Below are positions 1 to 64,000 of a stretch of DNA of 64,000 bases, piece by piece. The position numbers and the translations under genes are program-made. Below the pieces are notes generated by a model, which saw only the letters and a list, made by a program, of their open reading frames with translations, did not search any database and was not told the origin of the DNA. This stretch comes from an uncultured Alphaproteobacteria bacterium (GTDB lineage: Bacteria > Pseudomonadota > Alphaproteobacteria > HIMB59 > GCA-002718135). How positions within the stretch are numbered: the first letter of the stretch is position 1; each line of letters begins with the position of its first letter. The stretch lies in contig CACEMR010000001.1 of NCBI GenBank assembly GCA_902560725.1, positions 1 to 64,000 of the forward strand. The letters run 5' to 3'.

Positions 1-254
1 TTAAAAGTATGGTCGCCACTGCAGATCTTTCACGATCAGGTTTTATAAATGGTGACATATCTACAGTAATGAGCCCAAGAACAGTTCTTACATGGGCGGA
101 AAATTATTTACTACTAAATGATATTGAGTATGCATTTAAATTATCATTTTTAAATAGATGTGATGAAATGGAAAGATCTATCATTGAAGAATACTATCAG
201 AGATCTTTTGGTATTGATATTACCGATGCTAAGGTAGCAAATGTTAACGAATAA
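1..254 (+). CDS. cobS: CobS-like cobaltochelatase AAA+ subunit, C-terminal part (5' truncated by window edge)
   Basis: C-terminal motif [25 protein letters not shown]; reading frame is open to the window start; immediately followed by cobT with a short overlap. Confidence 0.85.
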
Positions 255-2019
255 TGATTTCTTAGAAGAATTTAAAAAATCACTTTCAGCAACTGTAAAA
301 TCAATAGGAAAAAATGATGAAATAGAGATTAATTATGTAAAAGAAAACCCTTCTGTTATTGGAAAAACAATCAATTTAACAGAGCCAAACATTGAAAATA
401 TAAAAAATAATTTAAATTATCTAAGAGCTGAAGCAGACTCACTGGCTCTTGAGTTTAGATTACATTCAAAAGAAATTCATGAAAACTTTATAAATAATGA
501 TGAGCATTCAAATGAAATAATTAATGCCCTAGAACAATCTAGAATAGAAGTAAAAGGTGGTCAGGAATTTCAAGGTATTAAAAAAAACTTAACAGTTAAA
601 CATATTCAAGATTTAAAAAATAAATCTTTATCTAATCAATCAGAAAAATTAACTGATGCATTTAGATATACTGCATATCAAGAACTTATGGGAGAAGATT
701 TAGGGAATCAAAATAATAAAAATAAAAAATTAATAAAAGAAAAATTAGGAGAAAATTATAATAATTTTTTTCAAAAATTAAAAAAAAATATAGACGATCA
801 AGAAAAATTTAGTTCAACTATAATAGAAGCGCTTGAGGAACTAGGTTTACTAAATAAAAAAAATAATAATTCTAATGATCAAGATTTAAATGAAAATGAA
901 ATTGATCAAAATCAAGAAAACCAAGAAAATGAGAACAAAAACAATGAAGAAAATTCAGAAACTAATATTGAAATGCAATCAAGTGAAACAAACATTGAAC
1001 AGACATTGTCTACGGATCAAAAAGAAGAAATGGGAGATGATAGTAGTGAATCAGATTTAGATTATTTTCCAAAAATTGAGTCAGTAAACAATTTAGAAAC
1101 TTACAAAATATATGACAACAGTTTTGATGAAATAATTAATGCTGAGGACCTTTGCGATATAAAGGAATTAGAGAAATTAAGACGAAACCTTGATCAACAA
1201 GTTTTTACATTTCAAACATTGATTATAAAAATTGCAAATAGATTGCAAAGAAAACTACTGGCCCAACAAAACAGACACTGGGATTTCAATATGGAAGAAG
1301 GGTATTTGGATACTTCAAGATTGGCTAAAATTATTGCAAATCCAAACAACAAATTGAGTTATAAAGTTGAAAAAGAAATAGAATTTAAAGATACAATTGT
1401 ATCTTTACTTATAGATAACTCTGGTTCAATGCGAGGTAGGCCTATTACAGTAGCAGCACTTTGCTCAGATATACTTGCAAAAACCCTAGAGAGATGTTTG
1501 ATAAAATCTGAAATTCTTGGTTTCACTACCAAAGCTTGGAAAGGAGGTAAATCTAGAGAGACTTGGATTAAAAATGGAAAACCCTCAAATCCTGGAAGAT
1601 TAAATGACTTGAGACATATAATTTATAAATCTGCAGATTCTCCATGGCGTAGATCAAAAAAAAACCTTGGACTACTTCTTAAAGAAGGGATTTTAAAAGA
1701 GAATGTTGATGGTGAGGCGCTGTCTTGGGCTTATAGAAGATTACAGTACAAGCAAGAAAAAAGAAAAATTCTCATTGTTATTAGTGATGGTGCTCCAGTA
1801 GATGACTCAACTTTATCGGTAAATCCTGGTAATTATTTAGAGAAAAATTTGAGAGACGTTATAAATGAAGTGGAAAAAAATAAAGAAGTTGAACTTATAG
1901 CAATAGGTATAGGGCATGATGTATCAAGATATTATAGTAAAGCTGTAACAATTATGGATGTAGATCAACTTGGTGAAGTGTTATTAAATCAATTATCCTC
2001 AATATTTTCAAATAAGTAA
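241..2019 (+). CDS. cobT: CobT-like cobaltochelatase subunit with C-terminal VWA domain
   Basis: MIDAS-like DNSGSM motif, [11 protein letters not shown], acidic Asn/Glu-rich linker, adjacent to cobS. Confidence 0.88.
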
Positions 2020-3219
2020 TTAACTATTTAACCATTCTACTTTAGTTTTTTCAAAATTATCATTTTCAATAGATACTCTAATTGTATTCATCAAATCATT
2101 CATAAAAAATATATTATGGTTTGTCAAAAGCTGTAAACCTAATAATTCACCAGAAGCAAATAAATGATATAAATAAGATAAAGTAAAGTTTTGACATGTG
2201 TAACAAGAACAATTGCTATCAATGGGTTCTAATTTTTCTTTAAACTTTACATTCTTTAAATTAATTTTTTTTTTTCTACCTTTAATTAAAGCTGAACCAT
2301 GTCTTGCCAGTCTAGTAGGACTAACGCAATCAAAAGTATCAATACCATTTTTAACAAATTCCCAAATGTCAATTGGATCTCCTATGCCCAATAAATGAAC
2401 TGGACGATTGTCTTTTAATTTATTTGCAGTAAAACCTACAACTTCTTTCATTTCCTCTTTATTTGACCCAAGACTACCGCCTATAGCAATACCAAAAGTA
2501 TCGATATTATTTTGATTAAAATAGATGCTTTCCTCTCTTAGATCTTTATAAATACCACCTTGTATAATTCCATAAACTTCTTGTGATCCAGCTGATCCAT
2601 ACCTTGGCTGATATATATGTGGTGAATTAAAAGCATTTATAGATCTAATTGCCCATCTGTGACTTCTTAACATAGATTTAGATGTATATTCTTTATCAAC
2701 ATTAAATGGGGTGCATTCATCAAAAACTAAAATTAAATCTGCTCCAAGATCTCTTTGTATTTGAATTGATTGTTCGGGAGATAATAATTTTTTTGCTCCG
2801 TCAATGTAGGATTGAAATATAGCTCCTTCTTCATTTATATTTAGCAATGTTTTTTTAATTTTTGTATTTGACTTTCTTCCTTTTATTTCATCAGCAACAG
2901 AACCTTGACCAAGAGAGAAAATTTGAAAACCTCCACTATCTGTTAACATAGGTCCATTCCATCCAATAAATTTATGAAGACCTCCATGTTTTGCCACAAG
3001 TTCACTACCTGGCTGGAGCATTAAATGATATGTATTGGATAAAATTATTTGAGTATTATTAATTTTAGCATCAGCAGTTGAAAATGATTTTAGTGCAGCC
3101 TTTGTTGCACAAAATATAAATGCTGGTGTTTTAATTTTACCATGAGGTGTTGATATAACACCAATTCTAGCATTAGAATTTTTAGATTTTTTTTTGATAT
3201 TCCAAGAAAAATCAGTCAT
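2020..3219 (-). CDS. tgt: Queuine/preQ1 tRNA-ribosyltransferase
   Basis: DSGGFQIFSLG, GIIQGG, CSCYTCQNF zinc-site motif. Confidence 0.93.
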   Translation of the reverse strand: MTDFSWNIKKKSKNSNARIGVISTPHGKIKTPAFIFCATKAALKSFSTADAKINNTQIILSNTYHLMLQPGSELVAKHGGLHKFIGWNGPMLTDSGGFQIFSLGQGSVADEIKGRKSNTKIKKTLLNINEEGAIFQSYIDGAKKLLSPEQSIQIQRDLGADLILVFDECTPFNVDKEYTSKSMLRSHRWAIRSINAFNSPHIYQPRYGSAGSQEVYGIIQGGIYKDLREESIYFNQNNIDTFGIAIGGSLGSNKEEMKEVVGFTANKLKDNRPVHLLGIGDPIDIWEFVKNGIDTFDCVSPTRLARHGSALIKGRKKKINLKNVKFKEKLEPIDSNCSCYTCQNFTLSYLYHLFASGELLGLQLLTNHNIFFMNDLMNTIRVSIENDNFEKTKVEWLNS

Positions 3220-3952
3220 CAGTTTTTGTAATAAAAAACTTTGCTATATAAATAAAAGGTGTATCTAATAAAGCTATAACAATTCTTAGAAGATAAGTAC
3301 CAAAAATATATATCATGACAACATTATAAAAACTCTCTGGATCGGGATTAAGTATTATCCATGCAAAAATACTGAAAATAGAGTTATCTATTAAAGACGA
3401 AAAAATAGTTGATAAATTATTTCTAAACCATAAAAACTTATTTGAAGTAATATTTTTTAAGTAATTAAAAAACCAAACATCGAAATATTGACTAATTAAA
3501 TATGCAATCATACTTGCAATAAAAAACCTTGTCATAGGAGTAAAAACATTTGACAGACTATCTTGTATCCAATCGCCGTCAGATGGTTTGAAACCTATGG
3601 TAATTACCATTAACAAAGTCATTAAAAGAAAAGCACTAAAACCAATTAATATATTCATTCTTGCTTTTTCCTTTCCATAGTATTCTGATAAGATATCAGT
3701 ACATAAAAAAGTTGAAGCAAAAAGTATTGTGCCTAATGCAACAGGTTCAGGAGAATAAAAAAAGTCAACAGTTTTTAAAACTTGTATATTTCCAGCTATA
3801 ACTGCAAGTGATGAATAAATAAATATACCAACATAACCAAATAATCTTAAAAAAATAAGAATGGATCCAAAGCAAAAAAATAACATGAATATCCATAAAA
3901 ATTCAGTATTTAATGAGTTTAATATTTCAGTAAGTTCGAAGAAAAAACCCAT
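3212..3952 (-). CDS. yhhQ: Queuosine precursor transporter family (YhhQ/DUF165) membrane protein
   Basis: Multi-TM protein with LCTDILSEYYGKEKA motif; overlaps tgt by 8 bp. Confidence 0.85.
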   Translation of the reverse strand: MGFFFELTEILNSLNTEFLWIFMLFFCFGSILIFLRLFGYVGIFIYSSLAVIAGNIQVLKTVDFFYSPEPVALGTILFASTFLCTDILSEYYGKEKARMNILIGFSAFLLMTLLMVITIGFKPSDGDWIQDSLSNVFTPMTRFFIASMIAYLISQYFDVWFFNYLKNITSNKFLWFRNNLSTIFSSLIDNSIFSIFAWIILNPDPESFYNVVMIYIFGTYLLRIVIALLDTPFIYIAKFFITKTDD

Positions 3953-3961
3953 TTATTAAGC

Positions 3962-4243
3962 TTAATCAGATTTTGATAATATTATTTTTTTTATTTTTTT
4001 TGCTCTTAGGGCAAGTTTTGAGTTAGGAGTATTAATAAGGAAATCATCAAGACCTCCTTTTTTTTCAACAGTTCTTATAGTGCTTACTGCAACTTTTAAT
4101 TGAAATTTTTGCTTAAGTAATTCACTTGAAAAAGAAACATTTTGAAGATTTGGCTTAAATCTTCTTTTTGTTCTATTCTTTGCATGACTTACATTATTAC
4201 CAGTTTGGAATGATTTACCTGTTAATTCGCATCTCATTGACAT
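3962..4243 (-). CDS. rpmB: 50S ribosomal protein L28
   Basis: MSMRCELTGKSFQTGNNVSHAKNRTKRRFKPNLQ. Confidence 0.95.
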   Translation of the reverse strand: MSMRCELTGKSFQTGNNVSHAKNRTKRRFKPNLQNVSFSSELLKQKFQLKVAVSTIRTVEKKGGLDDFLINTPNSKLALRAKKIKKIILSKSD

Positions 4244-4287
4244 AATTTTGTTGCATGTAAATATAAATATTACTTTGTCAAGTACTC

Positions 4288-5124
4288 TTAAAGAGTAAAA
4301 TCATTTATTAAATATGTTGGGTTAACATGATGATTTTTTATCAAATTATTAATAGTATTAAGATCTTTGTGGATACCAGAACTCACTAAAATACTATCAA
4401 TACCAAAATTAGATGCACCCTTGATATCATGAAAAATTGAATCACCAATAGCCACAGTTTTGGATTTATTTAATTTAATTGATTTGGTAGCTTCAAAATA
4501 AATATCTGTTTCAGGTTTTCCTTTTATAATAACCTCACCACCCATTTTTTGATAAATATCTGCAATAGCTCCCATACAATATATATTTTGATTACTGTTT
4601 GTTTCAATTGTCTCAAAATCTGGATTAGCACAATACATTGATAATTTTTTATTAATTGCTTTATCTAGCATTGGTACATAATCGACTGGTAGCATATTTG
4701 AAAATGGAGTACATGCTAAGATCAAATCAGCTTTATCTATAATTTCAGTATAATTAAAATTTAGTCCATCTCTATAAATTAGACCATCTTCTTTTGAGTC
4801 ATCGTAAATATGAAAACATGTTTTTTTAGAAGAATTAAGTGGATATTTATCTTTTAAAGTATTCCAAATCATTTCTCCACTAGTTAAAATTCTAATAAAT
4901 GCCTCTTTTTTAAAACCTAATTTAGGTAATCTTTTCTCTGAAGATTTTTCTCTTTTAGAAGAATTGGAAATAATAAAAAGTTTTTTATTTTTTTTTGTAA
5001 GGTAATCAATTGAGGATATAGCATGTTCATATCCTTTAGACCCGTCATGCATAACTCCCCATTGATCAATAATAAAATTATCGTAAAAATCAGCTATAAC
5101 TTTTATTGAATTTATTAATTTCAT
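4288..5124 (-). CDS. TIGR01459-like HAD-superfamily hydrolase (class IIA)
   Basis: FIIDQWGVMHDG, ISNSSKR, GDSIFHDIKGA motifs. Confidence 0.85.
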   Translation of the reverse strand: MKLINSIKVIADFYDNFIIDQWGVMHDGSKGYEHAISSIDYLTKKNKKLFIISNSSKREKSSEKRLPKLGFKKEAFIRILTSGEMIWNTLKDKYPLNSSKKTCFHIYDDSKEDGLIYRDGLNFNYTEIIDKADLILACTPFSNMLPVDYVPMLDKAINKKLSMYCANPDFETIETNSNQNIYCMGAIADIYQKMGGEVIIKGKPETDIYFEATKSIKLNKSKTVAIGDSIFHDIKGASNFGIDSILVSSGIHKDLNTINNLIKNHHVNPTYLINDFTL

Positions 5125-5126
5125 AA

Positions 5127-6182
5127 TTAAACTGATTTACCTATTACGTCGCTTATATTTTTATAACCGTCAGTTTTAATTAAATCTATTAATTCATTTT
5201 TTATATTTGTTATCAAAATAGGGCCAGAATATATCAAAGCGGTATATAATTGTATTAGAGAAGCCCCGGATTTAATTTTATTGTAGCAATCACTACCACT
5301 TGAAATACCCCCAACACCTATTAAAGGAATTTGTCCATTTGTAAGGTTATACATTTTTTTTAAAATAGTGTTTGATGTTAAATATAATGGTTTACCACTT
5401 AACCCTCCTACTTTAGTTTTGTAATTTGATATCAATTTATTTGTTCTTTCTGCAGTTGTGTTTGTTAATATTAATCCATCAACGTTATTAGCAAGAGAAA
5501 TAAGTGCTATATCCCTCAATTGATCTTCATTTAAATCAGGCGATATTTTAATTAGAACAGGTTTTTTATTAATACTTTCAATTTGTTCTCTTTTTTGTAA
5601 AATTTTTTTAATCAATTTTTCAATTTTACCTTTTAACTGCAATTCTCTTAGTCCTTCAGTATTGGGTGAGGATATGTTAATTGTAATATAACTAGATAGG
5701 CTGCCCAATTTTTCCATACCTAAAAGATAATCATCAATGGCATTAATTGAATTTTTATTTTTTCCTAAATTAACTCCAATAATTTTATTCGAACGCAAAG
5801 TATTTTGAATTTTCAATAAATTTTTTTTTACTTTAGTTACACCTTTATTATTAAATCCTAAGCTATTGATTATTGCTCTATCTTCTTGAAGTCTGAATAC
5901 TCTCGGTTTTATATTACCTTTTTGTGGTTTTGGAGTAACTGTTCCAATTTCTATAAAACCGAAACCAAAAGAAAACATAGATTGAATTACTTCTGCATTT
6001 TTATCAAATCCTGCAGCTAGTCCTATTGGATTTGGAAAATCAAGCCCCATAAGATGTTGTGATAAAATTGGATCTTCAAAATTTTTTGAAACAAATTTTT
6101 TATATTTCAATATATTTAAAGTTAAATCATGGGCCATTTCAGGCGGAAACAATCTTAATATTTTTAATGCACTATTATACAA
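5127..6182 (-). CDS. pyrD: Dihydroorotate dehydrogenase (quinone)
   Basis: NPIGLAAGFDKNAE, INISSPNTEGLR, LIGVGGI motifs. Confidence 0.93.
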   Translation of the reverse strand: MYNSALKILRLFPPEMAHDLTLNILKYKKFVSKNFEDPILSQHLMGLDFPNPIGLAAGFDKNAEVIQSMFSFGFGFIEIGTVTPKPQKGNIKPRVFRLQEDRAIINSLGFNNKGVTKVKKNLLKIQNTLRSNKIIGVNLGKNKNSINAIDDYLLGMEKLGSLSSYITINISSPNTEGLRELQLKGKIEKLIKKILQKREQIESINKKPVLIKISPDLNEDQLRDIALISLANNVDGLILTNTTAERTNKLISNYKTKVGGLSGKPLYLTSNTILKKMYNLTNGQIPLIGVGGISSGSDCYNKIKSGASLIQLYTALIYSGPILITNIKNELIDLIKTDGYKNISDVIGKSV

Positions 6183-6186
6183 ATAA

Positions 6187-7770
6187 TTATTTATCTATTA
6201 ATTTTTTTAGATAATCAATAGTTTCTCTAATTCCAAATAATTTTATAAAAGATCCCAATCTAGGACCTTGATTTTGTCCTAACATCACTTGATAAACCAG
6301 TTGAAAAAAATCTTTTAAATTATCAAAATTATGCTTTTTTCCAACTTCATATAGAAGTGTTTGTATCTCTTCTGCTGAACTATTTAAATTTATATCCTTC
6401 TCTAAAACTTTAATAATATCGAAGAAAATTTCTTTATTTGATTTGTCAATTTTAACATATTGTTTTTTTGGTAAAATAAAGTCATGATAATAATTCAAAG
6501 CAAAATCAATTAGTCGATCAAATTCAGGATTATTATCTGAGTTGATTTGCTCATCGTATTTATTAATAAAAGACCAGATAACATTTTTATCATTTGAATT
6601 AGAAATACTGACTAAATTAGTTAGAGTATTAAAGTTAATTTCTGTTTTAAATGGTTTTGGTTTACCAGAATGAATATGCCATATAGGGCTATCATATTTT
6701 TTTTCATCATCTAAGTTAGAATAAGCATTGTAGTGTGAAATGTAATCATCAACTGTTTTTGGAATCACATCGAAGTGAAGCTTTTTAGCAGACTTTGGCT
6801 TTTGAAACATATATAGAGCTAAACTTTCAGGTGATGCGTACCTTAACCATTCATCCACACTAATGCCATTACCTACAGATTTTGAGATTTTTTCACCTTT
6901 TTCATCTAAAAACATTTCATAAATCAGATTTGTTGGAGGTTTTTTATTTAATGCTCTACAAATTTTAGAACCTAACTCAACACTTTCAGTTAAATCTTTA
7001 CCACACATTTCATAATCTACATCAAATGACATCCACCTCATTGCCCAATCAACTTTCCATTGTAATTTACATCTTCCATTTATAACTTCAGATTCAACTA
7101 ATTTATTTGATGACGGATCTCTATAAACTATTGTTTTAGAGTCCATTTTGTAGTCTTCAATTTTTACTTGTAGAACCTCACCAGAGATTTCACTTATAGG
7201 AAGAAATGGACTGTAAGTCTCTTTTCTTTCAGTTCTAAGAGTGGGTAAAATTATATCTAGAATTTTATTATAATTATCAAAAATATTTAATATAGTTTCA
7301 TTAAAATCTCCATTTTGATATTTTTCAGTTGAGCTAACAAATTCATATTCAAAGTTAAACTCATCTAAAAAACTTCTTAATTTTGCATTATTGTGGTGTC
7401 CAAAACTTTCAAATTTTTCAAAAGGATCAGGTATTGATGTTAGAGGTTTTCCTATATATTTTTTTAACATTTCTTTGTTTGGTACATTTTCAGGAACTTT
7501 TCTTAAACCATCCATATCGTCTGAAAATGTTATTAATTTTGTGGGACAATCTACGATAGAACTAATAGCATTTTTTACCATTGAAGTTCTAACTACTTCA
7601 CCAAAGGTACCAATATGTGGCAAACCTGAAGGACCGTATCCTGTCTGCAACAATAAATAACCCTTTGAAGGAATTTTAAATTTGTTAAGACCGCCATTTT
7701 TGTTTGCAATTTGTAAAGCTTCTTTAAATGGCCAGGTTTTTAGATTTTGTGATAATTGTTTATCAATCAT
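6187..7770 (-). CDS. lysS: Class I (archaeal-type) lysyl-tRNA synthetase
   Basis: HIGH-like GLPHIGT and KMSKS-like KISKSVGNG; class I LysRS architecture. Confidence 0.9.
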   Translation of the reverse strand: MIDKQLSQNLKTWPFKEALQIANKNGGLNKFKIPSKGYLLLQTGYGPSGLPHIGTFGEVVRTSMVKNAISSIVDCPTKLITFSDDMDGLRKVPENVPNKEMLKKYIGKPLTSIPDPFEKFESFGHHNNAKLRSFLDEFNFEYEFVSSTEKYQNGDFNETILNIFDNYNKILDIILPTLRTERKETYSPFLPISEISGEVLQVKIEDYKMDSKTIVYRDPSSNKLVESEVINGRCKLQWKVDWAMRWMSFDVDYEMCGKDLTESVELGSKICRALNKKPPTNLIYEMFLDEKGEKISKSVGNGISVDEWLRYASPESLALYMFQKPKSAKKLHFDVIPKTVDDYISHYNAYSNLDDEKKYDSPIWHIHSGKPKPFKTEINFNTLTNLVSISNSNDKNVIWSFINKYDEQINSDNNPEFDRLIDFALNYYHDFILPKKQYVKIDKSNKEIFFDIIKVLEKDINLNSSAEEIQTLLYEVGKKHNFDNLKDFFQLVYQVMLGQNQGPRLGSFIKLFGIRETIDYLKKLIDK

Positions 7771-7771
7771 T

Positions 7772-8224
7772 TCATTTTGCTCTAATTCTAATTTTTTTAC
7801 CCAATATCAACTTTAATGAATTTGTGAAATTAAAAATTTCAGATCCAAGTTTATCAAATATTTCATCTTCCTGATTTTTAATAATTTTGATGATATTATT
7901 AACTAATAAATTTCCCTCTGATGTGAGGATCAAGCTATCTGATCTTCTATCTATTGGTTTTTTTTTAATAATTAATTTTTTTTCTTCAAGATCAGAGACT
8001 CGTACACTTACAACTGATCTATCAATAGAAGAAGTTTTACAAATATCTTGTTGAGTAATATTATCAGTTTCATCCTGAAGCTTATATAATGTCTCAAGAA
8101 TAAGATACTCATTTAAGCTTATATTAATTTTTTTTAACTTCTGTCTTATTTTTGATTGCCATAAGTTAGATGTTTGCCAAATTAATAAGGCTAATCTATT
8201 CTCATTAAGAGAAGTGTCTGCCAT
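7772..8224 (-). CDS. MarR-family transcriptional regulator
   Basis: Winged-helix pattern with DRSVVSVRVSDLEEKKLIIKKKPIDRRS. Confidence 0.85.
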   Translation of the reverse strand: MADTSLNENRLALLIWQTSNLWQSKIRQKLKKINISLNEYLILETLYKLQDETDNITQQDICKTSSIDRSVVSVRVSDLEEKKLIIKKKPIDRRSDSLILTSEGNLLVNNIIKIIKNQEDEIFDKLGSEIFNFTNSLKLILGKKIRIRAK

Positions 8225-8231
8225 AGTTTTT

Positions 8232-8248
8232 ATACAAACTATTTGTAT
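8232..8248. promoter_or_regulatory. Candidate MarR operator: ATACAAA-CTA-TTTGTAT perfect inverted repeat
   Basis: 7-bp perfect arms, 3-bp spacer, ending 8 bp upstream of the marR start codon at 8224. Confidence 0.55.
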
Positions 8249-8280
8249 GCAAATTTACGGAAAATGTCAAATATTTACGG

Positions 8281-8303
8281 GATTAGCGGTTCAACCTAAT
8301 CCA
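8281..8303. repeat. Inverted repeat GGATTAG-N9-CTAATCC in marR/fdx intergenic region
   Basis: 7-bp perfect arms around CGGTTCAAC. Confidence 0.55.
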
Positions 8304-8499
8304 CACTATCCTACATTATTCTACAGTACTTATGCGGATATTAAAAAGTTAGCTTGAAATAAATCGCTCAAAGACTCATCAATTTAAACAAAAAACTAGA
8401 AATGAATCTAGAAATACTAGAGATGTTTCAAGGTTTTATGTAGTATGAACGAAGATAATCGCCGTAAACTCTGGGTTTTAATTCAGGAAGCTGGCGATT

Positions 8500-8814
8500 C
8501 TATTCTGGGGCAATTTCTACTTCCAAACCATCAAGATCATCTGAAAGTGAAATTTGACATGATAACCTTGATTTTTCTGTAACATCAAATGCCTGATCAA
8601 GCATGGCTTCTTCATCTTCATCCATTTTATTTAAATTATTTCTCCATTTATCATCTATATAAACATGACATGTTGCACAGGCGCAGCAGCCTCCGCAAGA
8701 TGCTTCTATATCAAAACCATTATCTCTTAGAGTTTCCATTAATGTTAAATTAGAATCAAATTCTATTTCACTTTTCTCTCCAGATCTATTTGTAATTATT
8801 AATTTAGGCATCAA
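8500..8814 (-). CDS. [2Fe-2S] ferredoxin (adrenodoxin type)
   Basis: Cys motif ASCGGCCACATCHVYID. Confidence 0.92.
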   Translation of the reverse strand: MMPKLIITNRSGEKSEIEFDSNLTLMETLRDNGFDIEASCGGCCACATCHVYIDDKWRNNLNKMDEDEEAMLDQAFDVTEKSRLSCQISLSDDLDGLEVEIAPE

Positions 8815-9821
8815 ACACCTAACTTTTTGTGTAAGTCTTTTGAAGATGTTGTGTATCTAAAAATATTTTTTTTATCTGGAAAGCAGTATTTAAATACTCC
8901 TTGAGCCATTAAAGCTGACTCATGAAATCCAGATAATATAAGTTTTAATTTTCCAGGATACCAATTAATGTCTCCTATAGCAAAAATAGAAGGTGTAGAA
9001 GTTTCAAATTTCTCAGTATCAACTTTAATAAGATTTTCATGTAAATTTAGCCCCCAATCTGCAATTGGGCCTAATTCCATTTTTAGCCCAAAAAATGGGA
9101 GCAAATAATCAACTTCTATTTGAGATTTGTTTTCTTCATTTTCGTATTTAAGTTTTATTTTTTTACCTTTAGTCTCCAAAATCTCTTTAATTTGTCCTTT
9201 TATAAATTTCACTTTTCCAATTTTTTCTAATTCATGCATTTTAGATACTGAGTCAGGAGCAGCTCTAAATTCCTTTCTTCTATGTATCAAAGTTACATTA
9301 CAATCCTTAGAGAGTTCATTAGTCCAATCTAGGGCCGAGTCTCCCCCACCAGCTATTAAAAGATCTTTTCCAGTAAATTGTGATTTATTTCTTATTGCAT
9401 AAAAAACTTTTTTATTTTCATATTTTTCAATGTTTTCTATTGGAAGCTTTCGAGGAACAAAACTTCCTGCACCTGCAGCTACAACTATACATTTAGCCTC
9501 AACTTTTGTTCCAATACTGGTTTCTACTATCCAACCAAATTCTGTTTTAATAATTTTATCTACTTGCTGATTTAGATGAAATTTAGGCTTAAAAGGATTA
9601 ATTTGCTTAATTAATTCATCTGTGAGCTCCTGACCTGTAACTAAAGGTCTTGATGGAATGTCATATATAGGTTTTTCTGGGTATAGTTCTGCACACTGTC
9701 CTCCTACTTTATCAAGGTTATCAATTAATTGACAATGTATATTTAAAAGCCCTAATTCAAATACTGCGAACAATCCTACAGGTCCGGCACCAATTATTAC
9801 AACATCTGTCTTTTCTATCAT
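8811..9821 (-). CDS. Thioredoxin-reductase-like ferredoxin--NADP+ reductase
   Basis: GAGPVGLFA, GGGDSALDW, AIGDINWYPGKLKLILSGFHE; 4-bp overlap with ferredoxin. Confidence 0.9.
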   Translation of the reverse strand: MIEKTDVVIIGAGPVGLFAVFELGLLNIHCQLIDNLDKVGGQCAELYPEKPIYDIPSRPLVTGQELTDELIKQINPFKPKFHLNQQVDKIIKTEFGWIVETSIGTKVEAKCIVVAAGAGSFVPRKLPIENIEKYENKKVFYAIRNKSQFTGKDLLIAGGGDSALDWTNELSKDCNVTLIHRRKEFRAAPDSVSKMHELEKIGKVKFIKGQIKEILETKGKKIKLKYENEENKSQIEVDYLLPFFGLKMELGPIADWGLNLHENLIKVDTEKFETSTPSIFAIGDINWYPGKLKLILSGFHESALMAQGVFKYCFPDKKNIFRYTTSSKDLHKKLGV

Positions 9822-9874
9822 AAATGAAAAATAACAACTTTTTTTATTATTTCTAGAGATTATATATATTTTTA

Positions 9875-10930
9875 ATGAATTATCATAAAGTTCCAGAATA
9901 TTATAATCCAGCCGTTTATATATGGCTATTAACTATAACCGCAATGGTTTTGTTAATAATAGTTATTGGTGGTTTGACTAGATTAACTGAATCAGGATTA
10001 TCTATGACCGATTGGAGGCCAATACTTGGGATAATACCCCCTTTGAGTAAAGAAGATTGGATAATCTTATTTGAAATGTATAAACAAACACCAGAGTACA
10101 AAATAGTCAATAAGAACATGACTATAGATAACTTCAAATATATTTTTTGGTGGGAATGGTTCCATAGAATCTTTGCTAGATCAATTGGTATTGTTTTTTT
10201 AATACCTTTAATTTATTTTATTTTAAAAAAACAAATAAAAAAATCTTTATATAAAAAACTTTTAATTGTGTTTGTATTTGGATTAATTCAAGCATTTGTA
10301 GGTTGGTGGATGGTAAAAAGTGGCTTAACCGAAAATCCATATGTGAGTCCATATAGATTAACTTTTCATCTTCTAAATGCATTAATAATTTTCTCAATTT
10401 TGCTATGGATATCTATGGACTATAAATACACAACAAATATTAACTTTTTATCAAAACCTTTTAATTTAGATTTTTATATACTTTTATCAATTTTCCTGAT
10501 TTTTTTAACTATAGCATCAGGTGGTTTCATGGCTGGCACAAACTCGGGGCAATCGTTTAATACATTTCCATTAATGAATGGCAAATTTATACCTGATGAT
10601 TATTTAATATATGATTTAGGAATATATAATTTTTTTGAAAACACAGTTGCAATAAATTTTAATCATCGTTGGTTATCAATATTTGTTTTTTTTTATATTT
10701 TATTTGTTTGTTTTAAGTTTATTAAATTTGATAATAGACATATTCCGAGAGTTCTTGTTTATCTAATTATTTTTTTTCTAACTTTGCAAGTTATATTAGG
10801 AATAGTTACTTTGTTAAGCAATGTTTATTTGCCAATAGCTAGTATGCATCAAACAAATTCAGTACTACTATTATCAACTTTGTTAATTAGTTATCATCAA
10901 TTTAAAATTAGAAAGGTTAAAAATGACTAA
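9875..10930 (+). CDS. ctaA: Heme A synthase (COX15/CtaA)
   Basis: GGLTRLTESGLSMTDWRPI, EWFHRIFARSIG, FNHRWLS, MHQTNS. Confidence 0.95.
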   Translation: MNYHKVPEYYNPAVYIWLLTITAMVLLIIVIGGLTRLTESGLSMTDWRPILGIIPPLSKEDWIILFEMYKQTPEYKIVNKNMTIDNFKYIFWWEWFHRIFARSIGIVFLIPLIYFILKKQIKKSLYKKLLIVFVFGLIQAFVGWWMVKSGLTENPYVSPYRLTFHLLNALIIFSILLWISMDYKYTTNINFLSKPFNLDFYILLSIFLIFLTIASGGFMAGTNSGQSFNTFPLMNGKFIPDDYLIYDLGIYNFFENTVAINFNHRWLSIFVFFYILFVCFKFIKFDNRHIPRVLVYLIIFFLTLQVILGIVTLLSNVYLPIASMHQTNSVLLLSTLLISYHQFKIRKVKND

Positions 10931-11648
10931 CAAGAAAATTTTTGTTTTTGGAGGAACAGGATCAATAGGTAAAGCTTTATCAATAAAACTTAAAGAAGGA
11001 GGTTATGATCCAATAATTATTGCAAGAAATGAAGAAGATTTGAAAGATATATCTGAAAAAATAAATTGTGAATACAAAGTGTGTGATATTTTAGATTTTC
11101 AGAGAGTCAAACAAATTTCTGATGAGTATAAGGATCAAATATCTGGTATTGCATATTGTGTAGGGTCAATAAACCTTAAACCACTTAAGATGGCAAAAGA
11201 TGAAGATTTTATTAATGCTTTTAAAATTAATACTTTAGGAGCAATAAACGCAATAAAGTTTAACCAAGAAACTCTAGCTAAAAACAAAGGAAGTGTTTTA
11301 CTTTTTTCAACAATAGCAGTTAAACAGGGTTTTACTAATCATACTATAGTATCTACAGCAAAAGGTGCTATTGAGGGTTTAACATTAAGCTTAGCTGCTG
11401 AATTTGCGCCTAAAATAAAAGTAAATTGTATAGCGCCAAGTTTAACTGACGCAAAAATGACACAAAAACTTATTAATAATGAAGCTATTAAAAAAGCTAT
11501 AGAAAATATGCACCCCCTACCTAAAATTGGATCTGGTGAAGATTTCTCAGATATTGGAAGTTTTTTACTTAGTGATAAAAACAATTGGATTACTGGTCAA
11601 ATATTCCATATAGATGGTGGTAGATCATCGCTAAGAATTAAATCGTGA
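10923..11648 (+). CDS. Short-chain dehydrogenase/reductase
   Basis: GGTGSIGKAL nucleotide-binding motif, SDR C-terminal GQIFHIDGGRSSL. Confidence 0.88.
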   Translation: MTNKKIFVFGGTGSIGKALSIKLKEGGYDPIIIARNEEDLKDISEKINCEYKVCDILDFQRVKQISDEYKDQISGIAYCVGSINLKPLKMAKDEDFINAFKINTLGAINAIKFNQETLAKNKGSVLLFSTIAVKQGFTNHTIVSTAKGAIEGLTLSLAAEFAPKIKVNCIAPSLTDAKMTQKLINNEAIKKAIENMHPLPKIGSGEDFSDIGSFLLSDKNNWITGQIFHIDGGRSSLRIKS

Positions 11649-12328
11649 AATATTTTTTTATTATATGTCTGAGTTTATTTTCATTTAGTGTTTTTTGTCA
11701 ACCATTTCCAATTCCTGAAGATAAAGAAGTGACATTTGATGTTGTAAGAAAAAAGAAAATAATTGGAAATTTAAATACAAAATTCATAGAAAGTGAAAAA
11801 GATTTAATCTTACATTCTGTTTTAAATATTGATGTTAAAATTTTGTTTATTCCTGCATACAGTTTTTTTCAAGAAACGAAAGAAACATGGATAGATGGTG
11901 AGTTTGTAGAGATAAATGGATTTACTGATTTTGAAGATGATAGAGAATACAAAATTTTAGGTAAAGATAGTGACGATTTTTTTATTGCTAGTGGTATGGA
12001 TGGAGAATTAAAATTAGATAAAAATATAGTTCCACTGAATTATTGGAATATAGCAATGTTAAATGAAAAGGAAGTTTTTGATACTCAAAAAGGTATTGTA
12101 AGAAAAATAAAAGTTAAGCAACTTGAAGATGAAAAAATTAAAATTAATGATAAAAATATATTAGCAAATAAATATGTTTTTAATGCATCTAAAAATCCAA
12201 AGGATAAAGGACCCTTCCCAGAATATACACTATGGTATTACAATAATGAATTAATTAAAATGGAATTTATTAATCCAAAAGATAAAAAAAATGTAATTAA
12301 AATTATTCGTAATGATTGGAGTCAATAA
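11645..12328 (+). CDS. Secreted protein of unknown function (DUF6134-like)
   Basis: N-terminal signal peptide; beta-rich protein with FDVVRKKKIIG and TLWYYNNELIKMEF; lies between two SDR genes. Confidence 0.6.
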   Translation: MKYFFIICLSLFSFSVFCQPFPIPEDKEVTFDVVRKKKIIGNLNTKFIESEKDLILHSVLNIDVKILFIPAYSFFQETKETWIDGEFVEINGFTDFEDDREYKILGKDSDDFFIASGMDGELKLDKNIVPLNYWNIAMLNEKEVFDTQKGIVRKIKVKQLEDEKIKINDKNILANKYVFNASKNPKDKGPFPEYTLWYYNNELIKMEFINPKDKKNVIKIIRNDWSQ

Positions 12329-13087
12329 TTGCAAACAATATGGATTACGGGAGGTTCATCAGGTATTGGATTAGCTGTAGCAAAAAAATTTATTAACGAA
12401 AATTGGCGCGTTATAATATCTTCAAGAAATGAAAACAATTTAGAAGAGGCCATAAAAAAAATAGAAGAAGAGACAAACAAAAAAAATATTTTTGCGATAA
12501 AGTGTGATGTTTCAAAATATGAAGATGTAAAGAAAACAATTAATGAGATTGAAAAAAACATTGCTCCAATTGACATTGCTTTGCTAAATGCTGCTGCTTA
12601 TTCTCCAAATAAAACTCAAGATTTTGATATAAAAAATTATGAGTTATTAATTGAAGTTAATCTGAATGGAACTTTAAATTGTATTGATGTCTTAAAAGAA
12701 TTTATGAAAAATAGAAACAATCACATAGCTATTGTTTCCTCACCTGTAGGTTTTAGAGGAATGCCAACTGCTGGAGCATATGGAATGACTAAAGCTGCAC
12801 AATTAAATTTGGCTGAAAGTTTATATTTTGATTTCAAAAAACTAGATATTAAAGTAAGTGTAATTAATCCAGGTTTTATAGATACAGAGTCTACAAGACT
12901 AAACTCATTTAAAATGCCTTTTTTAAAATCAGCTAATTATGCTGCTGATAAAATTTTTTATGGATTGACTAATAAATATAAATTTGAAATTTATTTTCCT
13001 TTCATATTAGTATTTTTAGTAAAAATAATGAGAGTCCTTCCTTTAAAAATTTATTCTTTTATATGGAAAAAACTCGGTAATTTTTAA
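12329..13087 (+). CDS. Short-chain dehydrogenase/reductase (TTG start)
   Basis: GGSSGIGLAVA, YGMTKAA catalytic motif. Confidence 0.87.
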   Translation: MQTIWITGGSSGIGLAVAKKFINENWRVIISSRNENNLEEAIKKIEEETNKKNIFAIKCDVSKYEDVKKTINEIEKNIAPIDIALLNAAAYSPNKTQDFDIKNYELLIEVNLNGTLNCIDVLKEFMKNRNNHIAIVSSPVGFRGMPTAGAYGMTKAAQLNLAESLYFDFKKLDIKVSVINPGFIDTESTRLNSFKMPFLKSANYAADKIFYGLTNKYKFEIYFPFILVFLVKIMRVLPLKIYSFIWKKLGNF

Positions 13088-14169
13088 TTTAATTCTCCGA
13101 TATATATACCAAGCCCTTTTGCTACCTTAATTAATGGATCATTCTTTTGTATTGTTTTTGAAAATCCAGCAATTTGATTGAGAGGAAGATCTTGAACGCC
13201 TCTATCTTTCCAAACCACTACTCTATTAAATTTTTTCTTAGCTATTAAATCTACTGCATAAACCCCAAATGCACTTGCGATTAATCTATCTCTATGTGTT
13301 GGTTGTGCACCTCTTTGTACGTGGCCTAGAACAGTTACTCTAGTCTCAGAATTTGTAATTTTATAAATTTCATCACCAAGATAATTACCTATTCCACCAA
13401 GTCTTACTTCTCCATCAACGTATTTAACAGTAGCTTTTTTTCCATTTTCTTTTTTAACTGCTTCAGCAACTACTATAAGAGCATGATTTCTACCCTTGGA
13501 CCTTAAAGACTCAATATGCTTAGCAATTGCATTTATTGAATATGGAATTTCTGGAATAAGAATAATGTCAGCACCACCAGCAATACCAGCATTTAAAGCA
13601 ATATGTCCTGCATCTCTTCCCATAACTTCAAGTATCATTACTCTTCTATGACTAGCAGCTGTTGGTTGCAACATATCAAGGGCATTGGTAGCTACATCAA
13701 CTGCAGTGTCATAACCAATAGATAATTCGTTATTTTTTACATCATTATCTATGGTTTTAGGAATGCCAACAAAGTTTATATTACCCTTTTTTGTAAGGCT
13801 TTGAAGAATTTTTAAACTTCCATCACCCCCTATGCCGATTAAAGCATCAATTCCTATTTTTTTAAAATTTTCAATTATAATATCTGTAGAATCTATTTTT
13901 TTTCCATCTCTTAGAAATTTTTTAAATGGGTTGCCTTTATTATTAGACCCTAAGAAAGTGCCTCCCATTCTCATTAAGTTACCATCGAAATTATTTGGTT
14001 CAAGTTTAAGTATATCCAAAGGCTCTCTCAATAATCCTAAAGTTCCATCCTTGATCCCGTAAACTTCCCATTTATATTTGCTGTAAGCTCTTAATGTTAC
14101 AGCTCTTATTACAGCATTTAAACCAGCACAATCTCCACCGCTTGTCAAAATTGCTATTTTTTTTATCAC
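13084..14169 (-). CDS. pfkA: 6-phosphofructokinase
   Basis: TSGGDCAGLNAVIR, GIGGDGSL, PKTIDNDV, MGRDAGHIAL, GHVQRGAQPTHRDR. Confidence 0.92.
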   Translation of the reverse strand: MIKKIAILTSGGDCAGLNAVIRAVTLRAYSKYKWEVYGIKDGTLGLLREPLDILKLEPNNFDGNLMRMGGTFLGSNNKGNPFKKFLRDGKKIDSTDIIIENFKKIGIDALIGIGGDGSLKILQSLTKKGNINFVGIPKTIDNDVKNNELSIGYDTAVDVATNALDMLQPTAASHRRVMILEVMGRDAGHIALNAGIAGGADIILIPEIPYSINAIAKHIESLRSKGRNHALIVVAEAVKKENGKKATVKYVDGEVRLGGIGNYLGDEIYKITNSETRVTVLGHVQRGAQPTHRDRLIASAFGVYAVDLIAKKKFNRVVVWKDRGVQDLPLNQIAGFSKTIQKNDPLIKVAKGLGIYIGELN

Positions 14170-14213
14170 ATGCCGTTTATATACTAATATTATATTTATA
14201 ATTATTTTTTTTC

Positions 14214-14414
14214 ATGGAAGACACAAATAAACTATTGGAAGTTCTAAAAAATTATGAGCAAGAACATAGGGATCTAGATGAAATTCTTATTCAGCTTCAA
14301 GAAAAAAATACAGTTGATTTATTACAAATACAAAGACTCAAGAAAAGAAAACTAGTATTAAAAGATAAAATTATTGATATAAAAAATAAATTAGAACCAG
14401 ATATAATTGCTTAA
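14214..14414 (+). CDS. YdcH/DUF465 family small protein
   Basis: 66-aa coiled coil with LQRLKKRKLVLKDKI-type motif. Confidence 0.7.
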   Translation: MEDTNKLLEVLKNYEQEHRDLDEILIQLQEKNTVDLLQIQRLKKRKLVLKDKIIDIKNKLEPDIIA

Positions 14415-15040
14415 TTAAATAATCCTTTAAGAATTATTGGTAAATTATCTTTAATAAATGAAAATCTATTTTTTAATTTTGGTATATTTGATATTCTGTT
14501 TAAATTTTTATCAATATTTACCTCTGCTTCTTGAAAATCTTTATTAAATAATACAAAAAGTGCATTTGTGTAGATAATAGCAAGGGTTATTCTTTTTGTA
14601 TAAAAATTAAAATCTACAGAATTATCACCAGCTAAATACCACATGCTATCTACACTTTTGTATAAATTTTTTTTCATTATTTTCACATTTTGAGGAATCA
14701 ATAGATGATAAAATGTTTTTTTAAAAAAGATTTTGTCTTTATTAATTATAGTCATTCTATTAATTAAAATTAACTTAATTCTTTTATTTATCGGAAAATT
14801 AATAATATTAATTTTATTTATTTTATCTTCAAGAATTGAATTTAGATTTTCTAAAGAAAAATTAATTATTTCTTTGTAGTTATTATTAAAAAAATAGACT
14901 AAGTCAGATTTACTAACACCTTGTTTAATTAATTTATTTAAAATTTTTTCTGACCAACCATAATTTCTAACAATTGTTTTAGTTTTTTCTAAAATTATTA
15001 ATTTTTTTTTTATATTAATTTTATTTTGTTGTTTTTTCAT
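14411..15040 (-). CDS. COQ9-family ubiquinone biosynthesis protein
   Basis: MWYLAGDNSVDFNFYTKRITLAIIYTNALFVLF. Confidence 0.85.
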   Translation of the reverse strand: MKKQQNKINIKKKLIILEKTKTIVRNYGWSEKILNKLIKQGVSKSDLVYFFNNNYKEIINFSLENLNSILEDKINKINIINFPINKRIKLILINRMTIINKDKIFFKKTFYHLLIPQNVKIMKKNLYKSVDSMWYLAGDNSVDFNFYTKRITLAIIYTNALFVLFNKDFQEAEVNIDKNLNRISNIPKLKNRFSFIKDNLPIILKGLFN

Positions 15041-15551
15041 TTTTCCAATACTCTATAATTTCTTTTTCAAATCCAAAAGCTTTCTTATCAGCCAGTCTTT
15101 CTGTATATAAAATCCCTTCGAGATGATCTATTTCATGCTGAATAACTCTAGCGTGTAATCCTTCAACTTCATTATCAATTTTATTTCCATCAATATCAAA
15201 ACCAGTATATCTTATTTTTTTATACCTTGTAACCAGTCCTTGCATTCCTGGTATAGATAAGCATCCCTCCCAGTCATTTTCTTTTTCATCTCCTAAGGTT
15301 TTGTAAATTGGGTTTATTAGAGGGGTAATTTTTATTTTTTCTTTTTCTTCTATGTCTGGATTCCTAAAAATAATGACTCTTTTAGACAAATGAACTTGAG
15401 GAGCTGCTAGACCAATGCCATTGTAATCAATCATGGTTTCGGACATATCATAAATCATTTTTTTAAGAATATCTGTCGAAAATTCTTTTATATCAGTACA
15501 TTTTTTCAATAATACTGGATGGCCAATTTTTGCAATTTTTAATATAGACAC
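15021..15551 (-). CDS. def: Peptide deformylase
   Basis: GIGLAAPQV, EGCLSIPG, HEIDHLEG motifs. Confidence 0.95.
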   Translation of the reverse strand: MSILKIAKIGHPVLLKKCTDIKEFSTDILKKMIYDMSETMIDYNGIGLAAPQVHLSKRVIIFRNPDIEEKEKIKITPLINPIYKTLGDEKENDWEGCLSIPGMQGLVTRYKKIRYTGFDIDGNKIDNEVEGLHARVIQHEIDHLEGILYTERLADKKAFGFEKEIIEYWKNEKTTK

Positions 15552-15621
15552 TAAGTAAATATATAATTCTTTTTTTTAATTATACCATTGTAATTATTAA
15601 TTATATGTATTTGCAAAAAAA

Positions 15622-15634
15622 ATCACTTTGTGAT
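15622..15634. promoter_or_regulatory. Inverted repeat ATCAC-TTT-GTGAT in rpsU upstream region
   Basis: 5-bp perfect arms, 15 bp upstream of the rpsU ATG, overlapping a possible -10 (GATACT). Confidence 0.35.
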
Positions 15635-15648
15635 ACTACCCCGGCACA

Positions 15649-15846
15649 ATGACATTAACTGTAAATGTAAAAGATAATAACGTCGAACAAGCTATACGCA
15701 GCCTGAAAAAAAAGATGCAACGTGAAGGTCTTTACAAAGAGATGAAATTGAGAAAGCATTACGAAAAACCTTGTTTAAAAAGAGCTAGGGAAAAAGAAGA
15801 AAATATACGAAGAGCAAGAAAAACTGCAAAAAGAAGTAACGATTAA
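15649..15846 (+). CDS. rpsU: 30S ribosomal protein S21
   Basis: [31 protein letters not shown]. Confidence 0.93.
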
Positions 15847-17237
15847 GCAGATAAGCTTTTTACTATATCCTCACACATTTTTTTTGCATCTCCAAATAAC
15901 ATAGTAGTATTATCTCTATAAAACAACTCGTTATCCACACCTGAGTAACCAGTAGCCATAGATCTTTTTACAAATAAAACACTTTGTGATTTTTCAACAT
16001 CAAGTATTGGCATTCCATAAATTGGTGACGACTCATCTGTTTTTGCTGCTGGATTTGTTACATCATTAGCACCTATAACAAAAGATACCTCTGTCATTGG
16101 AAAATCATGATTTATTTCATCTAATTCTAAAACTTCTTCATATGGTACATTAGCTTCTGCTAATAACACATTCATGTGACCAGGCATTCTGCCGGCTACA
16201 GGATGTATTGCATATCTAACCTCTATACCTTCTTTTTTTAAAATATCACCCATCTCTCTCAACGCATGTTGAGCTTGCGCTACTGCCATTCCATAACCAG
16301 GAACAATAATTACTGAGTCAGCATTTTTCATTATGTAAGCAGCATCTTCTGCATTACCTTGTTTTACAATTTTATCAGAATTATCTTTATTTGAACTACT
16401 CTCTTGCTCGCCTCCAAAGCCTCCTAAGACAACATTGATAATTGATCTATTCATTCCTTTACTCATTATGTAACTTAATATTGCACCGGATGCCCCAACA
16501 AGCGCACCAGTTATAATCAAAAGATTATTACTTAAAGTAAATCCTATTCCACAAGCTGCCCAACCTGAGTAAGAATTTAACATAGAAACTACAACAGGCA
16601 TGTCAGCACCCCCAATTGGAATTACAACTAAGAAACCTAGTAATATTGAAATAACAACTATTGTCCAAAAAATTATTGGTGATTGATTAATAACAAACAA
16701 AACAATTAGAAAAAGAATAAGCAGAAAAATCAACGCATTAATAAGATGTTGAAACTTAAATACTAAAGGTTTGCCAGAAATTGTTCCTTGTAACTTTCCA
16801 AAAGCCAATACTGAACCTGAGAAGGTAATTGCACCAATAAACGTCCCTATACTCATTTCAACTAAACTAGCAATTTTGATAGATCCAATTTTACCTATAT
16901 TAAAAGCAACAGGATCATAAAATGCAGCAGCAGCAACAAAAACAGCTGCTAATCCAACTAAGCTATGAAACGCTGCTACTAATTGAGGTAATGCAGTCAT
17001 TTCTATTCTCAAAGCTATAAATGAGCCGATGGCACCACCAATTAATATAGCGGCTCCAATTTCATAATAGCTTAGAACTGATTTAAACATCAAAGTTGTA
17101 AACACTGCAATAATCATACCGATCATACCAAAAATATTACCCATTCTTGAAGACTCAGGATGAGATAAACCTCTAAGGGCAAAGATAAATAATAACGCAG
17201 AAATTAAATATAATATAGCAACAATGTTAGAAGACAT
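15843..17237 (-). CDS. pntB: NAD(P) transhydrogenase subunit beta
   Basis: [47 protein letters not shown]. Confidence 0.95.
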
Positions 17238-17554
17238 TATTCTTTTTCCTTCGTTTTTTTAGTTTTTTTCTTAAACATTGAAAGCATTCGATATGTTACC
17301 AAAAAGCCACCAAAAATATTAACTGAAGCTAATACAACTCCTATTAAACCAAATATTTTAGATGTATCAAAACCTTGAGGTCCAGCCGCTAGTATTGCTC
17401 CAACTATAATCACACTTGATATTGCATTTGTCACACCCATCAAAGGACTATGTAAAGCAGGGGTAACTGACCAAACTACATAATATCCAATAATACAAGC
17501 TAAGAAAAATACGGTTAACCCGATAACAAAAACTTCTGACGAATGTGCTTCCAT
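17237..17554 (-). CDS. NAD(P) transhydrogenase subunit alpha part 2
   Basis: VTPALHSPLMGVTNAISSVI; ORF track start is 17587, but the internal ATG at 17554 fits better behind the upstream stop. Confidence 0.9.
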   Translation of the reverse strand: MEAHSSEVFVIGLTVFFLACIIGYYVVWSVTPALHSPLMGVTNAISSVIIVGAILAAGPQGFDTSKIFGLIGVVLASVNIFGGFLVTYRMLSMFKKKTKKTKEKE

Positions 17555-17555
17555 A

Positions 17556-18677
17556 TTATTTAAATTGCTCCAATCTAACTTCTCCATTATGAGTTAACAA
17601 AACGGAATTAGTTATTTCATCTTCCAAATCAAAATTTATTTTTTTATTTTCTTTATCTACTAATAAACTTAAAAAGTTAAAAATATTTTTAGAATATAGT
17701 GCTGATGCATCCTTTGCTACTCTTCCTGGAACATTACCATATCCAACAATTTTAACTCCGTTATGTGTTATAATTTCATTCATTTTGCTTAAAGGACAAT
17801 TGCCACCAGCTTCAACAGCTAGGTCAATTACTACTGAACCTGGAATCATTGATGAAACCATCTCTTCTGTTATTAATACAGGTGCTTTTTTCCCAGGAAT
17901 AAGGGCTGTACAAATTACTATGTCTTGTTTCGCTACTGTTTCAGCTATCAGTTGAGCTTGTTTTTTCTTATACTCATCACTCATTTCTTTAGCATATCCA
18001 CCTTCAGTTTCGGCATTTTTAGATTCTTCATCTTCAATCATGATAAATTTTCCACCAAGACTTTCTACTTGTTCTTTTGTTGCTGCTCTAACATCAGTGG
18101 CAGAAACTACAGCTCCAAGTCTTTTTGCAGTTGCTATAGCTTGTAAGCCTGCTACACCTACACCAAGTATCATTACCTTTGCTGGATTAACTCTTCCTGC
18201 TGCAGTCATCATCATAGGAAAAGCTTTCCCAAATTGCTCTGCTGCATCAATTACACTTCTGTAACCTGCTAAATTAGCTTGAGATGATAAAACATCCATA
18301 CTTTGTGCTCTACTGATTCTTGGAATTAATTCCATACAGCATGATGTAATGTTGTTTTTAATTAAGTTAGTAAAAAGAGATTTATTTTCATATGGATTCA
18401 AAATTCCTATAAGTAATGAATTCCTTTTTAAATTATCAATATCTTCATTTGAAGGCATTCTTACACACAAACAAACATCAGCTTTTAAACATTCTGATCT
18501 TGTTCCAATTTTAGCTCCTGCTTCCTCATAATTGCTATTTTGATATCCAGACATTTCTCCTGCACCATTTTCAATAATTATTTCAAAACCTAATCTTGAA
18601 AAAAGTTTTACAGATTCCGGTGAAATAGAGACTCTAGTCTCATTGTTATCATTTTCCTTAATAGCTGATAAGAGCAT
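17556..18677 (-). CDS. NAD(P) transhydrogenase subunit alpha part 1
   Basis: ETRVSISPESVK, AGRVNPAKVMILGVGVAGLQA, VIVDLA-type motif. Confidence 0.94.
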   Translation of the reverse strand: MLLSAIKENDNNETRVSISPESVKLFSRLGFEIIIENGAGEMSGYQNSNYEEAGAKIGTRSECLKADVCLCVRMPSNEDIDNLKRNSLLIGILNPYENKSLFTNLIKNNITSCCMELIPRISRAQSMDVLSSQANLAGYRSVIDAAEQFGKAFPMMMTAAGRVNPAKVMILGVGVAGLQAIATAKRLGAVVSATDVRAATKEQVESLGGKFIMIEDEESKNAETEGGYAKEMSDEYKKKQAQLIAETVAKQDIVICTALIPGKKAPVLITEEMVSSMIPGSVVIDLAVEAGGNCPLSKMNEIITHNGVKIVGYGNVPGRVAKDASALYSKNIFNFLSLLVDKENKKINFDLEDEITNSVLLTHNGEVRLEQFK

Positions 18678-18683
18678 GAGTTC

Positions 18684-20030
18684 TTATATTGATAGGTTTG
18701 CTGAATTTAAAGCTTTTTGTTGGTTTTCCATCAATTTTTTTGAGTTAAAATCCTCAATCAGCTCATGAAATATTCTATACCAATTAACCTCTGCTTTTAA
18801 ATGCATAAATACCGAACCCAATCCTACAGCAGCTCTATCCATAAAAACAAATTCTTTTGGAGGTTTAACACCACCTAACTTCTTAAGCTCTTGATGAACT
18901 TCAGAAGCAATCTGTGCTCCATAAATACCACTGTCACTTTCTTGTATTTTTTGCACTTTATCTTCCATTAAAGGCGAATATAAAAAACCTGCCCATTTAT
19001 TAAGAACTTTTAATTTTTCTTTAGTTATATCTGTAAAACCCCATTGTTCGTATGCATGAACTGCTTTTGAGTTGTCTTTTTCCTGAAGAGCAAAGTATAA
19101 ATCAATTACACCTTGAATAAAATTACCATTAAATATTCTCATGCATCCAAAGTCATAAATATTAATACTAAGATCTTTTTTTTGAACAGAATAATTTCCT
19201 AAATGTGGATCGCCATGGAGAACACCATATTCGAAAAATGGTTTATACCAAGCTTTATACATATTGGCTGCTAACGTATTTCTGGTTTCTTTAGGAGACT
19301 TTTTAAAATTCAAAATAGGTTCTCCATCCAACCAACTCATTGTGAGTAATCTTTTTGTAGATAATTTGTCATATGTTTTTGGAACATGAACAAAATTTAT
19401 ATTTGAGAATATATTTCTAAAAACAGACATTAGTTTTTTTTCTCTATCGTAATCTAGCTCCTCTTTTAATCTATCAGTAATTTCTTTATATACTTCATCA
19501 GTTTTAATAGCTTTATTATAAGACTGATAAATTGAAAAAATCATTTTTAATTGAGAAAGGTCGGCACTAACCGCTGAGGCCATATCAGGATATTGTAATT
19601 TACAAGCTACTATTTCGTCATTTTTAGTTTTAGCTTTATGCACTTGTCCAAGAGATGCTGCTCTTGTTGCTTCCTGATCAAACTCTGTAAAATTTTTTTG
19701 CCAATCTTGTTTTAATTCTGCGGCCATTCTTCTTTTAACAAATAACCATCCCATAGGTGGAGCATTAGATTGTAAATGCATTAGTTCTTTAGCATACTCA
19801 TCGGGAAGCAAATCAGGGATAGTCGCTGATAGTTGTGCTACCTTCATTAATGGCCCTTTAATACCTCCAAGAGCCGCTCTTATTTCTGCTGCGTGTTTTT
19901 CTTTGTCTAACTTAACACCTAAATATCGCTGACTTGCTAGTTTGGTGGCTAATTTTCCAACTACACCTCCAACTTTAGCATATCTGGTTAATTGTTTTGT
20001 TACAGATTTTGCTTCTTTATCTTTCATCAA
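18684..20030 (-). CDS. ABC1/AarF/UbiB-like atypical kinase
   Basis: KVAQLSATIPDLLPDEY, HGDPHLGNYSV, YDFGCMR. Confidence 0.88.
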   Translation of the reverse strand: MMKDKEAKSVTKQLTRYAKVGGVVGKLATKLASQRYLGVKLDKEKHAAEIRAALGGIKGPLMKVAQLSATIPDLLPDEYAKELMHLQSNAPPMGWLFVKRRMAAELKQDWQKNFTEFDQEATRAASLGQVHKAKTKNDEIVACKLQYPDMASAVSADLSQLKMIFSIYQSYNKAIKTDEVYKEITDRLKEELDYDREKKLMSVFRNIFSNINFVHVPKTYDKLSTKRLLTMSWLDGEPILNFKKSPKETRNTLAANMYKAWYKPFFEYGVLHGDPHLGNYSVQKKDLSINIYDFGCMRIFNGNFIQGVIDLYFALQEKDNSKAVHAYEQWGFTDITKEKLKVLNKWAGFLYSPLMEDKVQKIQESDSGIYGAQIASEVHQELKKLGGVKPPKEFVFMDRAAVGLGSVFMHLKAEVNWYRIFHELIEDFNSKKLMENQQKALNSANLSI

Positions 20031-20031
20031 T

Positions 20032-21828
20032 TTATTCTTCTAATTGGTCAATTAGATTTTCAATGACATTGATACCTTTTTGCCAAAAATCTTTTTTCTT
20101 TGGATTTAATCCAAACGGTTTTAAAAGCATATCATATGTATTGCTTCCACCACTCTCTAATAACTTGATATATTTATCTTCAAATTTAGGTAATTTATTT
20201 TCGTAAACATTAAACAAAGAATTAACAAGGCAGTCACCAAAGGCATAGGCATAAACATAAAATGGTGAGTGAATAAAATGAGGTATATAACTCCAAAAAT
20301 ATTTGTAATCATCATTAAACTTTATTGATGGCCCTAAGCTTTTCTTTTGAACATTAATCCAAATTTCACAAATCTCATTAACACTTAATTCTTTCATTTT
20401 TCTTTGATCATGGATGTGCTTTTCAAATTCAAAAAAAGCAATCTGTCGTACAACTGTATTAAGCATATCTTCCACTTTATTTGCTAAAAGCCCCTTACGT
20501 TCATTTTCTTTTGTAGTAATAGATAAAAGAGATTTAAATGTTAACATTTCACCAAAAACACTTGCTGTTTCAGCAAGGGTCAGTGGAGTTGAAGAATTAA
20601 AGTAGGTTTGTTTTTGTCCAGCCAAATATTGGTGAATTCCATGACCTAACTCATGAGCAAGCGTAGCAATATCTCTGGCTTTACCCTGATAATTTACAAG
20701 TATAAATGGATGAGCTGATGGAACAGTAGAAGCAGCGAATGCACCCGGAGATTTTCCTGGAATAACAGGAGCATGTATCCATGAATTGTCAAAAAATTTA
20801 TTTACAATTTTTCCTGCTCTTTTATCAAAATTAGAATATGCATCGGTTACAATTTTTTTTGCATCTTTCCAGGAATATACACTCTGTGATTGAAAAGGGA
20901 GAGGTGCATTTCTATCCCAGTACATTAATGTTTTCTTTTTAAACCATTTGGATTTTATTTTATAATATCGATGTGCAATTTTTGGATAATTTTCTATTAT
21001 TGTTTCAGTTAATGCTTCTACAACTTCATCTTCAACAACATTAGATAAGTTTCTTGAGCTGACTGGATTTGGTAATCCTCGCCATTTATCATTAATTGAT
21101 TTATCTTTAGCGAGATTGTTAGTAATGGATGCAAACAAATTAATGTTTTCTTTTAAAACATTAGAAACAACTTCTGCTGATTTTTTACGATTTGATTCTT
21201 TTTTATCAGATAGAAAATTAAAAATTTCAGCGCTAGATAAATTTTTACCTTTAAAAGGAAATTTGAGAGAAGCAATTGTATCATCGAATAATCTAACCCA
21301 AGCTGATCTAGATGTAATACTTTTTTCTTGAAGTAATTTTTCTGTTTTTACATCCAATTGATAAGGTTTAAATTTACGTATATTTTTTATCCAGTTTTTA
21401 TAAGTCTTTAATCTCTTATCATTATAAATTTTTTTAAAATTTACTTCGGAAATTTCATTTAACTCAAGGCTAAAGAAGACTATTGATGAAGCAATATTGG
21501 TTATCTGCTCCTGCATTTGTTGATAAAAAATTTTATTTTGTTCATTGTTACCATCTTCAGCCACTAAAAGATGGGCATAAGACATAATTTTATCCATTTT
21601 TATATCAATATCTTCCAATTCAATTATGGCTTTTAGCAATTGATTCGGGCTAAGTTTGACAATTTTGGATAAGTATTTTTTCTCAAATTTTTTAGTAATT
21701 TTTCTTAGTTTATTTAAATCATTATTCAAATTTTTCGCTTTAGGTGATTCATATAAATCTTTTAGATTCCAAACTGGCAGTTTTCCAAGGGTATTTTTTG
21801 TTAAATTTTGATAATTTTTTTGTTTCAT
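20032..21828 (-). CDS. pepF: Oligoendopeptidase F (M3 family)
   Basis: LAHELGHGIHQYLAG HEXXH motif. Confidence 0.93.
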   Translation of the reverse strand: MKQKNYQNLTKNTLGKLPVWNLKDLYESPKAKNLNNDLNKLRKITKKFEKKYLSKIVKLSPNQLLKAIIELEDIDIKMDKIMSYAHLLVAEDGNNEQNKIFYQQMQEQITNIASSIVFFSLELNEISEVNFKKIYNDKRLKTYKNWIKNIRKFKPYQLDVKTEKLLQEKSITSRSAWVRLFDDTIASLKFPFKGKNLSSAEIFNFLSDKKESNRKKSAEVVSNVLKENINLFASITNNLAKDKSINDKWRGLPNPVSSRNLSNVVEDEVVEALTETIIENYPKIAHRYYKIKSKWFKKKTLMYWDRNAPLPFQSQSVYSWKDAKKIVTDAYSNFDKRAGKIVNKFFDNSWIHAPVIPGKSPGAFAASTVPSAHPFILVNYQGKARDIATLAHELGHGIHQYLAGQKQTYFNSSTPLTLAETASVFGEMLTFKSLLSITTKENERKGLLANKVEDMLNTVVRQIAFFEFEKHIHDQRKMKELSVNEICEIWINVQKKSLGPSIKFNDDYKYFWSYIPHFIHSPFYVYAYAFGDCLVNSLFNVYENKLPKFEDKYIKLLESGGSNTYDMLLKPFGLNPKKKDFWQKGINVIENLIDQLEE

Positions 21829-21838
21829 ATTTGACTAT

Positions 21839-21861
21839 TTCGATATAGGTCTAATATCGAA
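21839..21861. promoter_or_regulatory. Candidate operator TTCGATAT-N7-ATATCGAA between pepF and acyl-CoA ligase
   Basis: 8-bp perfect inverted repeat in the 56-bp divergent promoter region. Confidence 0.55.
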
Positions 21862-21884
21862 GCTTTGTAGGGAGGATAAAAAGC

Positions 21885-23687
21885 ATGATTGTTAATTTTG
21901 ACGAATTTAATAGCATACCAAGTGTATTTTATCATCAATCAAATGATTTAAAAGATCAGCCTTATTTATGGAAAAAAGATAATGATAAATACGTTTCTTT
22001 AAGCTGGACACAAGTAAAAGAACAAGTCGAAAGTTTAGCAACATATCTTAAAGATCTTGGAATTTTAGAAGGTGACAGAGTATTAATTTTATCTGAAAAT
22101 AGACCGGAGTGGCAAATTGCTGATTTGGCAATTATGTCTATTGGAGCAATTTCTGTTCCTGCCTATACGACAAGTACAACAAATGATTATAAGTATATCA
22201 TTGAGCACTCAGGAGCTAGATGTGCAATAGTATCATCACATGAATTAATGCAAAAAATTCTGCCTGCAATAGAAATAATTTCTCATTGCCAAAACGTAAT
22301 TAAAATTAATGATGATCATGAAACTTATAAAGAAGTTGTTAATATTTTATCTTACAATAAAATTATAAATGATAATTTAGAAAAAAGTCAAAGTTCGAAA
22401 GATATAGAAGAGTTTACAAAAAAATTTAAAAGAAAAGATACTGCATGTATTATATATACATCAGGCACTGGAGGAAATCCTAAAGGAGTAATGTTAAGTC
22501 ATGGAGCTATGCTTAGAAACTGTGCTTCATGTAATAAATTGCTTGAGAGCCTTACTAGTGATTTAAAAAAAGAGATAAGATATCTTTCTTGGTTACCATT
22601 ATCACACTCATATGAACATACTTTACAGTTTTTAGAAATGGGTCAAGGCGCTCAAATATATTATGCTGAAAGCATCGACAAATTATTAGTAAATATGTCT
22701 GAGGCAGCCCCTCACTTTATGACAGCCGTACCTAGGTTTTATGACTCTTTGCATACAAGGATTTCTCAAGGTCTAAAAAATCAAAGTAAATTGAGTCAGC
22801 GTTTTTTTGCTACAACACTTAGGCTTGGAATGAAAAAATACTATGGTGATCACATGAGTTTTGGTGAAAGATTATTGAATGTTTTAATGGATAGAATTGT
22901 TAGAAAGAAAGTCAAAAAACGTTTTGGTGGAAGTTTAAGAGCGCTTATTTCAGGAGGAGCCGCTCTAAACTTTGAAGTTGGTTTATATTTATCTGCTCTA
23001 GGTTTACCTCTATTACAAGGATATGGTCAAACTGAAACAGCACCAGTAATTTCAGCAAACCCTCCTGAAAAAATTAAACTTGATACAGTGGGGAAAGTTT
23101 TAGACGGTAATGAAGTTAAAATTTCAGATGATGGTGAAATTTTAGCCCGAGGTGAACTTATGATGAATGGTTATTGGAATGATCCAGAAGCAACCAACAA
23201 AACAATTATTGATGGGTGGGTTCACACAGGAGATATTGGTGAATTTGATAATGAAAATTATCTTAAAATTACCGATAGAAAAAAAGATATAATTGTTAAT
23301 GCTGGTGGAGATAATATTTCTCCTTCCAGAATAGAAGCAAAACTAGATATTGAACCAGAAATAGCGCAATCAATGCTATATGGCGATTTTAAAAACTACC
23401 TAGTTGCAATAATTGTTCCTAATAAAGAATTTGCATTGGAGTGGGCTGAACAAAACGATATAGAGAAAAACTTAAGTACAATAATTAAAGAGAACTCGTA
23501 TAATAAAAAAATTAGAGAAGTTGTTGATAAAGTAAATAAAAATCTTTCTGCTATAGAACAAATAAGGAAATTTATTTTGATTGATCATGAGTTTACTATT
23601 GAAAATAATATGATGACTCCGTCAATGAAGGTTCGTAGATTTAAGGTTAAGGATAAATATAAAGAGAGTTTAGAAAACTTGTATTAA
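21885..23687 (+). CDS. Long-chain acyl-CoA synthetase (AMP-forming)
   Basis: YTSGTGGNPKGVMLSH, GYGQTETAPVIS, GWVHTGDIG. Confidence 0.93.
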   Translation: MIVNFDEFNSIPSVFYHQSNDLKDQPYLWKKDNDKYVSLSWTQVKEQVESLATYLKDLGILEGDRVLILSENRPEWQIADLAIMSIGAISVPAYTTSTTNDYKYIIEHSGARCAIVSSHELMQKILPAIEIISHCQNVIKINDDHETYKEVVNILSYNKIINDNLEKSQSSKDIEEFTKKFKRKDTACIIYTSGTGGNPKGVMLSHGAMLRNCASCNKLLESLTSDLKKEIRYLSWLPLSHSYEHTLQFLEMGQGAQIYYAESIDKLLVNMSEAAPHFMTAVPRFYDSLHTRISQGLKNQSKLSQRFFATTLRLGMKKYYGDHMSFGERLLNVLMDRIVRKKVKKRFGGSLRALISGGAALNFEVGLYLSALGLPLLQGYGQTETAPVISANPPEKIKLDTVGKVLDGNEVKISDDGEILARGELMMNGYWNDPEATNKTIIDGWVHTGDIGEFDNENYLKITDRKKDIIVNAGGDNISPSRIEAKLDIEPEIAQSMLYGDFKNYLVAIIVPNKEFALEWAEQNDIEKNLSTIIKENSYNKKIREVVDKVNKNLSAIEQIRKFILIDHEFTIENNMMTPSMKVRRFKVKDKYKESLENLY

Positions 23688-23974
23688 TCTTTATTTGAGT
23701 CAAACTTTTCTTTTTGTTCAGATGTAATTTCAGTTTGAAATTTATTTTTCCACTCGTCATAAGGCATACCATAAATCAATTCTCTTGCTTCATCATAAGA
23801 GATTGAAATTTTTTTCTTTTCAGCTGCACTAGCGTACCATTTAGAAAGACAGTTCCTGCAAAATCCTGATAAATTCATTAAATCAATATTTTGAACATCA
23901 GTTCTATTTCTCAAATGATTTATTAATTGTTCTGCTACATCTGCTAATAAAGCTCTATCAAAATTTTTTTTCAT
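23684..23974 (-). CDS. DUF1244 family protein
   Basis: LSGFCRNCLSKWY...YGMPYDEWKNKFQ. Confidence 0.88.
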   Translation of the reverse strand: MKKNFDRALLADVAEQLINHLRNRTDVQNIDLMNLSGFCRNCLSKWYASAAEKKKISISYDEARELIYGMPYDEWKNKFQTEITSEQKEKFDSNKD

Positions 23975-24026
23975 ATTTTGTAAATAAGATTATAATAAAT
24001 CAAAATCATAATATATATAATATTTA

Positions 24027-25463
24027 ATGAAACGTAATAGAAAAGCTAAGATTTTAGCTACCTTAGGTCCTTCTTCTTCAGATAAAAAAACTATTGAAGA
24101 GCTTTTTAGAGCTGGATGTGATGTATTTAGACTTAACTTCTCTCATGGTGATATTGAAGTGCATAGAAAAAATTATGAATTTATTAGATCTTTAGAGGAT
24201 AAATATAACCATGCAACTTGTGTATTGGCAGATTTACAAGGTCCAAAATTAAGAGTTGGTTTATTTAAAAATACTAAAGAGAATTTAGTTAAAGGAGAAA
24301 AATTTATATTAGATCTATCATCAGATCCAGGAGATAATAAAAGAGTAAATTTTCCTCATGCTGAAATTTATGAATTTTTAACCCCAAATTCAATATTGTT
24401 AGTGAATGATGGTAGGATAAGGCTTCAGGTTATTGAGCAAAAAAATGATAGTTTGGTAACAGAAGTTTTAAATGATGCAGAGATTTCAAATAATAAAGGA
24501 GTAAACATTCCAGATGTTATACTTCCAATAGATGCTCTAACAGATAAAGATAAATCTGATTTAATGAAAGCAATGGATATGGGTGTCGATTGGGTAGCAT
24601 TATCTTTTGTACAACAAGCTGAAGATATTAATAAATTAAAAAAAATAATTGGCAATAAGGCGTTAATTATGGCCAAAATAGAAAAACCTTCTGCAGTAAA
24701 AAATATTGATGAAATAGTAAATGCAGCAGATGGAATAATGATCGCAAGAGGTGACTTAGGTGTAGAAATGCCGACTGAACAAGTTCCAATTGCTCAAAAG
24801 AATATCATTAGAAGATGTAGACATTTTGGAAAACCAGTTGTCGTGGCAACTCAAATGCTGGAAAGTATGATTGATAATTTAGTTCCCACCAGAGCTGAAG
24901 CATCGGATGTTGCAAATGCAATCTATGATGGAACAGATGCTGTAATGTTATCAGGAGAATCTGCAGTAGGTGCTCATCCGGTTGAAGTAGTAAAAACAAT
25001 GAACAATATTATTACAACTGTTGAAAATGATAAAAATAACTATGACTTAAGTGTTGAAGATGAAAATCTTGATGATGTTGACAATACTGACGCAATAACA
25101 TTAGCAGCATACTCGATAGCAAAAAAATCAAATGCAAAAGCTATTATAACTTTTTCAGTAAGTGGAAGAACAACAAGAAGAATGGCAAGAGAAAGAGCTC
25201 CGGTTCAAATAGTTGGTTTATCGCCAAAAATTGACACAACTAGAAGAATGCAATTGTATTGGGGTGTAAATTCTTGTTATTCAAATGAAGATGCTCAAAA
25301 TGCACAAGAAATGGTAAAAATCGCATGCACAATTGTAAAAACTAAAAAATTAGTTGAACCAGGAGATAGTGTTGTAATTTCTGCAGGTGTTCCCTTTGGA
25401 AGTGCGGGTACTACTAACTTATTAAGATTAGCTGAAATAATTGCAGATAAAGATCTTACTTAA
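24027..25463 (+). CDS. pyk: Pyruvate kinase
   Basis: RAGCDVFRLNFSHG, MIARGDLGVEMP, VATQMLESM. Confidence 0.95.
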   Translation: MKRNRKAKILATLGPSSSDKKTIEELFRAGCDVFRLNFSHGDIEVHRKNYEFIRSLEDKYNHATCVLADLQGPKLRVGLFKNTKENLVKGEKFILDLSSDPGDNKRVNFPHAEIYEFLTPNSILLVNDGRIRLQVIEQKNDSLVTEVLNDAEISNNKGVNIPDVILPIDALTDKDKSDLMKAMDMGVDWVALSFVQQAEDINKLKKIIGNKALIMAKIEKPSAVKNIDEIVNAADGIMIARGDLGVEMPTEQVPIAQKNIIRRCRHFGKPVVVATQMLESMIDNLVPTRAEASDVANAIYDGTDAVMLSGESAVGAHPVEVVKTMNNIITTVENDKNNYDLSVEDENLDDVDNTDAITLAAYSIAKKSNAKAIITFSVSGRTTRRMARERAPVQIVGLSPKIDTTRRMQLYWGVNSCYSNEDAQNAQEMVKIACTIVKTKKLVEPGDSVVISAGVPFGSAGTTNLLRLAEIIADKDLT

Positions 25464-26658
25464 GTTTACTGCAAGCAATTTGAATTCTATTGCAAGCATC
25501 TTCTAAAATATCATCACTAGCAGCATAAGATAATCTAAAATATGGAGATAAACCAAATGCTGATCCATGAACACCAGCAACGCCTTGGTCTTCAAGAAGA
25601 TAAGTCATGAAATCTTCATCATTGGATAATTTTTTTCCACTAGGAGTTATTTTACCTAAAATACCCTCGCAGTTAGGGTAAACATAAAATGCTCCATCCG
25701 GTTTTGCACACGTAATACCTTGAATAGCATTTAATTTGTTTACTACTAAATCTCTTCTTTTGAGGAATTTATTATTATGATCTATAATGAAATCTTGAGG
25801 TCCGTTTATAGCCTCAACTGCAGCTGCCATAGTTATTGATGATGTTGATGTAGTGCTTTGCGATTGGATTTTGTTCATTGCAGCAATAATTTCTTTTGGA
25901 GCACCACAGTAGCCAAGTCTCCAACCAGTCATACAATAAGATTTTGAAACACCATTAAGAGTTAGACATCTATCTTTCAGTACAGGCTCAACAGATGCTA
26001 ATGTATGAAACTCAACACCATCATAAATTATTTTTTCATATATATCATCACACATTATTAAAACATTTGGATGTTTAATTAAAACCTGAGCTAAATCTTT
26101 TAATTCTTTTTTTGTATAAACAACTCCTGTTGGATTACTGGGACTATTTAGCATCAACCATTTTGTTTTTGGTGTAATATGTTTTTCTAACTGCTCAGGC
26201 GTTATTTTAAAATTTTGACTTTCTGGACACTCAACAATAACTGGTTTTCCCTCAGCTAATATAACAATATCTGGGTAGCTAACCCAGAATGGAGCAGTAA
26301 TAATTACCTCATCAGCTGAATTAATTGTTCCCATCATAGCATTATAAATAATATGCTTGCCGCCTACTCCGCAAATGATTTCATCCAAACTATAATCGAT
26401 ATTATTATCTTCTTTAAATTTTTTCTGGATAGCCTTTTGTAGTTCAGGAGTTCCTTTTCCAGGGACATATTTAGTCTTACCTTGGTCCATTGCTTTATTT
26501 GCTGCATCTCTTATGTGTTTAGGTGTATTGAAATCTGGTTCTCCAGCTGCTAGAACAATTACATCTCTGCCCTCTTCCTTCATTGCCTTAGCCTTAATAT
26601 TAATACCGACTGTCATTGATGGTTTAATTCGGTTTATTCTATCTGCTATAAAATTCAT
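25456..26658 (-). CDS. Aspartate/aromatic aminotransferase (class I PLP)
   Basis: LNSPSNPTG, NGVSKSYCMTGWRLGY. Confidence 0.93.
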   Translation of the reverse strand: MNFIADRINRIKPSMTVGINIKAKAMKEEGRDVIVLAAGEPDFNTPKHIRDAANKAMDQGKTKYVPGKGTPELQKAIQKKFKEDNNIDYSLDEIICGVGGKHIIYNAMMGTINSADEVIITAPFWVSYPDIVILAEGKPVIVECPESQNFKITPEQLEKHITPKTKWLMLNSPSNPTGVVYTKKELKDLAQVLIKHPNVLIMCDDIYEKIIYDGVEFHTLASVEPVLKDRCLTLNGVSKSYCMTGWRLGYCGAPKEIIAAMNKIQSQSTTSTSSITMAAAVEAINGPQDFIIDHNNKFLKRRDLVVNKLNAIQGITCAKPDGAFYVYPNCEGILGKITPSGKKLSNDEDFMTYLLEDQGVAGVHGSAFGLSPYFRLSYAASDDILEDACNRIQIACSKLK

Positions 26659-26659
26659 T

Positions 26660-27469
26660 TTAGATTATAAAATGTTCAATAATTAGACTTGCGCAAGTTA
26701 ACAACAAAAAAATTGCAAATATTTTTCTTAAAAGTATTTTATCTATATTTGCTGAAACTCTTGCGCCATATCCAGCGGTAAAAACACTAGTTATTGAGAT
26801 AACTAAAACTATTAAAATATTAACATAGCCTAGCGAATATAATGGTAAACCTTCTTTCTCTAAACCAGTAATTATAAAGATAATTGCGCCTGGAAAAGCT
26901 ATTAAAAATCCAAAAACAGCTGAAGTTCCAACAGCTTCATGAATTTTTTTTGAAAACATAGTTAAAGTTGGGACACTAAAACTTCCTCCACCAATTCCTA
27001 TTATTGAAGAAAAAAAACCAATCAATGAACTAATAGACATATTAATTAGTTTAGATGATGGTAGATCGGTATTTAATAAAATTGGTTTTTGTTGAAAAAG
27101 CATATTCATAGAAATTAAAAATGCTAAAATTGCAAAAATTATTACAAGATTTTCTCCTGAGATTAAACTTGCTGAAAGTGAGCCTAGCATTGATCCTAAA
27201 ACTATTCCAAAAGCCCATTTTTTAACAATGGTTAAATTTGTATTTTTTAGTTTTATATGAGATCTTATCGATGAAATTGAAGTAAAACAAATTACACCAA
27301 GTGATGAAGCTACAGCTACGTGCATAACAATCTCTGAACTGAATTCAAGTTGTAACAATATAAAATAGGTTACTGGAACAATTATAATACCCCCGCCAAC
27401 ACCAAGTAAACCAGCTACAAATCCTGAAGCTAGTCCTGTTAATAAAAAAATAAATACTATTATGCCCAA
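26660..27469 (-). CDS. TauE/SafE family permease
   Basis: GLLGVGGGIIIVP and GIGGGSFSVP duplicated motifs. Confidence 0.9.
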   Translation of the reverse strand: MGIIVFIFLLTGLASGFVAGLLGVGGGIIIVPVTYFILLQLEFSSEIVMHVAVASSLGVICFTSISSIRSHIKLKNTNLTIVKKWAFGIVLGSMLGSLSASLISGENLVIIFAILAFLISMNMLFQQKPILLNTDLPSSKLINMSISSLIGFFSSIIGIGGGSFSVPTLTMFSKKIHEAVGTSAVFGFLIAFPGAIIFIITGLEKEGLPLYSLGYVNILIVLVISITSVFTAGYGARVSANIDKILLRKIFAIFLLLTCASLIIEHFII

Positions 27470-27534
27470 TGAATTTACCGTATTTAAAGTTTAATAAATG
27501 TAGTAAACAATTTAAAATAAAAGTAAATAATACT

Positions 27535-28662
27535 ATGAAACACGTACATTGGATTGGAACTGGCCTATCTTCTATCCCAGGAATAAGAAGATTAGCTAAA
27601 AATTTGGAAAATTTTACAGTATGGAACAGAACTCTAGAAAAGGCAGAAAATAGCATAAATCATGTTGATAAAGATAATGTTAAAGCAAAAAAATTTGACC
27701 TTGATCTTATCTTTAAAGAAGTCAAACCTGGTGACATTATAATTTCTCAATTACCTGCCACAAGACATTTAGAAATAGCAAAATTATGTTTGGTAAATAA
27801 ATGTCATTTTGTTTCATCAAGTTACCTCAACCCAGAAATATATGCTCTAGATTCAGAAGTAAAAAAACAAAATCTTGTTTTTATTAATGAAATTGGTTTA
27901 GATCCAGGTATTGATCACTTTTTTTCTCATCTACTAGTCCAAGATTTGAAAAAAATATCATCAAATAACATTAAAGTTGTTTACGAGTCATATTGTGGAG
28001 GTTTTCCTGCAATTCCTAATGATTTTAGATACAAATTTAGTTGGTCACCTGCGGGTGTTATTAAAGCTTTGAATAATGATGCTAAATTTATAACAAATGG
28101 TAAGATAAAAACCGTAACTCCTTACAAATCAATTAGTTCATATTCAATAAATAATGAAAATTTTGAAGCATATCCGAACAGAGACTCAACACCCTATGTT
28201 AAAGAATACAACTTTGATCAAAACTGGAAAGTAAATGAATTTGTCAGGGGTACATTGCGATTAGATGGCTGGAAAGAAGCTTGGAAAGGTATTTTTTCAA
28301 TGCTTGAAAACAAAACTCAAACAATAGAAGATGACATTAATAATAAAAGTGAAGAATTATTAAAAGAAAATAAATATCTGCCACATGAAGAAGATAGGGT
28401 TGTCTTATCAGTCAAACTGAAAGGTTTTGAAAAAGATAATAAGATTTTTGATAGTTCTTATTTCTTGGATGAAAAAGGTTATGGAGAAAATACAGCCATG
28501 GGAAAACTCGTTTCTATTACTCTTTCAGCAGCAATTGATCTTATGTTGGATGAGAAAATCTCATTTGGAGTAAAAACTGCTCCACATGACAATAAAAACA
28601 TTATGTATTTTTTTAAAATACTAAAAAAAAACAATATTAATATTCAACATAAAAATGAATAG
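27535..28662 (+). CDS. Saccharopine dehydrogenase (SDH-domain type, glutamate forming)
   Basis: IGLDPGIDHFFSH, ESYCGGFPAIPNDFRYKFSWSPAGVI; start set at internal ATG 27535. Confidence 0.85.
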   Translation: MKHVHWIGTGLSSIPGIRRLAKNLENFTVWNRTLEKAENSINHVDKDNVKAKKFDLDLIFKEVKPGDIIISQLPATRHLEIAKLCLVNKCHFVSSSYLNPEIYALDSEVKKQNLVFINEIGLDPGIDHFFSHLLVQDLKKISSNNIKVVYESYCGGFPAIPNDFRYKFSWSPAGVIKALNNDAKFITNGKIKTVTPYKSISSYSINNENFEAYPNRDSTPYVKEYNFDQNWKVNEFVRGTLRLDGWKEAWKGIFSMLENKTQTIEDDINNKSEELLKENKYLPHEEDRVVLSVKLKGFEKDNKIFDSSYFLDEKGYGENTAMGKLVSITLSAAIDLMLDEKISFGVKTAPHDNKNIMYFFKILKKNNINIQHKNE

Positions 28663-29890
28663 TGCACAAACTATTGGAATTATAAGAGAATCTCGTCCTG
28701 ATGAAAATAGAGCGCCCCTTGTTCCTGAAAATATAAAAAAAATTATATCAAAATATCCAAATTTAAATATTTTGGTTCAGCCTTCAAAAAATAGATGTTT
28801 CTCTAATGAGGAGTATAAAAATAGCGGGGCACAAATAAAAGAAGATTTAAATAATTGTTCTATTATTTTTGGAGTAAAAGAAATTGATACCAAAGTTTTA
28901 ATAAACAATAAAACCTATGTTTTCTTTTCTCATACTTATAAAATTAATAAAGAAACATTAAATAATGCTCAAGGTACGCCAGGTATGGATAAGAAAGAAC
29001 TCTTGAAAGCGGTTTTAGAAAAAAAAATAAAATTAATAGACTATGAAAATATCAGAGATAAAAACAGTAAAAGATACCTAGGATTTGGCAGATTTGCAGG
29101 AATAGTTGGTTGCTATAATACTCTTAATCTATGCTTGGAAAATTTTAATAAACAACCTTTGGCGAGAGCTTATAAAATAAATAATTACGAGAGAATAATA
29201 AGTAATTTAAAGAACTTATATTTTCCAAAAATGAAAATTTTAGTAACTGGAGATGGAAGAGTAGCTAAAGGAGTTATAGAAGTTTTAAAAGAAACAAATA
29301 TCAAAGAAGTTTCTAAAGATGTATTTAAAAATGATAAATTTGATAAACCAGTTTTTTGTAATTTAGAAACAAAGGATTATGTGCAATCAAGTTTAATAAA
29401 AAAATTTGATCTTGATCATTTTATTAAAAATCCTAAAGATTATACTAGTACTGCTCTTCAATATTTAAAGACAGCTGATGTATTTATCAGTGCACATTAT
29501 TGGGATCCCGCTTCTCCAAAAATTTTTGAAAATAATGATCTTAATGAATTAATTAATTTAAGAGTCATTGGAGACATAACATGTGATGTAGATGGTTCTG
29601 TTCCAACAACTATAAGATCCTCAACTATAGAAAGTCCAAATTTTTATATTGATAAGAATAACTTTAAAGAAACTCAAAATAAAAATGGATTGGCAATTAC
29701 AGCAGTTGATAACCTGCCTTCTGAACTTCCTCGTGACTCAAGTAAAGAATTTGGTGATGGTATAGTAAATGAAGTCATTCCATATATGCTGAATAATGAT
29801 GATGGAAGAATTTTAAATGCAACAATAACTTTAAATGGTAGTTTTTTAGAAAAGTATAATTATTTAAATAATTATATTAAAACTTTATGA
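28655..29890 (+). CDS. Lysine-ketoglutarate reductase-like (LKR domain / LYS1-like)
   Basis: IIRESRPDENRAPLVP, LVQPSKNRCF, YVFFSHTYK, LIDYENI...GRFAGIVG. Confidence 0.82.
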   Translation: MNSAQTIGIIRESRPDENRAPLVPENIKKIISKYPNLNILVQPSKNRCFSNEEYKNSGAQIKEDLNNCSIIFGVKEIDTKVLINNKTYVFFSHTYKINKETLNNAQGTPGMDKKELLKAVLEKKIKLIDYENIRDKNSKRYLGFGRFAGIVGCYNTLNLCLENFNKQPLARAYKINNYERIISNLKNLYFPKMKILVTGDGRVAKGVIEVLKETNIKEVSKDVFKNDKFDKPVFCNLETKDYVQSSLIKKFDLDHFIKNPKDYTSTALQYLKTADVFISAHYWDPASPKIFENNDLNELINLRVIGDITCDVDGSVPTTIRSSTIESPNFYIDKNNFKETQNKNGLAITAVDNLPSELPRDSSKEFGDGIVNEVIPYMLNNDDGRILNATITLNGSFLEKYNYLNNYIKTL

Positions 29891-31941
29891 ACGAAATTCA
29901 GGTTAAACACGATAATTCTTCAAATATTACAAAACCTTTTAAAATAGTAAGCGATTTTAATCCAAGTGGTGATCAACCTGATGCTATAAATAGTATAGTT
30001 AAAAGTTTAAATGAAGGAGAAAAAGAACAAGTCCTCCTTGGTGTAACTGGTTCAGGAAAAACATTCACTATGGCTAAAGTAATTGAAGAAGTGCAAAAAC
30101 CTACGTTAATTATGGCACCAAACAAAACGTTAGCAGCTCAACTTTATGGTGAGATGAAAAATTTATTTCCTAATAATGCTGTTGAGTATTTTGTTAGTTA
30201 CTATGACTATTATACGCCAGAAGCATATGTGCCACGAACGGATACATTTATAGAAAAAGAGTCATCCATTAATGAACAAATTGATAGACTACGTCATTCA
30301 GCCACTAGATCACTTGTTGAAAGAAGAGACACTATAATTGTAGCATCTGTGTCATGTATTTACGGTATTGGTTCAGTTGATGCGTATTCTTCTATGTCTT
30401 TTACTTTAGATATAAACCAGTCAATAAGTAGAGAAATAATCATCAGAAGACTTGTTGAACTTTTATATAAAAGACGCGACATGGATTTTAAAAGAGGAAG
30501 TTTTAGAGCAAAGGGTGATATTTTAGAAATCTTTCCATCCCACTATGAAGATATTTCTTGGAAAATATCTATGTTTGGAGATGATATAGAAAGTATAAGT
30601 GAAGTAGATCCCTTGACTGGAGAAAAGTTAGGTCAACTTGACCAAATAAGAATCTTTGCAAACTCACATTATGTAACACCAAAACCTACAATTAAAAAAG
30701 CTATTTCTATGATAAAAAACGACCTAAAAAAACAGTTAGAAGTTTTTGAGAAGGAGAAAAAATATTTAGAGAGACAAAGATTAGATGAAAGAACAACTTT
30801 TGATTTAGAAATGATGGAAACTACTGGAAGTTGCAGTGGTATTGAAAATTATTCTAGATACTTATCAGGTAGAAAACCTGGTGAACCTCCTCCAACTTTA
30901 TATGAATATATTCCTGAGGACTCTCTACTGTTCATTGATGAAAGCCATCAAACATGCGGTCAAATTTCAGGTATGTACAAAGGTGATTTTTCAAGAAAAT
31001 CAACTTTGGCTCAATATGGTTTTAGACTCCCAAGTTGTGTAGATAACAGGCCTTTAAAAAGAGAGGAGTGGGATGCAATGCGTCCTCAAACTATTTTTGT
31101 TAGTGCTACTCCAGGAGATTATGAACTTGAAAAAACTGGGGGCGTAGTTGTAGAACAAGTTATTAGGCCTACTGGATTAATAGATCCCCCAATTGAAATT
31201 AGATCCACTAATCATCAAATTGATAACTTAATTGATGAATGTAAAAAAACTATAGATAAAGGGCATAGAGTTTTAATTACTACTCTTACAAAAAAAATGG
31301 CAGAAGATCTTACAGAATATATTAATGAAGAAGGTCTTAAAGTACGATATCTTCATTCTGATATAGATACTCTAGAAAGAATAGAAATTATAAGAGATCT
31401 GCGCTTAGGTGTATTTAATATTTTAGTTGGAATTAACTTATTAAGAGAAGGATTAGATATTCCAGAATGCGCTCTAATGATAATTCTTGATGCAGATAAA
31501 GAAGGATATCTTCGTTCTAGAACAAGCTTAATCCAAACTATTGGAAGAGCGGCAAGAAATGTTGAAAGTAAAGTACTAATGTATGCAGACTCTAAAACAA
31601 AAAGTATGAAAGAAGCTATAAATGAAACAGATAGAAGAAGAACTAAACAGTTAGAATACAATAAAAAAAATAACATAACTCCTGTTAGTATTAAGAAAAA
31701 TATTCAAGAAATTATTGAAAATACTGCAGAGCAGGATCATGTTACAATAGAACTAGAGAATACAAAAGAAATGGTAGGGAAGGATCTTGATAAACATATT
31801 AAAAATCTTGAGAAAAAAATGAATGAATTTGCTTCAAAACTAGAGTTTGAAGAAGCTGCTAGGTTAAGAGATGAGATTAATAGATTAAGGGCAAATGAAG
31901 TTGGTCTTTCAAAAAAAGTATTAAAATTTCGAAAGCATTAA
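29887..31941 (+). CDS. uvrB: Excinuclease ABC subunit B
   Basis: GVTGSGKTFTMA, YYDYYTPEAYVP, INLLREGLDIPE, UVR motif at C-terminus. Confidence 0.97.
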   Translation: MNEIQVKHDNSSNITKPFKIVSDFNPSGDQPDAINSIVKSLNEGEKEQVLLGVTGSGKTFTMAKVIEEVQKPTLIMAPNKTLAAQLYGEMKNLFPNNAVEYFVSYYDYYTPEAYVPRTDTFIEKESSINEQIDRLRHSATRSLVERRDTIIVASVSCIYGIGSVDAYSSMSFTLDINQSISREIIIRRLVELLYKRRDMDFKRGSFRAKGDILEIFPSHYEDISWKISMFGDDIESISEVDPLTGEKLGQLDQIRIFANSHYVTPKPTIKKAISMIKNDLKKQLEVFEKEKKYLERQRLDERTTFDLEMMETTGSCSGIENYSRYLSGRKPGEPPPTLYEYIPEDSLLFIDESHQTCGQISGMYKGDFSRKSTLAQYGFRLPSCVDNRPLKREEWDAMRPQTIFVSATPGDYELEKTGGVVVEQVIRPTGLIDPPIEIRSTNHQIDNLIDECKKTIDKGHRVLITTLTKKMAEDLTEYINEEGLKVRYLHSDIDTLERIEIIRDLRLGVFNILVGINLLREGLDIPECALMIILDADKEGYLRSRTSLIQTIGRAARNVESKVLMYADSKTKSMKEAINETDRRRTKQLEYNKKNNITPVSIKKNIQEIIENTAEQDHVTIELENTKEMVGKDLDKHIKNLEKKMNEFASKLEFEEAARLRDEINRLRANEVGLSKKVLKFRKH

Positions 31942-32945
31942 TGGAAATAATTTTTTTAGAAAAGAATAATACTGGAATAATTACGCTTAACCGTCCAAAA
32001 GCATTAAATGCATTAAATATTGATATGGCTAAAATTTTTTCTGAAAAACTACAAGAATGGAATGAAAACGTTAATATTAAAAGAGTACTTCTAATTGGAG
32101 AAGGAAAACATTTTTGTGCAGGTGGAGATGTTAAATCTCTTTATCTTACTAAGAATGAAAATAATTTTAAAGAAGAGTTTTTTAGAATTGAATACAAATT
32201 AAACTACTTGATAAGTCAGTTTAAAAAAGAATATCTATCTATTTGGAATGGTGTTGTAATGGGTGGAGGAGTAGGTTTATCAATTTATGGTGATCATAGA
32301 ATGGCTACTGATAATACTAAATTTGCAATGCCTGAAACATCTATTGGTTTTTTTCCTGATGTTGGTGCAAGTTATTTTTTATCTAATTTACCAAAAAATG
32401 TTGGAAAATTTATTGGTTTAACTGGACAAATTTTAGAAGTTAATGATTTAATTTATCTAGGTTTAGCAACAGATTATTTTAAGATAGAAAATTTAGAATT
32501 GCTAAAAAATAATTACATTAATAGTGGTGAATTAATTAGAGAAAACTTTGAAGTTAACAATGATACTGAACTAATAAAAAATATAGAATTAATTAATTTA
32601 ATGTTTGAAGGAAATCTTAATGAAATAATATCAAATTTAGAAAATAACAAATCACAATTTTCATCAAAAATTTTAGACATAATATATAAAAAATGTCCTA
32701 TGAGCCTTTATGTATCTACAAAGCTTATAAATGATGCAAAAGGGAAATCGCTTAAAGAGTGTTTAGAAATAGAATATCAGCTCAGTCAAAAATTAGTTTA
32801 TAGAACTGACTTTGATAATGGGGTTAATTCAGTATTAGTAACTAAGGATCATAATCCTCAATGGAGCCCTGCAAAAATTGATCAAATTAACACTGAAGAA
32901 TTAAATAAATATTTTGAAACTCATACAAAAAAGCTTTATTTATAA
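31941..32945 (+). CDS. Enoyl-CoA hydratase/isomerase family, 3-hydroxyisobutyryl-CoA hydrolase-like
   Basis: LNRPKALNALN, GKHFCAGGDVKSL, MPETSIGFFPDVGASYFLS. Confidence 0.88.
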   Translation: MEIIFLEKNNTGIITLNRPKALNALNIDMAKIFSEKLQEWNENVNIKRVLLIGEGKHFCAGGDVKSLYLTKNENNFKEEFFRIEYKLNYLISQFKKEYLSIWNGVVMGGGVGLSIYGDHRMATDNTKFAMPETSIGFFPDVGASYFLSNLPKNVGKFIGLTGQILEVNDLIYLGLATDYFKIENLELLKNNYINSGELIRENFEVNNDTELIKNIELINLMFEGNLNEIISNLENNKSQFSSKILDIIYKKCPMSLYVSTKLINDAKGKSLKECLEIEYQLSQKLVYRTDFDNGVNSVLVTKDHNPQWSPAKIDQINTEELNKYFETHTKKLYL

Positions 32946-32951
32946 TTTCAT

Positions 32952-35399
32952 ATGAATAAAACTCCTCCAAAGTCAGCAAAAGTTGTCGTAATTGGTGGAG
33001 GAGTTGCTGGATGCTCTGTTGCATATCATTTAACAGAATTTGGTTGGAAGGATGTAATCCTTTTAGAGCGGGATCAACTCACATCAGGTACTACTTGGCA
33101 TGCAGCTGGTCTTATTGGTCAACTAGGATCGTCTGCAACTATAACTCGTTTAAGAAATTATTCATTAAATTTATATAAAAAGTTAGAAAAAGAAACTGGA
33201 CTTTCAACTGGACTTAAACAAAATGGATCCCTGACAGTAGCAACAACAACAGCTCGTCTCGAAGAACTTAAAAGGCAACTTACATTTGCTCAAAGATTTA
33301 ATGTTGAAGCAAAAGAAGTTACAAAAGAAGAAATAAAAGAAATTTATCCTCTAATAAATACTAAAGATATTGTTGGAGGTGTATTTATTTCTCAAGATGG
33401 TCAGGCAGATCCAGTAGGGATAACAAATGTATTGGCTAAATCTGCAAAAAATAATGGAGCTAAATTTTTTGAGAAATGTCCAGTAAAAAAAATATTAGTA
33501 AAAAATGATAAAATTGAGGGAGTGGAAACAGAACATGGTAAAATAGAATGTGAATACATTGTTTTGGCAACTGGAATGTGGTCAAGGCAAGTAGCGGCAG
33601 AAGTTGGTGTTAGTATACCTCTTTATCCAAATGAACACTTCTATATTTTAAGTGAACCAATGAATGAAATACAAAAATCTCTTCCCGTATTAAGAGATTA
33701 TAATAATTGTTTATATTTAAAAGAAGATGCAGGTAAACTTTTAGTCGGTCTATTTGAGCCTAATGCAAAACCAGCATTTACTAATACTTATAAAGTTCCT
33801 AATGATTTTTCATTTGGAGAACTGCCAGAAGATTTTGATCATTTTGAGCCATATTTGCAAAAAGCAATGAACAGAGTACCTTCTTTAGAAAAAGTAGGTA
33901 TAAGAAAATTTTTTAATGGGCCAGAGTCGTTTACACCAGATACTAATTATTTATTAGGTGAAACACCTGAAGTTAAGAATTTTTTTGTTTGTTGTGGTTT
34001 TAATAGTATTGGCATTGTTAGCTCAGGTGGGGCTGGAAAAGTAACTGCTGAATGGATGATAAATGGCGAAGTAAATGATGATCTATTTTCATTAGATATA
34101 ACACGATTTGAAAAGTTTCATTCTGAAACCAAATTTATAACTCAACGTGTAACAGAAACTTTAGGAAATCTCTATGCTATGCATTGGCCTTATAAACAAT
34201 TAAAAACTTCAAGAGATCAAAAACTTCTCCCTTTTCACAATGATTTAAAAAATAAGGGAGCCTGCTTTGGTCAAGTCGCTGGTTATGAAAGACCAATGTG
34301 GTATGCTCTTAATGGTAATAAACCAGAATATGAATACAGTTATGGATACCAAAATTGGTATGAATCAGCAAAGTATGAAACTATAAATACAAGAAAAAAT
34401 GTTGGTTTATTTGATCTTTCAGCTTTTGCAAAATTTGAAATAAAAGGAAATTCTGCTTTTAAAGATCTGCAACGTTTATGTTGTAATAATATTAAAAATG
34501 ATCCAGGCAAAACTACATATACACAAATGTTAAATTCAAATGGAGGGATAGTAGCTGATTTAACAGTTACTTGTATCAATGAAAAATTCTTTCGAGTCAT
34601 TACAGGATCATCTGTAAAAGAACATGATAAAAAACATATTATAGAAAATCTTAGTAAAGATACAACTTTGACTGATATTACTGAGGATTTAGCTTGTCTA
34701 GGAATCTTTGGACCAAAAAGTAGGGAACTTCTCAAGAATCTATTTGGAGAACATTTTTCTACAAATGATTTTATGTTTGGAACTGCAAAAGAAATTAAAT
34801 TTAATGATTCCAATATAATCTTTCAGCGATTATCTTTTGTTGGTGAACTTGGTTGGGAAATTTATATTCCTGTTAAAATCTCTAGAGATATTTACCTTAA
34901 ATTAGTTGAGTATGGAAAGAAATATGGTCTTGTTCATGCTGGTGGACATGCATTAGATATTATGAGAATGGAAAAAGGATATCTTCACTGGGGTCATGAC
35001 TTATCTCCTGCAGAAAACCCTTACGAAGCAGGTTTGGAGTTTACGGTTAAATTAGATAAAAAAATAGATTTTATTGGAAAAGAAGCATTGAAAACAAAAA
35101 ATAGAAAAAAGAAAAAGCAATTAACTAATTTTGTATTAGATAAATCTAAACCTGGTGCACCTCTTTTGCTTCACGATGAGCCAATTTATTATAAAGGTAA
35201 AATTGTAGGAGAAACAACATCTAGTAATTATTCATTCTGTTATGAAAAAAACATGGTTTTTGGATATATAAATTCTGAGATAGATTTAAAAAATTTGAAT
35301 GGAGGAAGATTTGAAGTTGAAGTTGCAAAGAATAAATATGGTATGTCTGTTCAATTTAAACCGTTACATGATCCAAACAATAATTTTACAAAAATATAA
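32952..35399 (+). CDS. FAD-dependent dimethylglycine/sarcosine dehydrogenase-like (DAO + GcvT domains)
   Basis: GGGVAGCSVAYHL, TSGTTWHAAGL (FAD-His motif), C-terminal GcvT-like domain. Confidence 0.87.
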   Translation: MNKTPPKSAKVVVIGGGVAGCSVAYHLTEFGWKDVILLERDQLTSGTTWHAAGLIGQLGSSATITRLRNYSLNLYKKLEKETGLSTGLKQNGSLTVATTTARLEELKRQLTFAQRFNVEAKEVTKEEIKEIYPLINTKDIVGGVFISQDGQADPVGITNVLAKSAKNNGAKFFEKCPVKKILVKNDKIEGVETEHGKIECEYIVLATGMWSRQVAAEVGVSIPLYPNEHFYILSEPMNEIQKSLPVLRDYNNCLYLKEDAGKLLVGLFEPNAKPAFTNTYKVPNDFSFGELPEDFDHFEPYLQKAMNRVPSLEKVGIRKFFNGPESFTPDTNYLLGETPEVKNFFVCCGFNSIGIVSSGGAGKVTAEWMINGEVNDDLFSLDITRFEKFHSETKFITQRVTETLGNLYAMHWPYKQLKTSRDQKLLPFHNDLKNKGACFGQVAGYERPMWYALNGNKPEYEYSYGYQNWYESAKYETINTRKNVGLFDLSAFAKFEIKGNSAFKDLQRLCCNNIKNDPGKTTYTQMLNSNGGIVADLTVTCINEKFFRVITGSSVKEHDKKHIIENLSKDTTLTDITEDLACLGIFGPKSRELLKNLFGEHFSTNDFMFGTAKEIKFNDSNIIFQRLSFVGELGWEIYIPVKISRDIYLKLVEYGKKYGLVHAGGHALDIMRMEKGYLHWGHDLSPAENPYEAGLEFTVKLDKKIDFIGKEALKTKNRKKKKQLTNFVLDKSKPGAPLLLHDEPIYYKGKIVGETTSSNYSFCYEKNMVFGYINSEIDLKNLNGGRFEVEVAKNKYGMSVQFKPLHDPNNNFTKI

Positions 35400-35408
35400 A
35401 TTTTTATA

Positions 35409-36296
35409 TTGAATTTAATGAGAAAAACTAAATTATTTTTTTCTTTTATATTAATAATTATTATAATTTTTTTTATTTTTATCTACATTTTTTTAGAGAG
35501 CCTGAATGAAGATAAGATAATTACTGAACTTGAAAATAAATATAATTTAAAAATTGAGCAAGAAGATAAGAGTAAAATCAAAATTTTTCCAAATATTGAA
35601 TATAATACAAGTTTTGAAATTAATGATTTTCAAAATAGGTTTACTATTGATACGTTAGATATTTTAATATCTCAGCCATTATTTAATACTCAAGGCAAAT
35701 TAAATATTACATTAGATAAAATTTTTATAAAAAACTTAAAATTTAGCAATATAGAAATTAATGGAAATATAAATTATTTTAATAATTATATAAAAAATCA
35801 AAATAACTTAGAAAATTTATTTGATGGAATTTATAAAATTAATGGAAATTTTGCATTAGAGACAACTAATGAAGAAAAGTTTGTTATATCTTTTCTTAAA
35901 TTATTTTTTGAAAATTTAGAAAATAAAAAGAGTCAAAATTTTGCATTTTCAAGATTAATTGATGCATTTGGTAATAGTTCTTCAAATTTTATAGGTACAG
36001 TAAAAAAAAATAATAACTTTTTAACAAGTAATAATATTCAAATGAGTAATAATGAAAATAAAATTTATATAAAAGGCAAATACAATTATCATAAAAATAT
36101 TATAAATATGATTTTAGATTTATCTCAAAATAAAGAGATATACTTGACTGCTTTTATTGAAGGAGATTTAATTGAACCAAATGTAAATTTTGATAAAAAT
36201 TCTAAATTTTTTCAAAATATTGGATCTAATGAAAGTAATATTATTGAGGAAAGTATTTTAAAGTTTCTTAATAATTTTTTGGATATAGATGATTGA
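35409..36296 (+). CDS. Membrane-anchored AsmA-like protein of unknown function
   Basis: One N-terminal TM segment followed by a beta-rich region with AsmA-like NGNINY / INGNFALE patterns. Confidence 0.45.
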   Translation: MNLMRKTKLFFSFILIIIIIFFIFIYIFLESLNEDKIITELENKYNLKIEQEDKSKIKIFPNIEYNTSFEINDFQNRFTIDTLDILISQPLFNTQGKLNITLDKIFIKNLKFSNIEINGNINYFNNYIKNQNNLENLFDGIYKINGNFALETTNEEKFVISFLKLFFENLENKKSQNFAFSRLIDAFGNSSSNFIGTVKKNNNFLTSNNIQMSNNENKIYIKGKYNYHKNIINMILDLSQNKEIYLTAFIEGDLIEPNVNFDKNSKFFQNIGSNESNIIEESILKFLNNFLDIDD

Positions 36297-37227
36297 ATTA
36301 TTTAATATTGTCGCAGGTGTCTTTGGATATATTATTTTTGGATATATTATTAATAAAATAAATTTACTCCCTAAAAAATATATTAATTATTTTGATTTTA
36401 CTGGATTTAATATTCTACTACCATTAGCTTTAATTATTTACTTTTGGCAGGTTTCCTTTCCAGAAATTGATTCTACTGGTCTCATGATTTCATTTTTTGT
36501 ATCTGGAGTTATAATTTTTATCATAGGTTTTTTTATTAGCAAATTATTTTTAAAATATAAAACTGATGACTCTGCAATTTTTGGCCTTGCATCAAGTTTT
36601 GGAAATACCGTAGCTATGGGGATACCGCTAATGTACGCCGTACTTGGACCAATTAATACAATTCCCTATATGATACTTGTTTTTTTCCACGGTATAGTAC
36701 ATTTTACATATACAGTTATTATTATTGAAGTTTATAGAAACAGAAAAAAAAGTATCATTCAGATTTTTTATCAAACATTCTTAGGTATGGTTAAAAATAT
36801 TGTTCTATTTGGAATGATTTTTGGAATAATATTAAATTATTCAGGTTTAAAAATACCTAGTTACATAGAAAATTCTCTTAATATTTTTGTTAATCTGGCA
36901 CTACCAATGGTTCTTATTTCTCTAGGTCTGGCTTTAGGAAATTTTAAAATAAGAAGTAATATAAACAGTGCATTAATTTTAACAGTTTTAAAAAATTTAA
37001 TTCATCCAATTTTAGCCTTTTGTTTTTCAAAATTTATATTGGAATTGGATGAACTATTAATAATAATTGTTACAATGGCAGCTGCATTACCAAGTGGATC
37101 ACAATCATATTATTTTGCTTATAGATATGATTCACTAAAAGGGATTGTATCCTCAAATGTTGTTTTAAGTACATTTGTTAGTTTTTTTATATTATCTTTG
37201 TTGTTAATATTTTTTAATCTTACGTAG
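36289..37227 (+). CDS. AEC family transporter
   Basis: About 10 TM helices; FGNTVAMGIPLM, ALPSGSQSYYFAYRY. Confidence 0.85.
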   Translation: MIELFNIVAGVFGYIIFGYIINKINLLPKKYINYFDFTGFNILLPLALIIYFWQVSFPEIDSTGLMISFFVSGVIIFIIGFFISKLFLKYKTDDSAIFGLASSFGNTVAMGIPLMYAVLGPINTIPYMILVFFHGIVHFTYTVIIIEVYRNRKKSIIQIFYQTFLGMVKNIVLFGMIFGIILNYSGLKIPSYIENSLNIFVNLALPMVLISLGLALGNFKIRSNINSALILTVLKNLIHPILAFCFSKFILELDELLIIIVTMAAALPSGSQSYYFAYRYDSLKGIVSSNVVLSTFVSFFILSLLLIFFNLT

Positions 37228-37765
37228 ATTGAGAGATAATTGACTTTATACTCTCCTTTTTTTCCATTGTTTTAATACTAAAAGGAAATATTTCTAACAT
37301 TTTGTCGTAAACATCGATCGCTTGCTGATATTGTCCTTGGTGAATAAAAATTAAACCCATACCATCTAAAGCACCAAAATGTCTTGGTTCTAATTCTAAA
37401 GTTTTAATAATATCTTGCATTGATTTATCAAAATCACCCATCATAAAATAAACTGTTGCTCTTTTATTCCAAGCTTCTGCAAAATTAGGATCTTTTTCAA
37501 TTAAATTATTGAAAAATCTTACTGCAAGTGGATAGTTTCTTATACGCATGGCCTGAATACCTTTTTCAAAATATTCAATTACTTTTGGATCATCAACTTC
37601 ATACCAGATATCCCAAATATTTTTTATTAAATCACTTATTTCTTCTTGGTTTTCTGTCTCATTCAGTTTTTTAAATAAATTATTTAACCTTGGATCATTT
37701 TGATCTGACTTTACTGAAGTAGTTGATAAAAATAAAAAAATTATAATGCTTAATAATTTAGACAT
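37220..37765 (-). CDS. Secreted TPR-repeat protein
   Basis: Signal peptide MSKLLSIIIFLFLSTTSVKS; TPR motifs AEAWNKRATVYFMMGDFDKS and GALDGMGLIFIHQGQYQQA; internal start at 37765 preferred. Confidence 0.8.
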   Translation of the reverse strand: MSKLLSIIIFLFLSTTSVKSDQNDPRLNNLFKKLNETENQEEISDLIKNIWDIWYEVDDPKVIEYFEKGIQAMRIRNYPLAVRFFNNLIEKDPNFAEAWNKRATVYFMMGDFDKSMQDIIKTLELEPRHFGALDGMGLIFIHQGQYQQAIDVYDKMLEIFPFSIKTMEKKESIKSIISQST

Positions 37766-37991
37766 AACTCTCAAATTTAAATGGTTTTTCTGATAGGCTT
37801 CTTTTTTTTTCATGTTTTCTTGTTCTTCCATTAACTCTTTCTCTCCATAATTTAAAAGATTTAGGTCGAAGATTCTTTCTCATTATTTTTATAACCTCTG
37901 ATTCGGTTACACCGTGAATTCTTTTTATTTTTTCAAAAGAAATTTTATCACTCCAAGCTAATTTAATAATATTATCTATATTCTCCAGCAT
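37758..37991 (-). CDS. TIGR03643-like small protein
   Basis: IIKLAWSDKISFEKIKRIHGVTESEVIKIMRKNLRPKSFKLWRERV. Confidence 0.8.
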   Translation of the reverse strand: MLENIDNIIKLAWSDKISFEKIKRIHGVTESEVIKIMRKNLRPKSFKLWRERVNGRTRKHEKKRSLSEKPFKFESYV

Positions 37992-38029
37992 AATATCAAT
38001 ATAGTTCTAAAATAATTAAATTCTAAAAA

Positions 38030-38653
38030 ATGATTGATTTATATTCATCCCCTAGTCCAAATGGACGAAAAATTAGCATAATGCTTGAAGAATTAAGTGT
38101 AGAATATAATCCAATTTTTATTAACCTAGAAAAAAAAGAACAATTCACTGAAGAGTTTTCAAAAATTTCACCAAGTAATAAGATTCCTGTAATTGTGGAT
38201 AAAGATAATGATCAAGTTATTTTTGAGTCCGGAGCTATTCTTCTTTATCTTGCAAAAAAATATAATAAATTTTTAAATGAAAAAGACTATTGGGAAATTA
38301 TCCAATGGGTATTTTTTCAAATGGCTTATGTAGGTCCAATGCTAGGTCAAGCACATCAATATTTATTCTATAATCCTGGTAAAAGTAAATACGCAGAAGA
38401 GAAGACTAAAGGTTATGCAAAACATATATATAAAATTTTAGATAAAAGACTCTCAAAACAAGAATTTTTTTCAAATGAATACTCAATTGCAGATATTTCT
38501 ATCTGGCCATGGATAGCACGATTTGAAAGACATCAAATTAATTTGAATCATTATCCAAATGTTCTCCGATGGTATTTGCAAATATCAGAAAGACCTGCAA
38601 TTATAAAAGGTTACAACGTTGTTGGTGATTTTTTTAAAATTCCAAAACCTTAA
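38030..38653 (+). CDS. Glutathione S-transferase family protein
   Basis: SPSPNGRKISIMLEEL, SPSNKIPVI, ESGAILLYLA. Confidence 0.9.
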   Translation: MIDLYSSPSPNGRKISIMLEELSVEYNPIFINLEKKEQFTEEFSKISPSNKIPVIVDKDNDQVIFESGAILLYLAKKYNKFLNEKDYWEIIQWVFFQMAYVGPMLGQAHQYLFYNPGKSKYAEEKTKGYAKHIYKILDKRLSKQEFFSNEYSIADISIWPWIARFERHQINLNHYPNVLRWYLQISERPAIIKGYNVVGDFFKIPKP

Positions 38654-39258
38654 GTATTATATAAAAAAACAGATGCTGCAGTTGCTATAAGCATAACAGC
38701 CAAAAACCATTCTACTGTTTTTTTTAATTTTTCATTATTTAAATAATTTCTAATAACACTTCCTCCGTAAGCCCAAATACTTATAGAAGGTATATTTACT
38801 ATAGTTGACATAATAACCATAAAAAGAGTTCCTATAATTATATTTTCACCTTTTGGATAATATAATGTCACCGCTGTAGAGCATATTACCCAGGCTTTTG
38901 GATTTACAAATTGAAACAAAATTGCTTCATAATATTTTAAAGGTCGTGATCTATCTTCTGATTTAGCAACATTAAGAGATCCGAACATTTTATATGCAAG
39001 ATAAAGTATGTATGCAGAACCCACATATCTTAAAATATCGTAAAGAATTGGATATGTAATAAATAATGTTCCTAAACCCAAACACACTAAAGCAAGTTGC
39101 AATCCATGGCCAGTTGGTATTCCAAGAACGTTTGGTATTGATCTAGCAAAACCAAATTTAATACCTGAGGCTGTTAATATGCTATTGTTTGGTCCAGGAG
39201 TTACATACATAATAAAATTGTAGACTGCCAAAGCTACAATTAACTCCCAGGTAATCAC
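38650..39258 (-). CDS. LysE family translocator
   Basis: TPGPNNSILTASGIKFG. Confidence 0.88.
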   Translation of the reverse strand: MITWELIVALAVYNFIMYVTPGPNNSILTASGIKFGFARSIPNVLGIPTGHGLQLALVCLGLGTLFITYPILYDILRYVGSAYILYLAYKMFGSLNVAKSEDRSRPLKYYEAILFQFVNPKAWVICSTAVTLYYPKGENIIIGTLFMVIMSTIVNIPSISIWAYGGSVIRNYLNNEKLKKTVEWFLAVMLIATAASVFLYNT

Positions 39259-39263
39259 TATTT

Positions 39264-39749
39264 CTAGTCTCTAAAATTAATAAATTGAACGGGAATCCCA
39301 ATATTAGAGTCTTCAATAAACTTCATAACAGTTTGCAAATCATCCTTTTTCTTACCATCAATGCGAAGTTCATTTCCATTAATTTTGACCTGAACTTTTA
39401 ACTTAGAACTTTTGATATCAGCAGTTATTTTTTTACATAAGGATTGTTCAATTCCTTCAATAAGATCGTATGTTTGCCTAATTTTATTTCCACCTGCTTT
39501 CTCTAAGTCTTTTTTTTTCAAACAAAGGGGGTCAACTTTTCTTCTCACAAAGTGTGTCACTAGCATATCATTAACTTGACCTGCTTTCATTTCATCATCA
39601 GTACTAACAATAATTGAATTTTCCTTTTTTTCTATTGAGGTATCTGAACCTTTAAAATCATATCTTGTAGTAATTTCTCTTGTTGCATTACCAATGGCAT
39701 TATCAATCTCTTGATGATCTAATCTACTTACTACATCAAAACTTGGCAT
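39264..39749 (-). CDS. yajQ: YajQ family nucleotide-binding protein
   Basis: MPSFDVVSRLDHQEIDNA, TRYDFKGSD. Confidence 0.94.
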   Translation of the reverse strand: MPSFDVVSRLDHQEIDNAIGNATREITTRYDFKGSDTSIEKKENSIIVSTDDEMKAGQVNDMLVTHFVRRKVDPLCLKKKDLEKAGGNKIRQTYDLIEGIEQSLCKKITADIKSSKLKVQVKINGNELRIDGKKKDDLQTVMKFIEDSNIGIPVQFINFRD

Positions 39750-39755
39750 ATAATT

Positions 39756-40715
39756 TTATTCTATTACATTCTCGTTATTGTCTGGCAACTGTTTTTTAGT
39801 ACTTAATCTTCCTAATTTTTTCATCTTTTCAACTTTCTTTGTTAAACTTCCAGACCCATCTTGTAATCTTTGCTTAGCTTCATCCATTTTTGTTTTAGCT
39901 AAATCTAATGATTGATTTGCTTTTATAAAAGACTCGTAAACACTTACAGTTTTATCATAGATGTCAGATGCTGCCGATGCAATATCTTTAATAGTTTTGG
40001 ATTGTTTATCAACTCTCCACATATTTTCTATAGCTTTAAGAAGAAATGGGAGTGTGGACGGGCCTACAATAATTATTTTATTGTTCCAAGACTCTTCAAT
40101 TAATTTGTTTGCTTCGTTATAAAGAGTTAGTAAAGCCGGTTCAATTGGTACAAACATTAAAACATTATCTATGGTATTTATTCCGTAAATTTTTGAATAA
40201 TGATCTTTACTTAAATTACGGATAGAGGATTTAGTAGAGTCTAAAAATTTTTTCAAAAAAATTTTTTTTTGCTGACTATCATTTGTATTTGAATAATCAT
40301 GCCAAGCTTCTAAAGATACTTTAGAATCTATAATTATATGTCTATTACCAGGCATATGAATAACTACATCTGGTTTTTGCAAATTACCCTCTGCATCTCT
40401 ATATGATTTTTGAGTTGAATATTCTTCACCTTCTCTTAAACCAACGCTATCTAATATATTTTTTAATACAAACTCACCCCAAGGACCTTGTTGTAAAGCT
40501 CCTCCTCTAATCAATGTATTTTCAATTCTATCTTGTGCAAGATTAAAGTTTTGAAGAGATTGCTGTATAGATTGCATATGATTTTTTAAAGATATAAGAT
40601 CCGTATCTTCTTTTAATTCAATATTTTTTTCTTTTCTTATAAAAAATAGAAGTGATAAAAATCCTACTCCAGAAAAAAAACCGACGATAAAAACTAAATA
40701 TAAATTTTCAAACAT
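39756..40715 (-). CDS. rmuC: DNA recombination protein RmuC family
   Basis: GPWGEFVLKNILDSVGL, PDVVIHMPGNRHIIIDSKVSLEAW, VGPSTLPFLLKAI. Confidence 0.9.
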   Translation of the reverse strand: MFENLYLVFIVGFFSGVGFLSLLFFIRKEKNIELKEDTDLISLKNHMQSIQQSLQNFNLAQDRIENTLIRGGALQQGPWGEFVLKNILDSVGLREGEEYSTQKSYRDAEGNLQKPDVVIHMPGNRHIIIDSKVSLEAWHDYSNTNDSQQKKIFLKKFLDSTKSSIRNLSKDHYSKIYGINTIDNVLMFVPIEPALLTLYNEANKLIEESWNNKIIIVGPSTLPFLLKAIENMWRVDKQSKTIKDIASAASDIYDKTVSVYESFIKANQSLDLAKTKMDEAKQRLQDGSGSLTKKVEKMKKLGRLSTKKQLPDNNENVIE

Positions 40716-40717
40716 TC

Positions 40718-41140
40718 TTAGTTAATTACAAAATAAAAATACAATAACAAATATCTTGCAACTTTACCAATAGATACAAAAATTAAAAAAAATAAAATAT
40801 TATACCTAAAAGTACCTGCTGCAAATGCAATGGGATCACCAATAAATGGAACCCATGATAATAACAATGACCATTTTCCATATTTTTTAAAAATATTAGT
40901 AGCTTTTTGAAGTAGGTACTTATTTATAGGAAACCAAGATTTGTTAATAAAATAGTTTACGAAGTAGCCAAATATCCAACTTATAATAGATCCTAAAATA
41001 TTACCTAAAGATGCAAAAAATAATAATAAAATTATATTATGATTTTCTGATAATAAAAGTGTTACCAAATAAGTTTCTGAAGCAAACGGAAAGAATGTAC
41101 CTAAAGTAAGACAAAAAATAAATAATGAGATATAAATCAA
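40718..41140 (-). CDS. YqaA/DedA-like membrane protein
   Basis: LGTFFPFASETYLV, LGNILGSIISWIFG, WVPFIGDPIAFAAGTFR. Confidence 0.85.
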   Translation of the reverse strand: MIYISLFIFCLTLGTFFPFASETYLVTLLLSENHNIILLLFFASLGNILGSIISWIFGYFVNYFINKSWFPINKYLLQKATNIFKKYGKWSLLLSWVPFIGDPIAFAAGTFRYNILFFLIFVSIGKVARYLLLYFYFVIN

Positions 41141-41189
41141 AGTATTTTTTATTTCTAATTAATGTTAATGATATGATACTTATCAATTT

Positions 41190-42341
41190 ATGAACGATTT
41201 TCCAAAAGAAGAATTTGCTAATCGAATATCTAAAATTCAAGAAAATTTAGAAAAAGAAAGTTTACATGCAATTATTATTACATCGCCATCGAATTTTCGA
41301 TATTTTTCTGGATTAGATAGCAACTTTTGGGAAAGCCCAACTAGACCATGGTTTTTAGTAATTTCACAAAAAAATTTAATAAAAGCAATTGTTCCTTCAA
41401 TTGGTCTGACAGCAATAGAAAAAACTTTAATAAAAGATATAGAAGTTTGGCAATCACCAAATCCAAATGATGAAGGTGTAACAGCACTAAAAAAAATAAT
41501 TAAAAGTTTCCCAAAAAATTCAAATATAGGTTTTGAGTTAGCAAATGAAACTCACTTAAGAATGAATATAGAGGATTTTATTAATATTCGTGAAGAATTA
41601 TCAGATTATAATTTTGTAGATGCTAGTAAAGTTATCTGGAAATTAAGAAAGATTAAATCTAAAATCGAGATTGAAAATATTACAAAGATTTGTTCTATAG
41701 CAAATAAGGTATTTGATAATTTTCCTGAAAAAATTTACGCTAACATTACTGAGCGAGAAGCTGCTTCTATATTTAAAAATGAACTTATCAAAAGTGGTGC
41801 TGATTATATTATGTACATGGCATGTGCATCAGGTCAGGGTGGGTATGATCAAATTATATCTAACCCAACTGAGAAAAAATTAGAAAGTGGTGATATTTTA
41901 ATCATCGATACTGGTTCGACTTTAAATGGTTATTTTTGTGATTTTGATAGAAACTTTGGTTTTGGCAAAATAAATAAGAGCTCCATTGACGCATATAGAA
42001 GATTGTGGGAAGCTACTGAGTTAACATTAGAAAATATTAAACCAGGTATTAGCTGTTCAGAAATATATTACTTGCTCTCAAAAAACCTAGTATCAAAAGA
42101 AAAAAATGTAGCTAGTGTTGGAAGAATGGGACACGGACTTGGTCTGCAGTTAACTGAACCTCCAAGTATTATGGAAAATGATAAAACTATAATTAAAGAA
42201 AATATGATTATTACATTGGAACCATCAATTGAATTAAGTAAAAATTTAATATTAGTTCAAGAAGAAAATTTACTGATAACTAAAAATGGTTATAAACTTT
42301 TAAGTACTAGAACTCCTGAAAAATTACCTATTATAAGTTAG
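41190..42341 (+). CDS. Xaa-Pro aminopeptidase-like M24 peptidase
   Basis: M24 fold motifs DTGSTLNGYFCDFDRNF, GRMGHGLGLQLTEPPS. Confidence 0.9.
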   Translation: MNDFPKEEFANRISKIQENLEKESLHAIIITSPSNFRYFSGLDSNFWESPTRPWFLVISQKNLIKAIVPSIGLTAIEKTLIKDIEVWQSPNPNDEGVTALKKIIKSFPKNSNIGFELANETHLRMNIEDFINIREELSDYNFVDASKVIWKLRKIKSKIEIENITKICSIANKVFDNFPEKIYANITEREAASIFKNELIKSGADYIMYMACASGQGGYDQIISNPTEKKLESGDILIIDTGSTLNGYFCDFDRNFGFGKINKSSIDAYRRLWEATELTLENIKPGISCSEIYYLLSKNLVSKEKNVASVGRMGHGLGLQLTEPPSIMENDKTIIKENMIITLEPSIELSKNLILVQEENLLITKNGYKLLSTRTPEKLPIIS

Positions 42342-44060
42342 TTAAATTATTGATTCAATTTTTGGCATTAACCTAATAAGTTCCTTAGTATAAGGATGTT
42401 CTGGGTTATTAAATAATTCTTCAGTATTTTTAGTTTCACATAAAATTCCATTCTTAAGAACAACAATTCTATTACACATTTGTCTAATTACAGGAAGATC
42501 ATGACTAATGAATAACATAGTAAGATGCAGCTCATCTTGAATATCTTTTAAAAGATTCAATATTTGTGCTTGAATACTTACATCTAATGCAGATGTAGGT
42601 TCATCACATAGTAATAACCGAGGTCTTGTAGCCAAAGCTCTTGCAATAGAAATTCTTTGTCTCTGACCACCAGAAAATTCATGAGGGTAACGATCTAAGG
42701 ACTGTCTTGTCATTCCTACAATGTCAATTAAGTCATATACATTTTGATTAAGTTCAAGATTACTAATTTTTTTTTGAAAAAATTTAATTGGTTCAGATAT
42801 TATATCTTTTACCTTAAATCTTGGATTCAATGATGAATAAGGATCTTGAAAAATCATCTGAATTTGTCCTCTACTCTTATCAATCTGATATTTTCTTTTT
42901 TTATTATACAATGACAAGTTATTATAAAAAATTTCACCATTATTAGGTTTCACCAAACCTGTAATTATTTTTGCAATAGTAGATTTACCTGAACCAGACT
43001 CCCCTACTAATCCTAAAGTTTCGCCTTCAAATAATTCAAATGATACATTATCAACTGCTTTAACAACTTTATCAATTGATTGATTTTTTGAACCAAAAGA
43101 AAAATTGCTTTCAAGTACCTTATCATCAAATATTTTAGTAACGTTATTCAATTTCAATAATTTTTGATTCTTGTTTTCTCTTACACCCCATGATTCAATA
43201 ATATTTTTTGTTAAATTTTTAGAGTCTGAGATAATTTCTTTCCCTTCAGGGCTTATCAATTTAAATCTTTCAATTTTTTTATTAGTTGGTGGTACAGAAA
43301 TTACTAAACTTTTAGCTTCATTAGATTTTGGATTTGTTAATAACTCTTTTGTGTCTCCTTGTTCAACAATTAGTCCATGTCTCATTACAATAACTTTGTT
43401 GGTTGTCTCTGCAATAACACCCATGTCATGAGTAATTATAATAACACCTAAATTTCTTTTTTTGGTAAGGTCTTTAAGTAATTCTAAAATTTGATACTGA
43501 ATACTAACATCTAAGGCAGTTGTAGGTTCATCAGCAATAATTAAATCAGGTTCACAACTTATTGCTAAGGCTATAACAACTCTCTGTCTCATTCCTCCAC
43601 TAAATTGATGTGGATAATCTTCAATTCTTTTTTCAGCATTTTCTATTCCTACTTCTTTTAATAATTGAATAGATTTTTTAAACGCATCTTTATAACTTAA
43701 ATTTAAATGTGTTTGAATTGTTTCAATTAATTGATCTTTAATTTTAAAAAGTGGATTTAATGACGTTTGTGGATCCTGAAATACAAATCCAATTTTCTTT
43801 CCTCTAAATTTTTGGATAACTTCTTCATTATCTCTTAATTCATCATTATCTATTTTTATTGAACCATCTGTAATTTCACCTGGAGGGTCTATTAAATCTA
43901 TTATTGCATTAGCTATAGTGGATTTTCCAGAACCAGACTCGCCTACTATTCCTAGAATTTCTCCTCTTTCTAAAATAAATTCAACATTCTTACTTGCAAC
44001 AATTGTTTCTTTTCTTGTTGGGTAACTTATATTTAAATTTTTAACTTCTAAAAAACTCAT
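42342..44060 (-). CDS. Peptide/oligopeptide ABC transporter, fused double ATPase
   Basis: Two Walker A (GESGSGKST) and two ABC signatures (FSGGMRQR, FSGGQRQR). Confidence 0.95.
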   Translation of the reverse strand: MSFLEVKNLNISYPTRKETIVASKNVEFILERGEILGIVGESGSGKSTIANAIIDLIDPPGEITDGSIKIDNDELRDNEEVIQKFRGKKIGFVFQDPQTSLNPLFKIKDQLIETIQTHLNLSYKDAFKKSIQLLKEVGIENAEKRIEDYPHQFSGGMRQRVVIALAISCEPDLIIADEPTTALDVSIQYQILELLKDLTKKRNLGVIIITHDMGVIAETTNKVIVMRHGLIVEQGDTKELLTNPKSNEAKSLVISVPPTNKKIERFKLISPEGKEIISDSKNLTKNIIESWGVRENKNQKLLKLNNVTKIFDDKVLESNFSFGSKNQSIDKVVKAVDNVSFELFEGETLGLVGESGSGKSTIAKIITGLVKPNNGEIFYNNLSLYNKKRKYQIDKSRGQIQMIFQDPYSSLNPRFKVKDIISEPIKFFQKKISNLELNQNVYDLIDIVGMTRQSLDRYPHEFSGGQRQRISIARALATRPRLLLCDEPTSALDVSIQAQILNLLKDIQDELHLTMLFISHDLPVIRQMCNRIVVLKNGILCETKNTEELFNNPEHPYTKELIRLMPKIESII

Positions 44061-44980
44061 CTTTTTTTCAATTTTGGATTAAGTGCATCTCTCATCCAAT
44101 CTCCTAAAAGATTAATAGATAAAGCTAAAACTATTAAAAAGATTGCTGGAAAGAATGTTATCCACCATTCACCTGAAAATAAAAAATTATTTCCAAACCT
44201 AATTAATGTTCCTAAAGATGGTGTTGTAGGCGGAACACCTACACCTAAAAAACTTAGTGTTGACTCTGTTATAATTGCAAGAGCCAATCCTATTGTAGCA
44301 ATTACAAGTATAGGTCTAAGTATATTTGGTAAAATATGTTTAAACATAATTAAAATATTAGACAATCCTATAATTCTTGAGGCAGATACGTATTCTTTAT
44401 TTTTTTCAACTAATGTTGAAGCTCTAGACACTCGAGCAAACTGTGGCCATTCAGATATACCTATAGCAAAAATTAAAACATAAATTGCCATTTCATCATG
44501 CATAGATTGCGTAATAATAGCTCTGGCAATACCATCTACTAATAATGCCATTAGAATACTTGGAATTGTTAATTGAACATCTGTGAGCCTCATAACAATA
44601 ATTTCATATCTACCGCCAATATATCCAGCAGTAATGCCAAGAAATACACCTAGTATCATTGCAAAAATTATTGAAGCAAAACCAACAATTAAAGAAATTC
44701 TAGAGCCATAAATCATAGTTGAAAACATGTCTCTTCCTTGTTGATCTGTGCCTAAAATAAAACTTGCGCTACCTCCTTCAGACCATATTGGTGGTGTAAA
44801 CGCATCCATTAATGAAACTGATGCTGGATCAAAAGGATTATAAGGTGCTACAATTCCTGCAAAAACTGAGCAAATTAAAATAATAAAAAAAATAGTAGAA
44901 GATATAACGGCAATTTTTGAGTTAAAAAAACTATAGCCAATATCTGTATCGTATATCTTATTATATGTTTTTATTAACAT
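44057..44980 (-). CDS. ABC transporter permease (DppC/OppC-like)
   Basis: DQQGRDMFSTMIYGSRISL and EAA-loop region. Confidence 0.93.
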   Translation of the reverse strand: MLIKTYNKIYDTDIGYSFFNSKIAVISSTIFFIILICSVFAGIVAPYNPFDPASVSLMDAFTPPIWSEGGSASFILGTDQQGRDMFSTMIYGSRISLIVGFASIIFAMILGVFLGITAGYIGGRYEIIVMRLTDVQLTIPSILMALLVDGIARAIITQSMHDEMAIYVLIFAIGISEWPQFARVSRASTLVEKNKEYVSASRIIGLSNILIMFKHILPNILRPILVIATIGLALAIITESTLSFLGVGVPPTTPSLGTLIRFGNNFLFSGEWWITFFPAIFLIVLALSINLLGDWMRDALNPKLKKR

Positions 44981-44982
44981 TT

Positions 44983-45960
44983 CTAACTTGTCTCTTCTTT
45001 CAATCTAATTCTTGGATCAATAAAATAATATGTGATATCAACAATAAAATTTATCATTACAAAAATAAAGGCAACCATAATCATGTAGGCTGACATAATT
45101 GGTATATCAACAAAATATACAGCCTTAATAAATAATGAACCCATACCTGGCCATTGAAAAACAGTTTCTGTAATAATAGAGAATGCAATTAATGTACCAA
45201 TGTTGATACCTGTAATAGTAATAACTGGAATTAATCCGTTTTTAAGAGCATGTTTATAGTTAACAATATTTCTTTTTATTCCTCTGGCTTTTGCAAATTT
45301 TATATAATCTGTTTGAAGAATTTCCATCATTTCTGCACGCACTAATCTAATGACGTATGTCATTTGAAATAAACTCAAAGTTACTGATGGTAATATTAAT
45401 GCCTTTAAACCAGAAATTGTAAGAAATCCTGTAGTCCAAAAACCTAACTCTGTAACTTCACCTCGTCCAAATGAAGGTAAGACTCCTAATATTACAGAAA
45501 ATAAATAAATTAGCATTATACCTATTATGAAAGTTGGAAGAGAGACTCCTGCAAGTGAAATAACAAGAATAATATTTGAGACAAAACTATCTCGATGAAT
45601 ACCAGTATAAACTCCTAAAATTACACCTATTATTATTGCTATTAAAGCAGATACAAATACTAATTCTAATGTAGCAGGCATTCTCTCGGCAATTAAATCA
45701 GAAACTTCTCTTTTTAATTGATAGGAAATACCAAAATCACCTTGAATAACATTTCCTAAAAACCGAGTGAATTGTACATAAACAGGATCATTTAAACCTA
45801 AAACTTCTCTAACTTCAGCTCTTCTTTCATCTGAAGCATCTTCGCCAGTCATACTATTTACTGGGTCACCAACAAAGTTAAAAAGAGAAAATGAAACGAA
45901 GGCCACAACTATCATTACAAGAACAGATTGCATGAGTCTTTTAAAGAAATAACTTAACAT
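44983..45960 (-). CDS. ABC transporter permease (DppB/OppB-like)
   Basis: Typical DppB N-terminus and YIKFAKARGIKRNIVNYKHALKNGLIPVI. Confidence 0.93.
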   Translation of the reverse strand: MLSYFFKRLMQSVLVMIVVAFVSFSLFNFVGDPVNSMTGEDASDERRAEVREVLGLNDPVYVQFTRFLGNVIQGDFGISYQLKREVSDLIAERMPATLELVFVSALIAIIIGVILGVYTGIHRDSFVSNIILVISLAGVSLPTFIIGIMLIYLFSVILGVLPSFGRGEVTELGFWTTGFLTISGLKALILPSVTLSLFQMTYVIRLVRAEMMEILQTDYIKFAKARGIKRNIVNYKHALKNGLIPVITITGINIGTLIAFSIITETVFQWPGMGSLFIKAVYFVDIPIMSAYMIMVAFIFVMINFIVDITYYFIDPRIRLKEETS

Positions 45961-45967
45961 GAGATGT

Positions 45968-45995
45968 TTTTCTGGCCAGTATACTGGCCAGAAAA
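45968..45995 (-). promoter_or_regulatory. Perfect 28-bp palindrome / stem-loop between substrate-binding protein and permease genes
   Basis: TTTTCTGGCCAGTATACTGGCCAGAAAA; could form a 12-bp stem with a UAUA loop, 7 nt before the permease ATG. Confidence 0.8.
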
Positions 45996-46006
45996 TTTAA
46001 AACTTT

Positions 46007-47581
46007 TTAGTTTACGTTAGCAAATCTAAATAATGGTTCGTTGTTCATTCTAATTGGAACATCGACATTACTTTTTGATGCTTGGTTAACAACTTGGTGA
46101 TGTAAAGGTAAGTATGTTACATCATCTTGAGTAATATCCCAAGCTTCTGCAATCATAGCATTTCTCTTATCTAAGTCTGTTTCCACACCCATTGATGCTA
46201 CTAATTCATCAACTCTGGCATTGCTGAAATTTACCTTATTCCAACTACCAGCACTGTCGAATAAATATGAGTATACATAATGACTATCAAAAGTTGGAAC
46301 ACCCCAACCCAACATATACATATCACTTGTCATACCATTCGCATCACCCTCTTTAACTTCTGAGAAGTGTTGACTCTTAGTTTTTGCATCAAGAGTTACA
46401 TCAACTCCAATCTTTGCAAACATACCGATTGCAGCAACACAAATTGCCTCATCATTTATGTAACGATCATTTGGACAATCAAGTGTAAGACTAAAGCCAT
46501 CTGGATAACCAGCTTCAGCTAAAAGTTTTTTTGATAGTTCAGGATCATATGCTAGTCTTTTATCACGCTCTGCTGTATGTCCATTAACACCAGGTGCAGT
46601 AATAATTCCTGCAGGAACACTTTGTCCTCTCATTACCTTGTCTTTAATAGCATCCATATCTAGAGCATGGTACATTGCTAATCTCACTCTTTTGTCTGCA
46701 AAAGGATTTTTTCCTTTGATATTAGAAGAGTTTAACTCAGCTGAACCTTGATCCATTCCAAAGAATATTGTTCTGTTTTGTGGTGTCATTTTTACACCAT
46801 GATCAGATGAAGATTTAATTCTTTCAATATCTTGAACCGGTACAACATTTGTGTAGTCAATTTCTCCAGACAGAAGTGCTGCAACTCTTGTAGCATCATT
46901 AGCAATTGGAAGTAATTCAATTCTATTTACATTAAATGTACTATCATCACCCCACCAATCAGTATTTTTCTCAAAAACAGTTCTTACATCCTGTTCTCTG
47001 AAAGTAATTTTGAAAGGTCCTGTTCCATTAGAATTTGATGCACAATAAGATGTTTCACCTGCATCCCAGTTATAGGATACTTCACATCCATTCGCTTTTG
47101 CCCAAGCTTCAGACATAACAAAAATCTGAGTAAGTTGGTTTAAAAGAATAGGATTTGGTCCATCAGTTTTTATCTCAAGAGTATGGTCATCAATAGCTGA
47201 TGCTGATTTAATACTTTTAATTAAATCTACCATATCTGAAGGTGCAGTTTTTGCTCTATTAATACTGAAAGCAATATCACCTGCTGTCAAAGATGAGCCA
47301 TCATGAAACTTTACACCTTTACGAATATTAAATACCCATGTGTCAGCAGCAGTTGTTTCCCATGACTCAGCAAGTTGAGGAAGTATCTCCATATTTATAC
47401 CTGGAGTTACTAAGCCTTCATAGACTTGTCGAGAAACCATGTGAGTCGGTCCTTCGTTTTGTGCATGCGGATCAAGAGTTAAAGAGTCACCTGGCATTGA
47501 CCATTTTAATGAATTAGCAAATGCTGGTGAAAAAATACCTAAGAAAAGCAAAGACAAAACTACGCTTAAAGTTTTTTTCAT
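46007..47581 (-). CDS. ABC transporter substrate-binding protein, family 5
   Basis: Signal peptide MKKTLSVVLSLLFLGIFSPAFA; DSLTLDPHAQNEGPTH, RKGVKFHDGSSLTAGDIAFS; start set at 47581. Confidence 0.93.
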   Translation of the reverse strand: MKKTLSVVLSLLFLGIFSPAFANSLKWSMPGDSLTLDPHAQNEGPTHMVSRQVYEGLVTPGINMEILPQLAESWETTAADTWVFNIRKGVKFHDGSSLTAGDIAFSINRAKTAPSDMVDLIKSIKSASAIDDHTLEIKTDGPNPILLNQLTQIFVMSEAWAKANGCEVSYNWDAGETSYCASNSNGTGPFKITFREQDVRTVFEKNTDWWGDDSTFNVNRIELLPIANDATRVAALLSGEIDYTNVVPVQDIERIKSSSDHGVKMTPQNRTIFFGMDQGSAELNSSNIKGKNPFADKRVRLAMYHALDMDAIKDKVMRGQSVPAGIITAPGVNGHTAERDKRLAYDPELSKKLLAEAGYPDGFSLTLDCPNDRYINDEAICVAAIGMFAKIGVDVTLDAKTKSQHFSEVKEGDANGMTSDMYMLGWGVPTFDSHYVYSYLFDSAGSWNKVNFSNARVDELVASMGVETDLDKRNAMIAEAWDITQDDVTYLPLHHQVVNQASKSNVDVPIRMNNEPLFRFANVN

Positions 47582-47707
47582 ATTATTTCCTCCATAGAAA
47601 TTTGATGATAGACCCATACTACTTCAATGGAAATATTCAATATTATTAGTATTAATAAGTGCTATATTTTGTCATAATTTAAAGTATTAAGTACTACAGG
47701 AACTTAA

Positions 47708-48373
47708 GTGGAGCTTGAAATAATGAAAAGATCCGATAAAGCGCAGCAAGTATCAAAAATCCTAAATCGAATATATAGAAGGGTCCCAATACCCCTAAAT
47801 CATAAAAATAAATTTGAACTAGTGATTGCAGTACTTTTGAGTGCTCAATGCACAGATGAAAGGGTTAATAAAGTAACACCTATACTTTTTAAAAAAGCCA
47901 ATACTGCTATTAAAATGGCTAACGTTTCTAAAAATACTATTTATAAAATTATACGTCCATGTGGATTAGCTCCACAGAAATCTAAAGCTATTTTTGAATT
48001 ATCAAAAATACTGGTTAAAAAATTTAAAGGTAAAGTTCCTGAAAGTTTTGAAGAATTAGAAAAATTACCTGGTGTAGGTCATAAAACTGCAAGTGTTGTA
48101 ATGTCCCAAGGATTTGGACATCCAGCATTTCCGGTAGATACGCACATACACAGGTTAGCTCAACGTTGGGGTTTAACAAATGGAAAAAATGTTATGCAAA
48201 CTGAAAAAGATTTAAAAAATATTTTTCCAAAAAAATCTTGGAATAAGTTGCATCTTCAAATAATTTTTTATGGAAGACAATATTGTCAGGCTAGAAGTTG
48301 TTATGGGCTAGAATGTGAAATATGTAAAATTTGCAATCCTAAAAGAAAAACACCCATTAAAACAAAAAAATAA
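47708..48373 (+). CDS. nth: Endonuclease III
   Basis: LLSAQCTDERVN, LPGVGHKTASVV, C-terminal 4Fe-4S cysteines CYGLECEICKIC. Confidence 0.95.
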   Translation: MELEIMKRSDKAQQVSKILNRIYRRVPIPLNHKNKFELVIAVLLSAQCTDERVNKVTPILFKKANTAIKMANVSKNTIYKIIRPCGLAPQKSKAIFELSKILVKKFKGKVPESFEELEKLPGVGHKTASVVMSQGFGHPAFPVDTHIHRLAQRWGLTNGKNVMQTEKDLKNIFPKKSWNKLHLQIIFYGRQYCQARSCYGLECEICKICNPKRKTPIKTKK

Positions 48374-48377
48374 TAAT

Positions 48378-48797
48378 TTAAAACGGCTGAAATACAACTA
48401 GTATAATGATAAAAATTAGTATTACTGCTGGAGCTTCGTTTGTAATCCTAAAAAATTTAGTAGAAAATTTATTTTTATCGTTTTTAAAATCGTTAAGACA
48501 TTTTAAACAAAAAAAATGATATGTAGAAAGCAGAACAACAAAAAAAATTTTTAAAAGCAGCCAAGTATCAATACCTACATAATGTGTCATTGATAAACCA
48601 GATATCCAAGTAACTATAAATGCGGGAAACATTATAATTCTATATAATTTGCCCTCCATTAACTTAAAAGTTTCAGATGTTTCTTTTGTTATTTGAGGAT
48701 TAGCATGATTTACAAACAAACGTGGAAGATATAATAGTCCTGCCATCCAGGCTATCATACTAAAAATATGAATTACCTTAAGAGTATTGAACAACAT
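48378..48797 (-). CDS. hemJ: Protoporphyrinogen oxidase HemJ
   Basis: KVIHIFSMIAWMAGLLYLPRLFVNHA; located in the heme cluster. Confidence 0.88.
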   Translation of the reverse strand: MLFNTLKVIHIFSMIAWMAGLLYLPRLFVNHANPQITKETSETFKLMEGKLYRIIMFPAFIVTWISGLSMTHYVGIDTWLLLKIFFVVLLSTYHFFCLKCLNDFKNDKNKFSTKFFRITNEAPAVILIFIIILVVFQPF

Positions 48798-48800
48798 TTA

Positions 48801-49619
48801 TTATTCCCATTTCGCTAGTGGTGGCATTGACATCAATATAGCGTCAATATTTCCACCAGTTTCTAAACCAAACTTTGTACCTCTATCATATAGCAAATTA
48901 AATTCTGCATAGCGACTTCTTTTAATAAGTTGTGTTTTCTTATCCTGATCATTCCATTTTTCATCCTTTAATGATCTAAGGGTATTAGAAATAAATTTAT
49001 GAAAATAAGTACCTACATCTTGAACAAATTCAAAATCTTTTCCCCAATCACCAGTTTGAAGATAGTCAAAAAAAATACCTCCTATTCCCCTAGGTTCATT
49101 TCTATGTTTTAGATAAAAATAATCATCACACCATTTTTTAAATTTAGGATAATACGATTTATCATATTTGTTACATAGGGCTTCTAGGCCGTTATGATAT
49201 TTTTCTTGACTATTAAAAGCTAAACAAGGTGTAATATCCATACCTCCACCAAACCATTCCTGATTGGTTTTAATAAATCTTGTATTAAAATGCATCGAGG
49301 GAATTTTAGGTGACACAGGATGCAAGACTACACTAATACCTGTTGCGCTATAATTTGGATTATCCTTTGCTCCAGGGATCATTTCTTGCATATTTTCATT
49401 AAATTTTCCAGAAACTGTTGAGATATTAACACCACCTTTTTCTATAATATTTCCTGTAATTTTACTCATTTTTCCGCCACCTTCATCTTTGTGGTCCCAA
49501 TGAGTAATTTCAAATTCATTCTCATCAATGTTGTGAATTGTTTCAACTAAACTATCCCTTAATTTTTCAAACCAATCCTTCGCAGTATTAAATTTAGGAT
49601 CACTGATCATATTGGCCAA
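48801..49619 (-). CDS. hemF: Oxygen-dependent coproporphyrinogen III oxidase
   Basis: WFGGGMDITPCLAF, EPRGIGGIFFDYL, RYAEFNLLYDRGTKFGLETGG. Confidence 0.95.
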   Translation of the reverse strand: MANMISDPKFNTAKDWFEKLRDSLVETIHNIDENEFEITHWDHKDEGGGKMSKITGNIIEKGGVNISTVSGKFNENMQEMIPGAKDNPNYSATGISVVLHPVSPKIPSMHFNTRFIKTNQEWFGGGMDITPCLAFNSQEKYHNGLEALCNKYDKSYYPKFKKWCDDYFYLKHRNEPRGIGGIFFDYLQTGDWGKDFEFVQDVGTYFHKFISNTLRSLKDEKWNDQDKKTQLIKRSRYAEFNLLYDRGTKFGLETGGNIDAILMSMPPLAKWE

Positions 49620-50632
49620 CCTTGAGAATGTTTTTTTATAAGATTAACAAAAACCTCTATATGATCATGATTATCATTTAGGCAAGGAATATATTTGTAA
49701 TGTTCGCCACCGGAATCCATAAAATATTCTTTATTCTCTTCTTCAAGCTCCTCTAATGTCTCAAGACAATCACTACTAAAGCCAGGAGATATAATATGAA
49801 TATTTTTTATGCCTTCCTTTGGTAATTCTTTCAATGTGTCACTAGTATAAGGCTTTAGCCATTCTTCACGTCCAAACCTACTCTGGAAGGTAGTCATTAT
49901 TTCATCATCAGATAATCCCATATGCTCTTTGACAAGTCTTGTAGTTTTAAGACAAAAGCAATGATAAGGATCGCCATTAGTTAAATATCTTTTAGGTATT
50001 CCATGATAACTGAAAATTATTTTTTGAGGTTTCTGATTTTTTTTCCAAAAATTTTTTATAGAATTTGACAAAGCTTCAATATAAACTTTTTCTTCAAAAT
50101 ATTGGTTAATGAAACGCATTTCAGGTATCCAACGCCATTTTTGTAAAACATTTGTTACTTCATCAAAAGTACTGCCTGTTGTTGCTGCACAATACTGAGG
50201 ATACATTGGCAAAACCAATAGTCTTCTAACTTGCTTTTTTTGAAGTTTAGATAGTGCATTTGGAATAGATGGGTTGCCATATCTCATTCCAAGTTCAAAT
50301 ACTATATTTTGACTATTAGTTGAAAAAGAGGATTGAATTTTATTTAGTTGCCTATTTGAGATATCTAAAAGTGGTGAACCTTTATTAGTCCAGATTTTTT
50401 TGTACGCTTCTGCTGATCTAGATGGTCTAATTTGTAAAATTACAAGCTTCAATAAAATTTGCCATAAGATTTTTGGGATTTCTATAACTCTTGGATCTGA
50501 TAAGAATTGATTTAGATAAACTTTTAATTCTTTTCTTCCTGGAGCATCTGGAGTGCCTAAATTAGTAATTAAAACACCAATTTTTTCCTTACTTCCATGT
50601 TCGTAATCTTTTTCACCAATATATTTAACCAT
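49607..50632 (-). CDS. hemH: Ferrochelatase
   Basis: GVLITNLGTPDAP, FSYHGIPKRY, SPGFSSDCLETLEEL. Confidence 0.95.
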   Translation of the reverse strand: MVKYIGEKDYEHGSKEKIGVLITNLGTPDAPGRKELKVYLNQFLSDPRVIEIPKILWQILLKLVILQIRPSRSAEAYKKIWTNKGSPLLDISNRQLNKIQSSFSTNSQNIVFELGMRYGNPSIPNALSKLQKKQVRRLLVLPMYPQYCAATTGSTFDEVTNVLQKWRWIPEMRFINQYFEEKVYIEALSNSIKNFWKKNQKPQKIIFSYHGIPKRYLTNGDPYHCFCLKTTRLVKEHMGLSDDEIMTTFQSRFGREEWLKPYTSDTLKELPKEGIKNIHIISPGFSSDCLETLEELEEENKEYFMDSGGEHYKYIPCLNDNHDHIEVFVNLIKKHSQGWPI

Positions 50633-50637
50633 AACTA

Positions 50638-51636
50638 TTAGCTAAATTCTTTTCTTATATTTTCTATAAATATATGAACATTTTTTTCAGGTGTATCTTT
50701 GTTTATGCCATGACCAAGACCACAAACCCAACCATTTGTATCTTCTATAGATTTCATTTCTTGAATATAATCTTTTAAATGTTCTTGAAAAGATTGCGTA
50801 TCTTGAAGAATAAATTGTTCATTAAAATTACCTTGGATAAAGCCAGTTTTTTGTTTTTTAAACATAGTAGATAATTTTATAGAATAATCATAACCTAAAC
50901 CTGCAAAAGGAAGATTCATACAACTAGATAAGCTCTCTTCATTTTGTCCTCTTGAATAATAGCCAACTTTTTGAGGAAAAGATAAAGCAATGTCTTGAAG
51001 AAAATTAAAATACGAGTCTTTAAAATTAATTGAGTCTAAATCATGTAAAGAACTATCAAAAATCATTACAATTTCAACTCCAGCATCTAGTTGTAATTGG
51101 ATATTTTTTTTGAGTAGTGGTAAAAAAGTTTTAGAGATAAAGTCTAGATTTAATTTTGAGTCAATTTTATTAATTTTATTATTACCAAATGCATATTTAG
51201 ATAAAGTCCATGGTCCACCGACAAAACCAATTAAACTTTTATTCTCTGGAATTTTTTCTCTAGTTATTCTAATTGCTTCTGTTTGAAAATGCATATGTTC
51301 AATTGCTCTGTCAATATCACTAAATTGATTTAAATTTTCCAAGGTGATATAAGAACTAAATTTAGGTCCCGGATCAAATTTTAACTCTAAACCAAGACCC
51401 TCAAGTAAAAATAAAATATCACTAAATAAAATTGCAACATCATAATCAAATTCTTTTATTGGTCCAAAAGCAACTTCTGCTGCCAGATCAGGAGTCTTAC
51501 AAAGTTGCTCGAACGAATATTTATCTTTTAGTTTTCGATAATGCGAATGATATCTTCCAGCTTGCCTCATAAACCAGATGGGAGGAGTTTTCTGAGACTT
51601 TCTTCTTAGAGCATTTTGAAATAAGATATTCGCCAT
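50638..51636 (-). CDS. hemE: Uroporphyrinogen decarboxylase
   Basis: PPIWFMRQAGRYHSHYR, GFVGGPWTL, GLGHGINKDTPEKNV. Confidence 0.95.
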   Translation of the reverse strand: MANILFQNALRRKSQKTPPIWFMRQAGRYHSHYRKLKDKYSFEQLCKTPDLAAEVAFGPIKEFDYDVAILFSDILFLLEGLGLELKFDPGPKFSSYITLENLNQFSDIDRAIEHMHFQTEAIRITREKIPENKSLIGFVGGPWTLSKYAFGNNKINKIDSKLNLDFISKTFLPLLKKNIQLQLDAGVEIVMIFDSSLHDLDSINFKDSYFNFLQDIALSFPQKVGYYSRGQNEESLSSCMNLPFAGLGYDYSIKLSTMFKKQKTGFIQGNFNEQFILQDTQSFQEHLKDYIQEMKSIEDTNGWVCGLGHGINKDTPEKNVHIFIENIRKEFS

Positions 51637-51637
51637 A

Positions 51638-53146
51638 TTAAGAACTTAATAATTTTTTCTTCCAAGTATCATAAGATAGCTCTACAAAAAGATTTTTATC
51701 ATCACCTAGCAATTTTTTAATCTCATAATAAGTATTACCTGGCCCACAGAAATGATATTTTTCTTTAATTTCTGGATATTTTTCTAAAACCAACTTGAAA
51801 GCAGAACCACTCATCCAATAAAAAAAATTTTTTTTGTATACATCAATCTCAAAATCAAGTTTTTGTAACTGATAAGTATTAATTTTATTTTTTATAGTAC
51901 TTTCAAATGAAGAACTATGTGTTAGCTTAATCCATGGAAAATCTGTGAGAGAATTAATATTATTTTCAAATCCCTCACCAAGTCCATCAGAACTGCCATT
52001 AACCCATATTCCGCGATCAGCTAATTTCTTCCATGTTTTTAAGCCACTTGACCAAATTATATTGTTTGAATTAATTTTTGCATCATTTTGAAGTGCGCTT
52101 ATTCGGGAAATAAAAATACATTTATTTTTTAAGTTATTTACTTCTAAAATAGTATTATTTAACTCTTTTCGCTGGAAAATTTTATAAGAATTTAGATCTT
52201 CTGGATATATTTCATCTTCACCACTACAAAAAAATTTTTCTTTCTTTTCATTGATTAAATCCCAACTTTCAAAATGGTTTCCATTTTCATCTTCTCCTCT
52301 TTTAGAAACAATAGTACCTAATGAATGAGTGATATATGAAACTCCAATTTTTTGATGGCAGCCACCACCATATATTTTTAATATATTTCTCTCATTTTCA
52401 ACATTAAAGAAATCGTTATCAAAATTAATATCATTCAGTATATGATTTAAATGATCATCATTATCTCGAGTCTCAATTGCAAGCGCCCCTTGACCAGGGG
52501 AACAAGGATTTATTGATAAAGGTATTATTGTCCATAGACATTCGTCAATATAACTCTTTAATATTTTTTTTAATTCATCAAACTCAGGAACATTGTTCAA
52601 AAGGATTCTATCTATTGCAGCTTTAGCTACAATAAATGCATCACTAGATGGATTTTGTAAAAACTTTTTGAATCTTGTGGGAATATTTCCTCTTATATTT
52701 TCAAATTTTATTTCTTCATATTTATTTGGAAGAAAATTTTTTATAAATTTGTTTACGTTGTACTGTCTTCTTGGAGAGGAACAGAGGATGGTAATTTCTT
52801 TTTTATCATTGTTTTTATTTTTTTTAAGAAATAAAATATCTCTTTTATCTGCTCTTTGTAATGTTGCTGCAATTTTAGTTTTATTACCAACTTCAATTGG
52901 CAAATCTTTCCAAGAATGTACTATTAAGTCACATTTTTTGGTTATTAATTCTTCACGAAGATCATTTGTAAAAACGCCCTCTATGGGCATTTCAGATAAA
53001 GGTGTGATTAAATCTTTATCTCCTGAAGTGCTTTTAGTTTTATAATCTATTTGAATATCAGGGTATTTAGAATTTAAATACTCACCAAATTCACGAGCTT
53101 GAATTGTAGCTAAATCACTTTTTCTTGATAAAACTTTTATTTTCAT
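51638..53146 (-). CDS. hemC: Hydroxymethylbilane synthase fused to a divergent HemD-like C-terminal domain
   Basis: VHSWKDLP, PGQGALAIETR, cofactor-Cys motif GGGCHQKIG; about 170 additional C-terminal residues. Confidence 0.85.
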   Translation of the reverse strand: MKIKVLSRKSDLATIQAREFGEYLNSKYPDIQIDYKTKSTSGDKDLITPLSEMPIEGVFTNDLREELITKKCDLIVHSWKDLPIEVGNKTKIAATLQRADKRDILFLKKNKNNDKKEITILCSSPRRQYNVNKFIKNFLPNKYEEIKFENIRGNIPTRFKKFLQNPSSDAFIVAKAAIDRILLNNVPEFDELKKILKSYIDECLWTIIPLSINPCSPGQGALAIETRDNDDHLNHILNDINFDNDFFNVENERNILKIYGGGCHQKIGVSYITHSLGTIVSKRGEDENGNHFESWDLINEKKEKFFCSGEDEIYPEDLNSYKIFQRKELNNTILEVNNLKNKCIFISRISALQNDAKINSNNIIWSSGLKTWKKLADRGIWVNGSSDGLGEGFENNINSLTDFPWIKLTHSSSFESTIKNKINTYQLQKLDFEIDVYKKNFFYWMSGSAFKLVLEKYPEIKEKYHFCGPGNTYYEIKKLLGDDKNLFVELSYDTWKKKLLSS

Positions 53147-53187
53147 GGATTATTATTTTAAGATAGCACTATATAATAAAATTACTA

Positions 53188-53751
53188 ATGATTGAATTTA
53201 AAGGTACAAAAACATCATGGGGACTAATAGCCAAGCTTTTCCATTGGTCATTAGCATTATTGCTTTTTTGGCAAGTAGCAACAGGCATTAGTCTTCACAA
53301 TATGGAATTTTCCCCTTTTAAAATTGGAATAATTGGAACACATAAATTTTTTGGCACATTAGTATTTAGCTTGGTAGTTGTTAGACTCATATGGAAATAT
53401 ATGTTTAATACTCACCCAAAGTATGAAAATTTAACTTTATTTCATAAATTAGTCTCCAATTTAGTACATTTTTTACTTTATGTACTAGTTATTTTAATAC
53501 CCATTCAGGGAACTATTATGACATGGCTTGGTGGTGGTGATGTTTTCCTTTTAGGTATAATTAAAATACCCCCAATTATTGAAATGGACTTTATACTCTA
53601 TCCTCAAGCTCTTAAAGTTCATTATTATTCAGCACTAACTTTAACAGGTTTATTTTCTCTTCATATTCTAGCAGCATTGTATCATCGTTTACTAATTAAA
53701 GATAAATATGGAGTATGGAAAAGAATGGCGTTTAGAAGGCAAAAGGTGTGA
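53188..53751 (+). CDS. Cytochrome b561 family protein
   Basis: LFHWSLALLLFWQ, THKFFGTLVF, VHYYSALTLTGLFSLHILAALYHRLLIKD. Confidence 0.9.
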   Translation: MIEFKGTKTSWGLIAKLFHWSLALLLFWQVATGISLHNMEFSPFKIGIIGTHKFFGTLVFSLVVVRLIWKYMFNTHPKYENLTLFHKLVSNLVHFLLYVLVILIPIQGTIMTWLGGGDVFLLGIIKIPPIIEMDFILYPQALKVHYYSALTLTGLFSLHILAALYHRLLIKDKYGVWKRMAFRRQKV

Positions 53752-53806
53752 CAATTCATACAATTAAATACTTACAATTATACTCACTCTAAGTTATCTA
53801 AAGTCA

Positions 53807-55042
53807 ATGGATTACAATAAATTTTTCTCTTCCGAATTACGCAATCTTAAAGATCAAGGTTTGTATAGAAACTTTAGAAATATTGACAGACCAATAAAAA
53901 ATTTTCCCAATGCTGAAGAAAACTTTAAAAATAAAGAAAGAGAAGTAGAAGTTTGGTGCTCTAATGATTACCTTAATATGAGCCAACATCCAGAAGTTGT
54001 AAATGAAATTGTAAAAACATTATTAGAATACGGTTCAGGATCAGGTGGAACTCGAAATATTTCTGGCACATCTACTTATCATACCAATTTAGAAAAAAAA
54101 TTAGCTAATATTCATAATAAAGAGTCTGCTTTATTATTTGCCTCCGCATATACAGCTAATCAATCTACATTATGGACCTTAGGTAAAAAAATTAAAAATA
54201 TTGAGATATTTTCAGATGAGCTTAATCATGCATCTTTAATTCAGGGAATTAAAAATAGTGGAGCTAAGTGTCATATTTTTAAACATAATGATATCGATCA
54301 CCTTGAATTATTGCTTAAAGAAACAGATATTAACAATCCAAAACTAATAGTTTTTGAAAGTCTGTATTCTATGGAAGGGATTAGATCACCAATAATAAAA
54401 ATAGTGGAGTTGGCTAAAAAATACAACTGTATGACTTATTTAGATGAAGTTCATTCTGTTGGATTATATGGTGAAGAAGGTAAAGGTATTGCTGTAGAAA
54501 TGGGTGTTGACGATAAAATAGATATTATTAATGGAACATTGGCTAAGGCATACGGTCAAATGGGTGGATATGTTGCAGCAAATTTAGAAATTATTGATTA
54601 CATAAGAAGCTTTTCACCAGGTTTTATTTTTACTACCTCAATTTGCCCCTCTATTGCAGCAGGCGCTTCTAAAGCAATAGATATAGTTTCTTTAGCTGAA
54701 CAATTAAGAATAAGAATAAAAGAAAATGCAGCTTTAATTCGAGAGCATTTAGACTCTATTGCAATTCCTTATATAGATACAAATTCTCACATTGTTGCAG
54801 TTTTAATTAATGATCCTTTCTTATGTAAAAAAGTTTCTCAAGATTTAATTGATGAACATGGTATATATGCACAACCAATTTTCTATCCAACTGTTCCTAA
54901 AGGCTTAGAAAGGCTTAGAATTACAGTTACACCTAAACATAGAAAAGAACATATCAGCAAGATGATTAATGCACTTGATAAAGTTTGGTCTAAAAACAAT
55001 TTGCCTAGAAAAAATATTAATCAAGTATCAAGTAAAATCTAA
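53807..55042 (+). CDS. hemA: 5-aminolevulinate synthase
   Basis: [55 protein letters not shown]. Confidence 0.95.
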
Positions 55043-55941
55043 TTTTTGATATTTTGATCAAACTGCCTAGCAGCAAATCCATAATAAATTACAGCAATTG
55101 TAATTATAACGCCACCAACTATAACAGTTGGACTTGGCACTTCATTAATTCCAAAAATAGGAAGCCAAACCCATAGTACCCCACCAACAACTTCCATTAA
55201 AGACAATAAAGCTAATTCGGCTGATGGGAGATACTTTGCACCCAGACTGTATAATATTAGACCAGAGGCAACTAAAAAACCATGAAGCAAACTTAGATAA
55301 GAGTTTATTGTTGGCATTGTTGTGAAAGATTGAAAAGAAAATCCTAAAATAAAAAAAGAAAAAATAGCACAAAATACCCCTGCTAAAACAATAGTTGTAA
55401 ATTTAGGTGTTTCTGGTTTCCATCTGATAGTAACTGTATAGAGGGCAAAGCCAGTGGCAGATATAAAACCAATTATTGCTCCAAGAGCTGTACCTGAAAT
55501 ACTATCATTTACAATCATCACACAAACACCAATAAATGCAACTATCATAGCAACTAAAGTTGATCTTTTTAATATTTCTCCAAGTACAAAGTAACCAACA
55601 ATTGCTGCAATAAAAGGCATAGCAGCTAACATAAATAGTGTAACTGCAGCACTAGTCATTGTGATAGAAAAAATAAAACCTGTGAAAGCTATTGCTAAAA
55701 ATAAACCACCAAGAATTGATGAAATACCTATTTTTAAAAAATTTTTATAAAAAGAAAAACCTTCTGTAAAAAATAAGTATAACAATAAAATTATAGATAT
55801 TGAAAAGCCTCTATAAAATAAATATTGAAAAACATAAGCATGACCATCAACCATGTACCTTACTGTTAAGGCACCAAAACTCCAAAATATTCCTGCAAGA
55901 AAAACAACCGTAAATGCATAAAAGTATGTGTTCTGACTCAT
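55039..55941 (-). CDS. EamA/DMT-superfamily transporter
   Basis: Ten predicted TM segments; duplicated EamA pattern. Confidence 0.88.
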
Positions 55942-55987
55942 TTATTGAGATACAAATCATTAAATGAGATAAAAGTAAATTGATATT

Positions 55988-56146
55988 TTAGTTATTTATT
56001 TGAATCCCCGTCTCTTTACTTCCACTTATTTTAAAGTTAACTTTATTTTTATTACCATCCTCTAAACTAGAAATAGATGACATTTTGCATCCTAACAATA
56101 TTAAAGTTAGTACTATTGACAAATACCTATAGATCCAAGTGAACAT
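55988..56146 (-). CDS. Small lipoprotein ORF, 52 aa: MFTWIYRYLSIVLTLILLGCKMSSISSLEDGNKNKVNFKISGSKETGIQINN
   Basis: Not in the supplied ORF track; lipobox LILLGC after a hydrophobic signal; 5' end overlaps the end of the upstream pentapeptide-repeat gene on the same strand. Confidence 0.6.
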   Translation of the reverse strand: MFTWIYRYLSIVLTLILLGCKMSSISSLEDGNKNKVNFKISGSKETGIQINN

Positions 56147-56616
56147 TTTTTTCCATCTACCCAGATTGCATTTGATAAGTTGGCTTCTTCAAAAATTGCT
56201 CCAGAAATGTTAGCTCCTAATAAATTTGCTTCATATAAATTAGCACCCTTAAAAGATGCTCCAAATAAATTTGATCCTTCAAAATTAACTTTTGCTAAAT
56301 TAGCATTATCAAAATTTGCGTTATTACAATTAGCGCCTTGTAAATTTGATGCATATAAATTTGAGTTATTAAAATTTGAAAATATAAAATTACCTATAGA
56401 TAGGTTCGAATTGTTAATTTGTGCTTTTTCAAAATTTGAAAGAGATAAATTGACACCAGACATTTGAGAGTTTGCCATACCTGCACCAGATAAATCTAAA
56501 TTTTCGACAAAATTACAATTTGTCCAATCAACCTCGTTTGATGGCTGATCACCACATGCGGCATAAGATAAAGACGAATGAAACAAAATAGATATAAATA
56601 GAAATAAAATTTTCAT
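56113..56616 (-). CDS. Secreted pentapeptide-repeat protein
   Basis: Signal peptide MKILFLFISILFHSSLSYA; A(N/D)Lxx-type repeats such as NNANFDNANLAKVNFEGSNLFGASFKGANLYEANLLGA. Confidence 0.88.
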   Translation of the reverse strand: MKILFLFISILFHSSLSYAACGDQPSNEVDWTNCNFVENLDLSGAGMANSQMSGVNLSLSNFEKAQINNSNLSIGNFIFSNFNNSNLYASNLQGANCNNANFDNANLAKVNFEGSNLFGASFKGANLYEANLLGANISGAIFEEANLSNAIWVDGKKCSLGSIGICQ

Positions 56617-56657
56617 TAATATAAAATATGACTAGTTTATGTTTAATTTAAGGCAAA

Positions 56658-58424
56658 TTATCTTGAAGTCAACTTGAGTTCAATTCTTCTGTTTTGTTGA
56701 AAATCACTATCAGTTTCTCCATCACTTATTGGATAAAACTCACCATATCCTGCTGCTGCAAGTCTATTGGGAGAAAATCCTAGATCGAGTAATAATTTAA
56801 GTACTGAATTTGCACGTGCTGTAGATAATTCCCAATTTGATGGAAATTGGGTTGTTTTAATTGGCCTTTTATCAGTATGACCTTCAACCATAATAATCCA
56901 ATCAATGTCATTGGGTATCTGATTCGTTGTTTCTTTTAATGTTAATCCTATCTCACTTAGTTTTTGCTTACCTGAAATTTCCAAATCATCTGAAGCAGAC
57001 TCAAATAATAATTCTGACTCAAAAATAAATCTATCTCCAACAATTTTTATATCTTCTCTATCTCCTAAAATAGATTGAAGCTTTCCAAAAAATTCTGATC
57101 GGTATTTTTGTAATTCAAATACTTTAGAAGTTAATGCTTTATTTAATTTCTCACCTAAAACCTCAATTTCTAAATCTTTAATTTGTGTATCTCTCTCACT
57201 AGCATCTAAAGCACTATTTAATAATACGATTTCTTGTTGCAAAGTATCTATTTGATTTGAGAGTATTTCTACTTGTTCCAATGTTTTTGAAGATTGAGTT
57301 TCCATTTTTTTGATCTCATTTAATGATATTTCTTTTTGAATCTGACTCTCCTGTTCTAGTAATGTTATTTGATTTTGAAGTAACTCAAGTTTTTGAAGTT
57401 GTGCTTGCTGTTTATCTTCAGATAAAGATAAGATATTATTTAATTCAGATATTTTGCCTCTTAGACTAAAAATAGTACTATCCTTTTGAATTAAATCATT
57501 ATTAAGCTTTGCCAATTCTTCATTTTTAAACCTAATTGCATTTAACTGATCTTTTAAAGATGCATCTTTAAGCCCCAGGCTGTCATTTATTTTTAATAAA
57601 TCGTTTGTTAATTCTTGATACTGAGCAATCTGAGTTTGTAATTCTTCATCTCTTAAAGAAAGTTGGATATTTGTTTTTTCTAATTCATTATTTAATTCTA
57701 TTAGTTCTTCATTTTTATTTTTTATTGCTAATAATTGTTCTTCTATACCTCCTTCTTCAATGCCCAAGCTCTCATTAATTGATAACAGATTTTTATTTTT
57801 TTCATTTAACTCATTGATAGTATCCTTCAGTGATTTTTCGCTATCTAAAAGTTTAAGATTTGTGTTGTCTAGTTCTTCATTAAGAGTTTTTAACTGGTCA
57901 ATTCTTGAGGTAAGTGCCTTATTAATTCTTTCACCCAATCCCTCAGTTTCAAGCAAGGTAATTTTTTGACCTTCATATGTTTCTAAAGCATTTGCTACAA
58001 CTCTTAACTCTTTAAGTAAACTGCTAATTTGATCGGATAATGCAAGAATGTTTTGTTCTTGAACAAAAATTTCTGATCTTTTTTTTGCAATATCCTCTTG
58101 GAGTTGCTCACTTTGGAGTTGTTCTAATTTTAAACTTGATTGACTCTCTTCTAACTGTTCCTGAGTTTGCGAAAGGGATGAAAGAGCCTTTTCCTTATCT
58201 TGAGTTTCAATAACTAATATTTTAGATAATTCATTTATTTGCACTCTTAGATCTTGAAGAGCTTTATCTCTTCCAGAAATTGCATCACTTAAATAAATTT
58301 GTGACACAGTAAATACCATTAAGACAAAAATTATTACTATTAAAAGAGTAGCAAGAACATCAACAAAGCCTGGCCAGATATTTGTTGTATCTGCAAGTCT
58401 ATTTCTTAAAGACCTAGTAGCCAT
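56658..58424 (-). CDS. MotB/OmpA-like protein: N-terminal TM, long coiled coil, C-terminal peptidoglycan-binding domain
   Basis: WPGFVDVLATLLIVIIFVLMVF with TM Asp; coiled coil; OmpA motif VEGHTDKRP...NWELSTARANSVLKLLLDLG...AAGYGEFYP...NRRIEL. Confidence 0.88.
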   Translation of the reverse strand: MATRSLRNRLADTTNIWPGFVDVLATLLIVIIFVLMVFTVSQIYLSDAISGRDKALQDLRVQINELSKILVIETQDKEKALSSLSQTQEQLEESQSSLKLEQLQSEQLQEDIAKKRSEIFVQEQNILALSDQISSLLKELRVVANALETYEGQKITLLETEGLGERINKALTSRIDQLKTLNEELDNTNLKLLDSEKSLKDTINELNEKNKNLLSINESLGIEEGGIEEQLLAIKNKNEELIELNNELEKTNIQLSLRDEELQTQIAQYQELTNDLLKINDSLGLKDASLKDQLNAIRFKNEELAKLNNDLIQKDSTIFSLRGKISELNNILSLSEDKQQAQLQKLELLQNQITLLEQESQIQKEISLNEIKKMETQSSKTLEQVEILSNQIDTLQQEIVLLNSALDASERDTQIKDLEIEVLGEKLNKALTSKVFELQKYRSEFFGKLQSILGDREDIKIVGDRFIFESELLFESASDDLEISGKQKLSEIGLTLKETTNQIPNDIDWIIMVEGHTDKRPIKTTQFPSNWELSTARANSVLKLLLDLGFSPNRLAAAGYGEFYPISDGETDSDFQQNRRIELKLTSR

Positions 58425-58426
58425 TT

Positions 58427-59452
58427 TTATTTTTTAATTTTCTTTATTTCTTTTTCAATATTCTGAAAATATTCTTTTATTTTTTTTGCTTCCAAAATTC
58501 CATTTTTACTAAGTGACTCTGTTAAACTGATTAAAGAAGATTGTGTATTTAACTGTGTAGATAAAAAGTTTGACAATTGTTTGTCTGTTTTTTCAGAATT
58601 TGAATTAATTTTATTTAAAACTTCATTAAATTTGTCAAAATTTTTTGAAATTTTATTTTGATTTTCAAACGACTGTTTTAAAGCATTTACAATATTTTCT
58701 AAATTATCATAAATTTTTTGAATTGCTGCTGTTGTTGGTTTATCTTCCTTATTTGTGAATTCCGGAGAAGAATTTGATGAAAGAATATTTTCAAAAAATT
58801 GGCTGTATTTATTTTGTGCTTGGCCTAGATTTAAATCGAGCAGTCCAAGTATAAGCGATCCAGCTAAACCTAGCAAAGAACTGCTAAAGGCAATGCTCAT
58901 ACCTTCTAGCGGAGCGCTTAAACCATCTTTTAGTGAATTAAAAAAACCTGCTACATTAGTATCATCAATACCTAAGCCACTTATAACGTTACCTACTGAT
59001 CCAATAGTTAGAAGCAATCCCCAAAATGTTCCTAATAAGCCTAAAAAAACTAATAGCCCAACAAGATATCGTGAAGTTTCTCTTATATTAACCAAAGTCA
59101 TATCAGAATTTTCAATCAGCCTATCAATGGATGTACTTTTAAAAACAAATCTTCCATCTAAATTTTTTAATTCTAATGTAATATTTTTATCTGAACCTCT
59201 CAGATTAACAAAGGATTCTAAAGAATTGGTGATATTAAAGTTAGAGAGTGAGATAAACTTATAATTTAAATTAATTAAGTGATAAAAATTAAAAATTAAG
59301 CCAATAATCAAACTTAAAAGAATTATAATATTAATAAAAATATTTGATAAAAAGGCATTTTGTAATACTGGATATAGTAATACAACTATTACAAAAACCA
59401 AAAGTAAAAAAATTGATGCTCTAATTATATAATTATTTAAAGATTGTGACAT
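58427..59452 (-). CDS. MotA/TolQ/ExbB-like proton channel protein with C-terminal helical tail
   Basis: LVGLLVFLGLLGTFWGLLLTIG and LSAPLEGMSIAFSSSLLGLAGSLILGLLDL. Confidence 0.88.
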   Translation of the reverse strand: MSQSLNNYIIRASIFLLLVFVIVVLLYPVLQNAFLSNIFINIIILLSLIIGLIFNFYHLINLNYKFISLSNFNITNSLESFVNLRGSDKNITLELKNLDGRFVFKSTSIDRLIENSDMTLVNIRETSRYLVGLLVFLGLLGTFWGLLLTIGSVGNVISGLGIDDTNVAGFFNSLKDGLSAPLEGMSIAFSSSLLGLAGSLILGLLDLNLGQAQNKYSQFFENILSSNSSPEFTNKEDKPTTAAIQKIYDNLENIVNALKQSFENQNKISKNFDKFNEVLNKINSNSEKTDKQLSNFLSTQLNTQSSLISLTESLSKNGILEAKKIKEYFQNIEKEIKKIKK

Positions 59453-59502
59453 AGTAACAAAACTATATCACCATTATAAATTTTTCAATAAATATTAAGC
59501 TA

Positions 59503-60687
59503 TTAGTTATAAATATAATTTCTAGTTAAAGGTAAATTGTTAATATTTTTTGAAATTTGTATTTGGAATACAACATTACCCATATTTACAAATGAATATT
59601 TGCTAGCTAAAAGATAAAATTCCCACATTCTAAAAAAACGCATATCAAACATTTTGATAATTTTATCTCTATTTTCCATTACATTTTTATACCAATGGGA
59701 CAGGGTATGAGCATAATGTAGTCTTAAAATTTCTATATCTGCTATATTAATATTAAGCTTTTGAGTCTCTTTCATGATTTCTGATAAAGATGGAATATAA
59801 CCACCTGGAAATATATATTTTCTGATCCAAGGGCTAGTAGCAGTTGGCTTTCCTCTTTGTCCAATTGTATGTAATAGGAAAACTCCATTATCTTTTAAAA
59901 TATCATGAACTTTCTTTAAATAAGTTTCAAAATATCTAACACCAACGTGTTCAAACATGCCAACTGACACTATCCTATCATATTGATCTGTTTCATTTCT
60001 ATAATCCTGTAAAGCAAATGATACTCTATCACTTAACCCCTCCTTTTGTGCTCTTTCAGATGCTGTTTTAAATTGATTTTCTGATAAAGTGATTCCTTTA
60101 ACTTTTGCTCCTGTTTGTTTTGCTATTTCTATTGCCATACCACCCCATCCACAGCCTATATCTAAAACATTCATATTTTCATTTATACTAAGTTTTTTAA
60201 TAATATGTTCTTTCTTATCCTTTTGTGCCTGATCTAAGCCTATATTTGGATTATGAAAGTAAGCACATGAATACTGCATGTCCTTATCTAAAAATAACTT
60301 ATACAAATTTTCATCAATATCATAATGGTGGGCTACATTTTTTTTAGAATTTACAAGCTGATTAATTTGTTGAAAAGGCATAAAAACTGAAGATAAATAT
60401 TCATAAAATTTATAAATTTTATTGTTTGAGACAAAGTCATCATAAGAGTTTGATATAAGACTAATAAATTCCTCAATTGTACCTTTTTCAATAATTAGCT
60501 CTTCATTCATATAAGCTTCACCTAAATGAAGGCCTGGATTTAGAAACAATTTTCTTTCTATGGATTTATTTGTTAATCTTATAGTCACTAATGGATTAGA
60601 GTTTCCAAAAGTATGCAGTTTGTTCTTTGAATCTATTATCTCAAGTGTTCCATCAAAATTAAGTTTTTTTAAGAGATTGTAGAGCAT
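59503..60687 (-). CDS. cfa: Cyclopropane-fatty-acyl-phospholipid synthase family methyltransferase
   Basis: MQYSCAYF, VLDIGCGWGGMAIEIA, RIVSVGMFEHVG. Confidence 0.92.
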   Translation of the reverse strand: MLYNLLKKLNFDGTLEIIDSKNKLHTFGNSNPLVTIRLTNKSIERKLFLNPGLHLGEAYMNEELIIEKGTIEEFISLISNSYDDFVSNNKIYKFYEYLSSVFMPFQQINQLVNSKKNVAHHYDIDENLYKLFLDKDMQYSCAYFHNPNIGLDQAQKDKKEHIIKKLSINENMNVLDIGCGWGGMAIEIAKQTGAKVKGITLSENQFKTASERAQKEGLSDRVSFALQDYRNETDQYDRIVSVGMFEHVGVRYFETYLKKVHDILKDNGVFLLHTIGQRGKPTATSPWIRKYIFPGGYIPSLSEIMKETQKLNINIADIEILRLHYAHTLSHWYKNVMENRDKIIKMFDMRFFRMWEFYLLASKYSFVNMGNVVFQIQISKNINNLPLTRNYIYN

Positions 60688-60778
60688 AATTTAATATATT
60701 AAAAAAAATCAAAAGATTGTCAATAAATTGAAGATCTCTTTTTTTTAATATTAATAATATATTGGAATAGGTATTCTG

Positions 60779-61003
60779 CTATGCAGCAATTCGACGGTTT
60801 TTTTGAGCTTCTTTTTCTTTTTTAAGCTCTTTTTCGTCAATATATGCTACATCACAATGACTTTGACAATAGGGTTTACCTGCCACTGTCTTTGCTTCAC
60901 AAAAATGAAATTCCTTTTCTTGAGGATCTCCTATAGGCCATTGACAGTTAGAAAAACTGTGCATAACACTATTTTGTTTGAAGTAGTTTTTTAAAATTGA
61001 CAT
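60779..61003 (-). CDS. GcrA-like protein, C-terminal domain only (74 aa)
   Basis: NCQWPIGDPQEKEFHFCEAKTVAGKPYCQSHCDVAY matches the GcrA C-terminal motif; an in-frame TAA lies just upstream of the start. Confidence 0.75.
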   Translation of the reverse strand: MSILKNYFKQNSVMHSFSNCQWPIGDPQEKEFHFCEAKTVAGKPYCQSHCDVAYIDEKELKKEKEAQKNRRIAA

Positions 61004-61158
61004 TTTTTTGTAACCTTATTTTAATTTGCAGGTAGTTTATATTTATGAAAAAACCACTATTCAATATAAAAATATAAATTATTGTTTATTATCAATATGT
61101 TAGTACTCCAAAGAATTCATCATACTATATATAGATATCACAAAGGTATTTTTTTTTG

Positions 61159-61176
61159 TTAAAAACCGAATCGGTT
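61159..61176 (-). terminator. Candidate intrinsic terminator overlapping the 3' end of the 65-aa ORF
   Basis: Minus strand AACCG-ATT-CGGTT followed by a T run; the hairpin encodes the final residues NRFGF. Confidence 0.5.
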
Positions 61177-61356
61177 ATTCAATAAAATTAATAACATGAA
61201 AATGATAATAAAAATTATCAATGAATATATAGTTATTTTTTTTGTTAATTTTGACTTTGGTGGTTTTCTCAATAAGATAAATACAATAATTATTCCCCAA
61301 AAAACGAGTAGTATTGCCCAGCCAGTAATTAATGCATAAAAGAAATCTTCACTCAT
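61159..61356 (-). CDS. Small membrane protein, two predicted TM segments
   Basis: 65 aa, hydrophobic segments ALITGWAILLVFWGIIIVFILL and IYSLIIFIIIFMLLILL. Confidence 0.5.
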   Translation of the reverse strand: MSEDFFYALITGWAILLVFWGIIIVFILLRKPPKSKLTKKITIYSLIIFIIIFMLLILLNNRFGF

Positions 61357-61388
61357 AATTTAAGAAAAAGTTTTTTAATAGATTTGAC

Positions 61389-61850
61389 CTAAATATTGCA
61401 ATGCAAGCCAGTTTTTTGAATATATTTTTGATGATAATCTTCTGCTTTATAATACTCTTTAGCTTCACTAATCTCAGTAACAATATTGGAATTATAATTT
61501 TTCGTCTGATCGTTTTTTGATTCCGTAGCTATTTTCTTTTGCTTTTCATTGTAATAAAATATCACTGATCTGTATTGAGTACCAATATCTGGACCTTGTC
61601 TGTTTAATGTAGTTGGATCATGGCTTTTCCAAAAATGATTTAATAAACTTTCAAATGATATTTCACTTTCATCAAATTCAACTAGAACTACTTCTGCATG
61701 ATTAGTGTTTCCTTGACAAACACTTTCATATGTTGGATTTATTGTTACTCCACCAGAATAACCTACTTCTGTTTTTTTTACACCAGTAAGTTTTCTAAAA
61801 GATTCTTCCACACCCCAAAAACATCCAGCACCAAATAATGCTTTTTCCAT
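61389..61850 (-). CDS. msrA: Peptide methionine sulfoxide reductase A
   Basis: GAGCFWGVEESF, GTQYRSVIFYY, EDYHQKY. Confidence 0.95.
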   Translation of the reverse strand: MEKALFGAGCFWGVEESFRKLTGVKKTEVGYSGGVTINPTYESVCQGNTNHAEVVLVEFDESEISFESLLNHFWKSHDPTTLNRQGPDIGTQYRSVIFYYNEKQKKIATESKNDQTKNYNSNIVTEISEAKEYYKAEDYHQKYIQKTGLHCNI

Positions 61851-61893
61851 ATAAATTTAAATATATAACTATTTAAAAAATTATCAATTTTTT

Positions 61894-62475
61894 ATGAGTT
61901 CAAAATTTAAGATATTAAGCAAAAAAAATCTTCATGATGGCTTCTTTAAAATGAATGAACTTACATTAAAATATAAAAAACATGATGGAAGCTGGAGTAA
62001 TAAAGTAAAAAGAGAATTATTTGGAGGTTCTCAGGTATCTTGTTTGTTACCTTATGATCCCAAAAAAAAAGAAATTATTCTTATTCAACAATTTAGACCA
62101 GGAACAATTTCAAAAGATGTAGATAACTATCCTTTGGAAATTGTTGCAGGCATTATTGATCAAGGCGAAAACCCAGAAACAACTGCAAAAAGAGAATGTT
62201 ATGAAGAAACAGGGTGTAAAGTTAAAAAACTAACTACAATACAAGGTTATTTTCCAGCTCCTGGATCTTCAGAGTCTTTTTATCATCTTTTTCTTGGAGA
62301 AATAGATGCCTTTGAAGGAACAAGAATTATGGGTTTAGAGAATGAAAATGAGGATATTTTCGTAAAAAGTTATAGAATTTCTGAAATTAAAGAGAAATTG
62401 ATAAATGGTAAAATTTTAAATGGCGTTACATTGATTGCTCTTCAATGGTTTTTTTTAAACGTAATAAATAATTAA
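61894..62475 (+). CDS. NUDIX hydrolase, ADP-ribose pyrophosphatase-like
   Basis: Nudix box GIIDQGENPETTAKRECYEETG; QQFRPG. Confidence 0.9.
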   Translation: MSSKFKILSKKNLHDGFFKMNELTLKYKKHDGSWSNKVKRELFGGSQVSCLLPYDPKKKEIILIQQFRPGTISKDVDNYPLEIVAGIIDQGENPETTAKRECYEETGCKVKKLTTIQGYFPAPGSSESFYHLFLGEIDAFEGTRIMGLENENEDIFVKSYRISEIKEKLINGKILNGVTLIALQWFFLNVINN

Positions 62476-62807
62476 GTGTCAACACCTCTTTGATAAGGCT
62501 GAACTAACTGCTTACAAGTTAAATTCATATCCAATGTTTCTAAATTTTGATCCATTGTTTGGTATTCCTGACATTCATAAACATCATTATCTTTTTGTAA
62601 AACAGTTACAAATAGTATGAGCATTAATCCACTATTAATTTGAATATCGCTTATAGAATAACTTTTAACTTCATAACCTTCACTAATTAAATCCTTATAA
62701 GTTTTTTCTGTATCTAGCCACTGATCAAGATTAGGATTTGCAAACGTTGTGTTAGAGCAAATTAAAAAAAATACAAAAATAAAATTTATTAGTTTTCTTT
62801 TAGCCAT
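62472..62807 (-). CDS. Secreted small protein of unknown function
   Basis: Signal peptide LINFIFVFFLICSNTTFA; no family recognised. Confidence 0.55.
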   Translation of the reverse strand: MAKRKLINFIFVFFLICSNTTFANPNLDQWLDTEKTYKDLISEGYEVKSYSISDIQINSGLMLILFVTVLQKDNDVYECQEYQTMDQNLETLDMNLTCKQLVQPYQRGVDT

Positions 62808-63352
62808 TTTAATACTTCATTTACATGTTTATTTATTGAAAAAATAGGGAAGAATACTTTTTTAATTCTATTTTTTTCCACAATAATAGTTAATCTTTTT
62901 ATAAAAATTCTATTATTAATTGAAAATGTTGGCAATGAAAGTTTATTTATACAATCATGATTTGAGTCACTTAATATATCATACTGAATTCGCAAACGAT
63001 CAGTCATTTCCTTTATTTCTTCAATAGACTGAGTTGATATTCCAATTGGTAATGCATTTAATTCTATAAAGTTTTCGTAATTGTCTCTAAAGATACAGTT
63101 TTCAAGAGTACATCCTTTCGCACCAGGAATTTGATCCCAGTTTTCAGGCAATTTTTTTTCTGGATGACCTGTAAGAGAATAAAAATATATTACCAGCCTA
63201 AAAGTATCAGATCTATTTAATTGTAATAAATTTCCCTGCTGATTTGGAAGAGATATTTTGGGTAATAGCATATACTGCAAATGCTCACAGGCAATATCAT
63301 TTGAAGGTATTGGTTGATCTTTTTGTAATTTAGTGCCATCCATACTATTCAA
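62789..63352 (-). CDS. Peroxiredoxin (AhpC/TSA, Bcp-like)
   Basis: GAKGCTLENCIFRDNYENF resembles the Bcp peroxidatic-Cys motif; thioredoxin-like fold pattern. Confidence 0.8.
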   Translation of the reverse strand: MNSMDGTKLQKDQPIPSNDIACEHLQYMLLPKISLPNQQGNLLQLNRSDTFRLVIYFYSLTGHPEKKLPENWDQIPGAKGCTLENCIFRDNYENFIELNALPIGISTQSIEEIKEMTDRLRIQYDILSDSNHDCINKLSLPTFSINNRIFIKRLTIIVEKNRIKKVFFPIFSINKHVNEVLKWLKEN

Positions 63353-63385
63353 TAACCTACTTAAAGTTTATAATAACATAATTTT

Positions 63386-64000
63386 ATGACAGAGTTTAAA
63401 CCTTTATCAAGCATGACTACACCAAGATTTGCAGATGTAGCAACTTTTTTTCGATTACCAATAAAGAAAGATCTGTCAAAACTAGATTACTGTATTTGTG
63501 GTGTTCCTTGGGATGGAGGAACGACCAACAGACCCGGTGCGAGACATGGGCCAAGAGAAATACGTAATGCTTCATCTCTTGTAAGATTATATCATCCGGT
63601 TTCTTTAAAAAGTCCTTATGATAAATTTAATGTTGCTGATATAGGTGATTGTCCTGTAAATCCAGCTGATTTACAAAACTCACTTTTCAAAATCGAAAAT
63701 TTTTATAAAAATATTTCAGAAAGCAATACTATTCCAATTTCTATTGGAGGAGATCATCTTATAAGCCTTCCAATATTAAGGGGGTTAAAACTAAAAGAAC
63801 CTATTGGACTTTTTCAATTTGATTCGCATTCAGATACATGGGATACTTATTTTGGTGGTTACAAATACACACATGGTACTCCTTTCAGAAGAGCTATAGA
63901 AGAAAATTTAGTGGATCCAAATAAATATGTAATTCTTGGATTAAGAGGATCGCTTTATGATCCAAATGATTTAAAGTGGGCTAAAGATCAAGGCGTTACA
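63386..64000 (+). CDS. Agmatinase/ureohydrolase family protein (3' truncated by window edge)
   Basis: GVPWDGGTTNRPGARHGPREIR, SIGGDHLISLP, FDSHSDTWD; open frame from ATG 63386 to window end, not in the ORF track. Confidence 0.9.
   Translation, partial: MTEFKPLSSMTTPRFADVATFFRLPIKKDLSKLDYCICGVPWDGGTTNRPGARHGPREIRNASSLVRLYHPVSLKSPYDKFNVADIGDCPVNPADLQNSLFKIENFYKNISESNTIPISIGGDHLISLPILRGLKLKEPIGLFQFDSHSDTWDTYFGGYKYTHGTPFRRAIEENLVDPNKYVILGLRGSLYDPNDLKWAKDQGVT

Follow-up and report, generated by a model that had tools for sequence, protein, structure and literature searches.

A probable non-flagellar, ion-driven motor pair of Alphaproteobacteria with a heptad-set coiled coil and affinity to ZorA–ZorB

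Introduction

Two adjacent genes for a stator-like A subunit and B subunit in an uncultured alphaproteobacterium raise the questions of what such a pair does away from a flagellum, and of whether two small genes that follow it encode parts of the same machine. The window considered here is the whole stretch of DNA that was analysed, 64,000 nucleotides of a contig from the HIMB59 lineage; the source genome (1.43 Mb, 47 contigs) is 90% complete, and the close relatives with which it was compared are marine single-cell genomes. An earlier note, made from the sequence of the window, had proposed a four-gene envelope module, namely a non-flagellar stator-type machine with a pentapeptide-repeat protein and a lipoprotein as its possible partners. 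A recent survey of non-flagellar stators states that their B subunits lack an OmpA-type anchor; its tree omits ZorAB, and Alphaproteobacteria go unmentioned in it (PMC12505986). This article considers the two subunits, their distribution and neighbours, and the explanations that compete for the locus.

Gene Organization of the Locus

The four genes of the locus, in the order in which they are read, are as follows.

58427–59452, minus strand: A subunit (MotA/ExbB/ZorA-like), open reading frame (ORF) of 341 aa
56658–58424, minus strand: B subunit (motB-like), ORF of 588 aa
56113–56616, minus strand: secreted pentapeptide-repeat protein, ORF of 167 aa
55988–56146, minus strand: predicted lipoprotein, ORF of 52 aa

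The coordinates bear out the order and spacing described in the earlier note, with 2 bp between A and B, 41 bp between B and the pentapeptide gene, and an overlap of 34 bp between the pentapeptide and lipoprotein genes. Codon comparison of the window copy with congeners gave dN/dS values of 0.05–0.16 for motA, motB, and the pentapeptide gene and of 0.22–0.48 for the lipoprotein gene; since each lies below 1, all four are real genes under purifying selection. The limit of four genes is arbitrary and not a natural boundary, because two genes of the same strand flank them equally closely, cfa at 50 bp on the upstream side and eamA at 46 bp on the downstream side, and no terminator was found to separate the four genes from either. 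Promoter and terminator predictions at the locus were in no excess over shuffled sequence. The neighbours of the pair in the window are cfa, a gene for a GcrA C-terminus, eamA, and the genes for ALAS and cytochrome b561. GcrA is a cell-cycle regulator, and the conserved 74-aa gene at 60779–61003 matches its C-terminal end only (profile positions 109–152 of 155). Near the ALAS gene, an ORF of 502 aa (51638–53146) reads as porphobilinogen deaminase-like at its start and is long enough for a fusion with uroporphyrinogen-III synthase, as judged from its sequence.

The A Subunit and Its Relationship to ZorA

The A subunit is predicted to comprise four transmembrane (TM) helices, a cytoplasmic beta-hairpin between TM2 and TM3, and a helical C-terminal tail. 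The AF2 model has a pLDDT of 70.6 (medium confidence) and forms the hairpin from two strands in residues 95–105; the helical tail that had been described after the last TM segment is likewise predicted, over about 115 residues that are poorly resolved and of low confidence. The Pfam profile PF01618 matches the window protein weakly (E 0.11) and the A subunits of relatives above its cut-off. The window protein is too divergent for this profile, and its modelled fold agrees with a MotA_ExbB-type assignment, to which the PF01618 matches of relatives and the conserved polar residues of TM3 and TM4 also point: T142 (TM3) and S190–S192 (TM4) are invariant, very divergent Alphaproteobacteria included.

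The absence of flagellar genes, observed earlier for the window, extends in the case of FlhA to the whole 90%-complete source genome, in which no FlhA (FHIPEP) gene was found while flagellated control genomes were positive. The search with PF01618 returned one A subunit from the source genome, the tolQ product of a complete tolQRAB-pal-cpoB cluster (L294) that is separate from the pair. Identification of the pair as an orphan stator of the flagellar kind, or as one of the Tol/Ton type, would fit its membership of the same superfamily and the resemblance of the B-subunit OmpA domain to those of MotB and MotS, but is hardly credible given a genome with neither FlhA nor a flagellar-type A subunit, the separate complete Tol-Pal set, an OmpA domain in B unlike TolR and ExbD, and a tree in which A clusters apart from MotA and TolQ.

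Profile, fold, and tree comparisons instead place the A subunit nearest to ZorA. Both A and B match the PADLOC profiles of ZorA and ZorB, respectively, and the best PADLOC match of the window A subunit is ZorA, with only residues ~84–340 aligned (E 7.5e-12 vs 1e-142 to 1e-269 for genuine ZorA proteins). Foldseek searches with the A model ranked ZorA first to fourth, followed by ExbB and TolQ, and flagellar stators from rank 32, all of these matches having E values above 0.001. In an IQ-TREE analysis of 42 A subunits, the family and ZorA were split from TolQ, ExbB, and MotA (UFBoot 94); the tree is moderate evidence only, because its single alignment is short (about 200 columns) and divergent. 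A beta-sheet in the cytoplasmic loop is said to be unique to Zorya-type A subunits (PMC12505986). Apart from the strong matches described below, matches to the A profile outside the class were weak and mostly to proteins of 675–1074 aa followed by a small B gene, of 208–227 aa in nearly all loci read, and all four such proteins that were run through PADLOC were identified as ZorA.

These affinities could also be taken to mean that the pair is a Zorya anti-phage defence system or the remnant of one, for which the matches of A and B to the ZorA and ZorB profiles and the rank of ZorA as the nearest fold would speak. Such a reading is very unlikely: no ZorC, ZorD, or ZorE-like gene was found among the neighbours examined, PADLOC aligns only part of each protein and at much poorer scores than for genuine systems, with no full-length ZorA match that includes a long tail, and the vertical, core-like occurrence next to efp and suhB does not resemble a defence island.

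The B Subunit and Its Coiled Coil

The B subunit contains a TM helix with Asp22 in WPGFVDVLATLL, a heptad coiled coil of about 400 residues, and a C-terminal OmpA-type peptidoglycan-binding domain (PF00691, E 4e-16), in agreement with the partner that the earlier note had described. It scores 359.1 bits against NF006543 (cut-off 305), and Asp22 and the residues of the OmpA site are invariant among 17 sequences that include distant Alphaproteobacteria, as is appropriate to a B subunit of the 5:2 superfamily.

Hydrophobicity between residues 46 and 453 has a period of 3.50 (power 3.8, vs at most 1.7 in 500 shuffles). The length of B, measured between the WPGFVD motif and the C-terminus, varies in step with this period: a single class modulo 7 accounts for 13 of the 14 distinct lengths in this family and for 5/5 in a sister family (f2), and pairwise differences are mainly 7, 14, 21, 28, 42, and so on. 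Elsewhere in Alphaproteobacteria, where a motif-to-motif distance was used, all 25 distinct distances occupy three of the seven classes modulo 7; these three are offset from one another by 3 or 4 residues, the pattern expected from coiled-coil stutters. Of 16 distances in an independent set, 14 fall in the same three classes, both exceptions coming from one genus. These counts ignore phylogeny, although each distinct length requires an insertion or deletion of its own. A-subunit lengths (341, 346, 347, and 381) follow no heptad rule. Slippage of tandem repeats was considered as the source of the heptad steps and set aside for the window B gene, which has no 21-bp arrays, although older slippage may remain. 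The whole-heptad change in length of the B coiled coil is a new observation, and it implies a rod constrained in register.

A straight rod is not implied, because the AF2 model of B breaks the coil into five helices. Fully extended, the coil would measure about 59 nm, longer than the usual periplasm, so that with the predicted helix breaks the rod must fold or tilt. One B-subunit relative (L214:7531–10266) reaches about 910 aa, and its coil, when extended, would far exceed a periplasm in length. At two loci (L141, L142), the B gene consists of two overlapping ORFs with an apparent frameshift, which in these single-cell assemblies may be an assembly error.

A long coil of variable length ending in an invariant OmpA site is also what might be expected of a static tether, in which A and B would span the periplasm as a scaffold or peptidoglycan anchor and ion conduction would have been lost. 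This explanation is improbable, given that neither Asp22 nor the polar residues of TM3 and TM4 vary even among very divergent Alphaproteobacteria, as expected for an ion path that is in use.

Distribution of the Pair

The pair is no artefact; it is old and occurs widely among Alphaproteobacteria. Of 289 sampled genomes, 182 exceed the NF006543 cut-off, and A lies directly upstream of B in 33/36 loci sampled from many families. It is not universal, since surveys with NF006543 and the A profile found some alphaproteobacterial groups without it. The usual arrangement is efp-suhB-(secreted OmpA-like protein)-A-B, with efp upstream of the pair in 29, suhB in 31, and the secreted OmpA-like gene in 21 of 39 loci. 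The product of the last, encoded between suhB and A (L188:9858–10715 and 20 other loci), is secreted and proline-rich with a degenerate OmpA-like C-terminus, and is likelier than the pentapeptide protein to be the ancestral partner of the motor. No match to it was found elsewhere in the source genome, and the weak matches in relatives are probably Pal.

Across a sample of Pseudomonadota, the A profile matched strongly in 75 Alphaproteobacteria and in five other genomes. The strong A-B matches in these five non-alphaproteobacterial genomes of the same phylum (L255, L256, L257, L258) may reflect transfer or misplaced taxa. Literature searches on the pair by family, operon context, and lineage returned nothing specific and no phenotype, and to our knowledge none has been described.

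The Pentapeptide-Repeat Protein and the Lipoprotein

The third and fourth genes encode what the earlier note had taken them to encode. The third protein has a predicted signal peptide and pentapeptide repeats (PF00805, E 2e-21, 75.5 bits against a gathering threshold of 20.2), with five conserved cysteines; across the genus its identity is 78–86% and its dN/dS 0.07–0.11. The fourth is a predicted lipoprotein, of which the Cys20 lipobox with its flanking residues is conserved in every relative that bears the gene, as is the C-terminal KETGIQIN.

The genome collection yielded 75 loci from the family, 74 of which reach past B and are thus scorable for the pentapeptide gene. This gene directly follows B in all 74, at a distance of 34–43 bp (usually 41) where B is intact, save for one locus with 10 bp (L138). 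The lipoprotein gene is present in 54/74 loci and is restricted to a subclade, being missing from divergent clades and from the divergent half of the genus; in the divergent clades without it, the pentapeptide gene lies about 76 bp from eamA. Gene order in the genus is fully kept (gcrA C-terminus gene-cfa-A-B-pentapeptide-(lipoprotein)-eamA-ALAS-cytochrome b561), and adjacency within the genus is uninformative by itself because this whole block is syntenic. The lipoprotein gene is thus confined to one subclade as a clade-specific extra.

Retention of the two genes beside the pair, which the earlier note had expected of relatives, breaks down beyond the family. In a sister genus (g3; G062), the order cfa-A-B is kept with no pentapeptide gene after B; this genus groups with a pentapeptide-bearing genus (UFBoot 85), so that loss of the pentapeptide gene is more probable than its late acquisition. 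The pair of sister family f2 lies beside PagL and murJ genes with neither small gene, and neither was found beside the pair in any of 39 other alphaproteobacterial loci examined, which also held no pentapeptide homologue. In f2, a gene for a PagL-type lipid A deacylase is directly upstream of the pair (L063:5484–5960, L062:9980–10459). Incomplete genomes in which the pair and the pentapeptide gene are both missing were not counted as evidence, since neighbours drop out together.

It follows that the two proteins are unlikely to be dedicated parts of one four-component machine. The unbroken linkage of the pentapeptide gene to the pair, usually at the same 41-bp gap, the predicted secretion of its product to the right compartment, and the stronger conservation of that product when one half of the genus is compared with the other (80% vs ~64% for A and B) would all suit such a machine, but the pair is kept without the pentapeptide gene in G062, the sister family, and other Alphaproteobacteria, the whole gcrA-to-cytochrome block is syntenic so that adjacency alone proves little, and the lipoprotein is absent from 20 of the 74 loci. 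Since linkage is complete in the scorable loci, the pentapeptide gene and the pair may be functionally linked inside the family, and the pentapeptide protein is a plausible candidate for a periplasmic accessory of the motor in this one marine family.

Proposed Mechanism and Significance

Sequence and model evidence together suggest that the pair at 56658–59452 is probably a motor of the 5:2 superfamily, non-flagellar and driven by ions, with a housekeeping distribution, its A subunit being nearer to ZorA than to TolQ, ExbB, or flagellar MotA. The stator-type machine of the earlier note thus survives in the pair, which has all the expected motor and peptidoglycan-anchor residues, and not as a conserved machine of four parts. 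In such a motor, five A subunits would surround two B subunits, and ions passing Asp22 of B would turn A relative to B. Through the coiled-coil rod of B, torque or tension at the inner membrane would reach the cell wall, and the motor would serve envelope maintenance. In most Alphaproteobacteria examined, the gene immediately before the pair codes for the secreted OmpA-like protein; in the marine family, the secreted pentapeptide-repeat protein encoded immediately downstream may act as an accessory in the periplasm, and the lipoprotein is an addition of one clade.

A more specific proposal, which we regard as tentative, is that the pair represents a housekeeping branch related to the Zorya motor and a separate class of 5:2 envelope machine, in which a B dimer forms a long coiled-coil drive shaft in the periplasm with its length set in whole heptads, and periplasmic partners can be swapped. 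If so, the partner would be the OmpA-like protein in many lineages and the pentapeptide-repeat protein in these marine bacteria, and the Zorya defence motor and the pair would share an ancestor apart from the Tol, Ton, and flagellar motors.

A motor family present in most sampled Alphaproteobacteria appears to lack a described function. The alphaproteobacterial pair is an exception to the published statement on OmpA-type anchors (PMC12505986), and it would provide a non-defence relative against which the evolution of Zorya can be tested. The heptad-quantised length of the B rod offers a direct experimental handle on function versus register.

Comparison with Known Systems

Flagellar MotA–MotB and PomA–PomB share with the pair an A-B operon, a TM Asp, and an OmpA-type peptidoglycan anchor. 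They have a short plug and linker whereas the pair has a heptad coiled coil, and the pair occurs without a flagellum with its A subunit on another branch. TolQ–TolR–TolA with Pal belongs to the same superfamily of proton-driven envelope motors and possibly has a similar purpose, but its full set is encoded separately in the genome and the B subunit here carries an OmpA-type peptidoglycan-binding domain. The model of the protein family NF006543 (PRK09039.1-2, peptidoglycan-binding protein) spans 350 positions, and the window B subunit exceeds it by about 240 residues, which lie in the coil. No function is described for this family, and it is silent on the A subunit.

The closest likeness is to ZorA–ZorB (PMC11890865), which offers the nearest A profile and fold, a cytoplasmic beta-hairpin, and a helical C-terminal tail, and of which ZorB shares with B the TM Asp and the OmpA-type peptidoglycan-binding domain. 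The tail of ZorA extends over several hundred aa compared with ~115 aa here, and ZorB measures ~215 aa in total compared with ~400 aa for the B coil here. Zorya differs further in that the pair has no ZorC, ZorD, or ZorE neighbours and resides in a core-genome context.
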